Assembly (NCBI RefSeq): GCF_947492555.1
Contig: NZ_CANLNE010000002.1
Span: 487,501 to 551,500 of the forward strand
From: an uncultured Roseobacter sp.
GTDB lineage: Bacteria > Pseudomonadota > Alphaproteobacteria > Rhodobacterales > Rhodobacteraceae
Direction of reading: 5' to 3'
Length of the DNA: 64,000 nucleotides
In this document: positions 1 to 64,000 of the stretch, piece by piece
How the letters are laid out: each line of letters opens with the position of its first letter
Position numbering within the stretch: the stretch's first letter is position 1
Translations under genes and position numbers: made by a program
The notes under the pieces: model-generated
What the model saw: the letters and a program-made list of their open reading frames with translations, nothing else
Databases searched by the model: none
What the model was told of the DNA's origin: nothing

Positions 1-467
1 ATGCCAAAGGCCGCCGCCGGTTCCTCGATGATCACCGGGGCAATTGCGACGTGATACCCAAAGAGAATGATGCCCAGCGAGAGCACCTGAATGTAGAGCG
101 CGCCAATGGCGGCAGAGGCGATGGCAATAATCGTGTTCATCGGCGCATGCTGCATCATTGGGCTGGCAGGCCCTTCCGATCCGACGACCGCACTCATCGA
201 TTTCGTGTGGGTGATAAACAGGAAAATGCCCGACATGATGTAGAGCAGGAAATCGCCCCGGATCGCGGAACCGCGCAGGCCCAGCACCGAGAACATAAAA
301 TAGAACGCAAGCACGAAGATCAGCATCTGCAGAACATTGATGAAGATCGCGGCAAAGGCGTTATTGTGCGTTTTGCGCACGGATCTGACAACGGAGTGAT
401 ACACCAACTCCAGTATCGTCAGCGCAGAAGTTAATCCGCCCTCATTGCGTTTTGTTGCCTGAAACAT
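1..467 (-). CDS. ABC-2 type polysaccharide export permease (partial)
   Basis: Reads on the minus strand from an ATG at 467 and runs off the left edge, so only the first 155 residues are visible. The protein begins MFQATKRNEGG and has a short cytoplasmic N-terminus followed by hydrophobic segments (about residues 38-58, 71-83 and 107-128). This is the layout of ABC-2 permeases of the KpsM/capsule-export type, which pass a lipid-linked or Kdo-linked polysaccharide through the inner membrane with a partner ATPase. It is divergent from cysQ, with about 120 bp between the starts. The partner ATPase and outer-membrane export protein would lie to the left of the window. The capsule reading rests on family resemblance and on the Kdo and UDP-glucose genes nearby; O-antigen export is an alternative. 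Confidence 0.7.
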   Translation of the reverse strand, partial: MFQATKRNEGGLTSALTILELVYHSVVRSVRKTHNNAFAAIFINVLQMLIFVLAFYFMFSVLGLRGSAIRGDFLLYIMSGIFLFITHTKSMSAVVGSEGPASPMMQHAPMNTIIAIASAAIGALYIQVLSLGIILFGYHVAIAPVIIEEPAAAFG

Positions 468-585
468 GACCGCTTTGCCTTTTGATCTGCGCGAGTATCG
501 CACGGAATTCTTGCTGTTCCGTTAGAGCTTGACCATAAGGGGCATCGTTTTGAACATCAATGATCGTGGAATGGATGGTGACGTC

Positions 586-1383
586 ATGGATTATGTGAAA
601 CTGGTTGAGGTCATGCGTCGACTGTCGATTGAGGCTGGTGCTAAGATCATGGAAATTTATGAATCGGACGATTTTGACGTGAAAGTGAAATCGGATGAAA
701 GCCCGGTCACGGCGGCAGATGAAGCTGCGGATGCGTTGATTTCGGCTGGCCTGCGTGCCGCGTTTCCCGACGTCATGCTGGTGACCGAGGAACAATCGGC
801 GACACATGATACCTCGGGCGATACATTCCTGATCGTTGACCCACTCGATGGGACCAAGGAGTTCATTCACCGACGGGGCGATTTCACAGTGAACATTGCT
901 CTGGTCGAGGGGGGTGTCCCGACGCGGGGGGTTGTCTATGCGCCTGCCAAGGGCCGGATGTTCTACACTGATGCCAATGGTCAGTCCGTCGAGGAAACGG
1001 GTGATCTGGTCGTGGATCAGGTAGGGGGTCTGACACCGATGTCGGTATCTAAGGCTGACAACACCGCTCTGATGGTCGTTGCGTCGAAGTCCCACCGGGA
1101 TCAGGCGACCGATGACTACATCAACAAATACTCTGTCAAAGATATGAAGAGTGCGGGCTCGTCGCTCAAATTCTGTCTCGTGGCGACCGGGGAGGCAGAT
1201 CTTTACCCGCGTCTCGGTCGCACGATGGAGTGGGATACAGCGGCAGGCCATGCGGTGCTGTCGGGTGCGGGGGGATCCGTTGTTCGTTTTGATAATCTGA
1301 AACCGCTTGGATACGGCAAGGAGGACTACGCAAATCCGTTTTTCATCGCTCACGCGCCAACCGTCGATCTGAAAGACAGCTGA
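586..1383 (+). CDS. cysQ: 3'(2'),5'-bisphosphate nucleotidase CysQ
   Basis: Member of the inositol-monophosphatase superfamily. It removes the 3' phosphate from 3'-phosphoadenosine 5'-phosphate (PAP), the by-product of PAPS-dependent sulfation and sulfate assimilation. The metal and phosphate motifs are clear: DPLDGTKEF in the middle and WDTAAGHAVL near the C-terminus. The frame is open upstream to a TTG at 529, but the ATG at 586 gives 265 residues, the usual family length. The stop overlaps the kdsB start by one base (TGATG), so the two are probably translated together. A position beside a polysaccharide exporter and kdsB is common for cysQ; a link to sulfated surface glycan is inference. 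Standalone use in cysteine biosynthesis is the alternative. Confidence 0.92.
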   Translation: MDYVKLVEVMRRLSIEAGAKIMEIYESDDFDVKVKSDESPVTAADEAADALISAGLRAAFPDVMLVTEEQSATHDTSGDTFLIVDPLDGTKEFIHRRGDFTVNIALVEGGVPTRGVVYAPAKGRMFYTDANGQSVEETGDLVVDQVGGLTPMSVSKADNTALMVVASKSHRDQATDDYINKYSVKDMKSAGSSLKFCLVATGEADLYPRLGRTMEWDTAAGHAVLSGAGGSVVRFDNLKPLGYGKEDYANPFFIAHAPTVDLKDS

Positions 1384-2183
1384 TGTCGGTCCTGATCGTA
1401 ATCCCGGCGCGTTATGCGTCCAGCCGTTATCCGGGCAAACCTCTTGTAGGCCTGAAGGGCGCATCAGGCCAGTCACGCAGCCTGATTGAACGCAGCTGGC
1501 TGGCCGCGCAGGAGGTTGCCGGTGTCGCACGGGTCGTCGTGGCCACTGACGACGACCGTATCAGAGAGGCGGCGGAAGAGTTTGGCGCAGAGGTCGTCAT
1601 GACATCCTCCACTTGGGTGAACGGCACGGAGCGTTGCGCAGAGGCACATGAGATTTTGGGTGGGGGATATGAGATCGTCGTTAACCTGCAAGGCGATGCG
1701 CCCCTGACGCCACAGTGGTTTATCGAAGATCTGGTCACCGGGCTGCGGGCGGCACCCCAGGCGGAGATCGCGACGCCGGTGTTGCGCTGCGACGGCGCCA
1801 CGCTCAACGGTTTTCTGAACGATCGCAAAGCCGGGCGCGTTGGCGGCACAACGGCTGTTTTCGACGCAAGCCGCCATGCGTTATACTTTTCCAAAGAGGT
1901 GATCCCTTTCACACCGCAAACCTATCCGGATACAGAAGAAACACCTGTTTTTCATCATGTTGGCGTTTATGCATATCGTCCCGAGGCGCTGGTTGCCTAC
2001 CCGACATGGCCCATGGGCCCATTGGAACAGCTTGAGGGCCTTGAGCAGTTGCGATTCATGGAAAATGGCCGGGCCGTGCTCTGCGTGGAAGTCGCAGCGA
2101 AAGGGCGTCACTTCTGGGAACTGAACAACCCTCAGGACGTGCCGAAGATTGAAGGGATGATGGCACAAATGGGTTTGGATTGA
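1383..2183 (+). CDS. kdsB: 3-deoxy-manno-octulosonate cytidylyltransferase
   Basis: Activates Kdo as CMP-Kdo for transfer onto lipid A or a capsule lipid anchor. The start MSVLIVIPARYASSRYPGKPL carries the nucleotide-binding R-x2-S-x-R-x-P-G-K signature, and NLQGDAPL is the family's substrate-binding/metal loop (NxQGDxP). The length of 266 is close to the usual 245-260. It is coupled to cysQ by a TGATG overlap. Many Rhodobacterales carry a second KdsB for LPS, so whether this copy serves LPS or capsule cannot be told from this window. kdsD lies about 9 kb away on the other strand. Confidence 0.95.
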   Translation: MSVLIVIPARYASSRYPGKPLVGLKGASGQSRSLIERSWLAAQEVAGVARVVVATDDDRIREAAEEFGAEVVMTSSTWVNGTERCAEAHEILGGGYEIVVNLQGDAPLTPQWFIEDLVTGLRAAPQAEIATPVLRCDGATLNGFLNDRKAGRVGGTTAVFDASRHALYFSKEVIPFTPQTYPDTEETPVFHHVGVYAYRPEALVAYPTWPMGPLEQLEGLEQLRFMENGRAVLCVEVAAKGRHFWELNNPQDVPKIEGMMAQMGLD

Positions 2184-2371
2184 GCGTAGATTGCCCCGAT
2201 TTTCCACGTGATCTCGCTCTCTGAAAACACCGAGAAAAATGTGCTGACCAGTTGCAACAATGATTAATATTATGCCCGTTATGCGAGTATATTGGCGAGA
2301 CTCCGCTATAATTCGTGAAATCGAACCAATTGTGCTCAAAAATAGCTTTAATTGACGAGCAAGTCGTGTTT

Positions 2372-2400
2372 TTGACGCATTCGAGCACTAGTTTTATGCT
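2372..2400 (+). promoter_or_regulatory. Sigma-70-like promoter for galU
   Basis: TTGACG at 2372-2377 and TATGCT at 2395-2400 are separated by 17 bases, the ideal spacing. It lies in the AT-rich 259-bp gap between kdsB and galU, about 40 bp before the galU start. A second TTGACG at 2352-2357 has no matching -10 at the right distance. Confidence 0.6.
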
Positions 2401-2442
2401 CGCGGGGTGCGATTGATTTTTTTTAAGTGTGAGGGCAACAGT

Positions 2443-3336
2443 ATGAAACGCAAGGTAACCAAGGCGATTTTTCCCGTGGCTGGGATGGGAACACGCTTTC
2501 TTCCTGCGACCAAGTCGGTACCCAAGGAAATCATGACATTGGTGGATCGCCCGTTGATTCAATACGCGATCGACGAGGCGCGCGCTGCTGGCATCAAGGA
2601 ATTCATTTTCGTGACGTCACGCGGCAAGGGTGCGCTGGAAGATTACTTTGACCATGCTCCCCAACTCGAACAGGAATTGCGCAAGAAGGGCAAACACGAC
2701 CTTCTTGAAGTGCTCGAAACAACCAACATGGACAGCGGCGCAATCGCCTATATTCGCCAGCACAAGGCGTTGGGTTTAGGACACGCCGTCTGGTGCGCGC
2801 GTCGCTTGATTGCAGACGAGCCTTTTGCAGTTATCCTGCCGGACGATGTGATCGCCGCCGACAAGCCCTGTCTGCAGCAGATGGTCGAGGCCTATGCGGA
2901 GACAGGCGGCAACATGGTCGCGGCGATGGAAGTTGCACCTGAGAAATCTTCGTCCTATGGGATGCTGGATGTTTCCGAGGACATGGGCTCGATGGTCAAG
3001 GTCAAAGGCATGACCGAAAAGCCCAAGGCAGAGGAATCACCCTCCAATCTTGCGGTGATCGGACGCTACATCCTGTCGCCGTCGGTGTTGACGAACCTGA
3101 ACAAGATGAAATCCGGCGCCGGTGGTGAAATTCAGCTGACGGATGCAATCGCGCAGGACATTGAGAAGAAGAGCAATGTCTATGGATACCGCTTCCGCGG
3201 GCAGCGTTTCGATTGCGGCTCCAAATCCGGATTCCTGCAGGCGACAGTTGCTTTCGGCCTTGATCGGGATGATCTGCGTGAGGACCTGTCTGCGTATCTG
3301 CATGACGTCGTCAGCATGGGTAAAGCGGCGGAGTAA
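2443..3336 (+). CDS. galU: UTP-glucose-1-phosphate uridylyltransferase
   Basis: Makes UDP-glucose from glucose-1-phosphate and UTP for LPS, capsule and other glycans. The protein begins MKRKVTKAIFPVAGMGTRFLPATKS, with the nucleotide-binding G-x-G-T-R-x-L-P-A-x-K-x-x-P-K motif and later FAVILPDDVI. The open frame extends to a GTG at 2407, but the ATG at 2443 is preceded by a GAGGG ribosome binding site and gives the usual 297 residues. It has its own promoter (2372-2400) and a strong terminator (3370-3400), so it seems to be a single-gene unit rather than part of the cysQ-kdsB operon. Confidence 0.95.
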   Translation: MKRKVTKAIFPVAGMGTRFLPATKSVPKEIMTLVDRPLIQYAIDEARAAGIKEFIFVTSRGKGALEDYFDHAPQLEQELRKKGKHDLLEVLETTNMDSGAIAYIRQHKALGLGHAVWCARRLIADEPFAVILPDDVIAADKPCLQQMVEAYAETGGNMVAAMEVAPEKSSSYGMLDVSEDMGSMVKVKGMTEKPKAEESPSNLAVIGRYILSPSVLTNLNKMKSGAGGEIQLTDAIAQDIEKKSNVYGYRFRGQRFDCGSKSGFLQATVAFGLDRDDLREDLSAYLHDVVSMGKAAE

Positions 3337-3369
3337 CGGCGCGCACCAACTAACAAGAATGGCTTAACG

Positions 3370-3400
3370 ACGGCGCAGAGGCATCTCTGTGCCGTTTTCT
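3370..3400 (+). terminator. Rho-independent terminator after galU
   Basis: An 11-bp stem (3370-3380 with 3385-3395, one G-T pair) closes a 4-base GCAT loop and runs into TTTTCT. It starts 33 bp after the galU stop. Confidence 0.85.
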
Positions 3401-3563
3401 ATTGCCACGCCAGGGCCTGTTTTGCAGCCCTCCGGGGCAGCAGGCAGGTCAGAGGCCGATGCCGGTCAGGGAAAAGCTTGGCTGCGCAATCAATTCGGGC
3501 AATATGGCGACAAGATCGTAACGGCTTTGCCTGTACGGCCCCTCGGTTCTGAAAGGTCGCGTG

Positions 3564-4580
3564 ATGGCGCCGCCCACGCTTTGGTCCAGATACAAGTTGC
3601 GGCTGCGGCGCAGGCGATTGCTGTGGCGCGGTTTTCGCAGTCGCCACAAGCTGACGCCTGTGCAGAACCATACGCGGCAGATTGCACCGACGGATATCCT
3701 GCTTTTCGCGACAGTGCGTAACGAGGCCCTGCGGTTGCCCTATTTCCTGCAGCACTACAGAGCGCTTGGCGTGCGCCACTTTCTGATCATCGACAATGGC
3801 AGTGACGATGGTACGGTGGCGCTGCTCACGGATGCACCGGATGTCTCAGTGTGGCGCACGGATGCGAGCTACAAATCGGCGCGCTTCGGAATGGACTGGC
3901 TGACATGGTTGATGATGCGTTATGGCCACGGCCATTGGACGGTAACGGTGGATGCAGATGAACTGCTGATCTACCCCGATCACGAAACGAGACCTCTCCC
4001 TGACCTCACCAAGTGGCTTGACGCGAGAGAGCAGCGGATGATGGGGGCGATGATGCTCGATCTCTATCCCAAGGGGCCACCCGATGATCAGGCTTACAGA
4101 CCCGGGCAAAATCCCTGTGAGGTGCTCCAGTGGTTCGATGCGCATGGGTACTGGGTTCAGCGGCAGGCCAAGATGGGAAACCTCTGGTTACAGGGCGGGG
4201 TGCGGGCGAGATGTTTTTTTGCGAAGAATCCGGCGCGTGCTCCGACGTTGAACAAGATTCCATTGGTCAAATGGAACCGACGCTATGTCTTTGTAAATTC
4301 GACACATAATGCACTTCCCTCCGGGTTGAACCGTACTTATGACGAGACCGGTAGATCCAAAGTCAGCGGGGTTCTTTTGCATACCAAGTTCTTGCCCGGA
4401 TCGGCGGAGCGTGCGCGACAAGAGCAGATGCGTAAGGAGCATTTTTCCAACTCGGCGCTCTACGATGAGTATTACGATGCGGTGGCGGAAGACCCCGATA
4501 TGTGGTCCCCGGACGCCACCCGTTTCACTGGTTGGCAGCAGCTTCTGGACCTACGCTTGATGTCGCGTGGGGATTGGTAG
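3564..4580 (+). CDS. Glycosyltransferase family 2 protein (PF13704 type)
   Basis: A cytosolic GT-A type glycosyltransferase of about 338 residues. A basic N-terminus (residues 10-30, rich in Arg and Lys) may touch the membrane. The family core follows: VRNEALRLPYFLQHY, IDNGSDDGT at about 76-84 (nucleotide-sugar binding) and DADE at about 130-133 (metal binding). The ATG at 3564 follows GAAAGG with 7-base spacing; a GTG directly before it is also possible. It lies downstream of the galU terminator and is a paralogue of the next gene: the two share the same motifs in order, including the PLVKW box and a LHTKFL/LHAKFL C-terminal motif. Donor and acceptor sugars are unknown. Confidence 0.85.
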   Translation: MAPPTLWSRYKLRLRRRRLLWRGFRSRHKLTPVQNHTRQIAPTDILLFATVRNEALRLPYFLQHYRALGVRHFLIIDNGSDDGTVALLTDAPDVSVWRTDASYKSARFGMDWLTWLMMRYGHGHWTVTVDADELLIYPDHETRPLPDLTKWLDAREQRMMGAMMLDLYPKGPPDDQAYRPGQNPCEVLQWFDAHGYWVQRQAKMGNLWLQGGVRARCFFAKNPARAPTLNKIPLVKWNRRYVFVNSTHNALPSGLNRTYDETGRSKVSGVLLHTKFLPGSAERARQEQMRKEHFSNSALYDEYYDAVAEDPDMWSPDATRFTGWQQLLDLRLMSRGDW

Positions 4581-4722
4581 TGTCCTGCTGACCGCGCCGC
4601 CTTTCAAAAACGCTTTAAATCATTGCGAAAATAGAGTTTTTGAGCAATAAAATATCAATAAGTCGCGATTAACCAAAAAAGCGGCACAAGATCGACCGCA
4701 GGCAGATGGGGACAGGGGTCCT

Positions 4723-5772
4723 TTGAACACCGGCGGTGGGGCGGTGGAGAGGGCTGAAGCTTTGGGTGTTCTGGGATCTTACCGGATGCGTCTGGCGCGC
4801 AAGCGTCTGCGTGTACGCGCGCGGCGCAAGAGCTTTGACCTAAAGCGGATTGTCGACAGAACCGCGCAACTGCGCGATGGGGATATCCTGCTGTTTTCGA
4901 CCCAGCGGAACGAGAAGGTGCGCCTCCCCTATTTTCTGGAATACTACCGCGAGATGGGCGTGTCCCATTTCTTTATCGTCGACAACGACAGCACAGATGG
5001 GTCGGCGGATTACCTTGCCGATCAACCGGATGTGTCCCTGTGGCGGACGAAAAGCAGCTACAAGAAATCGCGTTACGGGGTGGATTGGCTGAACTACTTG
5101 CAAAGCAAGTATGCCCACGGCCACTGGTGCGTCGTGGTCGATCCCGATGAATTCCTGCTCTATCCGTTTTGCGATACGCGACCTCTCCGTGCGCTGACTG
5201 ATTGGCTCGACAGCTGCTCCATTCGGGCCTTTTCGGCGATGCTGCTGGACATGTACCCCAAGGGACGGCTGGAGGATCAGCAATACCTGCCCGGTCAGAA
5301 TCCCATCGACATTGCCTGCTGGTTCGACAGTGGCAATTACACGATGTCGCGCAACCATCTTTATGGAAACCTGTGGATTCAGGGTGGGCCGCGCAGCCGC
5401 GTGTTTTTCCCGGAGGAGCCAAAGCGCGCACCTGCGTTGAACAAGGTTCCCCTGGTCAAATGGGACCGACGCTATGCCTACGTGCACTCGACGCATATGT
5501 TACTGCCGCGGGGCCTGAACCTCGTCTATGACGAATGGGGTGGAGAAAAGGCATCTGGGATTCTGTTGCACGCAAAGTTCCTTGATACCTTTGCTGACAA
5601 GGCGAGCGAAGAGATCGAACGCCAGCAGCATTACGCGGAGTCCCACGAGTACCGGGCATATGCTCAAGGCCTGACAGAGGATTCGGAGCTCTGGTGCAAG
5701 TGGTCTGAGAAATACATCAACTGGAGGCAGTTGGAGATACTCGGCCTGATGTCCAAAGGAAACTGGGCGTGA
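4723..5772 (+). CDS. Glycosyltransferase family 2 protein, paralogue of the preceding gene
   Basis: Same GT-A fold and motif order as the gene at 3564: QRNEKVRLPYFLEYY, VDNDSTDGS at about 86-94 and DPDE at about 140-143, then PKGRLEDQ and the PLVKW box. The annotated start is a TTG at 4723 behind AGGGG. A TTG at 4762, eight bases after GAGAGGG, or the ATG at 4786 are equally possible, and the first paralogue aligns best from about 4762 on. Its 3' end overlaps the next gene by 4 bp (GTGA), which suggests the two enzymes are made together. The pair looks like an old tandem duplication that has since diverged. Sugar specificity is unknown. Confidence 0.85.
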   Translation: MNTGGGAVERAEALGVLGSYRMRLARKRLRVRARRKSFDLKRIVDRTAQLRDGDILLFSTQRNEKVRLPYFLEYYREMGVSHFFIVDNDSTDGSADYLADQPDVSLWRTKSSYKKSRYGVDWLNYLQSKYAHGHWCVVVDPDEFLLYPFCDTRPLRALTDWLDSCSIRAFSAMLLDMYPKGRLEDQQYLPGQNPIDIACWFDSGNYTMSRNHLYGNLWIQGGPRSRVFFPEEPKRAPALNKVPLVKWDRRYAYVHSTHMLLPRGLNLVYDEWGGEKASGILLHAKFLDTFADKASEEIERQQHYAESHEYRAYAQGLTEDSELWCKWSEKYINWRQLEILGLMSKGNWA

Positions 5773-7469
5773 GCGTCGGCGTCGTCATGTTGGTACACAC
5801 CGCCTTTGGGCGGGCGGAACAAGTTGTGCGCCACTGGTCGGCTGCGGGCTGCCCGGTTGTGATCCATGTGGACAAGAGCGTGTCGCGCAAGGCTTTCAGC
5901 GCATTTACGCAGTCGCTGGCAGATGTCCCGAACGTGTCGTTTTCAAAACGCTATCGGTGCGAATGGGGCACCTGGGGGATCGTGGCGGCGACGCAGACCG
6001 CGTCAGAACAGATACTCTCCAGCTTTCCGGATGTGCGGCATGTCTACCTCGCATCTGGCTCCTGCTTACCGCTGCGCCCGGTTCAGGAGTTAATCGACTA
6101 CCTCGCGGATCGACCCAAGACCGATTTCATTGAAAGTGCGACGACGGCTGACGTTCCCTGGACGGTTGGTGGTTTGGACGCCGAACGGTTCACCCTGCGG
6201 TTCCCGTTTTCATGGAAGCGCCAAAGGTTCCTTTTTGACCGCTACGTGGCCTTGCAACGTCGGTTGCGGGTGAACCGGCAGGTGCCCGGAGGTCTTGTGC
6301 CGCATATGGGATCACAATGGTGGTGTCTGACCCGGCAAACGCTGTCCGCCATTCTGCAGGACCCGGCGCGCACAGAATATGACCACTACTTCCGCCGCGT
6401 CTGGATTCCGGACGAGAGCTATTTCCAGACGCTGGTGCGCCAATACGCGATCAACATTGAAAGCCGGTCGCTGACGTTGTCCAAGTTCGACTTTCAGGGC
6501 AAACCGCATATCTTCTATGACGATCATCTGCAGCTGCTACGTCGATCAGATTGTTTTGTCGCGCGCAAGATCTGGCCGCACGCGCATCGGCTCTATGACG
6601 CATTCCTTACCGACCCGTCTGGCGCGATGAAAAAGACAGAGCCCAATCCCGGCAAGATCGACCGCATTTTTGCCAAGGCGGTGGAGCGTCGCACGCGAGG
6701 CCGTGCCGGTCTCTATATGCAGAGCCGCTTTCCCCGCGAAGATTGGGAAAACGGAGTGACCGCCGCACCCTATTCCATGTTCCAAGGATTTGCCGAGCTT
6801 TTCGAGAATTTTGAGCCCTGGCTTGCCAAGGCAACGGGCGCGCGGGTGCATGGTCATCTCTTCGCGCCGGAGCAGGCTTACTTTGCGGATAATCAGACCG
6901 CGATGAATGGTGCCTTGAGCAACAGCGCGACGTTGCGTGACTACAACCCGCACGGTTTTTTGACCAATCTGATTTGGAATACCCGCGGCGAGCGGCAATG
7001 CTTTCAGTTTGGCCCGCGGGACAATCAGGTGATAAACTGGCGCGTGGCCAAGGACCCCAATGCGCAGATTTCCGTGATCAGCGGCGCGTGGGCTGTGCCG
7101 CTCTTTCGGTCAAACGCCAATTTCATGGACTTGCGTAAAGCCGCTGCACAGTTGCAAAAGACAGAAAGCGAGCACCTGGATGTTTTGCGCTCCACTTGGG
7201 TCAAGGCGCGTGTCCGTATCTGGACGATGGCGGAATTCATAGAAGCACCGATGGAGCCTCTCCAGACGATACTGGATGAGATCGGGCCAAACACGGCGCG
7301 CCGCCTATCCGAGGTGCCGCGCATGGTGGATCTGAACGGCTTTGGCCAGTTCCTGCAGAACCTTAAGAATCAGGGCATGCATCCCTATCTGATGGGGGAT
7401 TTCCCCGTAGAACAGGCCGACGCGGGTATTGATCGAGACAGACCGCGCAAACCCTATCTCGTGCGGTGA
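5769..7469 (+). CDS. GT14 core-2/I-branching-type glycosyltransferase with long C-terminal domain
   Basis: The N-terminal part (about residues 1-270) matches the core-2/I-branching beta-1,6-N-acetylglucosaminyltransferase or xylosyltransferase-like family: MLVHTAFGRAEQVVRHW, VIHVDKSV, a YLASGSCLPLRP box, and VPHMGSQWWCLTR followed by IPDESYFQTL, which hold the catalytic Glu region. The remaining 290 residues (GRAGLYMQSRFPREDW onward) form a separate domain that I believe corresponds to Pfam DUF5927. It has no assigned function. Start GTG at 5769 overlaps the previous stop, giving a three-gene glycosyltransferase set. Family members usually add GlcNAc or xylose; the real substrate here is unknown. 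Confidence 0.85.
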   Translation: MSVGVVMLVHTAFGRAEQVVRHWSAAGCPVVIHVDKSVSRKAFSAFTQSLADVPNVSFSKRYRCEWGTWGIVAATQTASEQILSSFPDVRHVYLASGSCLPLRPVQELIDYLADRPKTDFIESATTADVPWTVGGLDAERFTLRFPFSWKRQRFLFDRYVALQRRLRVNRQVPGGLVPHMGSQWWCLTRQTLSAILQDPARTEYDHYFRRVWIPDESYFQTLVRQYAINIESRSLTLSKFDFQGKPHIFYDDHLQLLRRSDCFVARKIWPHAHRLYDAFLTDPSGAMKKTEPNPGKIDRIFAKAVERRTRGRAGLYMQSRFPREDWENGVTAAPYSMFQGFAELFENFEPWLAKATGARVHGHLFAPEQAYFADNQTAMNGALSNSATLRDYNPHGFLTNLIWNTRGERQCFQFGPRDNQVINWRVAKDPNAQISVISGAWAVPLFRSNANFMDLRKAAAQLQKTESEHLDVLRSTWVKARVRIWTMAEFIEAPMEPLQTILDEIGPNTARRLSEVPRMVDLNGFGQFLQNLKNQGMHPYLMGDFPVEQADAGIDRDRPRKPYLVR

Positions 7470-7490
7470 CGAGCCAGCCAAACGTCTCGT

Positions 7491-7505
7491 ATCTGCAGCG
7501 CAGAT
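7491..7505. terminator. Short hairpin between convergent genes
   Basis: ATCTGC-AGC-GCAGAT forms a perfect 6-bp stem that touches the ptsN stop codon, between the GT14 gene and ptsN, which converge. There is no long T-run, so it is a weak terminator at best. Confidence 0.3.
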
Positions 7506-7970
7506 TTAAGCTGCCTGTTCTGATTCCGCTGATGTGAGAATGGTGTGCAGTGTGCCGGGGTTCGGATTCGCCCGAAGCTTTGCACAGATTCCCGGATCGC
7601 GCAGTGTACGGGACACGAGGGCCAGCGCCTTGAGGTGCTCTACACCGGCATCTTCCGGGGCAAAGAGCGCAAAGGCGACGTCAACAGGTTGACGGTCCAC
7701 GGCGTTGAAGTCGATGGGTTTGTCGAGCAACACAAATGCACCCACGACTTTGTCCAGCCCATCAAGCCGTGCATGGGGCAGGGCAATCCCATGTCCAACA
7801 CCGGTGGGCCCCAGCGCCTCGCGCGCCAGCAGCGCGTCGAGAACGTGGCCTGATTTCAGCCCATATGCCTGTTCCGCAAGATCGCCGAGATCTTGCATAA
7901 GGCGCTTTTTACTCGAGGCGGAGGTCAATACCTTCACAGCCTCAGGCTTGAGGAGTTTGTTAAAATCCAT
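7506..7970 (-). CDS. ptsN: PTS IIA-like nitrogen-regulatory protein PtsN
   Basis: EIIA-Ntr, the terminal phosphate acceptor of the regulatory PTS-Ntr chain (EI-Ntr, NPr, EIIA-Ntr), which controls potassium, nitrogen and envelope stress responses by protein contact. The phosphorylated His lies in GIALPHARL. The ATG at 7970 (MDFNKLLKPEAV) gives the usual 154 residues; the frame is open upstream to 7997. It follows hpf by 42 bp on the same strand, in the order lptB-hpf-ptsN. In enterobacteria rpoN precedes hpf at this locus; here it does not. Confidence 0.93.
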   Translation of the reverse strand: MDFNKLLKPEAVKVLTSASSKKRLMQDLGDLAEQAYGLKSGHVLDALLAREALGPTGVGHGIALPHARLDGLDKVVGAFVLLDKPIDFNAVDRQPVDVAFALFAPEDAGVEHLKALALVSRTLRDPGICAKLRANPNPGTLHTILTSAESEQAA

Positions 7971-8012
7971 TCTGCTCGCACTTTCGGGAGGCTCCATCGC
8001 CTCGAAGAAATC

Positions 8013-8579
8013 CTACTGCGGGTCTATCCAGCCAATGTTCCCGTCATCGCGACGGTATACGACATTTAGGCCCTCTTTGCCCTCGTTTCTAAAGACCAGA
8101 ACCGGTGCACCAGCAAGCTCCATCTGCATCACGGCTTCACCTACGGAGAGAGAGGGGATCTTGGTTTCCATCTCGGCGACGATGATCGGTTGCAGTGTCT
8201 CTGGTTCCTGCGCCTCTGAGTCGGCATCTGATGCGAGGATATAGGAGGACGCGCCGTAGATTTCAACCGGTTCCGCCCGATCTTTGTGATGATCTTTCAA
8301 CCTACGCTTGTAGCGACGCAGCTGTTTTTCCATCTTGTCGCAGCACGAATCAAAGGCGGCGTAAATCTCGGTCTGGTGCGCTTTTGCCTGTGCCGTCAGG
8401 CCCGTAGACAAATGGACGGTCGCCTCGCAGACAAACTCATGCGCCGACTTGGAAAACACCACAACCGCTTCGGTCGGGCGTTCGGCATATTTTTTCACTG
8501 CTTCACCCAATTCTTCTTTCACGTGGGTCTGCAGGGCTTCGCCGATGTCGATCTGTTTGCCGCTGATTTGATACCGCAT
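8013..8579 (-). CDS. hpf: Ribosome hibernation-promoting factor, long form
   Basis: Binds the 30S subunit in stationary phase and drives formation of 100S dimers. The N-terminal domain (about 1-100) is the S30AE/HPF fold, beginning MRYQISGKQIDIGEALQTHV, with a basic stretch KQLRRYKRRLKDHHKD. The C-terminal 55 residues (PSLSVGEAVMQMELAG and LNVVYRRDDGNIGWIDP) are the dimerisation domain of long-form HPF. At 188 residues it is typical. The ATG at 8579 has a strong GGAGAG site; the longer reading to 8609 does not. It is separated from lptB by about 250 bp, so it may have its own promoter. Confidence 0.94.
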   Translation of the reverse strand: MRYQISGKQIDIGEALQTHVKEELGEAVKKYAERPTEAVVVFSKSAHEFVCEATVHLSTGLTAQAKAHQTEIYAAFDSCCDKMEKQLRRYKRRLKDHHKDRAEPVEIYGASSYILASDADSEAQEPETLQPIIVAEMETKIPSLSVGEAVMQMELAGAPVLVFRNEGKEGLNVVYRRDDGNIGWIDPQ

Positions 8580-8831
8580 AGTCTCTCCTTCGAATGGTTG
8601 ATCCTGCATCGGGTTTCCGGGCGCAGATACGCCGGGACAACGGGTCAGAGGATCACGGAAAATGGCATTCCATATGATGATTGTCTTCCGGGGCCTTGGC
8701 AGGCAGGCTGATGCGCGGTCAGACAGAAACTGGTACGTGCCATGCCGTCATTGAGCCCGATAACCGACACCAGAGTCAAACAAAAGCGGGTCGCGTGCGC
8801 GGAAAAAAGCGTTAACGCGCGCGCGGCTGGA

Positions 8832-9590
8832 TCAGGAGATTTTGAAGTTGTCGCCGAGGTAGACGCGGCGCACGTTTTCGTTCTCGACAACCTCGTCCGG
8901 GGTGCCCGACATCAGGACGCGACCCTCGTGCAGAATATAGGCGCGATCAACGATTTCGAGGGTTTCGCGGACATTGTGATCGGTGATCAGCACGCCGATG
9001 CCGCGCTTCTTGAGGTCGGCGACGAGGTGCCGGATATCCCCGACGGAGATCGGATCAACCCCTGCAAAAGGTTCATCCAGGAGCAGGTATTTGGGATTGG
9101 CCGCGAGACAGCGGGCGATTTCGACCCGGCGCCGTTCGCCCCCCGACAGGGCGAGGGCAGGCGCACGTCGCAGATGTTCAATGGAAAATTCGCTGAGCAG
9201 CTCTTCGAGCCGTTCGCGGCGCTTGTGACGGTCTGCCTCGGCGATGTCGAGGATGGCGCTGATGTTGTCTTGTACAGACAAGCCCCTGAAAATGCTCATC
9301 TCTTGTGGGAGATAGCCGATGCCCAGTCGGGCGCGACGATACATCGGCAAGGCCGTGACATCCTGCCCATCAATCAGAACGGTGCCGCCTTCAGGCGTGA
9401 CCAGCCCGGCGACGGCATAAAAGGTGGTGGTCTTGCCGGAGCCGTTCGGGCCCAGCAGCGCCACCACTTCCCCGCGCTCCAGGTACATAGAAAAATCGCG
9501 GATCACGGTCTTCTTGCGATAGGATTTTCGCAGGTGCTCTACATGCAACCCGGCAGAGCCTTCGGCGACGGTCAGGGTGGGTCGTGCCAT
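8832..9590 (-). CDS. lptB: LPS export ABC transporter ATPase LptB
   Basis: The ATPase of the LptBFG complex that pulls LPS from the inner membrane into the Lpt bridge. All motifs are present: Walker A GPNGSGKTTTF, signature ALSGGERRRVE, Walker B YLLLDEPFAGVDP and switch His in LITDHNVRE. At 252 residues it fits the family. It starts one base after the lptA stop, so lptC-lptA-lptB is one operon. The permeases LptF and LptG are not in the window. Confidence 0.96.
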   Translation of the reverse strand: MARPTLTVAEGSAGLHVEHLRKSYRKKTVIRDFSMYLERGEVVALLGPNGSGKTTTFYAVAGLVTPEGGTVLIDGQDVTALPMYRRARLGIGYLPQEMSIFRGLSVQDNISAILDIAEADRHKRRERLEELLSEFSIEHLRRAPALALSGGERRRVEIARCLAANPKYLLLDEPFAGVDPISVGDIRHLVADLKKRGIGVLITDHNVRETLEIVDRAYILHEGRVLMSGTPDEVVENENVRRVYLGDNFKIS

Positions 9591-10082
9591 TTAATTGTCG
9601 CCGGTCTGCAGAATGGTCTTTACCGATCCGGCCATCTGGGCGGTGCCAGTGTCGAGCTGCACCGTCATCTTGTCCGCCGTCAAAGCGGAGGGGCCCTGGG
9701 TCAGCAGCACGTTGCCGGTCATCACGATCGTACCATCGTCAATGTTGTAGTCTGCGCGTTCTGATTCGGCGGCATCCGGACCGGACACCAGCGTCACGCC
9801 GCCGGTGGCTTCCATCCGTTCGATCCCTTCCGTGTCTTCGCGGTAAACAACCAGCAACCGTTTGGCGGACAGCCGCATTTCGCCCTGACCGACCACAACA
9901 TTCCCCGTGAACACGGCCTCTCCGGTGTCCTGATCAACCGCGAGATTGTCCGCGGTGACTTCCACGGGAAGACCGGTGTCCTGTTGAAGGCTGCCGAAAG
10001 CAACCTGCGTTCCCTGCGCAAGCAATGCCGACGCGATGGCCATAAGGAAAAGGGGCAGGATAAATATTCTTAACAAAGTCAC
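9591..10082 (-). CDS. lptA: LPS transport periplasmic protein LptA
   Basis: The periplasmic bridge component that carries LPS from LptC to LptD. It has a signal peptide (MTLLRIFILPLFLMAIASALLA, cleavage near residue 22) and an OstA/LptA beta-jellyroll pattern: ITVxADNLxVDxxTGEAVFTGNVVV and a second repeat around IVMTGNVLLTQG. The length, 163 residues, is typical for alphaproteobacteria. It lies directly between lptC (3-bp gap) and lptB. Confidence 0.92.
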   Translation of the reverse strand: MTLLRIFILPLFLMAIASALLAQGTQVAFGSLQQDTGLPVEVTADNLAVDQDTGEAVFTGNVVVGQGEMRLSAKRLLVVYREDTEGIERMEATGGVTLVSGPDAAESERADYNIDDGTIVMTGNVLLTQGPSALTADKMTVQLDTGTAQMAGSVKTILQTGDN

Positions 10083-10085
10083 GGG

Positions 10086-10694
10086 TCAGTCTTTCACCTG
10101 TTTCGGCTGATATATCAGTTTCACACCGTTTGTGAAAACCAATTGAGCCGGCGCGTCCGTTTCGGGCGACATCAGCCGCATGGACCCCGCCACCAGCTCG
10201 CCTGCAGGGGTGGTTGCAAATACTGTATCGGGGGAATGGAGGTCCAAGGCGGCAATTCTCGCTATCAGCGCTTCGCTGGTGATGATGTACCCTTGCGACG
10301 TGGTGATCACAACGTTGCCGGTCAAGTCCGCGACGTCCTGTCCAACGTTAACCCGCGCCGTTTTCGACTTTATGTTCACAGTTGTGCCACCGACCATCTC
10401 GATCTTCACAAAGACATCCTCTGCGCGGTTGGCGCCGGTCAGGCCGTTTGGAGTCACGACTTTCTCCGCCACAAAGGCGATCTTGTCACCGTTCGCCGTC
10501 GTCCCTGAATAATAGGGGCCCGAGATTTGCTGGTTCAGCAGCCGGTCCTGCACCTCGGTGTCGGCGAAGGGGATCGATTCCGTGGGGTCGACGACACGGG
10601 ACAAAAGAAACAGGGTCGAAAGTAGGCCAAGGGCCGCAAGCGGCAGGGCCACTTTCAGCCAGGCCACCGTGCGTGAATACCGATCCCCCCGCAT
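10086..10694 (-). CDS. lptC: LPS export protein LptC
   Basis: Bitopic inner-membrane protein that receives LPS from LptBFG and hands it to LptA. One N-terminal transmembrane helix (about residues 11-30, LKVALPLAALGLLSTLFLL) is followed by a periplasmic OstA-like domain. Sequence conservation of LptC is low, so the call rests on topology, the weak family pattern (GPYYSGTTANGDKIAF, DLTGNVVITTSQGYIITSE) and its place between kdsD and lptA. At 202 residues it is normal. Confidence 0.88.
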   Translation of the reverse strand: MRGDRYSRTVAWLKVALPLAALGLLSTLFLLSRVVDPTESIPFADTEVQDRLLNQQISGPYYSGTTANGDKIAFVAEKVVTPNGLTGANRAEDVFVKIEMVGGTTVNIKSKTARVNVGQDVADLTGNVVITTSQGYIITSEALIARIAALDLHSPDTVFATTPAGELVAGSMRLMSPETDAPAQLVFTNGVKLIYQPKQVKD

Positions 10695-10700
10695 CGTGGC

Positions 10701-11663
10701 CTACCCCAGACCGACGCGCAGACAATCATGGATGCGGATCAGGCCAAGTGGCTTGGCCGGTCCCGTGGTGTCGACCACAAAGAGGCTGGTGATCTGACGG
10801 GCCTGCATCATGGCGACGGCCTTTTCAGCCAGCGCGCCGGGATCGATGGTCACGGGCGAGGGTGTCATGACGTCCTGCGCCGTCAACGACAGCAGCCCGT
10901 CCATATGTCGTCGCAGATCGCCATCGGTGATGATGCCCGCAAGCAGCCCGTTTTGGTCAACAACCCCGACCACGCCAAAGCTTTTCTGGCTGATCTCGAT
11001 CAGCGCATCCGACATCGGCGTGTCAGGGCGGACGAGCGGCAGCTGGTCGCCGGTATGCATCAGGTCCGACACCCGGCTGAGTTGTGCGCCCAGCTTGCCG
11101 CCGGGATGAAAGTCGCGGAAGTTTTCAGGCGTGAAGGCGCGGTGCTCCATCAGCGCAATGGCCAGCGCATCCCCCAGGGCCAGCGTCATCGTTGTTGAGG
11201 AGGAGGGCACGACGCCGGTGCCGCAGGCCTCGCCCAGTTTCGGCAGCAGCAGCACCACGTCGCATTCGCGGCCAAGGCTGGAGCCTTCTGCGCTGGTGAT
11301 CCCGAGCAACGGAATGTCAAAGCGGCGCGCGTAGGCCAGCAGGTTGGCAAGCTCCGGCGCCTCGCCCGAGTTAGATATCGCCAGCACCACATCGGCGCTG
11401 GTGATCATGCCGAGATCGCCGTGGCTCGCCTCTGCCGGGTGCACGAATTGCGCGGGTGTGCCAGTGCTGGCCATGGTGGCGGCGATTTTGCGCGCGATAT
11501 GGCCTGACTTGCCAATGCCGGTGACGATTACGCGGCCATTGCTGTTGAGCAGCAGGTCGATGGCGTCGCGAAACCGCGCATCCAGCCCCTCGGCCAGCGT
11601 GGTGAGCGCATCGGCCTCGGTCCGGATCACCCGGCGGGCCGTATCAAGAAACGGTGTGCTCAT
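10701..11663 (-). CDS. kdsD: Arabinose-5-phosphate isomerase KdsD (KpsF/GutQ family)
   Basis: Converts ribulose-5-phosphate to arabinose-5-phosphate, the first step of Kdo synthesis. It has an N-terminal SIS domain (about 30-180, with RVIVTGIGKSGHIARKIAATMASTGTPA and the HGDLG loop) and two C-terminal CBS domains (about 200-320). Length 320 is standard. The start overlaps the rnd stop by 4 bp. kdsC, the Kdo-8-phosphate phosphatase found between kdsD and lptC in E. coli, is absent here. Confidence 0.95.
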   Translation of the reverse strand: MSTPFLDTARRVIRTEADALTTLAEGLDARFRDAIDLLLNSNGRVIVTGIGKSGHIARKIAATMASTGTPAQFVHPAEASHGDLGMITSADVVLAISNSGEAPELANLLAYARRFDIPLLGITSAEGSSLGRECDVVLLLPKLGEACGTGVVPSSSTTMTLALGDALAIALMEHRAFTPENFRDFHPGGKLGAQLSRVSDLMHTGDQLPLVRPDTPMSDALIEISQKSFGVVGVVDQNGLLAGIITDGDLRRHMDGLLSLTAQDVMTPSPVTIDPGALAEKAVAMMQARQITSLFVVDTTGPAKPLGLIRIHDCLRVGLG

Positions 11664-12274
11664 GAATGCGCAAAGATGTCCGTGTCGGGCCAGCCTTCGA
11701 GGTCCAGCCGCGCCCGGACCGGCAGAAAATCAAAGCAGGATTGCGCCAGTTCCATACGCCCCTCCCGTTCCAGCATCACGTTCAGCGCCTCCCGCAGCCG
11801 GTGCAGGTAAAGCACGTCAGAGGCTGCATAATCGACCTGTGCATCGGTCAGGGTGTCTGCACCCCAGTCGCTGGATTGCTGCTGCTTTGAGATGTCGATG
11901 TTCAGCAATTCCTGCAGCAGCTTGGCCAGCCCGTGCCGGTCGGTGAAAGTCCGCACGAGGCGGCTGGCGATCTTGGTGCAATACACCGGCGACGCGGTCG
12001 CGCCGAAGGTGTTCAGCATCGCGGCAATGTCGAACCGCCCGAAGTGAAAGAGTTTGAGCACAGCCGGATCTTCCAGCAGGGCGCAGAGGTTCGGTGCGTC
12101 GGTCTGGCCTATGGCGATCTGTACCAGATGCGCCTTGCCGTCGCCGCCTGACAGCTGCACGACGCAGAGCCGGTCGCGGTGTGGATTGAGGCCCATCGTT
12201 TCGCAATCGATGGCAACAACAGGCCCCAGATCAAGCCCGTCCGGAAGGTCATTTTTGTATACGCTATGTGTCAT
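11660..12274 (-). CDS. rnd: Ribonuclease D-like 3'-5' exonuclease
   Basis: DEDD-family exoribonuclease used in tRNA and small-RNA 3' processing. Exo motifs are visible: VAIDCETMGLNP (Exo I), FHFGRFDIAAM (Exo II) and VDYAASDVLYLH (Exo III, Y-x3-D form). At 204 residues it is the short type common in alphaproteobacteria and lacks the HRDC domains of E. coli RNase D. The start at 12274 follows GGGAGC; the frame is open to 12313. It heads the kdsD-lptC-lptA-lptB operon and lies 42 bp downstream of paaX on the same strand, so read-through from the paa operon is possible. Confidence 0.88.
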   Translation of the reverse strand: MTHSVYKNDLPDGLDLGPVVAIDCETMGLNPHRDRLCVVQLSGGDGKAHLVQIAIGQTDAPNLCALLEDPAVLKLFHFGRFDIAAMLNTFGATASPVYCTKIASRLVRTFTDRHGLAKLLQELLNIDISKQQQSSDWGADTLTDAQVDYAASDVLYLHRLREALNVMLEREGRMELAQSCFDFLPVRARLDLEGWPDTDIFAHS

Positions 12275-12316
12275 GTGCTCCCTATAGCCTGCCTTATTGG
12301 CTTGGGAAAGCACAGG

Positions 12317-13093
12317 TTACGTGGCGAGATCGGCGAGGTCTGGCCGTGGAAATCTGTGCAGCAGCGCGGTCACCAGCGCGCGACACTCCTGCTCGCGCCA
12401 GTCCTCGGTGTAGAGGGCGGCGGGCAGATCGGGGTGTTTCAACACCAGCCGCCGCCAGTTGTGCACGATCAGGCAGCGCAGCACGGCACAGTCAACCGGC
12501 GACAGATCGGCACCGTTTGGCAAGGCGCTGTCGATCTCGGTCAGGATACCGTGCAGCTTGCTGTAATCCGCGCAAAGTGTCTCGGGCGTCAGCTGTCGGC
12601 GCAGCCAATCCGGCACCGCATCACCGCTCAGCGCCAGCGTATTTTCTGGCACTGCGCGCCCGGCGGGGCCGATGTAGACACGCGGCATCATTTGTGTGAA
12701 CCCCGCAGTTTCCAGCAGGTTGCGCGGGTCGCCATTTGCCTTTTCGGTCAGCAGAACCACCCATCCGCCGGGCATGTCATCCGGTGCGGCATAGATGCGG
12801 CGGCTGGCCTGAATGGTTTCGCGACGTCCATGTTCCGTCAGGCTGTGGCGGCTGGTGCGTCCCGATTTGGCGGAGGTGATCCAGCCGTCGTTGCGCAGCC
12901 TGTGCAGGGCCACGCGCGTTGCTTCCGCCCGGACGTTCATCCGCCCCATAAGCGTGGACAGCACCGGCCCGTCGATGCCTGCGCCCGCGTCCGGCACAAG
13001 GTCACCGAATACGGTCACCAGCAGAGACCAGACCCGCTGGCCCCCCAGGTCGGTCAGGGCGGTTGTCAGGTGGTCCAGTGGATCAGAAAGCAT
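12317..13093 (-). CDS. paaX: Phenylacetate degradation repressor PaaX
   Basis: GntR-like winged-helix repressor of the paa genes, released by phenylacetyl-CoA. The N-terminal DNA-binding domain (about residues 10-90) contains LMGRMNVRAEATRVALHRLRNDGWI; the middle and C-terminal PaaX domains follow (YSKLHGILTEID, RCLIVHNWRRLVLKHPDLP). At 258 residues it is slightly shorter than the E. coli protein. It is the last gene of the operon it presumably controls and overlaps the paaZ 3' end by 11 bp, giving autoregulation by placement. A candidate target is described at 20044-20089. Confidence 0.92.
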   Translation of the reverse strand: MLSDPLDHLTTALTDLGGQRVWSLLVTVFGDLVPDAGAGIDGPVLSTLMGRMNVRAEATRVALHRLRNDGWITSAKSGRTSRHSLTEHGRRETIQASRRIYAAPDDMPGGWVVLLTEKANGDPRNLLETAGFTQMMPRVYIGPAGRAVPENTLALSGDAVPDWLRRQLTPETLCADYSKLHGILTEIDSALPNGADLSPVDCAVLRCLIVHNWRRLVLKHPDLPAALYTEDWREQECRALVTALLHRFPRPDLADLAT

Positions 13094-15125
13094 TCATCGT
13101 CAGCAATTCATATTCGGCGACGGCTTCGTCGTCCTGATTGGTCAGGGTCACGTGCCAGCGCACCTCGCCGTAGTCTTCGTTGCGCGGGGTTTTGGCCTTG
13201 ACGGTCAGTCGCACGTTGATGCTGTCCCCGGGTTGCACCGGCGCCATGAAGCGCAGATTGTCGAGACCGGTGTTGGCCAGCACTGGGCCGGGATCGGGTT
13301 GCACGAACATGCCCGCCGCGAAACTCAGCAGCAGGTAGCCATGGGCAACGCGCCCGGGAAAGAACGGGTTCGCTGCCGCCGCGTCCTCGTCCATGTGTGC
13401 GTAAAAGGTATCGCCGGTGAATTGGGCGAAGGTCTCGATGTCCTCAAGCGTGATCTCGCGTGGCCCGGCGTTGAGGGTGTCGCCGATGTTTAGCGCGCCA
13501 AAGGGACGGGTGAAGGGATGCGCGGCGTTCTGGTTTTCGTTCGCGCCGGGCACCCACTGGCCGGTGATCGCGGTGAGCACATCGGGGCTGCCCTGTATCG
13601 CAGTGCGTTGCATGTAATGCATGACGCCGCGAATGCCACCGAGCTCCTCGCCGCCGCCAGCGCGTCCCGGTCCGCCGTGCACCATATGGGGCAACGGTGA
13701 TCCGTGCCCGGTCGCTTCCTTCATCGACGCCCGATTGTTGAAATAGAGCCGCCCGTGGAAGGCGGCGGCCCCCATCGTGATCTCGGTCGCAACCTCGGGG
13801 TCATTGGTGATGACGGAGGCCACAAGCGAGCCCTTGCCCCGGTTCAGCAGCCGGGTCGCGTGGTCCAGGTCGCGGTAGCCCATGATGGTGGAAACAGGCC
13901 CGAAGGCTTCGGTGTCATGCAGCCGCTGCGCGCCGTCCGGGTCCGCGCAGTGAAACAGCATCGGTGGCAGGAAGGCCCCCTTGTCCCGGTCTGCGCCTTG
14001 CACGGTGAAATCCATTGGGTCACCAAAGACACGGTCCGCCTCTTGTGCGATCACGTTGGCTTTCTCCAGAACGTCCCGTTTCTGCGCGTTAGAGACCAAT
14101 GCGCCCATGCGCGAGGTCTCCAGGCGCGGATCGCCAATAGCGGTTTTGGCCAGTCTTTCGGACAGGGCGGAGATAACCGCATCGACCTGCGGCTGCGGGA
14201 CCATGATGCGCCGGATCGCGGTGCACTTCTGCCCGGCCTTGGCGGTCATTTCGCGTTGCACCTCTTTCACGAAGAGGTCGAATTCCGGGGTGCCGGGCGT
14301 GGCATCCGGGCCAAGGATCGAGGCGTTGAGACTGTCCTGTTCAGCCGTGAAACGCACCGACCGTTCGAGCAGACGCGGGTTGGCGCGCAGTTTTAGCGCC
14401 GTATCCGCAGATCCGGTGAAACTGACCGCGTCCTGACAATCGAGGTGGTCCAGCATGTCGCCCAGCCCCCCGCTGACCAGCTGCACCGCGCCCTCGGGCA
14501 AGAGGCCGCTGTCGAGCATCAGCCGCACGCAGGCCTCCGTCACGTAGCAGGTCGCGGTGGCGGGTTTCACGATGGCGGGCACCCCGGCCAGCAGGGTGGG
14601 GGCCAGTTTCTCCAACATGCCCCAGACCGGGAAGTTGAAGGCGTTGATATGCACCGCGACGCCTTGCAGCGGGGTTGCGATATGGCGGCCCACGAATTGC
14701 CCGTGACGTCCCAGCTGCTCCACCGGCCCGTCAAGATAGACCCGCGCATCCGGCATCTCGCGACGTCCCTTGGAGGCAAAGACCAGCATCGTACCGATCC
14801 CGCCGTCAACGTCGATCATGTGATCCGATTGCGTGGCGCCGGTGTCAAAGCTGAGGTCATAGAGGGTTTGCCTATGGTCCTTCAAATACAGCGCCAGCGC
14901 CTTGAGTATGCGCGCGCGGTCGTGAAAGGTGAGCTTGCGCAAGCCCGGCCCACCAACGTCGCGGGCGTAACCAAGCATGGCCTGCACATCCAGCGCATCA
15001 TTGCCCGCGGTTGCGATGACCTCGCCCGTGATGGCGCTTGCGATCGACCGCGCGCCTTCGCCGGGGCCGATCCACTGCCCGGCGGCAAAGCTCATGACAT
15101 CGCGCAGGTTCAGATCCTTGGGCAT
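13083..15125 (-). CDS. paaZ: Bifunctional oxepin-CoA hydrolase / semialdehyde dehydrogenase PaaZ
   Basis: Opens the oxepin-CoA ring and oxidises the resulting aldehyde in aerobic phenylacetate breakdown. The N-terminal aldehyde dehydrogenase domain (about 1-520) has NAFNFPVWG, catalytic Glu near 262 (FTAEQDSLN) and catalytic Cys near 301 (AGQKCTAI). The C-terminal MaoC-like hydratase domain (about 540-680) has the [20 protein letters not shown] active-site segment with the catalytic His. At 680 residues it is full-length, and both active sites appear intact. It starts 9 bp after paaE. Confidence 0.95.
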
Positions 15126-15134
15126 GGGGACTCC

Positions 15135-16199
15135 TCAGTGGGTGTCGTATTCGACGACGATCTTGTCACTCAGCGGGTAGCACTGGCAGGTCAGCACCAT
15201 GCCCTGCTCCACCTCGTAATCTTCCAGCGCGTGGTTTGAGAGCATCTCGTACTCGCCCTCCAAAACCCGCGCCTTGCAGGTGGAACAGACGCCCGCCTTG
15301 CAGGCAAAGGGCGCATCCAGCGCGTTGTCGAGGGCGGCTTCCAGCACCGATTGATCCTTGGGCATGGTGAAATTGCGGGTGACACCCTCGACCGTGACCT
15401 GTGCCTCGGTGCCTTTCTGGTCGGCGGCGCGGGCCGCGATTTCCTGCTTGGCCAGACGTCCCTGCTGGCTCTCGGTAAAGAGCTCGAATTTGATCTGATC
15501 AGGCTCTAACCCGTGGGTTTTCAGGCTGTCGGCAATGGCCAGCATCATCGGTTCCGGCCCGCAGATGAAGGCGGTGGTGACCGATTCGACGTCGATCCAG
15601 TGCTGGAACAGCTTGTCGCATTTCTCCTGATCGACGCGTCCGGTGAAGAGATCCATATCCTGACCGGATTCGAGGATATGGATGATTGTCAGCCGCCCCA
15701 TGTACCGGTTTTTCAGGTCTTCCAGCTCCTCGCGGAACATGATCGTGTTCACCGCGCGGTTCGCGTAGACCAACGTGAAGGTCGCATGCGGTTCCCGGCG
15801 CAGCACCGTTTTCAGGATCGACAAGACCGGCGTGATACCCGAGCCACCGGCAAAGCCCAGGTAGGATTTCGCCTTTTCAGGCTCTAACGCGGTGAAAAAC
15901 GACCCGGACGGCGGCATGGCGTGCAGGGTGTCGCCGACTTTCAACTGCGTGTTCGCAAAGGTGGAAAACGCGCCGCCATCGACCCGCTTGATCCCGACCT
16001 GCAGCACGCCGTCGTCAAGCCCGGCGCAGATGGAGTAGTTGCGCCGTAGTTCCGTCCCGTCGAAATCCTGCTTGAAGGTCAGATACTGGCCTTGGGTGAA
16101 TTTGAACGCCTCGGGGCTGTCCGGTTTCAGGGTCAGCACCACGGCGTCACGGATGGTGTGGTGGATGTCTGTCACGGTGAGAGGATGAAACTGGGACAT
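15135..16199 (-). CDS. paaE: Phenylacetyl-CoA epoxidase reductase subunit PaaE
   Basis: Passes electrons from NADPH through FAD and a 2Fe-2S cluster to the PaaABC(D) epoxidase. It has an N-terminal ferredoxin reductase-type FAD/NAD(P) module (RRNYSICAGLDDG for FAD, FAGGSGITPVLSILK for the nucleotide) and a C-terminal plant-type ferredoxin domain with CKAGVCSTCKAR and a final TCQC. The ATG at 16199 gives 354 residues and overlaps the paaD stop by one base (TGATG). The longer open frame to 16397 lies inside paaD and is rejected. Confidence 0.95.
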   Translation of the reverse strand: MSQFHPLTVTDIHHTIRDAVVLTLKPDSPEAFKFTQGQYLTFKQDFDGTELRRNYSICAGLDDGVLQVGIKRVDGGAFSTFANTQLKVGDTLHAMPPSGSFFTALEPEKAKSYLGFAGGSGITPVLSILKTVLRREPHATFTLVYANRAVNTIMFREELEDLKNRYMGRLTIIHILESGQDMDLFTGRVDQEKCDKLFQHWIDVESVTTAFICGPEPMMLAIADSLKTHGLEPDQIKFELFTESQQGRLAKQEIAARAADQKGTEAQVTVEGVTRNFTMPKDQSVLEAALDNALDAPFACKAGVCSTCKARVLEGEYEMLSNHALEDYEVEQGMVLTCQCYPLSDKIVVEYDTH

Positions 16200-16666
16200 C
16201 AGATACACTTGAAATAGTCGAAGGGTTCCAGGCAGCTTTGGCAGCGCCATTGGGCCTTGCAGGGGGTGGAGCCGAACTGGCTGATCCGTTCGACATGGTG
16301 CGATTTGCACAGCGGACAATGCTGCGGGCTGCCTGCCGGTTGCGGTGGAGCAATGCCGTAGTCTTCCAGCCGCTGCTTGCCGCGCTCCGTCAGCCAATCG
16401 GTGGTCCAGGCCGGAGAGAGCTGGGTCTTGAGGGTGAGGTTCTCGATCCCGTGGTCGCGCAGTGCTGTTTCGATGTCGAGGTTGATGATCCGCGTCGCCG
16501 GGCAGCCGGAATAGGTCGGCGTGACGGTCACCTCAAGCGTATCCTCGACCCATTCGACGTTGCGGATGATGCCCAGATCGGTCAGGCTGATCGCCGGGAT
16601 CTCCGGGTCGGGCACGGCATCCAGCCATTCCCAGATCACCTCGGTCGTGGGTTTGTCAGTTACCAT
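16199..16666 (-). CDS. paaD: Phenylacetyl-CoA epoxidase assembly protein PaaD
   Basis: A MIP18/DUF59-family protein needed to mature the epoxidase, probably in metal-centre assembly. The DUF59 part (about 10-100) includes VPDPEIPAISLTDLGIIR and TPTYSGCPATR with its conserved Cys. A C-terminal zinc-ribbon follows (CPLCKSHHVERIS and CKAQWRCQSC). The start MVTDKPTTEVIW at 16666 gives 155 residues and a short overlap with paaC. It is in the expected order A-B-C-D-E. Confidence 0.9.
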   Translation of the reverse strand: MVTDKPTTEVIWEWLDAVPDPEIPAISLTDLGIIRNVEWVEDTLEVTVTPTYSGCPATRIINLDIETALRDHGIENLTLKTQLSPAWTTDWLTERGKQRLEDYGIAPPQPAGSPQHCPLCKSHHVERISQFGSTPCKAQWRCQSCLEPFDYFKCI

Positions 16667-17415
16667 GTCGCATCCGGGTAGGCGCGCTGCAGCCACTGCA
16701 TCTGGCTCAGCATGTGGCCGAGATGTTCCGAGTGTCGTTGCCCCGATTTCCCGCCCTTATGTGCGAATTCACTGTCGGGTTTGACCAGCGTTGCATTGGA
16801 GAGAACCTCGTCGAGTGTCGCATCGAATTCGGGACGCAGATGTGCGGGGTCAGGAGCGATCCCATGAGCTACCATCGCGCCATCCACATCATCCGCGACA
16901 AACATCTCGCCGACAAAAGGATAGAGCCTATCAAGGGCTTTTTGCATGCGCGCATGGCTTTCATCCGTCCCATCGCCCAGCCCGATCACCGTGTCCGTGG
17001 TGCGTTCCAGATGATAGGTCACCTCCTTGAGCGACTTCTCCGCAATCGCGGCAATCTGGTCGTGGCTGCTGTCCTGCAGGGCGGTCAGCATGCCCTTGTG
17101 CCAGAGGTCGAAGAGGAATTGCCGCATCATCGTCTGGCCGAAATCACCGTTGGGTTGTTCGACCAACAGCACATTGCGAAACTCCCAAACGTCCCGGCGA
17201 AAGGCCAGCGCATCGGCATCGCGGCTTTTGCCCTCGACCTCGCCTGCGAGGTTCAGCCAGAGCGTCGTCTGCCCAATCAGATCCAGTGCGGTGTTGGCAA
17301 GCGCGATGTCTTCTTCCAGCACTGGCGCCACGCCGCACCATTCGGAGACGCGGTGGCCCAGCACCAGGGTGTTGTCCCCCATGCGGCACAGGAATTCGAA
17401 GAGCGGATCGGTCAC
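16660..17415 (-). CDS. paaC: Phenylacetyl-CoA epoxidase structural subunit PaaC
   Basis: Ferritin-like helical protein that pairs with PaaA but has lost the di-iron centre. It begins MTDPLFEFLCRMGDNTLVLGHRVSEWCG and contains the family segments ALDLIGQTTLWL and SLKEVTYHLERTTDTVIGLGDG. The length of 251 is typical. It overlaps paaB by 4 bp and paaD by 7 bp, so subunit synthesis is tightly coupled. Confidence 0.94.
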   Translation of the reverse strand: MTDPLFEFLCRMGDNTLVLGHRVSEWCGVAPVLEEDIALANTALDLIGQTTLWLNLAGEVEGKSRDADALAFRRDVWEFRNVLLVEQPNGDFGQTMMRQFLFDLWHKGMLTALQDSSHDQIAAIAEKSLKEVTYHLERTTDTVIGLGDGTDESHARMQKALDRLYPFVGEMFVADDVDGAMVAHGIAPDPAHLRPEFDATLDEVLSNATLVKPDSEFAHKGGKSGQRHSEHLGHMLSQMQWLQRAYPDATW

Positions 17416-17756
17416 ATCGCACCTACGTCATCGGGGATGTTGAAGAAGGTCGGGTGGCGATAGACCTTGTCGTTGGAGGGCTCGTAGAGCGGGCCTTTCT
17501 CTTCCGGGGAGGAGGCAGCGATGGCGGCGGCTTCGACCACCCAGATGCTCACGCCCTCGTTGCGGCGGGTATAGACATCACGGGCGTTCTTGATGGCACT
17601 TTCCGCGTCGGCGGCATGCAGCGATCCGACATGCCGGTGGCTGAGCCCGTGCTGGCCACGAATAAACACCTCCCAGAGGGGCCACTCGGTGGCGCGGGGC
17701 TTGCCGTGCGGTGCGGCTTCGGTGGCGTCATAGGATCCGGATTCAGGGCTGCTCAT
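17412..17756 (-). CDS. paaB: Phenylacetyl-CoA epoxidase subunit PaaB
   Basis: Small subunit thought to bridge PaaA and PaaC heterodimers. The core WPLWEVFIRGQHGLSHRHVGSLHAADAESAI and NARDVYTRRNEGVSIWVV is characteristic. At 114 residues it carries about 20 extra N-terminal residues over the E. coli protein. It follows paaA after 5 bp and overlaps paaC by 4 bp. Confidence 0.94.
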   Translation of the reverse strand: MSSPESGSYDATEAAPHGKPRATEWPLWEVFIRGQHGLSHRHVGSLHAADAESAIKNARDVYTRRNEGVSIWVVEAAAIAASSPEEKGPLYEPSNDKVYRHPTFFNIPDDVGAM

Positions 17757-17761
17757 GTCAC

Positions 17762-18754
17762 TTACTCCGCTGCCATTTTGCGTGCACGTTTCTTCTCCGC
17801 GTGGGCCAACAGGCCTTCCCGCACCCAGCGGCCCTCGTCCCAGGCCTTGTTGCGCGCTTCCATGCGATCCACCGAGCAGGGACCGTTGCCCTGCAGCACA
17901 TCAAAGAACTCGTCCCAATCGGGCTCAGAGAAATCGTAGTGTCCCCGCTCTTCGTTCCATTCCAGATGCTCATCGGGGATGGTCAGGCCGAGATAGGCGG
18001 CCTGTGGTGCCGTCTGGTCGACGAATTTCTGGCGCAGCTCGTCATTGGTGTTCATCTTGATTTTCCACGCCATCGATTGCGCGGAATGGACCGAGTCCTT
18101 GTCGGAGGGGCCGAACATCATCAGCGAGGGATACCAGAAGCGGTTGAGCGCATCCTGCGCCATCTTGCGTTGCGCCTCGGTGCCGTTCGCCATCTTCATC
18201 ATGATGTCGAAGCCCTGCCGCTGGTGAAATGATTCCTCCTTGCAGATGCGCACCATGGCGCGGGCATAGGGCCCGTAGGATGTGCGTTGCAGCGGCACTT
18301 GGTTCATGATCGCCGCGCCATCGACCAGCCATCCGACCGCGCCCATATCCGCCCATGTCAGGGTCGGATAGTTGAAGATGGAGGAGTATTTCATTTTGCC
18401 CGAGAGCAGGTCGCGCGTCAGCTGATCGCGGCTCACCCCCAGCGTTTCGGCGGCGCAGTAGAGGTAGAGCCCATGCCCCGCCTCATCCTGCACCTTGGCG
18501 AGCAGGATCGCCTTGCGCTCCAGCGTGGGGGCGCGGGTGATCCAGTTGCCCTCGGGCAGTTGGCCGACGATTTCGGAATGCGCGTGCTGGCCGATCTGCC
18601 GGATCAGCGTCTTGCGGTAGCCGTCGGGCATCCAGTCTTTGGGCTCGATCTTGCCACCCGCATTGATGCGCTCCTGAAAGGCGCGTTCCTCCGGCTCCAT
18701 CTCGTCGAGCGATTTGACGCCCTTGCCGGTCGATTTGATCATCTGTGCATACAT
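17762..18754 (-). CDS. paaA: Phenylacetyl-CoA epoxidase catalytic subunit PaaA
   Basis: Di-iron oxygenase subunit that epoxidises the ring of phenylacetyl-CoA. The carboxylate/His ligand motifs are [12 protein letters not shown] and [15 protein letters not shown]. The length of 330 residues is near the family's usual 310-330. It follows the thiolase gene by 30 bp and heads the A-B-C-D-E block. Together these genes give the whole epoxidase; the ligase paaK and the later enzymes paaF, paaG and paaH are not in the window. Confidence 0.96.
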
Positions 18755-18784
18755 GGTTCAAACCCTCTCAAGGATAAGCGTTAC

Positions 18785-19990
18785 CTAGTTCGCGCGCTCG
18801 AGGATGAGCGCGACACCCTGGCCGACCCCCACGCACATCGTACAGAGCGCGTAGCGCCCGCCGGTGCGCTTGAGTTGATAGGCGGCCGTCATCACCAGCC
18901 GTGCGCCCGACATGCCCAACGGGTGGCCAATGGCGATGGCACCCCCGTTTGCATTCACGTGCGGCGCGTCGTCTGCCACGCCCAAGGCGCGCAGCGTAGC
19001 GAGTCCTTGCGCGGCAAAAGCCTCGTTCAATTCTATCACATCCATCTGCTCGATGCTCAGTCCTGCGCGTTTCAGGACTTTTTCGCAGGCGGGGATCGGT
19101 CCGACGCCCATGATCCGTGGCGCGACGCCCGCCGCCGCCATTGCAACCACGCGGGCCATTGGCGTCAGGCCATGGGCAGCGGCAGCCTCCTCCGACGCAA
19201 TGAGCAGCGCGGCGGCGCCGTCATTGACGCCCGACGCATTGCCCGCCGTCACGGTCAGCTCCGCGCCATTGATCCCCCGCAGATTGGCCAGCTTATCCGT
19301 GGTCGTGTCCTGGCGCGGATGTTCATCCGTGTCGACGACAACCGGATCGCCCTTGCGCTGCGGAATGGTGACGGGGGTGATCTCCTCGGCAAACACGCCC
19401 TCCGCATGCGCCTTGGCCCAGCGAGCCTGACTGCGCGCGGCAAAAGCATCCTGATCGGCCCGGCTGACCGCGTAGTCCTCTGCCACATTGTCTGCGGTTT
19501 GCGGCATGGAGTCGATGCCATATTCGGCTTTCATCTTCGGGTTCACGAAGCGCCAGCCGATGGTCGTGTCATAAATTTGAGCCGTACGCGAAAATGCCGT
19601 TTCCGCCTTGGGCATCACGAAAGGCGCGCGGCTCATGCTTTCGACGCCCCCGGCAATCGCCAGATCGATGTCGCCCGCGCGAATTGCCCGTGCCGCCGCC
19701 CCCACGGCATCCATGCCCGACGCGCACAGCCGGTTTATGGTCGATCCCGGAACCTCCACGGGCAAACCTGCGAGCAATGCTGCCATCCGCGCCACGTTGC
19801 GGTTGTCTTCGCCTGCCTGATTGGCGCAGCCGTAAATGACGTCATCCACGCGCGACCAGTCCACCGACGGATTGCGGGCGATGAGTGCTGCAATCGGGGC
19901 GGCGGCGAGATCATCCGCACGCACAGCAGACAGGCCCCCGCCATAGCGCCCGATGGGCGTGCGCTGCGCGTCACAGATGTAAGCCTGCAT
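18785..19990 (-). CDS. paaJ: 3-oxoadipyl-CoA / 3-oxo-5,6-dehydrosuberyl-CoA thiolase
   Basis: Thiolase that releases acetyl-CoA in the last steps of phenylacetate and beta-ketoadipate breakdown. Catalytic Cys is in NRLCASGMDAVG (about residue 90), the His residues in GGAIAIGHPLGMSGAR, and the second Cys in YALCTMCVGVGQG. At 401 residues it fits PaaJ/PcaF. The sequence does not separate PaaJ from PcaF; first position in the paa operon favours PaaJ. The start follows a GGGAGG site, and the promoter with paired repeats lies 54-99 bp upstream. Confidence 0.92.
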   Translation of the reverse strand: MQAYICDAQRTPIGRYGGGLSAVRADDLAAAPIAALIARNPSVDWSRVDDVIYGCANQAGEDNRNVARMAALLAGLPVEVPGSTINRLCASGMDAVGAAARAIRAGDIDLAIAGGVESMSRAPFVMPKAETAFSRTAQIYDTTIGWRFVNPKMKAEYGIDSMPQTADNVAEDYAVSRADQDAFAARSQARWAKAHAEGVFAEEITPVTIPQRKGDPVVVDTDEHPRQDTTTDKLANLRGINGAELTVTAGNASGVNDGAAALLIASEEAAAAHGLTPMARVVAMAAAGVAPRIMGVGPIPACEKVLKRAGLSIEQMDVIELNEAFAAQGLATLRALGVADDAPHVNANGGAIAIGHPLGMSGARLVMTAAYQLKRTGGRYALCTMCVGVGQGVALILERAN

Positions 19991-20043
19991 AGAATCCTCC
20001 CGTTGAGGGAAAAGTCTAAGTCAGGTGCGGATTCGGTTCAATC

Positions 20044-20089
20044 AAAATGTTACGATTTATCGAGGGGTGTCAAATATATGTAACGTTTT
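20044..20089 (-). promoter_or_regulatory. paa operon promoter with paired candidate repressor sites
   Basis: On the minus strand a perfect TTGACA (20068-20073) is followed after 15 bases by TAACAT, a weak -10 at short spacing. Two related sites flank it: AAAATGTTACG at 20044-20054 and TGTAACGTTTT at 20079-20089. They match as inverted repeats (9 of 11) and also as direct repeats (ATGTTACGATTT and ATGTAACGTTTT, 10 of 12) 31 bp apart, close to three helical turns. One overlaps the -10 and the other lies upstream of the -35, as expected for a repressor. PaaX is the natural candidate, but the motif has not been compared with known PaaX sites. Confidence 0.5.
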
Positions 20090-20095
20090 GCGGAG

Positions 20096-20791
20096 TCACG
20101 ATACCTCGCGCGCACTGTCATAAAGCGCACGTAGGGTGCTGGACCCGAGATCGTTCAACATTGCCTGGGCGTTGCTGTCTATCCCAGCGGTCTCTGGATG
20201 CGCGCGGCGCACGGTTTCCCGGATGTCTTCCACGGAACGCTGCACGGAACGGCAAACGCTGCACAATTGTGACACCCTGTTCGCGCTGTCGTTATGAAAC
20301 AAGCCCTGATCCCGCGCGGTCTCGAACATGGACACGAGATTTTGTAAATGCATATCTGCCAGCGATGAAAAGAAGCGGATGTTATCGAAGGTCATGCGCG
20401 TGCCTTCGGCGTACTGGTCGCCGGTCACTTTGAAGGCAGTGCCGATCACGCGGTCGCCACCATCTGCCAGTGGAACATGTTGAATGGAAGTATCCCACCG
20501 CTGCACGCCATCCGGCAGCGTCAATGTCTCCAGATATCGGATGTTTTTCTGCCCATCGGCGCATTCGGTGTAACGCCCGATAACAGTGGCCGCTTCGCCT
20601 TCTGGCAGCAGGTCGCGCAACGCAACGTTTCGCAACGCCTCCGGTTGAAATCCGGTTGCTTCTGCGTGGGCCTGATTAATGCATGTTATTTTGAATTCGC
20701 TCTGTGCGGACGGACGATCGGCCGCGAACATAGGGACTGTGAACTGATTGAAAATCGCCGCAAGGTGATCTGCGGAGTCTGTGTCTAGCAT
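20096..20791 (-). CDS. PAS-domain signalling protein without output domain
   Basis: A 231-residue soluble protein. A PAS fold covers about residues 10-125 (LAAIFNQFTVPMFAADR, INQAHAEATGFQPEALRNVALRDLLP, then RYLETLTLPDGVQRWDTSIQHVPLADGGDRVIGTAFKVTGD). The C-terminal 100 residues are helical and contain CSVCRSV, which may serve redox or metal sensing. There is no kinase, cyclase or DNA-binding domain, so it may act through a partner. The ATG at 20791 follows GAGAGA. It lies upstream of the paa promoter on the same strand, with no clear terminator between. A link to phenylacetate control is possible but unsupported. Confidence 0.7.
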   Translation of the reverse strand: MLDTDSADHLAAIFNQFTVPMFAADRPSAQSEFKITCINQAHAEATGFQPEALRNVALRDLLPEGEAATVIGRYTECADGQKNIRYLETLTLPDGVQRWDTSIQHVPLADGGDRVIGTAFKVTGDQYAEGTRMTFDNIRFFSSLADMHLQNLVSMFETARDQGLFHNDSANRVSQLCSVCRSVQRSVEDIRETVRRAHPETAGIDSNAQAMLNDLGSSTLRALYDSAREVS

Positions 20792-20991
20792 TGTCTCTCT
20801 CAAAAATTACTAAGCCGGAAGGGTCGCGCAAATTTCTTGCCAAGAGGTTTCAGAAAACTGATGCTTTTTAGGTATTTTTTGAAATGCTGCATCTGCAAAG
20901 AAGCCGGTGAAAACTGCACTGGTCGAATTCCCATGAGGATCAAGGCGCTACCCGCCAACCGGCTAGACTGGCGCGTGGTTCTAACCGAAGC

Positions 20992-21008
20992 GTGAACAAT
21001 CTGTTCAC
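20992..21008. repeat. 17-bp perfect palindrome after the Gfo/Idh gene
   Basis: GTGAACA-ATC-TGTTCAC lies 15 bp beyond the stop of the gene at 21023. It could be a weak terminator hairpin or a regulator site for the PAS gene. The rest of the roughly 230-bp gap from 20792 to 21022 shows nothing else clear. Confidence 0.5.
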
Positions 21009-21022
21009 AGATGGTCGATGGT

Positions 21023-22159
21023 TCAATCCGGCAGGGTGATCCACGCGGCATTGCGCGCCGAGGACCGCACGCAAGCATCCACGAATTGCATGCCTCTTAT
21101 CCCATCCAGAATGGTTGGATAGATGACCGCCGCGCCTGGTTTCTGACCGCTGCGATGGGCGACAATCGCCTCAGCCGCTTCGCTGTAGATGTTGGCGAAC
21201 CCTTCGAGATATCCTTCCGGATGCCCGGGTGGAACACGGCTCATCCGTGCTGCGGCCTCACCCGCACCGGCACCATTGCGGGTAATCAGGCGCTTGGGCT
21301 CGCCAAACGGGGTGTGCCACAGGTGGTTGGGGTGTTCCTGCGCCCATTCCAGCCCGCCGTTCTCGCCGTAGACTCGAATGCGCAATGCGTTTTCATTTCC
21401 CGGCGCGACCTGGCTGGACCACAGCATGCCGCGCGCACCGCCCTCAAACCGCAGCATCACATGCGCATTGTCGTCCAACTGACGACCCGACACGAAAGCC
21501 TGCAAATCAGCGGCAAGGCTCTCAACGCGCAGACCTGTGACGAAACATGCGAGATTATGCGCATGGGTCCCAATGTCCCCGGTTGAACCACCCGCCCCGG
21601 ATTGCGCGGGATCAGTGCGCCATGCCGCCTGTTTGAAATCCTCGTGTTTGGTGAGCCAGTCTTGCGGATACTCGACCTGCACCACGCGGATCTTGCCGAT
21701 GTCACCCTTGGCAATCATCTCGCGCGCCTGCCGCACCATTGGATAGCCGGTGTAGTTATGCGTTAGAAAAAACAGAGCATCGGACTCTTCGACCGCTTTC
21801 GCCATCTTGCGGGCATCCGCCATGGTCGACGTGAGGGGTTTGTCACAGATCACGTGAATGCCGCGCTTCAGAAACTCGCGTGCGGCAGCAAAATGCACGT
21901 GGTTCGGGGTCACGATGGAAACAGCTTCGATACCGTTTTTTAGTCGCGCCTCGCGGATCGCCATCTGTTTGAAGTCATCGTAGGTTCGTGCCGGGTCCAA
22001 TCCTAGTGCGGCCCCCGAGGCCTGGGCCTTCTCAGACGTGGAAGACAGTGCCCCCGCAACAAAAGCGTATCGGTCGTCCAGCCGCGCCGCAATCCGATGA
22101 ACCGCCCCGATAAAGGCATCGTTGCCGCCGCCCACCATCCCAAGTCTGATCCGTGACAT
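21023..22159 (-). CDS. Gfo/Idh/MocA-family oxidoreductase
   Basis: NAD(P)-dependent sugar or polyol dehydrogenase of 378 residues. The N-terminal Rossmann domain starts IRLGMVGGGNDAFIGAVHR; the catalytic Lys is in the VICDKPLTSTMADA motif (about residue 105), and the second domain has GGSTGDIGTHAHNLACF with the conserved D and H. It closes the LacI/DAK operon. A 6-bp CGGGGC/GCCCCG hairpin at 22172-22186 lies directly before its GGAGGAG ribosome binding site. Members of this family paired with a TIM-barrel protein, as here, often oxidise sugars or handle 3-keto intermediates, but the substrate is unknown. Confidence 0.88.
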   Translation of the reverse strand: MSRIRLGMVGGGNDAFIGAVHRIAARLDDRYAFVAGALSSTSEKAQASGAALGLDPARTYDDFKQMAIREARLKNGIEAVSIVTPNHVHFAAAREFLKRGIHVICDKPLTSTMADARKMAKAVEESDALFFLTHNYTGYPMVRQAREMIAKGDIGKIRVVQVEYPQDWLTKHEDFKQAAWRTDPAQSGAGGSTGDIGTHAHNLACFVTGLRVESLAADLQAFVSGRQLDDNAHVMLRFEGGARGMLWSSQVAPGNENALRIRVYGENGGLEWAQEHPNHLWHTPFGEPKRLITRNGAGAGEAAARMSRVPPGHPEGYLEGFANIYSEAAEAIVAHRSGQKPGAAVIYPTILDGIRGMQFVDACVRSSARNAAWITLPD

Positions 22160-22251
22160 CTAGTCTCCTCCCGGGGCCTTGCCCCGCCTTCATTGTTCCA
22201 AAAATATGCATACGCAACGGCCCGAGCAGGCGAGATCTTCGCGTGGTACGC

Positions 22252-23307
22252 TTAGCCGATCCCAAGCATCTTGCGATTGGCTGCCTCATCCGTTCCGCCA
22301 TCTGCAAAATCGTCAAAGGCGCGTTCCGTGACGCGAATGATGTGATCCTTGACGAATTGTGCCCCTTCGCGCGCGCCATCCTCGGGGTGCTTCAGGCAGC
22401 ATTCCCATTCGACCACCGCCCAGCCGTCGAAATCATTCGCCGCCATCTTGGAAAAGATACCTGCAAAATCCACCTGCCCGTCACCCAGGGAGCGGAAGCG
22501 CCCGGCACGATCCACCCAGGGCTGATACCCCGAATAGACACCCTGCCGACCCGTCGGATTGAATTCCGCATCCTTGACGTGGAACATCTTGATCCGGTCT
22601 TTGTAGATGTCGATGTGGTCAAGATAGTCGAGGCACTGCAGCACGAAATGCGATGGATCGTAGAGCATGTTGCAGCGGGCGTGATTGTCCACACGTTCCA
22701 GGAACATCTCGAAGGTCACACCGTCATGCAGGTCTTCGCCTGGGTGAATTTCATAGCAGATGTTCACGTCATTCGCGTCGGCATGGTCGAGGATCGGATG
22801 CCAGCGTTTGGCCAGTTCATCAAACGCGGTCTCAATCAGCCCGGCGGGGCGTTGCGGCCAGGGATAGATATAGGGCCATGCGAGCGCGCCGGAAAAGGAC
22901 ACATGGTTCTTGATGCCCATATTGGCTGAGGCGCTGATTGCCTTCATCACCTGATCCACTGCCCATTCCTGCCGGGCCTTCGGGTTGCCGTGCACCGCCG
23001 GATCCGCAAAGCCGTCAAAGGCTGTGTCATAGGCCGGGTGCACCGCCACAAGCTGTCCCTGCAGATGCGTGGAGAGCTCAGTCACTTCCACGCCATTCGC
23101 GGCAGCTTGGCCCTTAAATTCGTCGCAGTAGTCCTTGCTTGTCGCCGCTTTCTCAAGATCAAACAGCCGCGCGTCCCAGCTGGGCACCTGCACGCCCTTG
23201 TATCCGTAGTCGGCAGCCCATTTCGTGATGGCGTCCCACGAGTTGAAAGGTGCCTCGTCGCCTGCAAATTGCGCCAGAAACAGCGCCGGTCCCTTGATGG
23301 TTTTCAT
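22252..23307 (-). CDS. Xylose-isomerase-like TIM-barrel sugar isomerase/epimerase
   Basis: A 351-residue AP-endonuclease-2 superfamily protein. Likely metal ligands are spread along the barrel: ICYEIHPGEDLHD, LYDPSHFVLQ, FHVKDAEF and VVEWECC. The start follows a GGAGG site that overlaps the lacI stop (TGA-C-ATG), so the two genes are coupled. Proteins of this superfamily isomerise or epimerise keto-sugars or their phosphates; some relatives act on tetrulose phosphates in erythritol and threitol routes. Beside a DAK-type kinase, a role on a short keto-sugar phosphate is attractive but inferred. Pairing with the Gfo/Idh enzyme could instead point to glycoside or keto-sugar chemistry. Confidence 0.82.
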   Translation of the reverse strand: MKTIKGPALFLAQFAGDEAPFNSWDAITKWAADYGYKGVQVPSWDARLFDLEKAATSKDYCDEFKGQAAANGVEVTELSTHLQGQLVAVHPAYDTAFDGFADPAVHGNPKARQEWAVDQVMKAISASANMGIKNHVSFSGALAWPYIYPWPQRPAGLIETAFDELAKRWHPILDHADANDVNICYEIHPGEDLHDGVTFEMFLERVDNHARCNMLYDPSHFVLQCLDYLDHIDIYKDRIKMFHVKDAEFNPTGRQGVYSGYQPWVDRAGRFRSLGDGQVDFAGIFSKMAANDFDGWAVVEWECCLKHPEDGAREGAQFVKDHIIRVTERAFDDFADGGTDEAANRKMLGIG

Positions 23308-23308
23308 G

Positions 23309-24385
23309 TCATCCTCCCAATGCGCCGTCCGGATCGGGCGGCATGTTTTCTTTCATGTATATGTCGATTCGAATGCGTTCCTGAGCCAGGTTGATCGGCG
23401 CGCTGTCGCTGTGCGCGCGCATAATGCGTATCGCACTGCGCACAAGATGGCCTGAATCCTGGCTGATCACGGCGTCAAACAACCCGTCCCCGAGCGCTGC
23501 GCGTGAGAGCGGTGTCAGTTCATGTGCAACGATAATCGGAGACGGGGCCTCTTGATGCTGGTCGAAGTGTCGGATCAGCCCGGCATTCCCCGCTGCCGAA
23601 GAATAGATGCCCACGATATCCTTTGTGCCCGCCAGCGCTTGCGGCAGCAGCCGTTCGATCAGATCGGGGTCATCTCGCCCTTCCAAAGACGCAAGCACGG
23701 TAAGTTTCGGGAAATCCCGCGCCATCACATCGTCGAAGCCAAGGCGCCGTTCCAGATGATCGCGGGCGAGCATGGAGCCGGTGACAACCAGGACCTTCCC
23801 GGACACCGGACCGAGAAAACGCCCCATCAGCTGTGCGGCCGTGCGCCCCGCCGCGATGTTGTCGATGCCGACATAGGCGTTGCGTTCGGAACTGGGGATG
23901 TCGGAGACCAGCGAGACGACCGACACCCCATGCGCGCGCAGTCTTGAGATACTGTCCCGTACGGAGGGTGTCTCGGGACCGAAAATCGCAACCCCGTCCA
24001 CCTGTGTCGGATCAAGCGCGTTGATCGCCTCGGCCAGCGCCATGGGGTCAAAAGCAGGTACGCGGGTGCAGGCAACCTGCGTGCGTTCCCGTTTCAATCC
24101 GCCAGACAGGTCGGTGATCTGCCGTTCGATCAGCGCGACGAATTCATTGTTGGTGGCCGGCAGAATGAAGAGAAAGCGATAAACGCGCCCGCGTGCCAGA
24201 TTGGCCGCAGCCGTATCTCGGACATAGCCCAGATCGGCGATGGCGCGGTTGACCTTTTCGACCGTCACCTTGCGTACGCCCGGACGTTCGTTCAGCACCC
24301 TGTCCACGGTCGCAAGGCTGACCTGCGCGACACGGGCAATGTCGTTCACCGTTGGGTTCAAAGGGGCGTCGCGGCTGACCTTCAT
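23309..24385 (-). CDS. LacI-family transcriptional regulator
   Basis: A 358-residue repressor. The helix-turn-helix is at about residues 10-60 (TVNDIARVAQVSLATVDRVLNERPGVRKVT), followed by a hinge helix (AAANLARGR) and a periplasmic-binding-like sensor domain (VDGVAIFGPETPS, VSLVSDIPSSERNAYVGIDNIAAGRTAAQLM). It lies inside the operon between the kinase (10-bp gap) and the TIM-barrel gene (1-bp gap). The twin palindromes at 31971-32016, with a central CG as is usual for this family, are the likely operators. The inducer is probably the transported sugar or its phosphate. Confidence 0.92.
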   Translation of the reverse strand: MKVSRDAPLNPTVNDIARVAQVSLATVDRVLNERPGVRKVTVEKVNRAIADLGYVRDTAAANLARGRVYRFLFILPATNNEFVALIERQITDLSGGLKRERTQVACTRVPAFDPMALAEAINALDPTQVDGVAIFGPETPSVRDSISRLRAHGVSVVSLVSDIPSSERNAYVGIDNIAAGRTAAQLMGRFLGPVSGKVLVVTGSMLARDHLERRLGFDDVMARDFPKLTVLASLEGRDDPDLIERLLPQALAGTKDIVGIYSSAAGNAGLIRHFDQHQEAPSPIIVAHELTPLSRAALGDGLFDAVISQDSGHLVRSAIRIMRAHSDSAPINLAQERIRIDIYMKENMPPDPDGALGG

Positions 24386-24395
24386 GGTCCGATGT

Positions 24396-26027
24396 CTACC
24401 CTTTCATTGCAGCTGCCAGCCCTTCAAAGAGCCGGGCGACGGCCTCGGCGCCGGGATCATTGTGGCCGATCAGGTTCTCTTCGGGCACATAGGACGCCCG
24501 ACCTGCCTTGGCGCGCCCCATAGCAGCAGTTCCATTCGCACCCGTACGGGCGGCTTGTGCAGCGGCGTCAACACCGTCGGTCAGGGCTTGCAGCGCCGGT
24601 TGCAGGGCGTCGATCATCGTGCGATCGCCAAGCCCAGCGCCGCCCACCTCACTGATCCGCTGCAAGCCGGTCTGCAGGGCCTCGGCTGTAGGTTTGCCGT
24701 TGGCACAGGCATCCCCCGTGGCACCGAAGAAAATCGCAAGGATCACACCGGAGGAGCCGCCCATGGTCTGGCTCAACTCGTTACCCACTGCGCGGAAAAG
24801 CTGCGTCAGGTCGGCCAAGGGCATGCGATCCATCGATCCATTGAGCGCGCGCGCCGCTGTGGCCAGCGTGCTGCCGGTGTCGCCATCGCCCGACTTTGCG
24901 TCGAGGCTGTTGAGGTCCGCCTCCGCCGCGATCAGCAAGTCGCAACATGTCTCGATCAGGGCACGTGTTGCGGGATTATCCGACGGTATCGGCTGGATCG
25001 GGCTCAACCCATCGGGCAGAGGTTTGATTGTGACGGGGGACAGCATGGTCATGCCAGGCCAGTCGGGCAAGGGCACATCGCGGCTCAGCGCGGCGGTGCG
25101 GTCGGCGGTTAGCGGGAGAAGCGAGACGGAGAAGCCATGCATGTCCAGCGAGGTCATCAGGGGAGCGGGCCCGATCATGGCCTTCACGGTTTTTGCCTTG
25201 TCCGATGACGTCAACGCATGGGCCAGTACCGCCATTTCCAGCGGCGTTGTGGAGCCCAGATTGTTCAGGAGCGCAACACACTCCTGTTCGTTCACGTGCG
25301 GCAACAGCTTTTCGAGTACCATGTCCATCGCCGAAGTTGCACCTTCAAAGGCGACTTGCTGTACGCCCGCCTCCCCATGAATGCCGAGGCCGAGTTCCGC
25401 CATGCCCACGGAAATCCGATCTTCCTTTGTCGATCCGGGCACTGTGCAGGTGTCCAGCGACTTCCCAATTGAGGCCATATCGCGGACCGCGTCTTCTGCT
25501 GCCTTGGTCACAGTGTCCAGATTTGCACCGTCTTCTGCCAGGTGGCCCGCAATCTTGTGGACAAAGAGGGTGCCCGCCACGCCGCGCGCCTGCGGCAGAT
25601 CGGGCAAAGCGATATCGTCGTCGACAATGACCATCGCTACCTTCAAACCATACGCACGCGCACGTTCTGCGGCGAGACCAAAGTTCAGCCGGTCGCCGGT
25701 GTAGTTCTTGACGATCAGAAGGCAGCCCGCTTCGCCGGTGACGGCGAGGATACCAGCGAGCACGGCGTCCACCGACGGGGACGCGAAAACTTCACCACAG
25801 ACGGCGGCGGTCAGCATGCCTTCTCCGACAAATCCGGCATGCGCTGGCTCGTGCCCTGATCCGCCACCCGAGATCAGCGCGACCTTGGATTTATCCCAGT
25901 CGCTGCGGCAGACCACCTTGATGTGCGGGTATCCGTCGAGGCGATAAAGCCTGTCACCTGACGTCGCGAGGAGACCGTCGATTGCATCGGTGACCAGCCT
26001 GTCCTTGCCGTTGATAAACTGTGCCAT
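24396..26027 (-). CDS. ATP-dependent dihydroxyacetone kinase-type ketose kinase
   Basis: DhaK and DhaL domains in one chain of 543 residues, the layout of ATP-dependent DAK kinases. The DhaK part has SGGGSGHEPAHAGFVG and the substrate-bonding His near 217 (LGLGIHGEAG), which forms a hemiaminal with the ketone. The DhaL part (from about 360) has AKSGDGDTGSTL for Mg-ATP and GGSSGVILAIFF. Known substrates of the family are dihydroxyacetone, glyceraldehyde and erythrulose. Nothing here is a glycerol dehydrogenase or PTS partner. With an ABC importer, a TIM-barrel isomerase and an oxidoreductase in the same operon, a tetrulose-like substrate is as likely as dihydroxyacetone (inference). Confidence 0.88.
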   Translation of the reverse strand: MAQFINGKDRLVTDAIDGLLATSGDRLYRLDGYPHIKVVCRSDWDKSKVALISGGGSGHEPAHAGFVGEGMLTAAVCGEVFASPSVDAVLAGILAVTGEAGCLLIVKNYTGDRLNFGLAAERARAYGLKVAMVIVDDDIALPDLPQARGVAGTLFVHKIAGHLAEDGANLDTVTKAAEDAVRDMASIGKSLDTCTVPGSTKEDRISVGMAELGLGIHGEAGVQQVAFEGATSAMDMVLEKLLPHVNEQECVALLNNLGSTTPLEMAVLAHALTSSDKAKTVKAMIGPAPLMTSLDMHGFSVSLLPLTADRTAALSRDVPLPDWPGMTMLSPVTIKPLPDGLSPIQPIPSDNPATRALIETCCDLLIAAEADLNSLDAKSGDGDTGSTLATAARALNGSMDRMPLADLTQLFRAVGNELSQTMGGSSGVILAIFFGATGDACANGKPTAEALQTGLQRISEVGGAGLGDRTMIDALQPALQALTDGVDAAAQAARTGANGTAAMGRAKAGRASYVPEENLIGHNDPGAEAVARLFEGLAAAMKG

Positions 26028-26039
26028 CGTCTTCTCCTT

Positions 26040-27035
26040 TTAGTAGATTCGGTCGCCCTGCGCGTCAAAGCAAAGCGGGTCTTTTGGCGCGATCTGCAGA
26101 GCGCTGCCGGGGGCATAGTCTGCATGTGGGTCAGCCAGTGTGATAATGTCATGCCCGTCGAGGTGCAGATGCAGACGGCTGTGATCGCCAAGATGTTCCA
26201 CCCGCTCTACTTGTGCGGCTCGGCCTCCACCTTGTGTGACGTGTTCCGGTCTCAGGCCAATCTGATGGGCGCCTTTCGGAGCGGTACCAAAGAGATCGGC
26301 GGGCAGGATATTGATGCGCGGCTGACCGAGGCGGGAGGCGACGTAGACAGAATTCGGGTTCTCGTAAATGTCCCGCGGTGTGCCGTATTGCACCAGGCGC
26401 CCTTCGTTCAGCACGCCCACGTGGGTCGCCATGGTCATGGCCTCGATCTGGTCGTGGGTGACGTAGAGGATGGTCGCGCCGAGGCTGGCCTGAATGCGTT
26501 TGAGTTCGATCCGCAGATCGGTGCGTAGTTTGGCGTCCAGCGAGGACAACGGCTCGTCCATCAGATAGACCTGCGGTTCACGCACAAGCGCCCGCCCGAT
26601 AGAGACCCGCTGCATCTCGCCCCCTGAGAGCGCCGTCGCTTTGTTGTCGAGCTTGTGGCTGATCTGCAGGACGTTTGCGACCTCATTCACTTTGCGGATG
26701 ATCTCGTCCTTCGGCGTGTTGAGGATTGGAGACTTCAGAGGGAATTCCAGGTTCTCGCGCACGGTCAGATGTGGATAGAGCGAATATTGCTGGAACACCA
26801 TTGCCACGTCGCGCTGGGCGGGTGTTTCGTTAGCGACGTTCCGACCACCGATGTGGATCTCGCCTGCGTCGAGCTTTTCAAGACCCGAGATCAGACGCAG
26901 GGTTGTGGTTTTGCCAGCGCCCGTGGGACCGAGCAGCACGACGAACGCGCCGTCGGGGATGGTCATGTCGATGCCCGCCACGCCGACCGTGTCGCCGAAG
27001 GATTTCGAGACGCCTTTGAGGATGACTTCAGCCAT
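26040..27035 (-). CDS. Carbohydrate ABC transporter ATPase (second copy)
   Basis: MalK/UgpC-type ATPase, 331 residues. Walker A is GPTGAGKTTTLRL (a Thr-Gly variant), signature ALSGGEMQRVSIGRAL, Walker B VYLMDEPLSSLDAKLR, and switch His in YVTHDQIEAM; a C-terminal TOBE-like region follows (AHQIGLRPEHV). It overlaps the upstream ATPase gene by 8 bp. Two different ATPases in one importer operon suggest a heterodimer, as in the glycerol importer GlpSTPQV of rhizobia (known for that family; inferred here). Confidence 0.92.
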   Translation of the reverse strand: MAEVILKGVSKSFGDTVGVAGIDMTIPDGAFVVLLGPTGAGKTTTLRLISGLEKLDAGEIHIGGRNVANETPAQRDVAMVFQQYSLYPHLTVRENLEFPLKSPILNTPKDEIIRKVNEVANVLQISHKLDNKATALSGGEMQRVSIGRALVREPQVYLMDEPLSSLDAKLRTDLRIELKRIQASLGATILYVTHDQIEAMTMATHVGVLNEGRLVQYGTPRDIYENPNSVYVASRLGQPRINILPADLFGTAPKGAHQIGLRPEHVTQGGGRAAQVERVEHLGDHSRLHLHLDGHDIITLADPHADYAPGSALQIAPKDPLCFDAQGDRIY

Positions 27036-28125
27036 GGGTCACGATCCCTTCATTCAGCTCGGAGCGCAGCGCGCGCCCGGAGTTTTCATCAAAGAGCGTG
27101 ACGGCTTCACCCTTGAAGCCGAGGCCGATTTTCTCGCCTACGGTGGCCACCTGTCCTGCAGGCGCGCGCGCTTTCAACGCGCCGTTCGGTGTATCCAGCG
27201 TGATGATTTGCGTGGTGCCGAGGTACTCGGTGGCCAGCACCTCGCCGCGATAGGCACCCGTGTCGCTGAGGGTCACATGTTCGGGCCGGACACCGAAGAC
27301 GAGTTTGCCAGAAGCGCCCTGCATCTGGCGTGGCACGGCGATGGATTGTCCCTGCAGATCAACGGTCTGCGCCCCTTCCGCCACCGACCCGTGGAAGGGC
27401 AGGAAATTCATCGACGGTGAGCCGATGAAGTCGGCCACGAACATGGTGGCGGGCTTGTCGTAGATCTCTTGCGGGGTGCCGAATTGTTCGACAACGGCGT
27501 TGTTCATCACCACGATTTTGTCGCCCATCTGCATGGCCTCCAACTGGTCATGGGTGACATAGACGGTGGTGGCGCCCATGCGGTCGTGCAGGGCGCGCAG
27601 CTCTTCGGCCATATGCTCGCGAAATTCGGCGTCGAGCGCGCCCAAGGGTTCATCCATCATGAAGGCCTTGGGGTCGCGCACGATGGCGCGGCCAAGCGCC
27701 ACGCGCTGTCGGTCCCCCCCCGAGAGGCCGCCTACCGGCTTTTTCAGGATATTCTGGATGCCGAGGATATTGGCGACGTCCTCAACCTTCGCCTTCACGT
27801 CCCGCCGCGCCATGCCCTGGCTGACCAGCGGGTAGCTCAGGTTCTTGTAGACGTTCATATGCGGGTAAAGCGCAAACATCTGGAAGACAAAGGCAATATC
27901 GCGCTGGCTGGGGGGCTTCTGGCTGATTTCTTCGCCGTCGAGGTAGATCTCGCCGGAGGTGGGCAGTTCCAGCCCGGCGATCATGCGCAGGGTGGTGGTC
28001 TTGCCGCAGCCCGACGGGCCGAGCAGCATGAAGAATTCGCCGTCCTCGATGGTGAAGGAACTTTCCTTCACAGCGGTGAAATCCCCGAATTCCTTGCGGA
28101 CGTTTTTGATGATGATCTGGGCCAA
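27028..28125 (-). CDS. Carbohydrate ABC transporter ATPase (first copy)
   Basis: MalK/UgpC-type ATPase of 365 residues with Walker A GPSGCGKTTTLRM, signature GLSGGDRQRVALGRAI, Walker B AFMMDEPLGALDAEFR, switch His YVTHDQLEAMQ, and a TOBE domain (VFGVRPEHVTLSDTG). It starts 4 bp after the small membrane protein gene and overlaps the second ATPase. Both sets of nucleotide motifs look complete, so either subunit could hydrolyse ATP. Confidence 0.93.
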   Translation of the reverse strand: MAQIIIKNVRKEFGDFTAVKESSFTIEDGEFFMLLGPSGCGKTTTLRMIAGLELPTSGEIYLDGEEISQKPPSQRDIAFVFQMFALYPHMNVYKNLSYPLVSQGMARRDVKAKVEDVANILGIQNILKKPVGGLSGGDRQRVALGRAIVRDPKAFMMDEPLGALDAEFREHMAEELRALHDRMGATTVYVTHDQLEAMQMGDKIVVMNNAVVEQFGTPQEIYDKPATMFVADFIGSPSMNFLPFHGSVAEGAQTVDLQGQSIAVPRQMQGASGKLVFGVRPEHVTLSDTGAYRGEVLATEYLGTTQIITLDTPNGALKARAPAGQVATVGEKIGLGFKGEAVTLFDENSGRALRSELNEGIVTHG

Positions 28126-28129
28126 AGGG

Positions 28130-28318
28130 CTACTCCGGGAAGTGGCTGACGATGATGAACATCACCGTACCAATCAGGGTGGTGATGAAGGAGTAGGTGA
28201 AGCCCCACATCACGAACGGCTGCATCAGCATGAAGACCCCAAGCGCGATGAGGATGGTGGCGACCAGTCCCCACGGGCCGCGCTTCAGGCGGAGGAGGCC
28301 TTGAATGAAGTTGCTCAT
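28130..28318 (-). CDS. Small two-helix membrane protein of unknown function
   Basis: A 62-residue protein with a basic N-terminus (LLRLKRGPWG) and two hydrophobic stretches, about residues 16-33 (LVATILIALGVFMLMQPF) and 38-57 (GFTYSFITTLIGTVMFIIVS). Its GGAGG site is strong, and it ends 4 bp before the first ATPase gene. I compared it mentally with DUF2160, the small membrane protein of the GlpSTPQ(U)V glycerol importer, and it does not share that family's tryptophan-rich pattern. It may be an accessory subunit of this transporter. Function unknown. Confidence 0.7.
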   Translation of the reverse strand: MSNFIQGLLRLKRGPWGLVATILIALGVFMLMQPFVMWGFTYSFITTLIGTVMFIIVSHFPE

Positions 28319-28331
28319 GTCGAGACCTCCA

Positions 28332-28387
28332 ATCGGTGTCGGTGGGCTGTCGGTCCCTCGTCGGTGTCGGGTCGGTATGACGTCGGT
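28332..28387. repeat. Cluster of GTCGGT/ACCGAC hexamers
   Basis: Five exact GTCGGT hexamers (28338, 28349, 28360, 28371 and 28382) plus ATCGGT (28332) and GTCGGG (28366) fall in 56 bp of the gap before the small membrane protein gene. The five exact copies are each 11 bp apart. On the coding strand they read ACCGAC. Confidence 0.75.
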
Positions 28388-28421
28388 GCGGGCCGCGCGG
28401 TGGTGTAGGGTCTGATCGAGG

Positions 28422-29360
28422 TCATTTCCGTACGGCTCCGAATGTTATGCCACGCAGCAGGTGTTTGCGCAGAGCCACCGTGAAGATCATCACCGGCAAC
28501 AGGAAGATCGTCGCGCCCGCAGCCACGGCGGGCCAGTCGAGTCCACCGACCCCGATGATCGTCGGGATGAAAGGTGGAGCGGTTTGCGCGGTGCCGGAGG
28601 TCAGGAGTACCGCGAAGGCGTATTCGTTCCAGGCGAAGATCAGGCAGAAGATTGCGGTCGAGGCGATGCCCGTGGCGGCTTGGGGCAGCACGACCTTGTA
28701 GAAGGCCTGAAACCGAGTGTAGCCGTCGATCAGCGCGGCCTCCTCGTATTCCGTTGGGATGCCGTCGATGAAGCTTTTGAGCAGCCAGACCGCGAGCGAG
28801 ATATTCACTGCCGTGTAGAGCAGGATCATGCCCAGGTGCGTGTCCGACAGGCCGAGTTGGCGGTACATCAGGAAAATCGGTATCGCGACGGCGATGGGCG
28901 GCATCATTCGGGTACTGAGGATGAAGAAGAGCAGATCATCGGCGAGCGGGATCTTGAACCTAGAGAACGCATAGGCCGCGAGCGTGCCGAGGAAGACGCT
29001 GAGGAAGGTGGAGCCGAAGCCGATGATCACCGAGTTCAGGAACCGCTCGCTGAACTTCGAGGGGCCCGCGATCACCATGTCGTATTGACGCACGATCTCC
29101 TCGTACCAGGTCTCGGGCGGGTTCGCGGCGAGGAACTCATCCGTCTGTCGCGTCCGGGTGGTGAAGAGGTTCACGTAGCCTTCGAGCGTGGGGTCGAAGA
29201 TCACCTTGGGTGGGTAGCTGATGGCGTCGGCGGGGGATTTGAACCCGGTCAGCATGATCCACGCGAGTGGGACCATGGTGATCAGCGCGTAGAGGATCAC
29301 GAGGCTGCCTGCGAACCATTTCGAACGCGTGCTGGGTTCTGTGACGGAGAAGCTACTCAT
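28422..29360 (-). CDS. Carbohydrate ABC transporter permease (MalG type)
   Basis: A 312-residue MalG-like permease with about six membrane helices. The EAA loop that contacts the ATPase is EEAALIDGYTRFQAFYKVVLPQ. An unusually long loop follows the first helix (about 45-110, including TRTRQTDEFLAANPPETWYEEIV). The start overlaps the 61-residue gene upstream by 4 bp (ATGA). With the permease at 29542 it forms the membrane channel of the importer. Confidence 0.92.
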   Translation of the reverse strand: MSSFSVTEPSTRSKWFAGSLVILYALITMVPLAWIMLTGFKSPADAISYPPKVIFDPTLEGYVNLFTTRTRQTDEFLAANPPETWYEEIVRQYDMVIAGPSKFSERFLNSVIIGFGSTFLSVFLGTLAAYAFSRFKIPLADDLLFFILSTRMMPPIAVAIPIFLMYRQLGLSDTHLGMILLYTAVNISLAVWLLKSFIDGIPTEYEEAALIDGYTRFQAFYKVVLPQAATGIASTAIFCLIFAWNEYAFAVLLTSGTAQTAPPFIPTIIGVGGLDWPAVAAGATIFLLPVMIFTVALRKHLLRGITFGAVRK

Positions 29361-29542
29361 GTCGGGGTCTCAGTCTCATCAGGCTGGGGGTCGACGATGC
29401 GCATGGCCTCCGGCGCCTCAGGGGCGGCGTCGGTGTTGGCGTGATCGGCGAGCGAGGCGAAGGCCATGGCCAGCGGGGTCAGCGGGGCGGCCCAGCGGGA
29501 CAGGTCGGCGTCTTTGGGCAGGCGGATTTCGCAAAAGGACAT
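29357..29542 (-). CDS. Small protein locked between the two permease genes
   Basis: A 61-residue soluble protein, MSFCEIRLPKDADLSRWAAP onward, with an acidic, proline-rich tail (DAAPEAPEAMRIVDPQPDETETPT). Its ATG overlaps the upstream permease stop by one base (TGATG), and its stop overlaps the next permease start by 4 bp (ATGA), so it fills the gap exactly and is very probably translated. No family is recognised. It could be an assembly or regulatory partner of the permeases, or only a translational coupler. A single Cys is at position 4. Confidence 0.65.
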   Translation of the reverse strand: MSFCEIRLPKDADLSRWAAPLTPLAMAFASLADHANTDAAPEAPEAMRIVDPQPDETETPT

Positions 29543-30489
29543 CACCGTTCCTTCACCTTGTTGAGGGCCTTCACGTAGATCGAGGCGAGGCCGAAGACGG
29601 TTACGAAGAGGATGATTGCGTAGGCCGAGGCATAGCCCGTGCGCCATTTCTCAAAGGCTTCGCGCTTGAGGTTGATCGAGGTCAGCTCGGTTGTGGAACC
29701 GGGGCCGCCGCCGGTGAGCTGCACCACCAGGTCGAACATCTTGAAGTTCTCGATGCCGCGGAAGAGCACCGCGAGCATCAGGAAGGGCATAACCATGGGC
29801 ACCGTGATCGTCCAGAACTGCCGCCATTTGGAGGCGCGGTCGATCTCGGCCGCTTCATAGATGTAGTCGGGGATCGAGCGCAGCCCGGCAAGACAGATCA
29901 GCATCACGAAGGGCGTCCACATCCAGGTGTCGACGATCACGATGGACCAGGGCGCAAGGTTCACCTGCCCCAGCATCTCGAAGCTGGACGGGTCCTTGCC
30001 GGTGAAGAAGGCGACGATGTAATTGAAAAGTCCGATCTGCGGCTGGTAGAGGAATTTCCAGAAGTTCCCGACCACGGCAGGGGACAGCATCATCGGTAGC
30101 ACGATGATCGTGGTCCAGAGGTCGTTGCCCTTGAATTTCTTGTTGATCAGATAGGCCAGAGTGAATCCGATCAGCACTTGCAGGACGATGGTCCAGAACA
30201 GGAAATGCGCAGTGGCCTGCATGTTCAGCCAGATGTCGGTGTCGGTGAGGATACGCTCGTAGTTGCGCAGGCCCACGTATTCGACCTCGCGGTTCGGGCG
30301 GTTGGCCCGGAAGTTGGTGAAGCTGAGATTGATCGTCCAGATCAGCGGGAAGATATTGATCGCCAGCAGCAGAAAGATCGTTGGGCCCACGAAAATCCAT
30401 GCGATGGCACGGTCGCTGAGGCCTTTGATCTTGCGGGCCACGGATGGCGGTGTGGCATTCGCGGCGCGGGTCAGGGGGGTCTCGGTCAT
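29542..30489 (-). CDS. Carbohydrate ABC transporter permease (MalF type)
   Basis: A 315-residue MalF/UgpA-like permease. After a short cytoplasmic tail the first helix is AIAWIFVGPTIFLLLAINIFPLI, and the EAA loop is YEAAEIDRASKWRQFWTITVPM. The ATG at 30489 is preferred over a TTG at 30522 that lies in the intergenic hairpin. It is downstream of the binding-protein gene with about 90 bp of structured spacer between. Confidence 0.92.
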   Translation of the reverse strand: MTETPLTRAANATPPSVARKIKGLSDRAIAWIFVGPTIFLLLAINIFPLIWTINLSFTNFRANRPNREVEYVGLRNYERILTDTDIWLNMQATAHFLFWTIVLQVLIGFTLAYLINKKFKGNDLWTTIIVLPMMLSPAVVGNFWKFLYQPQIGLFNYIVAFFTGKDPSSFEMLGQVNLAPWSIVIVDTWMWTPFVMLICLAGLRSIPDYIYEAAEIDRASKWRQFWTITVPMVMPFLMLAVLFRGIENFKMFDLVVQLTGGGPGSTTELTSINLKREAFEKWRTGYASAYAIILFVTVFGLASIYVKALNKVKER

Positions 30490-30550
30490 CTGGCACAGCT
30501 TTCCCGTGGTCAGGTGGCCCAAAGGCCCACCCTACCTGCTTGTGGAGAGG

Positions 30551-30575
30551 TCAGGTGGGCGGGTGGCCCACCTGA
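30551..30575 (-). repeat. Intercistronic hairpin after the binding-protein gene
   Basis: A perfect 10-bp stem (TCAGGTGGGC with GCCCACCTGA, 5-base loop) starts 8 bp after the binding-protein stop. A related imperfect copy lies at 30510-30538. There is no T-run, so it probably protects the upstream mRNA end and keeps binding-protein levels above the permeases, as in other sugar importers (inference). Confidence 0.65.
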
Positions 30576-30582
30576 GTTTGGT

Positions 30583-31902
30583 TCAGAGCTTGCCTTCGTC
30601 TTCGAAGGTTTCGGTCCAATCCTCGATCAGCTTGTCGAGCGCTTCCTTGGCTGTGCCCTGATCGGCAACCACGTAGTCGTGGATGCGTTTCTGCATGGCC
30701 AGCAGCAGTTCGGCATAAGCCGGTTCCTGCCAGAAGTCCTGCACCGCGCCCATGGCCTCGAGGAAGTCACCGGCGAAGGGCGCGCTGTCCTTGAAGGTCG
30801 GGCTTTCGAGCACGGCATTGTGTGCGGAGTAGCCGCCCAGATCCCACCATTTCTGCTGAACCTCCGGGTCCGCGAACCACTTGATGTACTCAAGCGCTGC
30901 GTCCTGTTTGTCGGAGTAGGCCACCACCGAAATGCCCTGTCCACCCAGTGTTGAGCCGGCCTGGTTCTGCGGCGGGTTCACGAAGAAGTCGATCTTGTCG
31001 CCCCCGGTGTTCGGGTCGGCGTAGAGGCCGGGGAAGAAGGCGAACCAGTTCATCGCCATCGCCACCTGACCGGATTTAAACGCGTCGAGGCTCTCGCCCA
31101 TGTAGGAGTTGGTGTAGCCCGGCGGGGTCGCTGTTTCGTAGAATTCTTTATAGAATTCAAGTGCTTCGACCGCCTCCGGTGAGTTCACAGCGCCTTCCAT
31201 ATCGTAGGAGCCGGGGGTGTTTTCATATTTGAAGCCCCAGGGGTAAAGCGCGCCGGTTACGCCCATGGTGATGCCTTCCGAGCCACGCTCGGTGAAGATG
31301 GCGGCGCCATAGACGGTTTGCCCGTCGATCTCGCGCTCCTGAAAGAATTGCGCAATTTCCAAGAGCTCTTTCTGGGTCTTGGGCTCAGCCAACTCGCGGC
31401 CTGTGGCCTCCTGAAAGGCGGCGCGGATGTCGTCGCGCTCGAACCAGTCCTTGCGGTAGAACCAGCCGTTGGCATCCCCCATGGCGGGCAGGGCGTAGTA
31501 GTTTTCGGACCCTTTGGGCCACGTGGAGTAGGCGTAGACAGTGGCATCGGCGAAGTCGCCCATGGAGATGCCCTCAGCGTCGAAGAAGTCGTTCAGCTTG
31601 ACATAATGGCCATTCTCGGCGCCGCCGCCGATCCACTGGCTGTCGCCGATCAGCAGGTCGCAGAGGTTACCGCCGGAATTAAGCTCGTTCAGCATTCGGT
31701 CGGCGAAATTGGGCCATGGGATGAACTCGAAATTCATGGTGTGGCCGGATTGCGCTTCGAACTCCTTGCTGAGTTCGACCAAAGCGTTTGCCGGGTCCCA
31801 AGCCGCCCAGCACAATGTCAGGTCTTCGGCCTGAGCAGATGCCCCGAAGCCTGCCGCGGCAAGGCTGAGAGCGCTGACGGCCGTCAGTTTCGAATACTTC
31901 AT
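30583..31902 (-). CDS. ABC transporter sugar/polyol-binding protein
   Basis: Periplasmic cluster B/MalE-type solute-binding protein of 439 residues. The signal peptide MKYSKLTAVSALSLAAAGFGASAQA is cleaved before EDLTLCWAAWDP. Typical features follow: LVELSKEFEAQSGH, a GDSQWIGG segment, YYALPAMGDANGWFYRKDWF, and WPKGSENYYAL aromatics that could stack on a sugar. Its GGAGG site is strong. It is the first gene of the operon behind the twin palindromes. It is much shorter than rhizobial GlpV, so glycerol is not assumed. Confidence 0.92.
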   Translation of the reverse strand: MKYSKLTAVSALSLAAAGFGASAQAEDLTLCWAAWDPANALVELSKEFEAQSGHTMNFEFIPWPNFADRMLNELNSGGNLCDLLIGDSQWIGGGAENGHYVKLNDFFDAEGISMGDFADATVYAYSTWPKGSENYYALPAMGDANGWFYRKDWFERDDIRAAFQEATGRELAEPKTQKELLEIAQFFQEREIDGQTVYGAAIFTERGSEGITMGVTGALYPWGFKYENTPGSYDMEGAVNSPEAVEALEFYKEFYETATPPGYTNSYMGESLDAFKSGQVAMAMNWFAFFPGLYADPNTGGDKIDFFVNPPQNQAGSTLGGQGISVVAYSDKQDAALEYIKWFADPEVQQKWWDLGGYSAHNAVLESPTFKDSAPFAGDFLEAMGAVQDFWQEPAYAELLLAMQKRIHDYVVADQGTAKEALDKLIEDWTETFEDEGKL

Positions 31903-31970
31903 GGTGTTCCTCCCAAATTGTCCTCCGCCCGGTCGTTGCCGATTCGGAGTTGTGACAAGCAGAGGCTAGG

Positions 31971-31986
31971 TGAGGGACGTACCTCA
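31971..31986. promoter_or_regulatory. Candidate LacI operator, proximal
   Basis: TGAGGGACGTACCTCA, a 16-bp near-palindrome with a central CG, 69 bp before the binding-protein start. It is the exact reverse complement of the distal site. Confidence 0.65.
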
Positions 31987-32000
31987 TGTCCAACTATTTT

Positions 32001-32016
32001 TGAGGTACGTCCCTCA
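32001..32016. promoter_or_regulatory. Candidate LacI operator, distal
   Basis: TGAGGTACGTCCCTCA, centred 30 bp from the proximal copy, so the two lie on nearly the same helical face. It directly follows the extended -10 element on the coding strand and would cover the transcription start. Confidence 0.65.
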
Positions 32017-32018
32017 AA

Positions 32019-32027
32019 AATATACCA
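32019..32027 (-). promoter_or_regulatory. Extended -10 promoter of the carbohydrate operon
   Basis: TGGTATATT on the minus strand carries the TGn extension and a five-of-six -10. The -35 region is poor. Transcription would begin in or next to the distal palindrome. The remaining DNA up to 32133 is AT-rich with only short hairpins. Confidence 0.45.
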
Positions 32028-32133
32028 AGATGCTGATAACAATTGAAATATTATATATTTGAGTAGATCGAACCGACAACTGGGTCGGCCCCTTATGGGC
32101 AGATACGGTTTTCAAGGTGGACTGTGGCGCGTC

Positions 32134-32877
32134 TCAAATCAGATGTTTTGACAGCGCCGTCCAGACCTGCTCGGCGGCGAAACTGGCACCAGCTGGGCTG
32201 GCATGATGTCCGTCTCTCGCATAGAGCGGCTGGCCAGCTTCAACTGCGAGACGCCACGTGTCGGGCAGGTTTACGACATCTGCACCGATTTGGCTGGCCG
32301 CGTGATCATAATAGGCCATCGTTCGGCGCGCGTAGTCTGAAGGGTCATCGGGGCGGACGATGGCGCGGCCTGCGTCGCGATAGATCGAGGTGTCGGCACG
32401 GGCGGGCCACGGCGGGCACAGCAACACGCTGGTCGCGCCAGTCCAGGCAGCCAGTCTGCGCATCGCAAGAAGTGAGCCCCACCTGTCTATGACGCGCAGG
32501 GGGGTCATGGTGAAATCCTGTAGAACCAACGCATCCCACCGGTTTTGTGACAGCACTTGGCGGAGCGCGTCTATACGCACAGTTTCGATCAGGCGCGCGC
32601 CGTGAGCTGCCGCCATTCCTACTTGCAATGCGATGCCATCTTTTGCCGCGCGCTCTATCACCAGACTGGGCACGTTATGTCCCATTATCATGGAGTTTCC
32701 GATAAACAGGATTGCCGGAGGGCCAGCAGGGTCCGGGCTGATCGTGGCCAAATGCGCATCCGTCAGAAAGGGCAGGCGGCGCGGCTCCCGATGCAGGCGC
32801 AGTGTCAGCCCCGCGCCTGCTGTCAGACCCGTGGCGAGTGCACCACCAGCCAGTCCGATGGCCTGCCGACGGTTCAT
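32134..32877 (-). CDS. SGNH/GDSL-type hydrolase with Tat-like signal
   Basis: A 247-residue secreted or membrane-anchored esterase-like protein. The N-terminus MNRRQAIGLAGGALATGLTAG has the twin-arginine pattern. Block I is GNSM (nucleophile Ser in place of GDSL) in ILFIGNSMIMGHN, and block V is DGHHASPAG with the catalytic Asp and His. It overlaps arfB by 4 bp. The acceptor is unknown; relatives remove acyl groups from sugars, lipids or peptidoglycan. Confidence 0.75.
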   Translation of the reverse strand: MNRRQAIGLAGGALATGLTAGAGLTLRLHREPRRLPFLTDAHLATISPDPAGPPAILFIGNSMIMGHNVPSLVIERAAKDGIALQVGMAAAHGARLIETVRIDALRQVLSQNRWDALVLQDFTMTPLRVIDRWGSLLAMRRLAAWTGATSVLLCPPWPARADTSIYRDAGRAIVRPDDPSDYARRTMAYYDHAASQIGADVVNLPDTWRLAVEAGQPLYARDGHHASPAGASFAAEQVWTALSKHLI

Positions 32878-33296
32878 TCGTGGTCCTTGATCGGGCCACG
32901 CATGGCCTTGACCTCACCGCGAACCTTCTTTGCCTTGAGGCGTCGTTTTTTTGCACCGAGCGTGGGCCGCGTAGGAATACGCTTTTTAGGGCGGTGAAGC
33001 GCTTTGCGGATGAGATCGACCAGCCGGTTGCGGGCGATGTCGCGGTTGCGCGCCTGACTACGGGTTTCGTCACATTGGATGATGAGCGCTCCTTCAGTCG
33101 TCCACCGGCGTCCGGCCAGGCGTTTTAGTCGCGTTTTCACCGGATCTGGCAATGAAGGAGAGCGTGCGGCTTCAAACCGCAGTTCGACTGCAGTCGCCAC
33201 CTTGTTGACGTTCTGCCCACCGGGACCCGAGGCGCGCACGAAGCTCTCGGTCAACTCCCAGTTCTGGATTTCAATATCGTCATTGATCCGTACCAT
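32874..33296 (-). CDS. arfB: Alternative ribosome-rescue factor ArfB (YaeJ)
   Basis: Peptidyl-tRNA hydrolase that frees stalled ribosomes. The catalytic GGQ lies in FVRASGPGGQNVNKVAT, and the basic C-terminal tail (RPKKRIPTRPTLGAKKRRLKAKKVRG) enters the empty mRNA channel. At 140 residues it is the normal size. The ATG at 33296 is preferred over a GTG directly before it. It lies just downstream of the terminator at 33326-33356. Confidence 0.93.
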   Translation of the reverse strand: MVRINDDIEIQNWELTESFVRASGPGGQNVNKVATAVELRFEAARSPSLPDPVKTRLKRLAGRRWTTEGALIIQCDETRSQARNRDIARNRLVDLIRKALHRPKKRIPTRPTLGAKKRRLKAKKVRGEVKAMRGPIKDHE

Positions 33297-33325
33297 CACG
33301 GTGTTGTGCCACGAATACGGACTAC

Positions 33326-33356
33326 AAAAAAGGGCCGCACCTTGTCAGTGCGGCCC
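33326..33356 (-). terminator. Strong Rho-independent terminator
   Basis: A perfect 9-bp GC stem (GGGCCGCAC with GTGCGGCCC, 7-base loop) runs into TTTTTT on the minus strand. It ends the unit that carries the 18-codon reading frame, 30 bp before arfB. Confidence 0.88.
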
Positions 33357-33428
33357 AATCGAATGGTTTCAGGAGGGGGATCGGTTAGACCGATGTCCAC
33401 TCAGGAGTTCTGCCCGTCAAGGGCTGCC

Positions 33429-33485
33429 TCAGCAGGCGACCTCCAAAGCTGTTCCGACACCTCGCTCCAATACCTTTCTTGACAC
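33429..33485 (-). CDS. Possible 18-residue peptide behind an extreme Shine-Dalgarno
   Basis: GTG at 33485 opens the frame MSRKVLERGVGTALEVAC followed by TGA. The GGAGG lies 7 bases before it, the best possible spacing. An overlapping frame starting at a GTG within it (MSEQLWRSPAEAALDGQNS) also reads through this RNA. Neither resembles a known family. About 70 nt of small hairpins, then the terminator, follow. It may be a leader peptide or a decoy start; only ribosome profiling could say whether it is made. Confidence 0.35.
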   Translation of the reverse strand: MSRKVLERGVGTALEVAC

Positions 33486-33500
33486 TGGATCACCTCCTTT
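33485..33500 (-). promoter_or_regulatory. 16-nt match to the complement of the 16S rRNA 3' tail
   Basis: AAAGGAGGTGATCCAG on the minus strand is fully complementary to the conserved 3' end of 16S rRNA (CTGGATCACCTCCTTT). Ordinary sites pair over 4-7 nt. The last G is the first base of the GTG start of the 18-codon frame. A CCTCCT further down the same RNA (about 33375) could pair with and hide the GGAGG. Confidence 0.8.
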
Positions 33501-33574
33501 ACCTATCTGTTGACGTTGAAAGAATCGTCGCACAGGTTTTGGAAATCACCAAGTGTTTTTTCGTTAACGCAGGT

Positions 33575-34195
33575 CTAGTGGGCGAGGGTGAGCCGAGCCG
33601 TGATCAGCCGGAAGGGAACAAGCGCCAGGAGCGCCAGCGCCAGCTTCACCACCCAGTCGGCCAGTGCGAGGGACACCCAGAGCGGTGCGGCAGGCCCTAG
33701 GCCAAGGATGGGCAGCACTTCTCCGGCCCAGCTCACGTCATTTGCGGGCTCGATGAAGGTAAGGCTGGCGGAGAAAGCAATGGTGAAGAAGAGTGCTGTA
33801 TCCACGGTGCTGCCGACCAACGTGGAGGCCAGCGGGGCGCGCCACCAGCGGCCATCGCGCAGGGCCGAGAAGATCGCAACGTCAAGGAGTTGTGCCGTCA
33901 GGAAAGCAAGGCCCGACCCGAGCGCGATGCGCAACGTGACCAGCGGGCCGAACTCGCCCATGATCTGCGTCCCGATCAGCGAGCAACCGACGCCCACCAG
34001 AAAACCCACAAAAACGACGCGGCGCGCGGGGCCTGCACCATAGACGCGGTTCATGACATCAGTGACCAGGAAAGCCAGCGGATAGGTGAAAGCCCCCCAG
34101 GTCAGCCACTGACCAAAGAGGAACTGAACGAGAATATTCGAGGCCACAACGATGGCGGCCATGGCAAGGATGCCGGGAAGGTGAGCGCGTGTCAT
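33575..34195 (-). CDS. Queuosine-precursor transporter (YhhQ/VUT family)
   Basis: A membrane protein of 206 residues with about six helices, beginning MTRAHLPGILAMAAIVVASNILVQF. The family signature is present: TYPLAFLVTDVMNRVYG and STLVGSTVDTALFFTIAF. The family imports preQ0/preQ1 for tRNA queuosine modification. The ATG at 34195 is preferred; the frame is open to a TTG at 34216. No preQ1 riboswitch could be recognised upstream. It may share a transcript with the unit ending at 33326. Confidence 0.88.
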   Translation of the reverse strand: MTRAHLPGILAMAAIVVASNILVQFLFGQWLTWGAFTYPLAFLVTDVMNRVYGAGPARRVVFVGFLVGVGCSLIGTQIMGEFGPLVTLRIALGSGLAFLTAQLLDVAIFSALRDGRWWRAPLASTLVGSTVDTALFFTIAFSASLTFIEPANDVSWAGEVLPILGLGPAAPLWVSLALADWVVKLALALLALVPFRLITARLTLAH

Positions 34196-34285
34196 ATGAT
34201 GTATCCGTTTTGGCAAGGGTGCGGCACTTGGTCGACCATCTTGGCCGACGCGCGGTCTTTAGGCGCTCCGGCTCAGCGGCGCAAG

Positions 34286-35203
34286 TCACTCCTTTAGAAT
34301 GTACTCAACGATTTCTGTGCGTAATATGGGTAGGAAGTTGTCATCAGAGATCATCGTGAGGCGGATGTCACCTGTTCCGTCCGCCCACACGGCGAGCCCT
34401 TCCAGATTTCCATGTCGCCGATGCGGCGTTTCCAGAACGGTTTCGATCTGCTCAAATCCATCGGCAGTCAGGGTCATGCGCCGGACACGACTGCGAAATC
34501 CCGCCCAGACAAAGGCACGCTCCAGCAGGTAGAATTTGCCATCCGGTCCGAAATCGCCACCGACCGGCAGGAAGCCATCATCGACGGGTAACGTGAAGGG
34601 CTGGTCCCACTCCTCGCCCGGTCGGCGCTGGTAGACCAAGGCTTCCCATGCATGTCGTGCAACACCTTCCGGGATCGAGATCAGGCCCGCCTCCGGATGC
34701 ACCGCGACCAGTTCAAGCCCTTTGTTGCCGCCAAGCGCCCGCCATGCGCGGGTGTACGACGGCCATTTGGCAACACTGTCCCAACTGTCATACCGCAGAA
34801 TGCGATGCGCAAATTCGAAAGACACAAAAAGGCGGCCCTCTGCATCCAGTGCCAGGCCTTCGGCATCGCTATGCGGGAATTCGCGGACGACGCCATGGCG
34901 ATCAGGCAGCGCTCTATCTGCTTCAAGGGTGATGTCTGAAATCTGGTCATTGGCGCGTAACAGCTGCCCGCGTGTCAGGTGACCGCGATCTGTCACAGCG
35001 TAGAAATCTGTTCCGTCCTCGGACAGTTCAAACCCCGAAAACCCACCAAACCATTCGGCATCATGTCGCCATTGGAAGGTTGAGAGATGTTGTGCCGTTT
35101 GCTCTTCAGGCGCAACTTTGGGTGGTCCGGGAGGCGGATGAAAGACAAAAACGGGTGCGATTGCCGCGATGGTGATCAGAGCTACTGCAAGACTGCGGCG
35201 CAT
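34286..35203 (-). CDS. Phytase-like esterase domain protein
   Basis: A 305-residue protein with an N-terminal signal or anchor (MRRSLAVALITIAAIAPVFVF) and a beta-propeller-like domain of the esterase-like phytase family: FGGFSGFELSEDGTDFYAVTDRG, HSDAEGLALDAEGRLFVSFE, GNKGLELVAVHPEAG and GNLEGLAVWADG. It is probably periplasmic. The start lies 22 bp inside the mepA 3' end. Substrate unknown; phosphate ester or lactone hydrolysis are possibilities. Confidence 0.8.
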   Translation of the reverse strand: MRRSLAVALITIAAIAPVFVFHPPPGPPKVAPEEQTAQHLSTFQWRHDAEWFGGFSGFELSEDGTDFYAVTDRGHLTRGQLLRANDQISDITLEADRALPDRHGVVREFPHSDAEGLALDAEGRLFVSFEFAHRILRYDSWDSVAKWPSYTRAWRALGGNKGLELVAVHPEAGLISIPEGVARHAWEALVYQRRPGEEWDQPFTLPVDDGFLPVGGDFGPDGKFYLLERAFVWAGFRSRVRRMTLTADGFEQIETVLETPHRRHGNLEGLAVWADGTGDIRLTMISDDNFLPILRTEIVEYILKE

Positions 35204-36111
35204 TGCTGAGGCAGGTCTGCGAGCAACAATTGCCGCTTGGGTTTGGGGGGTGGTGCGTTTGGATCAGGGGGCGGCGGGTTCAGGATGCTGTTCACCCAGG
35301 CCTGCGCATCGGCACAGCCGTCGCCTGCCGGGGGTGGGGCCTGATCGACGCAACCTTTGGCGCCGGATGGGCAGGCAAGCCGGACATGGAAGTGGTAGTG
35401 ATGCCCGTACCAAGGCCGGATCTTGCGCAGCCAGCTGCGGTCGCCCTTGGCGTCTTTGCACATTTGCACCTTGGCGCCGGGGAAGATGAAAATTCGTGCC
35501 ACGCGTGGATCAGAGGCAGCGGCTTTCAGAATTTCGTGGTGCTGGCGGGTCCAGTTGTCATTGACAAAGGCGCCCTTGTTGCGGCGCAGGGAGATGGAGG
35601 AGATGCTTTCACGCTGGGCGACAGAAAGTGCGAGGTTATCCGCCGGGCGCAGCCAGATATCGGCGTCCAGACCGATCTGGTGACTGGCGTGACCCGACAG
35701 CATCGGGCCACCGCGGGGCTGGCTCAGATCGCCCACGTAGAGGCCGTTCCAGCCCGGTTGCTGCGCGGCTGCGCGGCTCAGGTCCTGTACGTAGTCAACC
35801 GTTGCCGGATGCGCCCAGTTGCGATTGCGCGACAGACGCATCGCCTGCCATGTAGGACCGGTTTCGGCCAGTTGTGCGGCGCCTGCGACACAGCCCTTGG
35901 CATAGCTGCCAAAGGGTGCGGGACTGCCGGCGGAGCCATTCCGCTTTGCGCCGAAAAGCTGCTTGGCCGGTTGATTGCTTTTTGCGTGACCGGATGTGCC
36001 GATGGTGGGCAGAATGGCGGAAGCCTGTGTCGTTGATTGCGGTGTGCCATCCGAGCATGCGGCCAGTCCAAACAACAGGATCGCAAGCGCGGCAAAAGGG
36101 CGGAGGGTCAT
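35182..36111 (-). CDS. mepA: Penicillin-insensitive murein endopeptidase
   Basis: Cuts D-Ala-mDAP cross-links in peptidoglycan (LAS/M74 metallopeptidase). The zinc motifs are present: SGHASHQIGLDADIW and the C-terminal HHYHFHVRLACP. The lipobox LAAC near residue 20 marks it as a lipoprotein, an unusual trait for this normally soluble enzyme. The ATG at 36111 overlaps the MFS gene end by 4 bp. Proline-rich PPPPDPNAPPPKPK lies near the C-terminus. Confidence 0.9.
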   Translation of the reverse strand: MTLRPFAALAILLFGLAACSDGTPQSTTQASAILPTIGTSGHAKSNQPAKQLFGAKRNGSAGSPAPFGSYAKGCVAGAAQLAETGPTWQAMRLSRNRNWAHPATVDYVQDLSRAAAQQPGWNGLYVGDLSQPRGGPMLSGHASHQIGLDADIWLRPADNLALSVAQRESISSISLRRNKGAFVNDNWTRQHHEILKAAASDPRVARIFIFPGAKVQMCKDAKGDRSWLRKIRPWYGHHYHFHVRLACPSGAKGCVDQAPPPAGDGCADAQAWVNSILNPPPPDPNAPPPKPKRQLLLADLPQQCAAVLQ

Positions 36112-37439
36112 ATGCTGAAATCTCCTTTTGGCTTGACCCACGCTAACAGGATCAACCCTGCGATGAACAGTCCGATAATCGGGGTGACGCCGATTTGCTG
36201 TGATCCGCTGATCGCGGTGACGGTGCCGATCAATAAAGGCGCGAGAAAGCTCGTGGCCTTGCCCGATAGTGCGTAGAGGCCGAAGGCTTCGGTCATGCGC
36301 TCCGGATTTGCCTGATGCACCATCATGGACCGGCTGGCCGATTGCAATGTGCCGCCCGCTGCACCGATGAGCGCGCCGAGGATGTAGAAGGCGATATCAG
36401 GGGCGCGGCTGCCGTCTGGCAAGGCGACGCCGAAGAGGCTGTCGCGGGAGACAAAGACAATGGCGATGGCCACGCCCAGCAGGATGGTGATGGAGGTTTT
36501 GATCACCGCACCTGGGCCAAACCGGACATCCGCCTTGCCGCCCAGCCAGGCGAAGAGCGCGCCGGTGATGATCGCGATGATGCCGAAGACGCCGGTGTCG
36601 ACGACGGACCACCCCAGCACGCCCTGCGCGTAGATGCCGCCAAAGGCATACATGCCGTTCAGCGCGTCGCGATAGAACATCGAGGCGCCGAGATATGAGA
36701 AGAGTGACGGGGTTTTTGGCAGGCGGCGCAGAGTGGCGGCAAGACCCTTGAGCGCCCGCCCTACAGCACCCTTGGCGCTTTTGACGGGCTTTGGATCGCG
36801 CACCCAGACAAAAAACGGGATCATGAAAAGGATGTACCAGAGTGCGGTCAGAGGGCCGACAAACCGGGTCCCCTCCCGCAGGTCGGGATCAAGCCCGAAG
36901 GCCGGGGAAATCCCGATGAAGGTTTTGCCGGTGGCCGCACTCTCCGCAAAGAAAAACAGCATGATCACAAGGGTGACCAGCCCGCCCAGATAGCCAATGG
37001 CCCAGCCGGTGCCGGACAGCCGCCCGATCTGGTCGCGCGGTCCCAGATCGGGCAGCATGGCGTTGGTGAAGATGGTGGCAAATTCCATGCCAACGAGCCC
37101 GAGCGCAAAGAGAAATAGCGTGAGTGGCAGATTGAAGCCCTCGGGGCTTGCCCACCACAGGCCGAAACTGCCAACGACATAGAGTGCGGAGAAAAGCCAG
37201 ATATAGCGTAGTCGATTGCCGGAAGAATCGGCCAGTGCCCCCAGGATGGGCGCGAGCAGGGCGATGGTTATCCCTGCGGCGCTGATGCCAAACCCCCAGG
37301 CGGCCTGCGCGCGGGCACCGTCTTGCATCAACTCTCCCACATAGGGGGCGAAGATGAAGGTGATGAGCAGCGTGTTGTAGGGCTGGCTGGCCCAGTCGAA
37401 GGAGTACCACCCCCAGATGCGTTTGCGCGCGCTGATCAT
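36108..37439 (-). CDS. MFS transporter, UMF1/Atg22 type
   Basis: A 443-residue carrier with about 12 helices. It begins MISARKRIWGWYSFDWASQPYNTLLITFIF, typical of the UMF1 group related to yeast Atg22 vacuolar effluxers, and has LGALADSSGNRLRY in the loop after helix 2. The start at 37439 is favoured over 37466. It overlaps mepA by 4 bp, so MFS-mepA-phytase form one operon. The group is poorly characterised; amino-acid or muropeptide recycling would fit mepA but is speculation. Confidence 0.88.
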   Translation of the reverse strand: MISARKRIWGWYSFDWASQPYNTLLITFIFAPYVGELMQDGARAQAAWGFGISAAGITIALLAPILGALADSSGNRLRYIWLFSALYVVGSFGLWWASPEGFNLPLTLFLFALGLVGMEFATIFTNAMLPDLGPRDQIGRLSGTGWAIGYLGGLVTLVIMLFFFAESAATGKTFIGISPAFGLDPDLREGTRFVGPLTALWYILFMIPFFVWVRDPKPVKSAKGAVGRALKGLAATLRRLPKTPSLFSYLGASMFYRDALNGMYAFGGIYAQGVLGWSVVDTGVFGIIAIITGALFAWLGGKADVRFGPGAVIKTSITILLGVAIAIVFVSRDSLFGVALPDGSRAPDIAFYILGALIGAAGGTLQSASRSMMVHQANPERMTEAFGLYALSGKATSFLAPLLIGTVTAISGSQQIGVTPIIGLFIAGLILLAWVKPKGDFSI

Positions 37440-37592
37440 TGCTGTGCCCGTTCCTGCCCTGCGCAAGGTAGATCAGCCCGGTGGCGATCAGGCAAGTAAA
37501 GCTTTGGGCTTCATCAACCAACAGATGGCGCGCAGCCTTGCGTATTGTGAATGGCTTGCTTAACTGAAGCAGACACAAAAAGAGGTTTGCCG

Positions 37593-37880
37593 ATGCAATC
37601 GCTGTTCCAAATCGTGATGCTGCTGCTGGATGTGCTGTGGTTCCTCATCATTGCGCATGTGATCATGAGCTGGCTGATCAACTTCCAGGTGCTGAATACA
37701 GGGCAGCAACTGGTTGCGCAGATCTGGTACGGGTTGAACCGGCTTCTGGAGCCGATCTACGGGCCGGTGCGGCGTGTCCTGCCGCAAATGGGCGGGATTG
37801 ATCTGGCCCCCCTGGCTGTGCTGCTGGGGGTTGCGGTGTTGCGCATCGTTCTGATCAACAACGCAGGGCTTTTCTTCTGA
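37593..37880 (+). CDS. YggT-family membrane protein
   Basis: A 95-residue protein with two YggT-type helical segments (LFQIVMLLLDVLWFLIIAHVIMSWL and LAPLAVLLGVAVLRIVLI) and the conserved LEPIYGPVRRVLPQMGGIDL linker. The ATG at 37593 follows AGAGG. It is divergent from the MFS gene. The family is tied to osmotic and membrane homeostasis and sometimes to division, with no enzymatic role known. Confidence 0.9.
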   Translation: MQSLFQIVMLLLDVLWFLIIAHVIMSWLINFQVLNTGQQLVAQIWYGLNRLLEPIYGPVRRVLPQMGGIDLAPLAVLLGVAVLRIVLINNAGLFF

Positions 37881-37885
37881 TTTCT

Positions 37886-37908
37886 TGCCTCCGGCGGGCA
37901 TATTTTTT
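37886..37908 (+). terminator. Terminator after yggT
   Basis: A 5-bp stem around CCGGC (TGCCT with GGGCA, one G-T pair) is followed by TATTTTTT, 6 bp after the stop. The GCCTCCGGCGGG-TATTTT form is one I associate with Rhodobacterales terminators. Confidence 0.65.
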
Positions 37909-37991
37909 GAACAATGAAGCTTGGGGCTTGTTCACGAATCCTTAGTATGTGACTCTGCACAAAACGAGCAGAGAACGCACAAGGGAATTGG

Positions 37992-40037
37992 ATGTCGGGC
38001 GCCGCCAGACTGTTACAGGACGTCTTTGGATTTGATGATTTTCGCCCCGGTCAGGGAGAGATTGTCGACGCCGTGACCGCCGGTGAAAACGTGCTGGCGA
38101 TCATGCCGACGGGTGGCGGCAAATCGTTGTGTTTTCAATTGCCTGCCTTGCTGCGTGAGGGAGTCACCGTGGTGATTTCTCCGTTGATCGCGTTGATGCG
38201 CGATCAGGTGCGCGCGCTGCAGGAAGCCGGGGTCGCCGCCGGTGCCCTGACGTCCGGCAACACACCTGAAGAAACTGATGCGGTTTTTGAGGCCCTGGAG
38301 GCGCGTCGGCTGAAGCTTTTGTACATGGCGCCGGAACGGCTGGCGGCGGGGTCGGCCATTGGTTTGCTGCGACGGGTCGGTGTATCGTTGATTGCCGTGG
38401 ATGAGGCGCATTGTGTGAGCCAGTGGGGCCATGACTTTCGCCCTGACTACTTGCGGATCGGTGCATTGCGGCGCGATCTGGGCGTGCCGCTTGCAGCTTT
38501 CACCGCAACGGCGGATGCGGAAACCCGGGCGGAGATTGTCGAGAAGCTTTTTGACGGGGACGCCCCGCGCGCCTTCCTTCGCGGATTTGACCGCCCCAAC
38601 ATTCACCTTGCTTTTGCGGCCAAGGATGGGCCGCGCCGTCAGATCCTGGATTTTGCCGCCGCGCGCAAAGGGCAGTCCGGCATCGTCTATTGCGGCACCC
38701 GCGCCAAGACAGAGGCGCTGGCGGGCGCATTGCGGGAGGCGGGCCATTCGGCGTTGCATTATCATGGCGGGATGGAGGCCGAGGACCGGCGCATTGCCGA
38801 GACCCGGTTCCAGCGCGAGGATGGTCTGATCGTTGTCGCTACGGTGGCGTTCGGCATGGGCATCGACAAGCCGGACATTCGTTGGGTCGCGCATGCGGAT
38901 CTGCCGAAGTCGATAGAGGCCTATTATCAGGAGATCGGGCGTGCGGGACGGGACGGGGCGCCTGCGGAGACGCTGACGCTTTTTGGTCCGGAAGACATTC
39001 GTCTGCGGCGCGCGCAGATCGACGAGGGGTTGGCCCCGCCGGAACGTCGTGCGGCGGATCACGCGCGCCTGAATGCGCTTCTGGGACTGGCCGAGGCCCT
39101 GGAATGCCGACGCAAGACACTTTTGGGGTACTTTGATGAAAGCGATATCAGCTGCGGTCATTGCGATCTGTGTGATCGCCCGGCGGAGGTGTTTGACGGC
39201 ACCACTGCGGTGCGCAAGGCGCTGTCGGCCATTTTGCGCACGGATGAATGGTTTGGCGCTGGTCATCTGATCGACATCCTGATCGGCAATGAAACCGACA
39301 AGATCCGTCAGCGTGGACATCAGGACCTGCCGACGTATGGGGTCGGCACCGAGTATGACCGGCGGCAATGGCAGGCGATTTTCCGGCAGATGATGGGGCA
39401 TGATCTGGTGCGACCCGATCCGGAGCGACACGGTGCGTTGCGCATGACGGATGCCGCTCTGCCAATCCTGCGCGCAGAGGCTGAGATCACCTTGCGGCGC
39501 GACAGTATTCGTGCGGCGGCAGCCACCCGGCGCCCAGCGGTCAAGGCGATGGTGTCAGAGGAAGATGCGCCGTTGCTCTCGGCATTAAAAGCAAAGCGCC
39601 GCGCCTTTGCCGAAGCTGCCAAGGTTCCGGCCTATGTGATTTTCAACGATCGGACGTTGATTGAAATGGCCGAGATGCGCCCGCAGACCCTGGATGAGAT
39701 GGCGCGGGTCGGCGGCGTAGGGGCAAAGAAGCTTGAACGCTATGGCGATGCCTTTCTCGAGGTCATCGTTGGGGAGGCGCAGCAGATGCACCCCACCCGC
39801 CGTAAACTGGCCGGGCGCACGGCCGGGTCGGTTTATGACCGGTTGTTGGCGGTGCAGGCGGATCTGGCGCGCGGCACGGATGGGGTGGAAAAACCGCTGA
39901 GTTGCTCTGCGTCCTTGCTGGCGAAGGTGGCGCAATTGCGTACCGCGGATCCGTCTGCGCTCGAACGGTTGCTGGGTGACCGACGCGCGGAAAGATTTGG
40001 ACCTGCTTTTCTGGACGTGTTGCGGCAGGCGAGCTAG
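37992..40037 (+). CDS. recQ: ATP-dependent DNA helicase RecQ
   Basis: 3'-5' helicase of the RecF repair pathway, 681 residues. Helicase motifs: Walker A MPTGGGKSLCFQLP, DEAH-type VDEAHCVSQWGHDFRPDY, and VAFGMGIDKPDIRW with the QEIGRAGRDG arginine-finger motif. The zinc/RQC region has CRRKTLLGYFDESDISCGHCDLCDRP, and a single HRDC domain lies at about 525-595 (LIEMAEMRPQTLDEMARVGGVGAKKLERYG). A tail of about 80 residues follows. Start ATG at 37992 follows AAGGGA. It precedes yaaA by 50 bp. Confidence 0.95.
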   Translation: MSGAARLLQDVFGFDDFRPGQGEIVDAVTAGENVLAIMPTGGGKSLCFQLPALLREGVTVVISPLIALMRDQVRALQEAGVAAGALTSGNTPEETDAVFEALEARRLKLLYMAPERLAAGSAIGLLRRVGVSLIAVDEAHCVSQWGHDFRPDYLRIGALRRDLGVPLAAFTATADAETRAEIVEKLFDGDAPRAFLRGFDRPNIHLAFAAKDGPRRQILDFAAARKGQSGIVYCGTRAKTEALAGALREAGHSALHYHGGMEAEDRRIAETRFQREDGLIVVATVAFGMGIDKPDIRWVAHADLPKSIEAYYQEIGRAGRDGAPAETLTLFGPEDIRLRRAQIDEGLAPPERRAADHARLNALLGLAEALECRRKTLLGYFDESDISCGHCDLCDRPAEVFDGTTAVRKALSAILRTDEWFGAGHLIDILIGNETDKIRQRGHQDLPTYGVGTEYDRRQWQAIFRQMMGHDLVRPDPERHGALRMTDAALPILRAEAEITLRRDSIRAAAATRRPAVKAMVSEEDAPLLSALKAKRRAFAEAAKVPAYVIFNDRTLIEMAEMRPQTLDEMARVGGVGAKKLERYGDAFLEVIVGEAQQMHPTRRKLAGRTAGSVYDRLLAVQADLARGTDGVEKPLSCSASLLAKVAQLRTADPSALERLLGDRRAERFGPAFLDVLRQAS

Positions 40038-40087
40038 ATCGCGCTTCAGGTGATGCGGGTGCATGCACACGCGATGGGGGATAAAAG

Positions 40088-40867
40088 ATGTTGGTGGTCA
40101 TTTCACCGGCCAAGCGGCTGGATTGGGCAGAGCGGGACGTTCAGGTGACGCAGCCCGATTTTCAGGAGGATGCGATCCGCCTGGTGAAGACGGCGCGTAA
40201 CCTGACGCTGGGCAGGTTGAAAGGGTTGATGGATCTCTCGGATGATCTGGCGCGGCTCAATCGGGACCGGTTTGCGGCTTTCGAGGACGCACCGACGGCA
40301 GAGCTCACGCGTCCTGCTGCGCTGGCCTTTGCGGGCGATACCTATCAAGGGCTTGAGGCTGCGTCTCTCTCTGCGGATGATATGGCCTGGGCACAGGAAC
40401 ACTTGCGTATCCTGTCAGGCCTTTATGGATTGTTGCGTCCGCTGGATGCCATTCAGCCCTACAGGTTGGAGATGGGTAGCAGAATGAAAACGCGCCGCGG
40501 GCACAACCTATATGACTATTGGCGCGATGGATTGTCCAAGGCCTTGAATGTACAGGCAGATAACGTGGGTACGGAGGTGTTGGTCAACTGCGCAAGCCAA
40601 GAGTATTTTGGGGCAGTGGCGCCCAAGGCCCTGAAGCTGCGCGTGATTACACCGTCTTTCATGGAGGACAAGAAAGATGGTAAAGGCCCAAAAATCGTCA
40701 GCTTCTTTGCCAAGAAGGCGAGAGGCGCCATGGCGCGATACGTTATCCAGAACCGCTTGACGGACGAACAAGGCCTTCAGGGTTTCGACTGGGAGGGTTA
40801 TTGCTACCGCGCGGAGCTATCGGCCCCAAGCACGCCGGTATTTGTTCGAGATTATCCGACGGCCTGA
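40088..40867 (+). CDS. yaaA: Peroxide-stress protein YaaA
   Basis: UPF0246/DUF328 family, 259 residues, linked in E. coli to lowering free iron and damage under peroxide. It begins MLVVISPAKRLDW, with LYGLLRPLDAIQPYRLEMG and NCASQEYFGAV as conserved blocks. It has a GGGGGAT site 4 bases from the ATG. Its 3' end overlaps the convergent kinase gene by 16 bp, with no terminator between them. Confidence 0.93.
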   Translation: MLVVISPAKRLDWAERDVQVTQPDFQEDAIRLVKTARNLTLGRLKGLMDLSDDLARLNRDRFAAFEDAPTAELTRPAALAFAGDTYQGLEAASLSADDMAWAQEHLRILSGLYGLLRPLDAIQPYRLEMGSRMKTRRGHNLYDYWRDGLSKALNVQADNVGTEVLVNCASQEYFGAVAPKALKLRVITPSFMEDKKDGKGPKIVSFFAKKARGAMARYVIQNRLTDEQGLQGFDWEGYCYRAELSAPSTPVFVRDYPTA

Positions 40868-43128
40868 CTGGGCGCCTCGCCGCGCGGGGATATTGCCTCC
40901 TTCGGGCAGTATTCCAGAATGTGTTGATGCATCTCCGCCTTTCGAACCGGCTTGGACATGTAGTGATCCAATCCCACCGCAAGAATATCGACGTTGTCCC
41001 CTTCCATTGCGTGGGCTGTCAGCGCGATGATCGGGACGTGCCGGCCTGTCCCTTCTTCCTTTTCCCGGATTTTCTGGGTCGCCTCCTTGCCGTCCATGCG
41101 CGGCATGGAAATATCCATAAAAATCAAGTCAGGATCGAACGAGGTATAAGCCTCAACCGCCTCAAGCCCGTCATTGGCAAATTGCAGATCAACATCGAAG
41201 TCCTTCAGCATCTTGCGAAAAACCAGCTGGTTGGTCTTGTTGTCTTCTGCGGCCAGCACACGCATTTTGCGTGGTTCTGGAATGGGTGCTTCCTCAATCG
41301 ATTTTACCTGGTCGTCCGTTGATGCAACAGTCGCATCGCGGTGCGAAAAGGCTGGCCCGGCGTCCTTCTCGGTGGATTCTTGAGCGTCATCAGCCGCATC
41401 CGTCCGCCCCTTCCATGACGCGAGCCATTGCAGCATGTCGCGGCGCGGGAAGGGTCGCTGTGAAATGACGTCCACATTGTCCTTTGTTGCATCAGCTTGG
41501 GCGTGGCCGACATTGGAACTGAGCAGATGTATCGGCATCTGATGCCCGGCATCCCGCGCGGTCATTGCAAACTCAAGCCCATTCATTTCAGGCATTATGT
41601 GGTCCGCCAGCACAAGATCCACACTGCGATCAAGTAGTCCCAGGGCAGATGCGCCGTCGCCACAAGACGTGACCTTGAGCCCCAATTGCTGCAGTTGCAG
41701 TGATAGAACTTCGCGATTTGGTGCAAAGTCATCGATGACCATCACATGGCGCAGTTGTTCCGGCAGATGAGGGTGTTCAAGCTGCATACCGTTCGCAGCT
41801 TTCAGTGTGACCTCGAAACTGAAACAGGAACCGACACCTTCCTCTGATGTCAGCCAGACACGCCCACCCATGAGTTTAACCAGATGGCTCGTGATCGCGA
41901 GGCCGAGGCCGGTGCCATCGAATTGGCGATTGCGTTCATTCTCGACTTGATTGAATTCGCCAAAAACATGGTCAATCATGTCCTCGGCGATCCCGATCCC
42001 GGTGTCTTCTACCGCCACGCGAAGAGTGATCTCGCCCGTTGCATCGTCAGGTTCACCGCGCACTCTAATCGTCACATGACCCTTGGACGTGAATTTGACC
42101 GCATTGCCCATCAGATTTGTCAGGATTTGCCGCATGCGGCCGCGGTCGCCAACGAACGATGAGGGCAGGAAAAGATCATAGTCGAGTACAAGATCCAGCC
42201 CCTTATCGCGCGCGGAGGATTGCAGGAGCATGATGATCTCAAGCATGGATTGCTCCAGATCGAAGGGCTCAAGGTGCAACTGGAGGCGTTCGGCTTCGAT
42301 CTTGGAATAGTCCAGCACGTCATTGATGATGACCAGCAGCGCCTCACCTGAATTCTTGATGGTGTCGACGTAGAGCCGTTGTTCTTCGGTGAGCGGGGTA
42401 TCCACCAGCACATCCGCCATGCCCACGACCCCGTTCATCGGGGTCCTGATCTCGTGACTCATGTTCGCGAGGAAAGCGGACTTTGCGCGGTTGGCCGTTT
42501 CCGCACTCTCTCGCGCGGCTTTGAGTTTTTTCTCGTACTTGACGGTTTCGGTGATGTTGAGGCCAAGCGATATGATGTCCCCGTCGGGTCCACGCTGGTC
42601 TATCATCTTGATGTATTCACCGTTCCACAGCCGAATGATGACCGGCTCGGGTTCCGGTTGCTGAACCCGTTCGATCATCTCCTGTCGCCAGGTTGCAGGG
42701 GTTTTATCGCCGATGTTGACGATGCCTTCATCCGTCAACATCTGCAGGATCGTGACGTAGCTGACACCGGGTTTGATTTCTTCCAGCTTGTCAAAGACCG
42801 CGAGATAAGAGCGATTTGCCATGATCATCTGCAGATCGGGGGTGAAGAACGCGAAACCGTCATTGATGGTTTCGATGGAGTACCACAGGCGTCGTTCGAC
42901 CAGTTCGATCTTCTCATGGGCGGCGGAAAGGTCGGATTTCACCTTTTGGTTTTCGTTGCGCACGGTCGCGACTTCGGCACGGGTTTCCACGATTTCATGG
43001 GACAGCGCCTTGGCATGTTCGCCAAGTTTCCGGTTCGCAGCAAAAAGCTCCGCCTGCTTGAGCTCAAGCAGGCGTTCTGCGGCTAGTCGTCCACGGCGCT
43101 CCTCTGCCAATCTGTTGGCGATACTCAT
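40852..43128 (-). CDS. Soluble hybrid histidine kinase with two receiver domains
   Basis: A 758-residue kinase with no membrane helix. Order: N-terminal coiled coil (about 1-80), PAS domain (about 80-195), HisKA with phospho-His near 225 (ANMSHEIRTPMNG), HATPase (N box near 342, DTGIGI near 375, DGTGLGL near 405), receiver 1 (about 460-565, Asp near 509) and receiver 2 (about 620-735, Asp near 672, Lys near 726). Receiver 1 has SQRPF where a Lys-Pro is normal, so it may be phosphorylated poorly or act as a docking domain. There is no Hpt domain, so an external phosphotransferase is needed. No response-regulator gene is adjacent. Confidence 0.92.
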   Translation of the reverse strand: MSIANRLAEERRGRLAAERLLELKQAELFAANRKLGEHAKALSHEIVETRAEVATVRNENQKVKSDLSAAHEKIELVERRLWYSIETINDGFAFFTPDLQMIMANRSYLAVFDKLEEIKPGVSYVTILQMLTDEGIVNIGDKTPATWRQEMIERVQQPEPEPVIIRLWNGEYIKMIDQRGPDGDIISLGLNITETVKYEKKLKAARESAETANRAKSAFLANMSHEIRTPMNGVVGMADVLVDTPLTEEQRLYVDTIKNSGEALLVIINDVLDYSKIEAERLQLHLEPFDLEQSMLEIIMLLQSSARDKGLDLVLDYDLFLPSSFVGDRGRMRQILTNLMGNAVKFTSKGHVTIRVRGEPDDATGEITLRVAVEDTGIGIAEDMIDHVFGEFNQVENERNRQFDGTGLGLAITSHLVKLMGGRVWLTSEEGVGSCFSFEVTLKAANGMQLEHPHLPEQLRHVMVIDDFAPNREVLSLQLQQLGLKVTSCGDGASALGLLDRSVDLVLADHIMPEMNGLEFAMTARDAGHQMPIHLLSSNVGHAQADATKDNVDVISQRPFPRRDMLQWLASWKGRTDAADDAQESTEKDAGPAFSHRDATVASTDDQVKSIEEAPIPEPRKMRVLAAEDNKTNQLVFRKMLKDFDVDLQFANDGLEAVEAYTSFDPDLIFMDISMPRMDGKEATQKIREKEEGTGRHVPIIALTAHAMEGDNVDILAVGLDHYMSKPVRKAEMHQHILEYCPKEAISPRGEAPSQAVG

Positions 43129-43262
43129 CCGGCCACCGGCATTCGTTTCAACCTTTTGGCCGCACTTTCTACAGATGTGGTGAACATCTGTTTAACCGGA
43201 GGTCACAGGACACTGGAAACGCGCCCAATGCCGAAGAAATCCCGGAAAAAGAGCGCAATGTG

Positions 43263-45305
43263 TTAACGGCGGCCTTCGCGCAACCACGCGCCGATCAGCA
43301 GGGCAGCTGACAAGAGCAGCACCAGCCACCCCGGCAGCAGGTTGGTTTGCCGCACGTCCCGCGTCTCAAAGGCATCCCGTGGGGTCAGGCCAATCCACCC
43401 ACGCCCGGCGGCAGGGCGGCCAATACGCACATTGCGCAGCCTCGGCAACCCATGTTCCAGAGCAATGGCACCACCACGCAGGCCAGAGATCACCGGCGTG
43501 AGAATGTCCGACGTGGCAATGGTCTGCTCAAACTCACGCGGGGCCGCAGGGCCGAGGCCGATGACCGCGTTCTGATCGCCGTTGGCCAAGCGATAAAGCC
43601 CGATTTCCGGGCCCTCGAAAACACCTTCGAAAACACCGGGGCTGGTCTCTGTCAGGTTCAGCTCGGCGGTATTGCCTGACGGGTCGGTCAAGGTCACGGG
43701 CGGCACACTGTCGGACAGGGTGCGTCGCTTGATCCGCATGGTCTGGCCCGTTGCCTCGGCGGTCAGCGATTCCTCTTCCAGTTCCGGCTCTTTCATCATC
43801 CAGTGGGCAAGCCGGCGCAGCAGTTCCAGTTGCGGGCCACCGCCTTCATATCCACGATTCCAGAGCCACGCATGATCGGAGGCCAGCAGGGCCACACGCC
43901 CTTCGCCGACCCGGTCGAGAATGAGCAGGGGGCGTTCATCAACGCCGGACATCACCGTGTTACCCCGTGGTTGGGCCACGTCGATCTGACGCAGCCAGCG
44001 GCCCCAGTCGCCCCCGCCCGGTAATCCGGTTGTGACCGGATGACGCTTGCCCAGATCGGTTACAATCGGCCGATAGGGTTCTTCGAGCACCCGCGCGGTG
44101 GGCTGGGCTGGCAAAACCGCACCCAGGGGAGAGCGGTAGATGCTGTCCGCGCCTGCAAAATCGGCGCCTGCCGCTACCAGCACCGCGCCACCTTGCTGAA
44201 TGTAGTTGGCCACGTTGTCGAGGTAGAGCGCGGGCAGAATCCCACGCCGTTTGTAGCGGTCAAAGATGATCAGGTCGAAGTCATCGATCTTTTCGAGGAA
44301 AAGCTCCCGCGTGGGGAAAGCGATCAGGCTGAGTTCACTCACCGGCACGCCATCCTGCTTTTCAGGGGGGCGCAGAATGGTGAAATGCACCAGATCGACG
44401 GAACTGTCTGACTTCAACAGGTTGCGCCAGGTGCGCCCGCCGGGATGTGGCTCGCCCGAGACCAGCAGGACACGCAGCCGGTCGCGCACGCCGTTGATCT
44501 GCACAAGCGCGGTGTTGTTGCGGTCGGTCAGTTCTCCGTCGGCTTCGGGAACGGTGAACTGGATGACGTTGCGCCCCCCGTGCGGCAGGGTGATCGGCAG
44601 TTCGATGTCCTGCCCCAGAGGCACCTGATAGCTTTGCGGGGTTTCCCCATCGACGGAAATCTCCAACGGCGCCATGCCGGAGCCCTGGGGGGCGGCCCCC
44701 ATGTCTTCGACCCTGAGCGTCAGGGTCACAGGCTCGCCGATGATCGCAAAGGCGGGGGCATTGCGGATCTCGAGACGACGGTCCCAGTCGGTGGATTTCC
44801 CGGTCATCAGAAGGTGCATCGGGGCGGGCAGATCAAGTGGCAGCTCGGCGTCATGCACCTGGCCGTCGCTGAAGGCGAGGATACCGGCGATACGCGCGCG
44901 GGGTTCTTCGGCCAGTGCCGCAGAGAGCGTCGTCATCAACTGGGTGCCCGCGTCCCCTTCACCATCCGGTACGGTGACGCGGCGGACTTCGGTATTCGGG
45001 CGTGCGGCGATGCGTGCGGCGAGTGCATCCGCCGCAGATTTTGCCTGTGCCGGCCGGTCCGAGAGTTTCTGGCTGGCGCTTTCGTCTTCCACCAGCATCA
45101 CGATATCAGTGAGAGGCGCGCGATCCTCGACCTGATAAGACGGGCCCGTCAATGCGGCCAGAACCACCGCAGCGGCCAGCGCACGCAGCGCCCACCCGTT
45201 CAACCCGCGCACAGCGGCGAGCATCACGCTGATCAGGGCGATCACGCCCACCATGACCAGCAATGACCATGGGATCAGCGGGTCAAAGATGATGCTGCCC
45301 GTCAT
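43263..45305 (-). CDS. Membrane-anchored glutamine-amidotransferase-like protein of the MoxR operon
   Basis: A 680-residue protein with two N-terminal helices (about 12-30 and 37-52), a large extracytoplasmic region and a C-terminal helix (LLPGWLVLLLSAALLIGAWL). A von Willebrand A-like segment is at about 60-180 (DIVMLVEDESASQKLSD, AGILAFSDGQVHD). A class-I amidotransferase-like Rossmann fold lies at about 285-480 (LRVLLVSGEPHPGG, FDLIIFDRY, GRVALLASDHAWLWNRG) but lacks the catalytic Cys-His-Glu set. The start overlaps the upstream gene by 4 bp. Function unknown; it may sense or assemble envelope proteins with MoxR. Confidence 0.78.
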   Translation of the reverse strand: MTGSIIFDPLIPWSLLVMVGVIALISVMLAAVRGLNGWALRALAAAVVLAALTGPSYQVEDRAPLTDIVMLVEDESASQKLSDRPAQAKSAADALAARIAARPNTEVRRVTVPDGEGDAGTQLMTTLSAALAEEPRARIAGILAFSDGQVHDAELPLDLPAPMHLLMTGKSTDWDRRLEIRNAPAFAIIGEPVTLTLRVEDMGAAPQGSGMAPLEISVDGETPQSYQVPLGQDIELPITLPHGGRNVIQFTVPEADGELTDRNNTALVQINGVRDRLRVLLVSGEPHPGGRTWRNLLKSDSSVDLVHFTILRPPEKQDGVPVSELSLIAFPTRELFLEKIDDFDLIIFDRYKRRGILPALYLDNVANYIQQGGAVLVAAGADFAGADSIYRSPLGAVLPAQPTARVLEEPYRPIVTDLGKRHPVTTGLPGGGDWGRWLRQIDVAQPRGNTVMSGVDERPLLILDRVGEGRVALLASDHAWLWNRGYEGGGPQLELLRRLAHWMMKEPELEEESLTAEATGQTMRIKRRTLSDSVPPVTLTDPSGNTAELNLTETSPGVFEGVFEGPEIGLYRLANGDQNAVIGLGPAAPREFEQTIATSDILTPVISGLRGGAIALEHGLPRLRNVRIGRPAAGRGWIGLTPRDAFETRDVRQTNLLPGWLVLLLSAALLIGAWLREGRR

Positions 45306-48079
45306 TGGCCCAACCTGTCGAGTAGTGCAGGCACGTGTACCTGATCGGATTTGTAGTTCCCGGTGAGCACATGCATCACCAGATTGACACCGAACCGAAA
45401 GGCCAGTTCGCGCTGCCGTTCGCCGGTGAAGCCGCGACCGATGGGCACAAGCGGTGCGCCTGACGTGCCAACCGCCCAGGCAGAGGCCCAGTCATTGCCG
45501 CCGATGACCACCGGCGTGACGCCATCGTTGAGATTGCGGAAGGGCATACCTTCGACCTGCTCGGCATCAGGCGGGGCCGCTTCGACCCAGACATCCCGAC
45601 TGCTGTGCCGACCGGGGAAATCCTGCAGAAGGTAAAAAGTGCGGGTCAGCACGTGATCGACCGGCAAAGGTTCCAGCGGCGGAATATCCAGTGGGGCGGC
45701 AAGGTCTTGCAGTTTGCGCCCGTTGGGACTTGCCGCGCCGAACCGCGCCACGTCCGCATCGCGGGTGTCAAAGAGGATCAGGCCACCCGACCGCAGGTAT
45801 TCGTTGAGCTTGCCATAGGCTTCGGCAGAGGGGCGGGGCTGATCCGGCGTGATTGGCCAGTAGAGTACGGGGAAAAACGCCAGTTCATCCATCTCAAGAT
45901 CCACGCCCACCGGGGCTGCGGGCTCTACCGAGGTGCGGAAGAACAATGTGTCCGAGAGGCCGCGCAGCCCGGCATCTGACATTTCGTCAATCGTACGGTT
46001 GCCGGTCAGCACGTAGGACAGCGCCAGCTCTGCGGTGGCGTTCAGCGCAAAGACGTCCTCGTCGGTGGTCTGTGCGTGAGTGTTCTGCGGCAGTCCCATC
46101 GGCAGCGCGGCCATCACCGCGACCATTGCAGCACGGTTTACGCGGCCCAGCAGCCTGCCGGACAGAGACAGCGATGCCACGACATCGGCCAGCAGCAGCA
46201 GGATCGCCAGACTCAAAAGCCACCCGGCTACCGGTTGTTCCGGTGGCACGGCAAAGCCCCTGACGGGAATGCGCGCGGGCCATGTGACGGGGGTCAGGGT
46301 GCTCTCCGCCTCAATCACGTTGCGCGCAAGGTGACGGTCTCCCGAGGTGTAGATGCCCGGCTGCATGTCCGGACCGGGCGGGGCCGTCATCAGGTCCGCG
46401 CCGGGAACGCCGGGCAGGTTGCCGGCGTCGCGCAGGGTGCCGAACCCGTCCATTACCTGTTCCGGCGTCCAGGTCGTGCCCTCCAGCTGTGTTGCGTCCG
46501 GGCGCGAGGAGGAGCTGGAGATCGCCAGGCGTTCCAGCATCTGCACGAAAAGGCCGGAGAGCGGCAGCGTGGACCAATCTGCCGTGGCCGTGATGTGGAA
46601 AAGCACAATCTGACCCTGTTCACGGGCTTTCCGCGTCACCAGCGGGGTGCCATCGGTCAGCTCGGCGATCACGCGTTCGGCCAGTGTCGGATCGGGCTGG
46701 GCCATGACCTGGCTGGTGATCTGCACATCGTCGGGAATGCTCAACCCGAAGAAGGGAGAGGCCTCGCGAAAGGGGGCCAGCGCCTTGGGTGCGCCCCAGC
46801 TCATGGCACCGCCAACCGTGCGCCCGCCCGTGCGCAACCGCACCGGCATCATCGGATCCTCGTCAATACGGCTCACGTCGCTCGCGGCCACGCGCGGCCC
46901 GGCAAAGCGGACCAGCATGCCGCCCTGATCAATCCACGTGCCGAGGCCCTCAGTCTCCGACGGCGACAGCGTGGCCACATCGGCCAAAACGATCACATCC
47001 GGGTTGGCAGGCAGCACATCGCTGAGCGCGCCATGGATCAGATCCGCATTCGGGGCGAGGGCCTGTTCGATGTAGTGCAGCGGGGACAGCAGCTCCAGCC
47101 CTTCGCGGCCTTCCCGACCCGCGATCAGGGCCACCTCGCGGCGGCGCAGCCCATCGTCGGCCAGTGTCGTGGCGCCGGCGGACCTTTGTCCCTGCAGATC
47201 GAACCGGGTGATGCGCGCGCGCAGCTCTGACGGCAGCGACAGCGCGGTGGAGGTCGTGGTTTCGCCGTCACCAAAGGTGGCTGTGGCCGTGGCGAGGATG
47301 CTGGCATTGCCTGCCGGATCACGTCCCTGCGCCTGCACGACAACTTCACGCTCCGGCCCCGGCGCCGCGCGAAGTGCCGTCAGCTGAACTGCGCCATCCT
47401 CAAAGCCTGCTGGTGCCATGGCCACCACATTCGCCGCTGTCTGATAAACCTCAACACTTCCCTCTGCCTCAAAGGCGGCAAGTGCCCTGTCGCGCCCCGG
47501 ATAGTCGAGCCCATCGCTGAACCACAGCGTGTCAAAGCCGTCCGTCTCTGCGGCAAAGGACAGGGCGAGGGCGGTCCGCGCCGCATCCGGCTGCCATGGG
47601 GCTGGCCGGAAGCCCGGCAGGCGGCTGCGCCAGACATCCGCCGTCTGGAACACGGGCGGCTGCGGGCGCGCCATATCGAGGAAGGCAACCGTGCGCCCGG
47701 CGCGGCTGGCACGGGTCAGCTGGGCGGCTATGGCCTCTTCCTGCTCGCTCCAGCGTGTTGCCCCGGCCCAGCTGCCATCCAGCACGATCAGCAAGGGCCC
47801 GCTGCCCTGCGCCTGATCTTCGTTCGGGTTCAGGACCGGTCCGGCGAGGCCCAGAATGATGGCGGCGACCGCCAGCATGCGCAGCAGCAGGAGCCACCAC
47901 GGCGTCCGGTCGGAGACGGTTTCATCGTCCTTGAGACCTAGCAGGAGTGCCACGCCCGGAAACCGTTGCCGAATGGGCGCAGGCGGGACGGCCCGCAGGA
48001 TCAGCCAGAGGATGGGCAGGACCAATAGCGCCAGCAAGAGCCAGGGCGCGGTAAAGCCGATGCCACCCAGAACCGTCAT
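45302..48079 (-). CDS. BatA-type N-terminal and DUF4159 C-terminal membrane protein
   Basis: A 925-residue protein. The N-terminus (two helices, LLLALLVLPILWLILRAVPP and LLLLRMLAVAAIILGLAGPVL) matches the aerotolerance BatA-type anchor. A vWA-like portion follows (LLIVLDGSWAGATRW), then a large middle region, an internal helix (about 640-665), and a DUF4159 domain at the C-terminus (about 695-925, ELALSYVLTGN, GGLILFDTRD). It overlaps both neighbours by 4 bp. DUF4159 proteins travel with MoxR and DUF58 in Rhodobacterales but have no known activity. Confidence 0.85.
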   Translation of the reverse strand: MTVLGGIGFTAPWLLLALLVLPILWLILRAVPPAPIRQRFPGVALLLGLKDDETVSDRTPWWLLLLRMLAVAAIILGLAGPVLNPNEDQAQGSGPLLIVLDGSWAGATRWSEQEEAIAAQLTRASRAGRTVAFLDMARPQPPVFQTADVWRSRLPGFRPAPWQPDAARTALALSFAAETDGFDTLWFSDGLDYPGRDRALAAFEAEGSVEVYQTAANVVAMAPAGFEDGAVQLTALRAAPGPEREVVVQAQGRDPAGNASILATATATFGDGETTTSTALSLPSELRARITRFDLQGQRSAGATTLADDGLRRREVALIAGREGREGLELLSPLHYIEQALAPNADLIHGALSDVLPANPDVIVLADVATLSPSETEGLGTWIDQGGMLVRFAGPRVAASDVSRIDEDPMMPVRLRTGGRTVGGAMSWGAPKALAPFREASPFFGLSIPDDVQITSQVMAQPDPTLAERVIAELTDGTPLVTRKAREQGQIVLFHITATADWSTLPLSGLFVQMLERLAISSSSSRPDATQLEGTTWTPEQVMDGFGTLRDAGNLPGVPGADLMTAPPGPDMQPGIYTSGDRHLARNVIEAESTLTPVTWPARIPVRGFAVPPEQPVAGWLLSLAILLLLADVVASLSLSGRLLGRVNRAAMVAVMAALPMGLPQNTHAQTTDEDVFALNATAELALSYVLTGNRTIDEMSDAGLRGLSDTLFFRTSVEPAAPVGVDLEMDELAFFPVLYWPITPDQPRPSAEAYGKLNEYLRSGGLILFDTRDADVARFGAASPNGRKLQDLAAPLDIPPLEPLPVDHVLTRTFYLLQDFPGRHSSRDVWVEAAPPDAEQVEGMPFRNLNDGVTPVVIGGNDWASAWAVGTSGAPLVPIGRGFTGERQRELAFRFGVNLVMHVLTGNYKSDQVHVPALLDRLGQ

Positions 48080-48981
48080 CGAATGCCCCCCGTGTCCAGC
48101 GCCCGGTAGAGCCACAGCAGCGCCGATTGCGCCGAGGCATCGGTGTGGTGCAGACCGTATTGCCAGCTGGTGAGCGCGCAGAGCTTTTGCAGCTCCTCTT
48201 TGCGGGCGGCCAGCCGGTCCAGATAGCGATCCCTCAGGTCGTTCGCTTTCAGGGTTTCGTGGCGCAGGCTGCCGCCCACGCTCTCAAAGATGGTGCGTCC
48301 TCGAAAGGGAAAAGCCTCTTCGGAGCGGTCGAGCACGTGCAGCAGAACACCCCGGACGCCCCGGTCGGCGGCTTTGGTGAGCGCCAGTTTGACCTCTTCC
48401 ACATCGCCCATGAAATCAGAGATGAAGAGCGCCCGCGCCGACGGGATCATCGCGCGGTGCTCGGGTGGGGCATAGTCTTCGACCGCATCCGTGGTGAAGG
48501 CTTCGGCCAGCCGCAGGATCTGGGTATTGCCGCGGCGCGGGGGTAGTGTGGTGCCGGTCAGCCCCACACGTTCGCCGCCGCGCACCAGCAGGATCGCACA
48601 GGCGAGGCCCAGCAGTCGGGCGCGGTCGGTTTTTAGGGGCAGATCATCGGTGCTGGCAAAGCGCATGGAGGCACCCTGGTCGATCCAGAGCATCACCGAT
48701 TGGGCAATCTGCCACTCGCGTTCGCGCACGAATTCCGTGTCGCCCCGAGCTGAACGGCGGTGGTCGATCAACCGTCGGCTGTCCCCGCTTTGCGCTGGAC
48801 GGTATTGCCAGAAATCATCGCCCATCCCGGCACGCCTGCGCCCGTGATCACCCAGCAGCACGGCCCCTGCCAGATGCTCCGCACGTGCCAAAAGGGCCGG
48901 CAGGGTTGCCGCCTGCGTCTCGGCTGCGGCGCGCAACGTGGTTGACTGCGTCGCGTAGGGAAGGGGCGTTGTTGAGGTCAC
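48076..48981 (-). CDS. DUF58 domain protein
   Basis: A 301-residue soluble protein with the DUF58 core DFWQYRPAQSGDSRRLIDHRRSARGDTEFVREREW and a vWA-like C-terminal half (ALFISDFMGDVEEVKLALTKAADRGVRG). DUF58 proteins are usual partners of MoxR ATPases and are thought to be MIDAS-type client adaptors. It overlaps moxR and the DUF4159 gene by 4 bp each. Confidence 0.9.
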   Translation of the reverse strand: MTSTTPLPYATQSTTLRAAAETQAATLPALLARAEHLAGAVLLGDHGRRRAGMGDDFWQYRPAQSGDSRRLIDHRRSARGDTEFVREREWQIAQSVMLWIDQGASMRFASTDDLPLKTDRARLLGLACAILLVRGGERVGLTGTTLPPRRGNTQILRLAEAFTTDAVEDYAPPEHRAMIPSARALFISDFMGDVEEVKLALTKAADRGVRGVLLHVLDRSEEAFPFRGRTIFESVGGSLRHETLKANDLRDRYLDRLAARKEELQKLCALTSWQYGLHHTDASAQSALLWLYRALDTGGIR

Positions 48982-49985
48982 GCGGCGGCCTGCGTCCCGG
49001 CCAGTTCCGCAGCGGTCCTGTCGATCAGACCCGCGAGGCTATCTCCCCGTGCTCGTGCCGCGAAGTTCAGCGCCATTCGGTGGCTGAGCACCGGGCGTGC
49101 CATGTCGAGCACATCCTCAGCGGACGGCGCCAGACGACCCTGCAGCAGCGCACGGGCCCGCACCGTCAGCATCAGCGCCTGCGCCGCACGAGGGCCCGGC
49201 CCCCAGGCAACCGTCTCCCGGACCTGCTGCGAGGCACCCTCTTCCTCGGGGCGGAAGGCGCGGACAAGATCGAGGATCATCTCGACCACGCTTTCGCCGA
49301 CCGGCATCCGCCGCAGCAACTGCTGCGCCTCCAGAAGCTGCGCGGCTGTAAAGACCTCGGTCGATTCTTCCTCGGCATCGCCGGTGGTGGCCAGCAGGAT
49401 ATCGCGTTCGGTATCGCGATCCGGATAGGCCACATCGATCTGTACGAGAAAACGGTCCAGCTGTGCTTCGGGCAGCGGATAGGTGCCTTCCTGTTCAATC
49501 GGGTTCTGCGTGGCCAGCACGTGGAAAGGCACGCCCAGGGTGCGGTTTTCGCCTGCCACCGTGACTGTTTTCTCCTGCATCGCCTGCAACAGCGCCGATT
49601 GTGTCCGGGGCGAGGCGCGGTTGATCTCATCTGCCATCAGCAACTGGCAGAAAATCGGCCCCTGGATGAACCGGAAGGCGCGGGAGCCATCGGCCGCGGT
49701 ATCCAACACCTCCGAGCCCAGAATATCCGCCGGCATCAGGTCGGGCGTGAATTGAACGCGGTTGCCGTGCAGACCCATCACGGTCGACAGCGTTTCAACG
49801 AGCCGTGTCTTGCCGAGGCCCGGCAGACCGATCAGAAGCCCATGCCCGCCGCACAGCAATGCCGCAAGCGTCAACTCCACCACGCGCTCCTGCCCGATGA
49901 AGCGCTTGGTGATTGACGCCTTGGCCTCGCCCAGCCGCGTGCCAAGTGCTTCGATCTCCGCGACCATGTCTTCTGCTTCACTCAT
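48978..49985 (-). CDS. MoxR-family AAA+ ATPase
   Basis: A 335-residue AAA+ chaperone-like ATPase, the motor of the operon. Walker A GLPGLGKTRLVE, Walker B LLMADEINRASPRTQSALLQAMQE, sensor VLATQNPIEQEGTYPLPEAQLDRF, and a C-terminal helical lid (YPDRDTERDILLAT, PVLSHRMALNFAARA). MoxR proteins remodel vWA-domain clients, here probably the three downstream products. The ATG at 49985 is preferred over a TTG at 50000. A consensus -10 is close upstream. Confidence 0.93.
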   Translation of the reverse strand: MSEAEDMVAEIEALGTRLGEAKASITKRFIGQERVVELTLAALLCGGHGLLIGLPGLGKTRLVETLSTVMGLHGNRVQFTPDLMPADILGSEVLDTAADGSRAFRFIQGPIFCQLLMADEINRASPRTQSALLQAMQEKTVTVAGENRTLGVPFHVLATQNPIEQEGTYPLPEAQLDRFLVQIDVAYPDRDTERDILLATTGDAEEESTEVFTAAQLLEAQQLLRRMPVGESVVEMILDLVRAFRPEEEGASQQVRETVAWGPGPRAAQALMLTVRARALLQGRLAPSAEDVLDMARPVLSHRMALNFAARARGDSLAGLIDRTAAELAGTQAAA

Positions 49986-50003
49986 GACAACGTGCTCCAA
50001 AGA

Positions 50004-50009
50004 ATTATA
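50004..50009 (-). promoter_or_regulatory. Consensus -10 for the moxR operon
   Basis: TATAAT on the minus strand, about 19 bp before the moxR ATG. No good -35 is seen at the right distance. The leader would be very short. Confidence 0.4.
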
Positions 50010-50042
50010 TGCTTGAATGTAACTCTAACGTGCGCATGGGAA

Positions 50043-50630
50043 ATGGCAAAAGCAATGAGTGGACAAAAAACCGTGACACCGTCGGCAGAAAGTCTTGCGG
50101 CATCGTTAACTGCTGCAAAAACACGCGGATTGCCGCCCGTGCATCTCTGGAATCCGCCGTTTTGCGGTGATCTGGACATGCGCATTGCGCGGGACGGGAC
50201 GTGGTTTTATCAGGGCACGCCGATTGGGCGGCCGGGATTGGTGAAACTCTTTTCATCGATTCTCAAGAAGGAAGGGGAGAAATACTTCCTCGTGACCCCG
50301 GTGGAGAAGGTGGGGATCACCGTGGATGATGCGCCTTTCGTGGCGGTGGATTTCGAGGCCAGTGGCGTGGGCGAGGATCAGGCGCTGACCTTTGAGACCC
50401 AGGTGGAGGATAAGGCAGTGGCAAGCGCGGATCTGCCCATCCGGGTGGTGCGTGACCCGGAGACCGGTGAGCCATCGCCTTACATTCGCATACGTGCCGA
50501 GCTTGAAGCGCTGATTGATCGCAAGAGCTTTTACCGGCTGGTGGATCTTGGCGTGCATCACGACGATTGGTTCGGGGTGTGGTCGAAAGGCACCTTCTTC
50601 CCGATCATTCCAAGCGCGGAATTGCCGTGA
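50043..50630 (+). CDS. DUF1285 domain protein
   Basis: A protein of about 195 residues: PPVHLWNPPFCGDLDMRIARDGTWFYQGTPIGRPGLVKLFSSILKKEGEKYFLVTPVEKVGI is the DUF1285 core, and FPIIPSAELP closes it. Starts at 50043 or 50055 are both possible, and the frame is open to 49992. It is divergent from moxR. The family has a solved fold but no known function. Confidence 0.85.
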   Translation: MAKAMSGQKTVTPSAESLAASLTAAKTRGLPPVHLWNPPFCGDLDMRIARDGTWFYQGTPIGRPGLVKLFSSILKKEGEKYFLVTPVEKVGITVDDAPFVAVDFEASGVGEDQALTFETQVEDKAVASADLPIRVVRDPETGEPSPYIRIRAELEALIDRKSFYRLVDLGVHHDDWFGVWSKGTFFPIIPSAELP

Positions 50631-50701
50631 GGCGAAAGCGGTTTGCGGTGTCGCGGGCGGCGTTCTACGGTCGCGCCTGAAAGCTGACACCGGATCACCA
50701 C

Positions 50702-51445
50702 ATGAAGTTTGCTGCCAACCTGAGCGCGCTCTGGCCTGACCTGCCTTATCTCGACCGTTTCGAGGTGGCGGCGGAGGCGGGATTTGATGGGGTCGAGGTG
50801 CTTTTCCCGTATGAAATGCCCGCAAAAGAGACGCAGCGCGCCTTGCTGCGCGCGGGGCTTTCGATGGTGCTGATGGCGGCACCGCCTCCAAACTACACAG
50901 GCGGTGCGCGTGGATTTGCCGCCGCGCCAGAGGCGGCGGACCGGTTTAAGTATGATCTGCGGCGAGCGATACGCTATTGCGGGGCGCTGCGTACGCCGGT
51001 GCTGCAGCTTTTGCCCGGCGTGGCCGAAGGAGACGCGGCGCGGCAGACTCTGATCCAGAACCTGAAAGCAGCGGCGGAGGCCGCACCGGAAGGCCTGCTG
51101 CTCACCATCAGCCCGGCCAATGCGGGCGACCTGCCCGGCTCCTTTCTGAACAGCTATGACCTCGCGGCTGAGATCCTGAGCGAGGTTGATGCGCCGAATG
51201 TGGGCCTGCAGTTCGACAGCTACGAGGCCGAGATGATGCATGGTGATCCGGTCGAGGTGCTGGAAACCCATGCCAGGCTGATCCGGCAGGTACAGATTTC
51301 GGACGCGCCGGGACGGCCCGCCGACCTGGAGGCGCTTTCGACGGGCCTGATGGACATCGCCTATGACGGATGGGTGGGGGTCGGCAGTGATCCTACGGCG
51401 GCGCCGGAGGTGCATCGGCACAATCTCGACAGGCTGCGCTGGTAG
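50702..51445 (+). CDS. hyi: Hydroxypyruvate isomerase-like TIM-barrel protein
   Basis: A 247-residue protein, MKFAANLSALWPDLPYLDRFEVAAEAGFDGVEVLFPYEMP, with LQFDSYEAEMMHGDP and VQISDAPGR as the metal-binding strands. It resembles Hyi/OtnI, which interconverts hydroxypyruvate with tartronate semialdehyde or isomerises 2-oxo-tetronates. The usual neighbours (gcl, glxR) are absent, so the exact substrate is open. Confidence 0.8.
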   Translation: MKFAANLSALWPDLPYLDRFEVAAEAGFDGVEVLFPYEMPAKETQRALLRAGLSMVLMAAPPPNYTGGARGFAAAPEAADRFKYDLRRAIRYCGALRTPVLQLLPGVAEGDAARQTLIQNLKAAAEAAPEGLLLTISPANAGDLPGSFLNSYDLAAEILSEVDAPNVGLQFDSYEAEMMHGDPVEVLETHARLIRQVQISDAPGRPADLEALSTGLMDIAYDGWVGVGSDPTAAPEVHRHNLDRLRW

Positions 51446-51523
51446 CGGGCCGTCTGTGCGTGGCTGCACGTGTCAAAGGATGGGGATAGTTTTATGGTCG
51501 GGCGGCCTGCAATGGAGAGCCTG

Positions 51524-51766
51524 ATGATCCCAGCCCGCTACCAACATGTTCTTTTTGGCCTGATCCTGTCGGGGCTGATGTCCTTCATCGTCTCGGGCAT
51601 TGCCACGGTCCGCACCGTGGGCTGGATCGATGGTTTCATTGGTTTGTGGATGAGCAATTGGCTGCCCAGCTGGGCGGTGGCCTTCCCCACGGTTCTGGTT
51701 GTGGCGCCCATCACGCGCCGCCTTGTGGCGCGGTTGGTCCGGCAGGACACGCAAACGCAGATTTAA
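51524..51766 (+). CDS. DUF2798 two-helix membrane protein
   Basis: An 80-residue protein with two helices (YQHVLFGLILSGLMSFIVSGIATVRTV and LPSWAVAFPTVLVVAPITRRLV), as in DUF2798. The ATG at 51524 follows GGAGAG at good spacing, although the frame is open to 51470. Function unknown. Confidence 0.8.
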   Translation: MIPARYQHVLFGLILSGLMSFIVSGIATVRTVGWIDGFIGLWMSNWLPSWAVAFPTVLVVAPITRRLVARLVRQDTQTQI

Positions 51767-51788
51767 GTGCGGACGCTCTGAAACTCTG

Positions 51789-51888
51789 CACCGCGGGTAT
51801 CTGGAGCTGAGGGAGCGCCCTTCCCCCCATCGAAGGGGGGCGGGCGCTGCCCGGCGGTGCCCGCCGGGCGGGACAGCGGCCCGCGGTG
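51789..51888. repeat. GC-rich three-stem inverted-repeat element
   Basis: An outer 9-bp pair (CACCGCGGG at 51789-51797 with CCCGCGGTG at 51880-51888) encloses two strong hairpins. The first is GCGCCC-TT-CCCCCC with GGGGGG-C-GGGCGC at 51815-51847. The second is CCCGGCGG with CCGCCGGG at 51850-51868. It fills the gap between the convergent DUF2798 and polA genes. There is no T-run. Confidence 0.75.
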
Positions 51889-51904
51889 TGTGAGGATTTC
51901 AGCC

Positions 51905-54700
51905 TTAGTGTGCGACGGCCCAGTTGGCGCCTTGTCCCGCATCGACGCTGAGCTGCACGTCGAGTTTCACCACCGGGTCGCAGGCCGCTTCCATGATGTC
52001 CCGGGCCGCTTGGATCAGGTCGTCTTCGGCGCCCTCTTCCACCTCGAAGAGCAGTTCGTCATGCACCTGCAGCAGCATCTTGGCCGGTAGCTGTTCGATG
52101 GCGGCGGGCATGCGCACCATCGCCCGGCGGATCACGTCGGCGGCTGTCCCCTGAATGGGTGCGTTGATGGCTGCGCGGGCCGCAAAGCCCGCGTGCGGGC
52201 CCTTGGCGCCGATGTTGGGCGTGTGGATTCGGCGGCCAAAGAGTGTCTGCACATAGCCGTGCTCTTTCGCGAAAGCCTTGGTGTCGTCCATATAGGTGCG
52301 AATGCCGGGGAAGCGTTCGAAATAGCGGTTGATGAACTCCTGCGCCTCGCCGCGCGGGATGCGCAGGTTGCGGGCCAGACCAAAGCCCGAAATGCCGTAG
52401 ATCACACCGAAGTTGATCGCCTTGGCGCGGCGGCGGATTTCGGGCGTCATCTCGTCCATCGGCACGTCGAACATCTCGGAGGCGGTCATCGCGTGGATAT
52501 CGTCGCCGCGTTTGAACGCCTCTTTCAGTGCTTCGATATCGGCGATATGGGCGAGGATGCGCAGCTCGATCTGGCTGTAGTCGAGGGCGACGAGTGTCTT
52601 GCCCTCCTCAGCGACAAAGGCCTCGCGGATGCGGCGGCCTTCCTCGGTGCGGATCGGGATATTCTGCAGATTCGGGTCGGTTGAGGCGAGCCGTCCGGTG
52701 GACGCCCCGGCGATGGAATAGGACGTGTGCACGCGGCCGGTTTCGGCGTTGATGTGGTCCTGTAGAGCGTCCGTATAGGTCGATTTCAGCTTGCTGAGCT
52801 GCCGCCAGTCCAGCACGCGGGCGGGCAGTTCGTGCTCGGTCGCGAGGTCTTCGAGCACATCCGCGCCGGTGGCGTAGGCACCGGTCTTGCCCTTCTTGCC
52901 ACCGGGTAGCGACATTTCATCAAAGAGGATTTCGCCCAACTGTTTGGGGGAGCCGACGTTGAACGACCGCCCGGCCAGCTCGTGGATTTCCGCCTCCAGC
53001 CCCGCCATGCTCTGGCTGAACGCGTTGGACATCCGGCTGAGCGTGTCGCGGTCCACCTTGATGCCCGTGCGTTCCATCTGCGCCAACACCGGCACCAGGG
53101 GCCGTTCGAGGGTCTCATAGACGCGGGTGACCTGGGTGCGGTGCAGCGAGGGTTTGAACTGCTGCCAGAGCCGCAGGGTGATGTCCGCGTCTTCGGCGGC
53201 ATAGGGCACCGCATCCTCCAGCGGTACCTTGTCGAAGGTGATCGCGGATTTGCCGGAGCCCAAGAGCGGTTTGATCGGGATCGGCGTGTGGTTCAGATAA
53301 CGGTCGGACAGCGTGTCCATGCCGTGATTGTGCAGCCCACCGTGCATCGCGTAAGACATCAGCATCGTGTCGTCGAGGGGCGCGAGCGCGATGTCGTGCC
53401 GGGCGAAGATTTTCAGATCGTATTTCATGTTCTGCCCGATCTTGAGGATCGAGGGGTCCTCCAGCATCGGTTTCAGCATCTTCAATGCCTCATCCACACC
53501 CATCTGCCCGTCGGCCAGATCGTCGGAGCCAAAGAGATCGTCGCTGCTGCTTTTTTTGTGGATGAGGGGCACATAGCAGGCCTGCCCGGGCTCGACGCAG
53601 AGCGAGATGCCGACCAGATCGGCAGTCATCTCGTTCAGGCCGGTGGTTTCTGTGTCAACGGCCACGTAGCCGCGCTCGTAAATCTGGTCGATCCAGGCCT
53701 GCAGCTCCTCGGCGGTGCCCACCTTGGAATAGCCCGCACGGTCAAACGGCACCTCTTCGATCTCAGGTGCTTCCGGAGCGGAGGCCGGCGTGTCGTCGAT
53801 CTCCGGCGGCTCGACATCCAGCTTCTCAGCGATGCGCTTGGTGAGGGTGCGGAACTCCATTTCCGCCAGGAACGGCATCAGCTGGTCCGGGTCGGGCGTG
53901 CGTACCTCCAGATCGTCGAGCGTGAAATCGAGCGGTGTGTTCTCATCCAGCAACACCAGCTTGCGGCTGAGCCTGATCTGCTCTGCATGATCGATCAGGG
54001 TCTGGCGGCGCTTGGGTTGCTTGATCTCTTCGGCACGCTCTAAAAGCGCGTCGAGGTCGCCGTATTCGTTGATCAGCAGGGCGGCGGTCTTGACGCCGAT
54101 GCCGGGTGCGCCGGGCACGTTGTCGACGCTGTCCCCGGCCAGCGCCTGCACGTCCACCACGCGGTCGGGGTAGACGCCGAATTTCTCGAATACCCCATCG
54201 CGGTCGATGCGCTTGTTTTTCATCGCGTCCAGCATCTCCACGCCGTCGCCCACCAGCTGCATCAGGTCCTTGTCAGAGCTGATGATGGTGCAGCGCCCGC
54301 CCAGCTTGCGCGCCTGCACCGCCAGCGTGGCGATGATGTCGTCGGCCTCATAGCCTTCCTTCTCCTCGCAGGCGATGTTGAAGGCGACCGTGGCGCGGCG
54401 TGTCAGGGGGATCTGTGGGCGCAGGTCTTCGGGCATCGCTTCGCGGTTGGCCTTGTATTGATCATACATCTCGTTGCGGAAGGTATGGCTGCCCTTGTCG
54501 AAAATCACGGCGACATGGGTGGGCGCATCGTCACCCGTATTCGTCTCTACATAGCGCTGCAGCATGTTGCAAAAGCCCGAGACCGCCCCGATGGGCAGCC
54601 CGTCGGATTTGCGCGTCAGCGGCGGCAGCGCGTGATAGGCCCGAAAGATGAAAGCCGATCCGTCGATCAGATGAAGATGATGCCCCTTGCCAAATGCCAT
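51905..54700 (-). CDS. polA: DNA polymerase I
   Basis: A 931-residue polymerase with all three domains. The N-terminal 5'-3' nuclease begins HLHLIDGSAFIFRAYHALPP and has VEMLDAMKNKRIDRDG and GDSVDNVPGAPGIG. The 3'-5' exonuclease appears active (VAVDTETTGLN, QNMKYDLKIFARH and YAAEDADITLRLW). The polymerase has motif A LVALDYSQIELR, motif B RRAKAINFGVIYGISGFGLAR and motif C VHDELLFEVEEG. The ATG at 54700 (MAFGKGHHLH) is preferred over 54715. It is monocistronic and convergent with DUF2798. Confidence 0.96.
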   Translation of the reverse strand: MAFGKGHHLHLIDGSAFIFRAYHALPPLTRKSDGLPIGAVSGFCNMLQRYVETNTGDDAPTHVAVIFDKGSHTFRNEMYDQYKANREAMPEDLRPQIPLTRRATVAFNIACEEKEGYEADDIIATLAVQARKLGGRCTIISSDKDLMQLVGDGVEMLDAMKNKRIDRDGVFEKFGVYPDRVVDVQALAGDSVDNVPGAPGIGVKTAALLINEYGDLDALLERAEEIKQPKRRQTLIDHAEQIRLSRKLVLLDENTPLDFTLDDLEVRTPDPDQLMPFLAEMEFRTLTKRIAEKLDVEPPEIDDTPASAPEAPEIEEVPFDRAGYSKVGTAEELQAWIDQIYERGYVAVDTETTGLNEMTADLVGISLCVEPGQACYVPLIHKKSSSDDLFGSDDLADGQMGVDEALKMLKPMLEDPSILKIGQNMKYDLKIFARHDIALAPLDDTMLMSYAMHGGLHNHGMDTLSDRYLNHTPIPIKPLLGSGKSAITFDKVPLEDAVPYAAEDADITLRLWQQFKPSLHRTQVTRVYETLERPLVPVLAQMERTGIKVDRDTLSRMSNAFSQSMAGLEAEIHELAGRSFNVGSPKQLGEILFDEMSLPGGKKGKTGAYATGADVLEDLATEHELPARVLDWRQLSKLKSTYTDALQDHINAETGRVHTSYSIAGASTGRLASTDPNLQNIPIRTEEGRRIREAFVAEEGKTLVALDYSQIELRILAHIADIEALKEAFKRGDDIHAMTASEMFDVPMDEMTPEIRRRAKAINFGVIYGISGFGLARNLRIPRGEAQEFINRYFERFPGIRTYMDDTKAFAKEHGYVQTLFGRRIHTPNIGAKGPHAGFAARAAINAPIQGTAADVIRRAMVRMPAAIEQLPAKMLLQVHDELLFEVEEGAEDDLIQAARDIMEAACDPVVKLDVQLSVDAGQGANWAVAH

Positions 54701-54783
54701 ACGTCCAGCCCCCATGTCGCGATGTACCGTTCATGGCGTGCACGCGGGCCGAAGTCCAGAACCGGATCGGGTTGTGCCCGGGA

Positions 54784-55236
54784 TCAGCCGAGAATGGAGT
54801 CCATATTCTGCATGATCCCGATCAACAGCATGACACCGGCGATGATCAGCACCGCGATCAGCAGGACCTGAACGAGGATTGCACCGGTGCTGATGGCGAG
54901 GCCACAGGCTGCCGCGCGTTTGGGCTCCTTGCGGATAAAACCAGTAATCGCCATCAGAAGACCCAGAACGCCAATCGACGGCGCGGCGGTCATGAGGATG
55001 CGATCGATATCCCAGGCGGGCTGAACCACGGTCGCTTCGGGCTGGGGCAGGCCTTGCACCGCGCGTTGTGCTGCAGCCCGCATGTTTCCTGCAATCTCAC
55101 CGATTGTCGTGCCGACATCCGGCTGAGCCGTGAAGGGGCCTGCATAGACAATCAACAACGCAAGAAACAATGCTGATGCGCCAAGCCCAATGGCTGCACA
55201 GGAAAATGGTGCACTGCGTATGGCTGTCTCTGACAT
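54784..55236 (-). CDS. Small polytopic membrane protein, unknown
   Basis: A 150-residue protein with three hydrophobic segments (about 13-33, 79-98 and 111-142, the last ISTGAILVQVLLIAVLIIAGVMLLIGI). A segment between the first and second (about 35-75, TAQPDVGTTIGEIAGNMRAAAQRAVQG) may be periplasmic. The ATG at 55236 has a strong GGAGGG site. A longer reading to 55545 is the shadow of the next gene. No family recognised. Confidence 0.7.
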   Translation of the reverse strand: MSETAIRSAPFSCAAIGLGASALFLALLIVYAGPFTAQPDVGTTIGEIAGNMRAAAQRAVQGLPQPEATVVQPAWDIDRILMTAAPSIGVLGLLMAITGFIRKEPKRAAACGLAISTGAILVQVLLIAVLIIAGVMLLIGIMQNMDSILG

Positions 55237-55297
55237 GTCATGCCCTCCGATCATCACACCGTCATAACGGCTCAGCATGGCAAGATTGAGGCGGATC

Positions 55298-55474
55298 TCA
55301 GACCTTGTCTGCAGAATCCTTATGCACGTATTTGCAGTCGCAATACCCACATTCCACCCAGCCGACATCCTTGGGAATCTGCAACCAGACTCGCGGGTGG
55401 CCCAAGGCACCCTCGCCGCCGTCACAGGCGATGCGGAAACTCTCAACGATCTTGGTTTCGGGCGGCTGCTGCAT
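55298..55474 (-). CDS. CHCC-type zinc-finger protein
   Basis: A 58-residue protein matching the zf-CHCC domain: [22 protein letters not shown] with Cys and His, then [14 protein letters not shown] with the Cys pair. Its mitochondrial relative is a subunit of complex I; the bacterial role is unclear. The ATG at 55474 gives the family length. A TTG at 55558 would add 28 residues and overlap the DUF1203 stop. Confidence 0.8.
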
Positions 55475-55554
55475 GGAAAAGACGTCCTCTGGCTTTGCCG
55501 TGCCGTTATGGCCAAAGCCGTGGCGTGGGGCAAGCCCATCCGCACTTGCGTGCG

Positions 55555-56022
55555 TCAATCACGATCAATTCGGGCCTGATAGCAGTTGTTGCGTGCAGAC
55601 CGGACGTGAATAAACGCGACCTCTGGGTTGTTGAAGACATCCGCAACCTTGGCCTGGATATGCTCCGTCGCAACGACTTCGCCCGTGCCATAGACGATCT
55701 GTTCATCTGCGGAATAGCCTTTCACCAGGTAGTCTGGCGATGTCGTCAGGATTGTGGGCAGATCGACCGAATTGCCACCCCGCGCGCAGGGCTTGGCACA
55801 CAGAAAAATTGGCCCTGTTTCGGCATAGGCATGCACCCTGTCAAAAGGGCGGTGCGCAAGAATCAGCATCTCTTCTCCCTCAGGCACGTCTTTGAGGCAG
55901 TGCCGGCAGGGGTTGCCAGCACCCGTGGAGATTTTGCGCTGGGGCTTTTGACCATTAACGTCAAGACCGCCGTTTTGAAGAGTGCGGACCATATCCGTCT
56001 CTAAGGCAATGAAATTAGGCAT
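55555..56022 (-). CDS. DUF1203 domain protein
   Basis: A 155-residue soluble protein beginning [19 protein letters not shown], with [23 protein letters not shown], a C-x2-C-containing block, and a C-terminal [18 protein letters not shown]. The ATG at 56022 follows AAGGA. It is divergent from dnaE2. Function unknown. Confidence 0.85.
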
Positions 56023-56122
56023 TTCCAGTATCCTTTTTCCCGTATTTGCTGCGACGGGTGTGCCATGAAGAGATGGCTTGAATCGATCCGAATGATGCGC
56101 TTTCAAAAGGGACTCCAAATAG

Positions 56123-56137
56123 GAACAAAAGGTGAAT
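56123..56137. promoter_or_regulatory. Candidate LexA (SOS) box for dnaE2
   Basis: GAAC-N7-GAAT lies 16 bp before the dnaE2 start. The alphaproteobacterial LexA site is GAAC-N7-GAAC (or GTTC-N7-GTTC), so one base differs. dnaE2 is an SOS gene in related bacteria. Confidence 0.45.
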
Positions 56138-56153
56138 ACACTGTGGCTCTGCC

Positions 56154-59078
56154 ATGTTTGCCGAACTCAATATCACCTCGAATTTCTCCTTCCTCAAAGG
56201 GGCGTCCCATCCCGAGGAATACATGTCCCGCGCGGCTGCTCTGGGTCTGCCCGCGATTGCCATTGCAGATGAGAATTCGGTGGCCGGGATCGTGCGGGCA
56301 CATGCGCAGGCCCGCGACATCACGCGGCAACTGCAGGAGCGTGAGGCTTGGGAAGCCGCGCATGGAGTCATGGGACCGCCTGCACCAAAAGGCCTGAGCC
56401 AGTCGGAAAACATCCTTTCTGTCCGGCCCCGATTGATCCCGGCGGCCCGACTGGTCTTTACCGATGCCTGTCCGGTGACAGTGCTGCCCGAAAGCCGGGC
56501 GGGCTGGGGTGTTCTGTGCCGGTTGTTGTCCAAGGGTCGATTGGCTGCGGAAAAAGGCGCCTGCGACCTGCAGCTTGCGGACCTTCTGAAAGGGGGGGCA
56601 GGGCTGCAGATGATCCTCTGGCCACAAACGCAAAACTCACCGGGCGGCGCGGATGGATGGGTGCAAACAGCGCACAGGCTGACGCGCCGCTTTGCCGGAA
56701 AACTCCACATCGGTCTCGTGCCCCAATACGATGGCCGCGATGCTGATCATTTCGCGGGCCTTACGGATCAGGCGGCAGCCCTGGGCATACCAACCCTGGC
56801 CAGCGCCGCGCCGCTGATGCACCACGGCGCCCGGCGCAAGCTGGCGGATGTGGTCACGGCCATCCGCTCCGGCTGCCGGGTGGATACGCTTGGCAGTGAC
56901 GCGCTGCCCAACAGCGAGGCGCGTCTGCGCTCCGAGGCAGAGATGCGGCGTCTCTTCGCAGGGTTCGAAGAGGCGGTCGATCGCGCCTATGCCCTGTCGC
57001 AGAGCCTGACGTTTTCGCTGGATGAACTGCGCTACGAATACCCGTCGGAAGGCACTGAAACCGAAACCCCGTCCGAACGCCTGCGCCGTCTGGCCTATGA
57101 GGGTCTCGACTGGCGCTATCCTCAGGGTGCGCCGGAAAAGGTGCACAAGCTGCTCGAACACGAGCTGACGCTGATCGCCAAGCTGAAATACGAGCCCTAT
57201 TTTCTGACGGTCCGCGATATCGTTGCCTTTGCCCGGTCCCGCGACATCCTCTGTCAGGGGCGCGGGTCGGCGGCCAATTCCGTGGTGTGTTTCTGCATGG
57301 GCATCACCTCCGTCAGCCCGGAAATCGGCACAATGGTGTTCGAACGTTTCGTCTCCGAGGCCCGCGACGAGCCGCCGGATATCGACGTGGATTTCGAACA
57401 TGAACGTCGCGAAGAGGTGATCCAGCATATCTACGAACGCTACGGGCGGGAACGCGCGGGCATTTGCGCAACGGTCGTGCATTACCGTGGCAAACGCGCG
57501 ATCCGCGAAGTGGGCCGTGCCATGGGGCTGACCGAGGACACCATCTCGGCGCTCTCCTCGCAGCTTTGGGGGTTTTTCTCCACCAAGGGGATCGAGGCCG
57601 AACGCATGGCGGAAATTGGACTGGATGCGCGCGACCGCCGCCTGCAGCAGACTCTGGAACTGGTTTATGAAATCAACGGTTTCCCCCGGCATCTTTCCCA
57701 GCACGTGGGGGGGTTCGTGATCACCGCAGGGCGGCTTGACGAGCTGGTACCCATCGAGAATGCCACGATGGAAGGCCGCACGGTCATCTGCTGGGACAAG
57801 GATGACATCGAGGCCTTGGGCATTCTCAAGGTCGACGTGCTGTCTCTGGGCATGCTCACCTGCATCCGCAAGGCGTTCGATCTGCTTCAGATGCATCACA
57901 ACGCTGCTTACACGCTGGCCACCCTGCCCCCCGAGGATCCGCACGTCTATGACATGCTCTGCAAGGCCGACAGCATTGGCGTCTTTCAGGTGGAAAGCCG
58001 CGCGCAGATGAATTTCCTGCCGCGGATGAAACCACGCAAATTCTACGATCTGGTGATCGAGGTGGCGATTATCCGACCCGGTCCCATTCAGGGTGATATG
58101 GTGCACCCCTTCATCCGACGCAGGAACGGCGAGGAGGTGGTCTCTTTCCCATCGGACGCGCTGGGCGAGGTGTTGGGAAAAACGCTGGGCGTGCCACTTT
58201 TTCAGGAGCAGGCGATGCAGATTGCCATCGTTGGCGCGGGCTTTACTCCCGATCAGGCAGATCGCCTCCGCCGCTCGCTGGCGACCTTCAAGAAACACGG
58301 CAATGTCAGCGAATTCCGCAGCCTGTTTCTGCGCGGGATGAAACGCAACGGCTATGAGGACGACTTTGCCGAACGGTGTTTTTCCCAGATCGAAGGCTTC
58401 GGATCCTACGGGTTTCCCGAAAGCCATGCCGCCAGCTTTGCGCTGCTGGTCTACGCCTCAAGCTGGATCAAATGCCACCATCCGGGGATTTTCGCCTGCG
58501 CCTTGCTGAATTCCCAACCCATGGGGTTCTACGCGCCCGCGCAGATCGTCCGCGATGCCCGCGAACATGGCGTGGAGGTGCGCCCCGTCTGTGTCAACGC
58601 CAGCTTCTGGGACAACACGATAGAACCTGACGGGCAGGGTGGGCTGACGCTGAGGCTGGGGTTTCGCCAGATCAAAGGGGTGAGTGAAGAGGACGCGGAA
58701 TGGCTGACGGCGGCGCGCGGCAACGGCTATCGCTCCGTGCAGGATGTCTGGCGGCGCGCAGGGCTGGACCCCTCACAGATCGTGCGGCTGGCGGAGGCAG
58801 ATGTCTTTGCGAACATCGGGCTGGCACGGCGTGAGGCGCTTTGGGAGGCCAAGGCGCTTGTGCCGGGCGGGACCTTGCCGCTTTTTGCCAGCGATCTGGA
58901 TGGTGAGGTGATCAATGAACCCGTGGCCCTGTTGCCCGAAATGACATTGGGGGAAGAGGTGGTCGAGGATTATGTAGCGACGCGTCTGACGCTCAAGGCA
59001 CATCCACTGGCCCTGCTGCGCCAGCGGCTGACACCGGAGCAGGGCGTGCAAGCTGACGTAACTGGAAAGCAGTCCTAA
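56154..59078 (+). CDS. dnaE2: Error-prone DNA polymerase DnaE2 (ImuC), C-terminally truncated
   Basis: Lesion-bypass polymerase of the SOS response. The PHP domain begins MFAELNITSNFSFLKGASHPEEYMSRAAALGL. The polymerase core has catalytic DIDVDFEHERREEVIQ and the QGRGSAANSVVCFC block, with FGSYGFPESHAASFALLVY near the end. The chain stops at 974 residues, soon after LTLKAHPLALLRQRLTPEQ; the family usually runs to about 1,050-1,090 and includes an OB-fold that is missing here. No trace of that domain is seen downstream. The imuA and imuB partners are not adjacent. The stop overlaps the convergent XRE gene by 4 bp. The protein may still be active or may be decaying. Confidence 0.88.
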   Translation: MFAELNITSNFSFLKGASHPEEYMSRAAALGLPAIAIADENSVAGIVRAHAQARDITRQLQEREAWEAAHGVMGPPAPKGLSQSENILSVRPRLIPAARLVFTDACPVTVLPESRAGWGVLCRLLSKGRLAAEKGACDLQLADLLKGGAGLQMILWPQTQNSPGGADGWVQTAHRLTRRFAGKLHIGLVPQYDGRDADHFAGLTDQAAALGIPTLASAAPLMHHGARRKLADVVTAIRSGCRVDTLGSDALPNSEARLRSEAEMRRLFAGFEEAVDRAYALSQSLTFSLDELRYEYPSEGTETETPSERLRRLAYEGLDWRYPQGAPEKVHKLLEHELTLIAKLKYEPYFLTVRDIVAFARSRDILCQGRGSAANSVVCFCMGITSVSPEIGTMVFERFVSEARDEPPDIDVDFEHERREEVIQHIYERYGRERAGICATVVHYRGKRAIREVGRAMGLTEDTISALSSQLWGFFSTKGIEAERMAEIGLDARDRRLQQTLELVYEINGFPRHLSQHVGGFVITAGRLDELVPIENATMEGRTVICWDKDDIEALGILKVDVLSLGMLTCIRKAFDLLQMHHNAAYTLATLPPEDPHVYDMLCKADSIGVFQVESRAQMNFLPRMKPRKFYDLVIEVAIIRPGPIQGDMVHPFIRRRNGEEVVSFPSDALGEVLGKTLGVPLFQEQAMQIAIVGAGFTPDQADRLRRSLATFKKHGNVSEFRSLFLRGMKRNGYEDDFAERCFSQIEGFGSYGFPESHAASFALLVYASSWIKCHHPGIFACALLNSQPMGFYAPAQIVRDAREHGVEVRPVCVNASFWDNTIEPDGQGGLTLRLGFRQIKGVSEEDAEWLTAARGNGYRSVQDVWRRAGLDPSQIVRLAEADVFANIGLARREALWEAKALVPGGTLPLFASDLDGEVINEPVALLPEMTLGEEVVEDYVATRLTLKAHPLALLRQRLTPEQGVQADVTGKQS

Positions 59079-59509
59079 ATCGGTTTTAGAAAGGCTTCGA
59101 AACGCCGCAATTCAAGCTTCAGCCTTCTCAGGAAGGTCTCATCGGTCGGCAATTTGTTCTCGATGCGTTGCTCGATCGCCTGGTTTAAATGCTCGTAGGC
59201 CCGCGCAAGAGACACAAGCGCGTGGTCTTCGTGCCAACTCGGGTCTTTTCGCCCGTTACTTGGAAGCTCGTGGATACCATCGCTAAAGCCCGATTTCACA
59301 GCGTCCTGCTCTGCGATGTATTGTTCCAAGGCTTCGTGCAGCGCCTGAACCGTCGTTTCACGCACCTTTTTCCCGGAGATATAGTGCTTCAAGGTGTTTG
59401 CGCTCAAATCAGCGCGTCTACACAGCTCGGCAGCGCTCATGTTGGCTTCTTGTTTGCGTTGGGCGAAAGCTATGTGCCTGGGCATATCCATTTCGGATGC
59501 TGGTGCCAT
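59075..59509 (-). CDS. XRE-type helix-turn-helix regulator
   Basis: A 144-residue protein with an N-terminal HTH (ANMSAAELCRRADLSANTLKHYISGKKVRETTVQALHEALEQY, about residues 24-66) and a helical C-terminus (ARAYEHLNQAIEQRIENKL, FLRRLKLELRRFEAFL) likely to dimerise. The ATG at 59509 follows AGGAG with 7-base spacing; the frame is open to 59527. It lies directly after the broken end of dnaE2, and its codons are less GC-biased than its neighbours. Its target is unknown. Confidence 0.8.
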   Translation of the reverse strand: MAPASEMDMPRHIAFAQRKQEANMSAAELCRRADLSANTLKHYISGKKVRETTVQALHEALEQYIAEQDAVKSGFSDGIHELPSNGRKDPSWHEDHALVSLARAYEHLNQAIEQRIENKLPTDETFLRRLKLELRRFEAFLKPI

Positions 59510-59527
59510 CGAATCACTCCTGCTCAT

Positions 59528-59855
59528 TTCTGCTCAAGTATCAGCCAATTGCGGCTTTTTGAAGTGATTGATATCAAATGAGCCATGTAATTTCTACCAA
59601 TTATAAATCAAAATATGGATATATGCGCTAAAACTGACACTAGTGATGGTGATGAGGATTTCAAAAATAATCATTTTGCGTCAAATTAACATATCTATAG
59701 GGGGTGTGCGCAAATTCGTGTATGGTGGCATGGTCCGGAAAATCAACTGCAAAATCTCATCACCGGACCACCTGGATCTAACCAGTGCCTGACCGTAGCA
59801 TATTCTCTTACTACGCGGAAATGCGGATGGGCACGCTGCCAAGAAAGGCGCAATC
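59528..59855. other. AT-rich divergent intergenic region
   Basis: About 330 bp with no gene. The part from 59580 to 59700 is markedly AT-rich compared with the rest of the window. A consensus TATAAT for the minus strand lies at 59600-59605, without a good -35. An inverted repeat at 59731-59770 precedes the small membrane protein gene. Confidence 0.7.
59731..59770. repeat. 8-bp inverted repeat with 24-bp spacer
   Basis: TGGTCCGG (59731-59738) and CCGGACCA (59763-59770) are perfect reverse complements. They lie 85-125 bp before the gene at 59856 and could be a regulator site or a leader hairpin. Confidence 0.55.
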
Positions 59856-60161
59856 ATGCCTAAAAACTCGCAAATCGCCGCACTTGCTGTCGGCGCCGCA
59901 ACTGCAACGCTTTTGGCCGCAGTGCAAGAGATGTTCCCTGGGCTCAAATCTGCTCTGCCGCTTAACCAGAGTTCATTTGTTCAGACCTCTGCACTTATCC
60001 TGGGCGCGCTTGCAATCAGTATCATCTATGATGCATTCCGCGGTGCGCGCACCAGTGAGAAAGAAAGTCTGGATGAAGAACAAGACAGCGATAGCATTAA
60101 TACTGCTTGGTCGAAAACTTCCGATGACCGGAATGATGATGACCATTTGACATCGCTTTGA
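59856..60161 (+). CDS. Small membrane protein, unknown
   Basis: A 101-residue protein with two likely hydrophobic segments (IAALAVGAATATLLAAV near 7-23 and TSALILGALAISIIYDAF near 44-61) and a strongly acidic tail (EKESLDEEQDSDSINTAW, DDRNDDDHL). The ATG follows AAGG with 8-base spacing. No family recognised. It lies in the AT-rich island between dnaE2 and gpmI. Confidence 0.6.
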   Translation: MPKNSQIAALAVGAATATLLAAVQEMFPGLKSALPLNQSSFVQTSALILGALAISIIYDAFRGARTSEKESLDEEQDSDSINTAWSKTSDDRNDDDHLTSL

Positions 60162-60272
60162 TCGTTTATCCTGCCTCGACGGTGTGTGAAAACGCAAGGG
60201 TAAGACAAAAGCTGTTCCCCCTTTGCGCCGCAGCGGGTAAAAGGCGCGCAACAAATTGAGGAACAGACCCCG

Positions 60273-61790
60273 ATGAGCGCGCCCAAACCTGTTGTCTTAT
60301 GCATTCTGGATGGGTGGGGCATCAGTGACAGGCGCGAAGGCAATGCGCCGCTGCTCGCCAATACGCCGACGATGGACCGCATCATGGCGACCTGTCCGCA
60401 TGCGACGCTGACAACCTTTGGTCCGGATGTGGGTCTGCCAAAGGGCCAGATGGGCAATTCCGAGGTGGGGCATACCAACATCGGGGCCGGGCGCGTCGTG
60501 GCGATGGACCTCGGCCAGATTGATCTGGCCATCGAGGAAGGCACTTTTGCCGAAAATACCCGGCTCAGGACTTTTATCACCCGATTGCATGGCACCGGCG
60601 GGACGGCGCATCTGATTGGCGTCGTCTCGGATGGTGGGGTGCACGGTCATCTCAACCACATGATTGCTGCGGCCAGGGCGCTGGATGCGGCCGATGTGCC
60701 CGTTGTCATTCATGCACTGACCGATGGGCGGGACGTGAGCCCAAAATCCGCCGCTGCCTTCTTTGAAACATTGCAGGCCGCGCTGCCGGAGCGGGTTCGG
60801 ATTGCGACCGTGACCGGGCGCTACTACGCCATGGACCGCGACAATCGCTGGGGCCGTGTATCAAAGGCCTTTGCCGCGATTGTAAAAGGTGACGGCGCGA
60901 AAGCTGCTGATGCCCAGACTGCGGTTTCGGCGGCCTATGCCCGAGAGGAAACGGATGAGTTCATCGAGCCCACCGTGCTCGACGGATACGCCGGGGCGCA
61001 GAACGGCGATGCGGTCTTTTGCCTGAACTTCCGGGCCGACCGGGCGCGGGAGATCATGGCCGCCATCGGCGCGCCGGATTTCGATGCCTTTGCCACCGGT
61101 GATCGCCCAAACTGGGCGGCGCTGATGGGCATGGCGCAGTATTCAGAGGCGCATTCGGCATACATGTCGGTGATGTATCCCAAGCCCGAGATCGTGAACA
61201 CGCTGGGTGATTGGGTGGCGCAGATGGGTCTGCGGCAGTTCCGCCTCGCCGAGACGGAGAAGTATCCGCATGTGACCTTCTTTCTGAACGGTGGCGAAGA
61301 GGTGTCTTTTGACGGCGAAGACCGCAAGATGCCGAAATCGCCTGATGTGGCGACATATGATCTGCAGCCGGAGATGTCGGCGGGCGAGGTCACGGCCGGA
61401 TTGGTGGGCGCCATCAAAGACGGCTACGACCTGATCGTCGTGAACTACGCCAACCCCGATATGGTCGGCCATACCGGTGATCTCGAAGCGGCGATCACGG
61501 CCTGTGAAGCGGTGGATCAGGGGTTGGGTCAGGCGCTTGAGGCACTGGAGGCCGTGGGCGGTGCGATGATCGTCACTGCCGATCACGGCAATTGCGATGT
61601 GATGATTGATCCCGAAACCGGGGGTCTCCACACGGCGCACACGCTGAACCCGGTGCCGGTGGCGGTGGTGGGCGCGCCCGAGGGTGCCGAATTGTCCGGG
61701 GGGCGGCTTGCCGATCTTGCACCAACCGTGCTGCACCTGATGGGCATCGCGCCGCCGCCGGAAATGACAGGCCGTTGTTTGCTGACATGA
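60273..61790 (+). CDS. gpmI: 2,3-bisphosphoglycerate-independent phosphoglycerate mutase
   Basis: Glycolytic/gluconeogenic enzyme with two Mn ions, 505 residues. The N-terminal metal site is CILDGWGISD with the catalytic Ser in GNSEVGHTNIGAGR, the phosphatase-like portion includes HALTDGRDVSPKSA, and the C-terminal metals bind at NYANPDMVGHTG and VTADHGNCD. The start follows GAGG. It overlaps the next gene by 4 bp (ATGA). The 110-bp gap upstream shows no clear terminator. Confidence 0.96.
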   Translation: MSAPKPVVLCILDGWGISDRREGNAPLLANTPTMDRIMATCPHATLTTFGPDVGLPKGQMGNSEVGHTNIGAGRVVAMDLGQIDLAIEEGTFAENTRLRTFITRLHGTGGTAHLIGVVSDGGVHGHLNHMIAAARALDAADVPVVIHALTDGRDVSPKSAAAFFETLQAALPERVRIATVTGRYYAMDRDNRWGRVSKAFAAIVKGDGAKAADAQTAVSAAYAREETDEFIEPTVLDGYAGAQNGDAVFCLNFRADRAREIMAAIGAPDFDAFATGDRPNWAALMGMAQYSEAHSAYMSVMYPKPEIVNTLGDWVAQMGLRQFRLAETEKYPHVTFFLNGGEEVSFDGEDRKMPKSPDVATYDLQPEMSAGEVTAGLVGAIKDGYDLIVVNYANPDMVGHTGDLEAAITACEAVDQGLGQALEALEAVGGAMIVTADHGNCDVMIDPETGGLHTAHTLNPVPVAVVGAPEGAELSGGRLADLAPTVLHLMGIAPPPEMTGRCLLT

Positions 61791-62917
61791 AATGGGCCGC
61801 GCTGATCATTGCTCTTTGCTGGCCCGTGACGGTATCCGCGCAGCAGGACAATGCTGATCGCGCCCGTGCCGCGATGGCCATGTTGCAGGCAGCTTCGGCG
61901 CAGTTAGAGGCAGCGCAGTCTGCCCGTGACCGTGTCCGCGCGCTCACGCAGACCATTCAGGCGTTCGAGGAAGGGCTTGGGGCGCTGCGCAGTGGCTTGC
62001 GTCAGGCTGCGGTGCGTGAGGCGCAACTGACCGCTCAATTGCAGGCCCGGAATGAAGAGATTGCCACCTTGCTTGCCGTCTTGCAGCGGATCGGGGCGCA
62101 GCAGTCCCCGGTTGCGTTTTTGCATCCCGGCGGACCAACGGGCACGGCACGGTCGGGGATGTTGCTGGCCGAGATGACACCTGCGCTGAATGCCCGGGCG
62201 AGCAACCTGCGCCGTGATCTGGAAGATCTTCAAATCCTGCGTGCCATGCAGACGGATGCAGCTGGAGAGCTGTTGAAGGGGCTCAACGAAGTTCAATCTG
62301 CGCGGACGTCCCTGAATCAGGCAATTGCCGAACGCACCGAGCTTCCCAAAAGGTTCACTCAGGACCCGGTTCGCGAAGCGATCCTCATTGCTTCGGCGGA
62401 GACGCTGGAGAGTTTTGCCAGAGGGTTGGCGCGGGTCGCCGTGGATGAAACGCAGGTCGCACCGGTGACATTGGCAGGCAACAAGGGTGATCTGCCCCTG
62501 CCGGTTCAGGGCATCGTGCTGCATGGTGCGGGCGAGGCCGATGCCGCAGGAATCTCCCGTCCGGGAATCATTCTGGCCACGCGTCCGGAGGCGATTGTGA
62601 CCAGCCCGGTGGCCGCCACGATCCGCTACACCGGGCCGCTGCTCGACCTTGGGCAGGTGGTGATTCTGGAGCCACAGGCCGAGGTGCTTTTTGTGCTTGC
62701 CGGTTTGGATGTTGTTTACGGTACCGCCGGAGAGGTCATTGACGCAGGGGCTCCTTTGGGGCTTATGGGCGACGCTGCGGCTGAAAACCGGCGCCAATTG
62801 TCAACAGATGGTGATGACACTGGCGCAGAGCGGTCAGAAACGCTCTATATAGAAGTGAGACATCAGAACGCAGCCGAGGACCCGAGCCTCTGGTTCCGAA
62901 CCGATAAGGATGGATAG
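61787..62917 (+). CDS. EnvC-like murein hydrolase activator
   Basis: A 376-residue periplasmic protein. The signal peptide MKWAALIIALCWPVTVSAQ is cleaved before QDNADRA. A long coiled coil (about 25-200) is followed by a degenerate LytM/M23 domain (about 240-376). The zinc-binding H-x3-D and H-x-H of active M23 enzymes are absent (RPGIILATRPEAIV and ETLYIEVRHQ at those places), as in EnvC, which activates amidases rather than cutting murein. The order gpmI-envC-ctpA is conserved in alphaproteobacteria. Its start overlaps gpmI. Confidence 0.88.
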   Translation: MKWAALIIALCWPVTVSAQQDNADRARAAMAMLQAASAQLEAAQSARDRVRALTQTIQAFEEGLGALRSGLRQAAVREAQLTAQLQARNEEIATLLAVLQRIGAQQSPVAFLHPGGPTGTARSGMLLAEMTPALNARASNLRRDLEDLQILRAMQTDAAGELLKGLNEVQSARTSLNQAIAERTELPKRFTQDPVREAILIASAETLESFARGLARVAVDETQVAPVTLAGNKGDLPLPVQGIVLHGAGEADAAGISRPGIILATRPEAIVTSPVAATIRYTGPLLDLGQVVILEPQAEVLFVLAGLDVVYGTAGEVIDAGAPLGLMGDAAAENRRQLSTDGDDTGAERSETLYIEVRHQNAAEDPSLWFRTDKDG

Positions 62918-62923
62918 AGAAAA

Positions 62924-64000
62924 ATGAAAAAGTTTGCCATGGCAGCAGTGGGCGGCACGCTCGCAGGCATCATCGCAACGACACAGGTTGTAGGTCCTCT
63001 GTTGGCGCAGGAGACAGCAAAGTCCAGCAACGTGTATGAACAGCTGGATCTCTTTGGAGACATTTTTGAACGCATCCGCGCGCAATATGTCGAAGAGGTC
63101 GAGGCCGGTGAGTTGATTGAAGCCGCAATTGACGGAATGCTGACCTCGCTCGACCCGCACTCCAGCTATCTCTCGCCCGACGATGCGGCGGCGATGCGTG
63201 TGCAGACCCGCGGTGAATTCGGCGGCCTCGGTATCGAGGTTACGCAGGAAGAGGGCTTCGTGAAAGTCGTCTCGCCCATCGACGGGACACCCGCCGACGA
63301 GGCAGGGGTGGAAGCAGGCGATTTCATCACCCACGTCAACGGAGATTCCGTATTGGGCCTGACACTTGATGAGGCTGTCGAGATGATGCGTGGACCCGTT
63401 GGGTCGGAAATTCTGATTACCATTGTGCGGGAAGGCGAAACCGAACCGTTCGATGTCTCAATCATCCGCGACACGATCAAGCTGACGGCGGTACGCACCC
63501 GGACCCAGGGCGATACGGTTGTCTTGCGGGTCACGACCTTCAACGATCAGACCTACACGAACCTCGAAGCAGGACTGAAAGACCAGATCGAAGATGCGGG
63601 CGGGATCGACAAGATCAATGGCATCGTCGTGGATTTACGCAATAACCCCGGCGGCTTGCTGACACAGGCGATCCGGGTGTCGGATGCGTTCCTGAACGAA
63701 GGTGAAATCGTCAGCACGCGCGGTCGCGAACTTCAAGATGGTGATCGCTATAATGCCACCGAAGGCGATCTTGCCGAGGGCAAACCGATTGTGGTGCTGA
63801 TCAACGGCGGCTCGGCCTCGGCTTCGGAAATCGTCGCAGGGGCCTTGCAGGATCATCGCCGCGCAATCGTGGTGGGGACCAAGAGTTTCGGTAAAGGATC
63901 TGTGCAAACTGTCATGCCACTACGGGGCGAAGGTGCGATGCGCCTGACGACTGCGCGCTATTACACGCCGTCTGGTCGCTCGATCCAAGCCCTTGGCGTG
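62924..64000 (+). CDS. ctpA: Carboxyl-terminal processing protease CtpA (partial, S41)
   Basis: Periplasmic serine protease; 359 residues are visible and the 3' end lies outside the window. A signal segment MKKFAMAAVGGTLAGIIATTQVVGPLLA is followed by the family's DGMLTSLDPHSSYLSPDD, a PDZ domain (GLGIEVTQEEGFVKVVSPIDGTPADEAGVEAGDFI) and the catalytic region with Ser in NGGSASASEIVAGAL and Lys in GTKSFGKGSVQT. It starts 6 bp after the envC-like stop. CtpA-type proteases trim or degrade envelope proteins. Confidence 0.95.
   Translation, partial: MKKFAMAAVGGTLAGIIATTQVVGPLLAQETAKSSNVYEQLDLFGDIFERIRAQYVEEVEAGELIEAAIDGMLTSLDPHSSYLSPDDAAAMRVQTRGEFGGLGIEVTQEEGFVKVVSPIDGTPADEAGVEAGDFITHVNGDSVLGLTLDEAVEMMRGPVGSEILITIVREGETEPFDVSIIRDTIKLTAVRTRTQGDTVVLRVTTFNDQTYTNLEAGLKDQIEDAGGIDKINGIVVDLRNNPGGLLTQAIRVSDAFLNEGEIVSTRGRELQDGDRYNATEGDLAEGKPIVVLINGGSASASEIVAGALQDHRRAIVVGTKSFGKGSVQTVMPLRGEGAMRLTTARYYTPSGRSIQALGV

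Follow-up and report, generated by a model that had tools for sequence, protein, structure and literature searches.

The minus strand of the window (the whole 64,000-nt stretch of DNA analysed, from an uncultured Roseobacter sp.) carries a complement of the 16S rRNA tail directly ahead of a very short reading frame, with arfB as its neighbor, and the question is whether such a locus encodes a peptide, a leader of the adjacent gene or an RNA that acts on ribosomes. The initial annotation, made from the sequence alone, had left these readings side by side.

Organization of the unit

The unit comprises ~190 nt of the minus strand and is flanked by yhhQ (Vut_1 transporter) and arfB (RF-1 domain). 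Alignments delimit a short leader (33501..33520; the match to Rfam model RF01867, CC2171, begins at 33509) within which the 5′ end of the transcript would probably lie; in relatives, the leader immediately 5′ of the Shine-Dalgarno sequence reads CAAC or CAACAACCG in the alignments. A simple sigma-70 scan of the window unit returned no promoter. The leader is followed by the 16-mer AAAGGAGGTGATCCAG (33500-33485), which includes a 14-nt extended Shine-Dalgarno sequence, AAAGGAGGTGATCC (33487..33500), complementary to the 16S 3′ end GGATCACCTCCTTT. After a single spacer base, the last G of the 16-mer is also the first base of a GTG codon (33485-33483), 7 nt from GGAGG, that opens the mini-ORF VSRKVLERGVGTALEVAC (33429..33485; 18 codons, TGA stop at 33431-33429), in agreement with the frame first annotated. 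Equally present as annotated were the hairpin ATCGGT-CTA-ACCGAT (33394-33380), read from the sequence, an internal anti-Shine-Dalgarno element CCTCCT (33376-33371), delineated by folding and by pairing counts across genera, and a strong intrinsic terminator (33326..33356) made of a 10-bp GC stem (33356-33332) and a run of six T. In relatives, pair counts indicate that the CCGAC part of the hairpin can alternatively pair with GTCGG of the ORF. A terminator-like hairpin was identified with our own script in 177 of 179 members. As a separate observation, Rhodobacteraceae-type units carry a GGCAGCC/GGCAACC motif right after the stop codon (33421-33428 in the window), and a number of other lineages have GCAGCC/GCAGTC-like motifs inside the ORF or close to it.

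Distribution among alphaproteobacteria

BLAST recovered the unit in 44 of 99 genomes. These were every one of the 19 genus members, 21 of 40 further family genomes and, as short pieces, 4 of 40 from the rest of the class, one of which (G067) covers the terminator region only. A covariance model (R1), trained on 26 members and applied to 150 genera of the family at a threshold of E 0.01 matched 134 of them, 127 with E below 1e-10 and 7 more weakly, and gave no match in 16. Conservation of the unit in relatives, for which the initial annotation had proposed a covariance-model search, is thus borne out. In a draw of 249 genomes from the phylum, the exact pattern AAAGGAGGTGATCCN(A/G/T)TG occurred in 47 of 88 alphaproteobacteria, once per genome, and in none of 161 genomes of other classes, and the GTG-form 18-mer, with one mismatch allowed, was found in 32 of 241 genomes from an even draw across the class that contains many small, distant families. 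The motif is not universal in the class. A backwards control pattern had no match in the assembly or in the 241-genome and 249-genome pattern searches. The 20-mer AAAGGAGGTGATCCAGTGTC was present in at least 119 stretches of named genomes, and among the 80 matches listed were Bradyrhizobium, Methylobacterium, Bosea, Microvirga, Ancylobacter, Devosia, Brevundimonas, Phenylobacterium, Roseococcus, many Rhodobacteraceae and two gammaproteobacterial contigs. By eye, members from other lineages mostly share the same architecture (CAAC-like leader, 14-mer, start, Ser codon, short frame and terminator). No plasmid match was found at the sensitivity used. Lineage types such as the Rhodobacterales type denote our own grouping by sequence, and loci L179-L181 were excluded from the member lists. 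Counts over related genomes are not independent of one another; the tree-based count of stop-codon changes given below is a partial correction.

Viral contigs also carry the unit or parts of it. The end of contig L354 (IMGVR_UViG_3300038438_000009; 9759-9856) matches the Brevundimonas unit L094 from AAAGGAGG onward and not before, as judged by eye, and the same contig encodes a serine-type recombinase (7906-9615) and a phage-type RNA polymerase; the RNA gene of the unit may serve as a phage attachment site. In contig L352 (11070-11618), a Bradyrhizobium-type unit lies ~0.5 kb from the contig end, after a tyrosine integrase gene (9712-10731), and in contig L350 (37-56) a unit of the same type lies at the edge of the stretch analysed. 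Two loci that are gammaproteobacterial by title (SAR92, Cellvibrionales), L103 (933-952) and L129 (20-39), hold the same 20-mer, closely trailed by CACTGG, which can pair with CCAGTG, and by a GGGAGCC...GGCTCCC hairpin with a T run, an arrangement that is possibly a miniature counterpart of the unit.

Conserved ends and drifting content of the reading frame

Compared among members, the short reading frame looks real, and the annotated GTG start codon is likewise genuine by comparison, with ATG, GTG and TTG interchanging at this position. Among 20 one-mismatch matches in 241 alphaproteobacteria, 18 deviated at the spacer (7) or at the first base of the start codon (11; ATG in 9, TTG in 2 and CTG in none), two mismatches fell inside the 14-mer and none fell on TG. 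Frame length was evaluated on 160 representatives drawn from 210 members, with the ten loci dropped from the helix and lock tests below retained here: the true frame was shorter than 11 codons in none of them, against 43/160 and 50/160 for the other two frames, and its stop came at 12-39 codons in 97.5% (156/160), against 40% of shuffles. The frame had 18 codons in 75 of 76 Rhodobacterales-type members (stops TAG 31, TGA 27, TAA 17), the exception being the 12-codon frame of L028. In the 100-genus sample described below, the start stood at the fixed spacing in 96 units, of which 89 had 18 codons (TGA 46, TAG 33, TAA 10) and 7 had 17, 19, 20 or 24 codons; L322, L330, L343 and L345, in which the start lies 1-2 nt nearer by eye, were left out of the fixed-spacing count. 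In a tree of yhhQ from 63 genomes, a set selected for a stop at codon 19, the kind of stop codon was swapped at least 27 times.

Conservation of start and stop, as looked for in a small protein, was therefore found; purifying selection on amino acids was not, with a pN/pS of 0.80 over 67 distinct Rhodobacterales-type ORFs, and the peptide appears from these comparisons to be hardly constrained. A gene for a small protein, in which the Shine-Dalgarno sequence is unusually strong, the peptide acts in the cell and the RNA structure merely tunes translation, would fit the conserved start, stop and frame, the pN/pS of 0.56 for codons 2-12 and the Ser second codon in 172 of 179 members. We nevertheless regard this reading as unlikely: codons 2-12 double as one strand of the long-range helix described below, where helix and peptide constraint are indistinguishable, codons 13-18 have a pN/pS of 1.04, wrong-frame controls on the same DNA are as low as the true frame (0.65 and 0.79), and between lineages, in frames whose length is kept only within the range given above, the peptides are unlike by eye apart from the start and the Ser codon. 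Because the codons are free, a peptide gene is an insufficient explanation, and the suggestion of a short peptide gene in the usual sense was not supported, since the frame retains its start, stop and length despite drifting amino acids. Conserved ends combined with free content suggest instead that the passage of a ribosome is what matters. A few ordinary genes seem to use the same extended Shine-Dalgarno sequence; L195 (57 codons) and L210 (56 codons) are genes whose start looks signal-peptide-like by eye, and L186 is perhaps another. Peptide strings of one lineage were absent from the main text of a Sinorhizobium Ribo-seq paper.

A long-range helix and a predicted lock on the Shine-Dalgarno sequence

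Nucleotides 4-30 of the ORF (33456..33482, containing TTGGAG) are predicted, from a duplex test and pair counts, to form a long-range helix with the 27 nt before the terminator; in the window, the 3′ strand assigned by the duplex test adjoins the terminator at 33357..33380. For the helix and lock tests, 169 of 179 members were kept and reduced to 125 representatives, leaving out L078, L102, L103, L118, L138, L169, L186, L195 and L210 (unclear terminator position or ordinary-looking genes) and L023, in which the script found no terminator. Mean energy over the 125 representatives was −18.9 kcal/mol for native partners against −12.5 kcal/mol when partners were swapped (p 1e-31, a value that ignores the relatedness of members). 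At every position of ORF nt 10-13, members outside the Rhodobacterales type show all four Watson-Crick pair types, and positions 7-9 show three. In a further alignment (A2), part of the rows are shifted by one base in the 3′ strand, and pair counts taken there understate the helix. Comparison among members thus shows the predicted long-range helix to be conserved. A further helix proposed by RNAalifold, between the Shine-Dalgarno sequence and the T run of the terminator, was judged an alignment effect and omitted when R1 was built.

The annotated CCTCCT element had been taken as a possible internal anti-Shine-Dalgarno, and folding is consistent with that role in one branch. In 46 Rhodobacterales-type representatives, GGAGGTG was predicted to be unpaired at 0.03, against 0.32 in shuffles in which the middle of the RNA was randomised with dinucleotides preserved; its predicted pairing with the distal 3′ part was 0.96, compared with 0.31 in the shuffles. 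In 79 representatives of other types, GGAGGTG was more open than in shuffles (unpaired 0.40 against 0.28). The Shine-Dalgarno sequence is therefore predicted to be locked by an anti-Shine-Dalgarno near the terminator in Rhodobacteraceae-type members, and on the same models this lock is not general beyond that type; compensatory changes are lacking in the lock because its 5′ strand is almost invariant. Across the 100-genus sample, the 3′ part can pair with AAAGGAGGTG over at least 6 bp in 100/100 genera and over at least 7 bp in 96/100, compared with 41 and 18% of shuffles, respectively, and in the list of the 15 commonest partners, CAYCTCC forms accounted for 65/100 and CGCCTCC forms for 14/100. 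In the window unit the internal match is 6 bp, with GGAGGTG predicted unpaired at 0.18. One possible partner for the TTGGAG of the ORF is TCCAG, located before and at the start codon, and another is CTCC in the 3′ element; these alternatives make two mutually exclusive folds possible.

Such a switch around the GGA of TTGGAG, together with the frequency of 7-bp pairing in the family, could be read as a trans-acting regulator in which the CACCUCC-like segment, freed once the Shine-Dalgarno sequence is occupied, covers the Shine-Dalgarno sequences of mRNAs and represses them. As members of other lineages are not closed by a segment of this kind, we consider such a regulator improbable.

Conservation of pairing with the 16S rRNA tail

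The 16-nt match that drew attention to the locus was upheld: in L213 and L214, two genomes of the window's genus, the 16S 3′ end has AAAGGAGGTGATCCAG as its exact reverse complement. In the window assembly the exact 16-mer occurs solely at the unit locus, so that the 16S 3′ end of that assembly was not seen. By simple arithmetic, a given 16-mer is expected 3e-5 times per 64 kb on both strands, and the match is far from chance. The predicted duplex with the 16S tail reached −24.0 kcal/mol for the 14-mer and −26.6 kcal/mol for the surrounding 20 nt, whereas the best duplex among the 67 window ORFs of at least 250 codons, with the best start picked for each ORF, was −14.7 kcal/mol.

To reduce motif-search bias, 100 units detected by the model were fetched, one per genus, from outside the genomes that trained it; these genera, taken from the 134 matched, were new to the member set, and nearly all had strong scores. 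All of the fetched units were recovered (100/100). AGGAGGTG was invariant in 100/100 genera, and the 14-mer was exact in 53 and had a single change in 35. Among 63 substitutions within the 14-mer, 33 were A11 to G, which retains a G-U pair with the tail. With G-U allowed, pairing extended over 14/14 positions in 87 genera, over 13 in 8, 12 in 3 and 11 in 2, shares that are partly biased, as the covariance model and the pattern searches themselves reward the Shine-Dalgarno motif. The sequence comparison supports selection on pairing between the Shine-Dalgarno sequence and the 16S tail.

An AGGAGG-bearing RNA could also be a sponge that binds and removes anti-Shine-Dalgarno sRNAs. Candidate targets of this kind exist in alphaproteobacteria, as SmelA075 and RS0680a are described with CCUCCUCCC loops in the accessible part of one report (PMC3927594) and SisA-D are described as sponged by CrfA in Caulobacter in that of another (PMC12559287). 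Conservation in the unit nevertheless extends through GAUCC, which belongs to the complement of the 16S tail, and substitutions mostly preserve G-U pairing, while the quoted CCUCCUCCC loops lack the rest of the 16S tail and a sponge would need neither start nor stop codon, all of which makes this explanation distinctly improbable.

Genomic neighborhood

In all 19 loci of the genus, yhhQ lies 5′ and arfB lies 3′ of the unit, and this is the usual order elsewhere in the family. The gap between the unit and arfB varies among family loci, and a search of 1.5 kb downstream found no arfB in two genomes of the family (L023 and L041, which are one genome, and L039). At ten loci of other lineages, 8 of 18 neighboring proteins had a Pfam match, none of them common between loci and none of them arfB or yhhQ. 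The constant position before the gene that a leader would occupy was thus not found. In the window itself, arfB begins ~26 nt past the terminator T run on the same strand, as would suit a leader or attenuator of arfB, but with a variable gap, two family genomes with no arfB in that interval and different neighbors elsewhere, this reading is highly improbable, and the tie to arfB drawn in the initial annotation was not supported. In one relative (L027, 1-950), three partial arfB-like matches were seen besides a full-length arfB within the same 3 kb. Chance or a stray 16S fragment, suggested by the 16-mer being the 16S end read backwards, is refuted by conservation of the unit, which is kept in place across genus and family with its start codon and terminator, and by the fact that the 16S copies examined continue as AGCCGCAGG or AGCCGCACG and units do not.

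Relationship to the CC2171 family

Against RF01867, the window unit scored 36.9 bits (E 1.5e-6 for 275 nt), below the gathering cut-off of 75, and aligned to model positions 1-159 of 159 (33509-33331, minus strand). It was the best match of the model in its whole genome (E 5.6e-6), in a lax search (E 10) that also gave matches in 10 of 14 control genomes, above the cut-off in 1. The cut-off was reached by 7 of 17 loci and then by 1 of 20 further loci (8/37), all with the same architecture. The full-length alignment includes AAAGGAGGUGAUCCAGUGUC and the terminator. Across the 125 representatives a helix is supported where the model has its consensus CAUUGUC/GACAAUG before the terminator, but in other letters, and several of the model's pairs are broken in the window; the window unit also differs from CC2171 in its predicted lock. 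Rfam types the family as an sRNA gene and its scan output holds no ORF, whereas the window unit has a frame. We treat the window unit as a probable diverged branch that shares the CC2171 architecture, and not as a member by Rfam's own rule, a kinship based on a subthreshold full-length match and common architecture. The window unit and 29 of 37 other scanned loci fall below the cut-off, which suggests that the Rfam model misses branches, although a few of the 29 may not belong, such as the gammaproteobacterial L103 and L129.

CC2171 reportedly originates from Landt 2008, and no stated function for it was found in the open-licence literature. In Mesorhizobium, a relative assigned to CC2171 (MH_s33) yielded a sequenced product of 215 nt in a screen that obtained products for 34 of 35 predicted nonriboswitch sRNAs, according to the available portion of that study (PMC5596092), and CC2171 also appears in the consulted part of the Rfam 15 paper (PMC11701678). 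Ribosome profiling in Caulobacter, as far as the excerpted report goes, classed intergenic noncoding RNA regions as untranslated with two exceptions (PMC4117421). The terms “peptidyl-tRNA hydrolase” and “CC2171” are absent from the main text of sRNA papers on Ruegeria and Paracoccus (PMC4809877, PMC5107571). StsR of Rhodobacter, described in the part of the source at hand as 72 nt long with UpsM and rpoE as partners (PMC8307010), does not fit the unit.

A candidate ribosome-responsive small RNA

The unit is best read as a stand-alone sRNA gene, representing the Rhodobacteraceae-type branch of an alphaproteobacterial RNA that has some CC2171 relatives in other orders. Pairing, start, stop, length and helix are conserved in the sequence comparison; from them, we infer transcription in the window organism, 30S binding, translation and an output. 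We think it rather likely that the RNA is translated and responds to ribosomes, and that ribosome loading, not the peptide, is under selection, a reading that rests on the maximal Shine-Dalgarno sequence, the kept start and stop, the short frame, the stable fold, the unit's own terminator and the lack of a constant neighbor. The initial interpretation thus survives with respect to a conserved unit, a selected pairing, a predicted closure by an anti-Shine-Dalgarno and a genuine start, and lacks support with respect to arfB and a peptide gene of the usual kind.

On this ribosome-loading reading, the RNA would act as a miniature mRNA that captures the small ribosomal subunit. The 14-nt Shine-Dalgarno sequence would pair with the 16S tail, a start codon would follow at fixed spacing, and the short frame with its conserved stop would release the captured ribosome, so that the selected property would be the loading and transit of a ribosome and not the peptide. 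In the Rhodobacteraceae type, a segment near the terminator that looks like the 16S tail (mostly CAYCUCC or CGCCUCC) may fold onto the Shine-Dalgarno sequence and keep the RNA closed by default until a free 30S subunit, which offers a longer duplex, opens it. Translation would then break up the long-range helix in which the 3′ part is held. As an output, the RNA could titrate 30S subunits or, when ribosomes are free, expose its 3′ part. This role was not found in print in the open-licence literature. If the reading is true, bacteria use an RNA to titrate or sense free small subunits, and the translation of a meaningless ORF as a regulatory output becomes directly testable. For the CC2171 family, the comparison also yields a concrete idea, namely an RNA with a constant core complementary to the 16S tail and a frame kept for its ends and not its content.

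Comparison with known systems

More tentatively, the unit may be a ribosome counterpart of 6S RNA, in which a best-possible binding site followed by a sequence-neutral mini-ORF competes with mRNAs for free 30S subunits; the Rhodobacteraceae type, self-locked by an internal partial copy of the 16S tail, would sense idle 30S subunits and change conformation on binding. 6S RNA imitates the ideal binding site of RNA polymerase. The likeness would be one of idea only, a central machine being mimicked in each case (RNA polymerase there and the 30S subunit here), and the window unit differs in having a reading frame.

The dual-function attenuator RNA rnTrpL/peTrpL of Sinorhizobium is another alphaproteobacterial small RNA with an ORF (14 codons in rnTrpL); rnTrpL is described in the accessible text as leaderless and as part of the trpE attenuator (PMC10117765), whereas the window unit has a maximal Shine-Dalgarno sequence and no fixed downstream gene. 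With SmelA075/RS0680a (PMC3927594) and SisA-D of Caulobacter (PMC12559287), as presented in the portions of those papers available, the unit shares an anti-Shine-Dalgarno segment, but in the window this segment is predicted to pair internally, and it is the opposite strand that dominates, as a full Shine-Dalgarno sequence. Finally, Staphylococcus aureus mRNAs with extended Shine-Dalgarno sequences resemble the unit in start-proximal extended pairing during initiation; as far as the consulted part of that report describes them, they are mRNA start sites and small ORFs (PMC13009471), whereas the unit described here appears to be a conserved RNA whose peptide is hardly selected.
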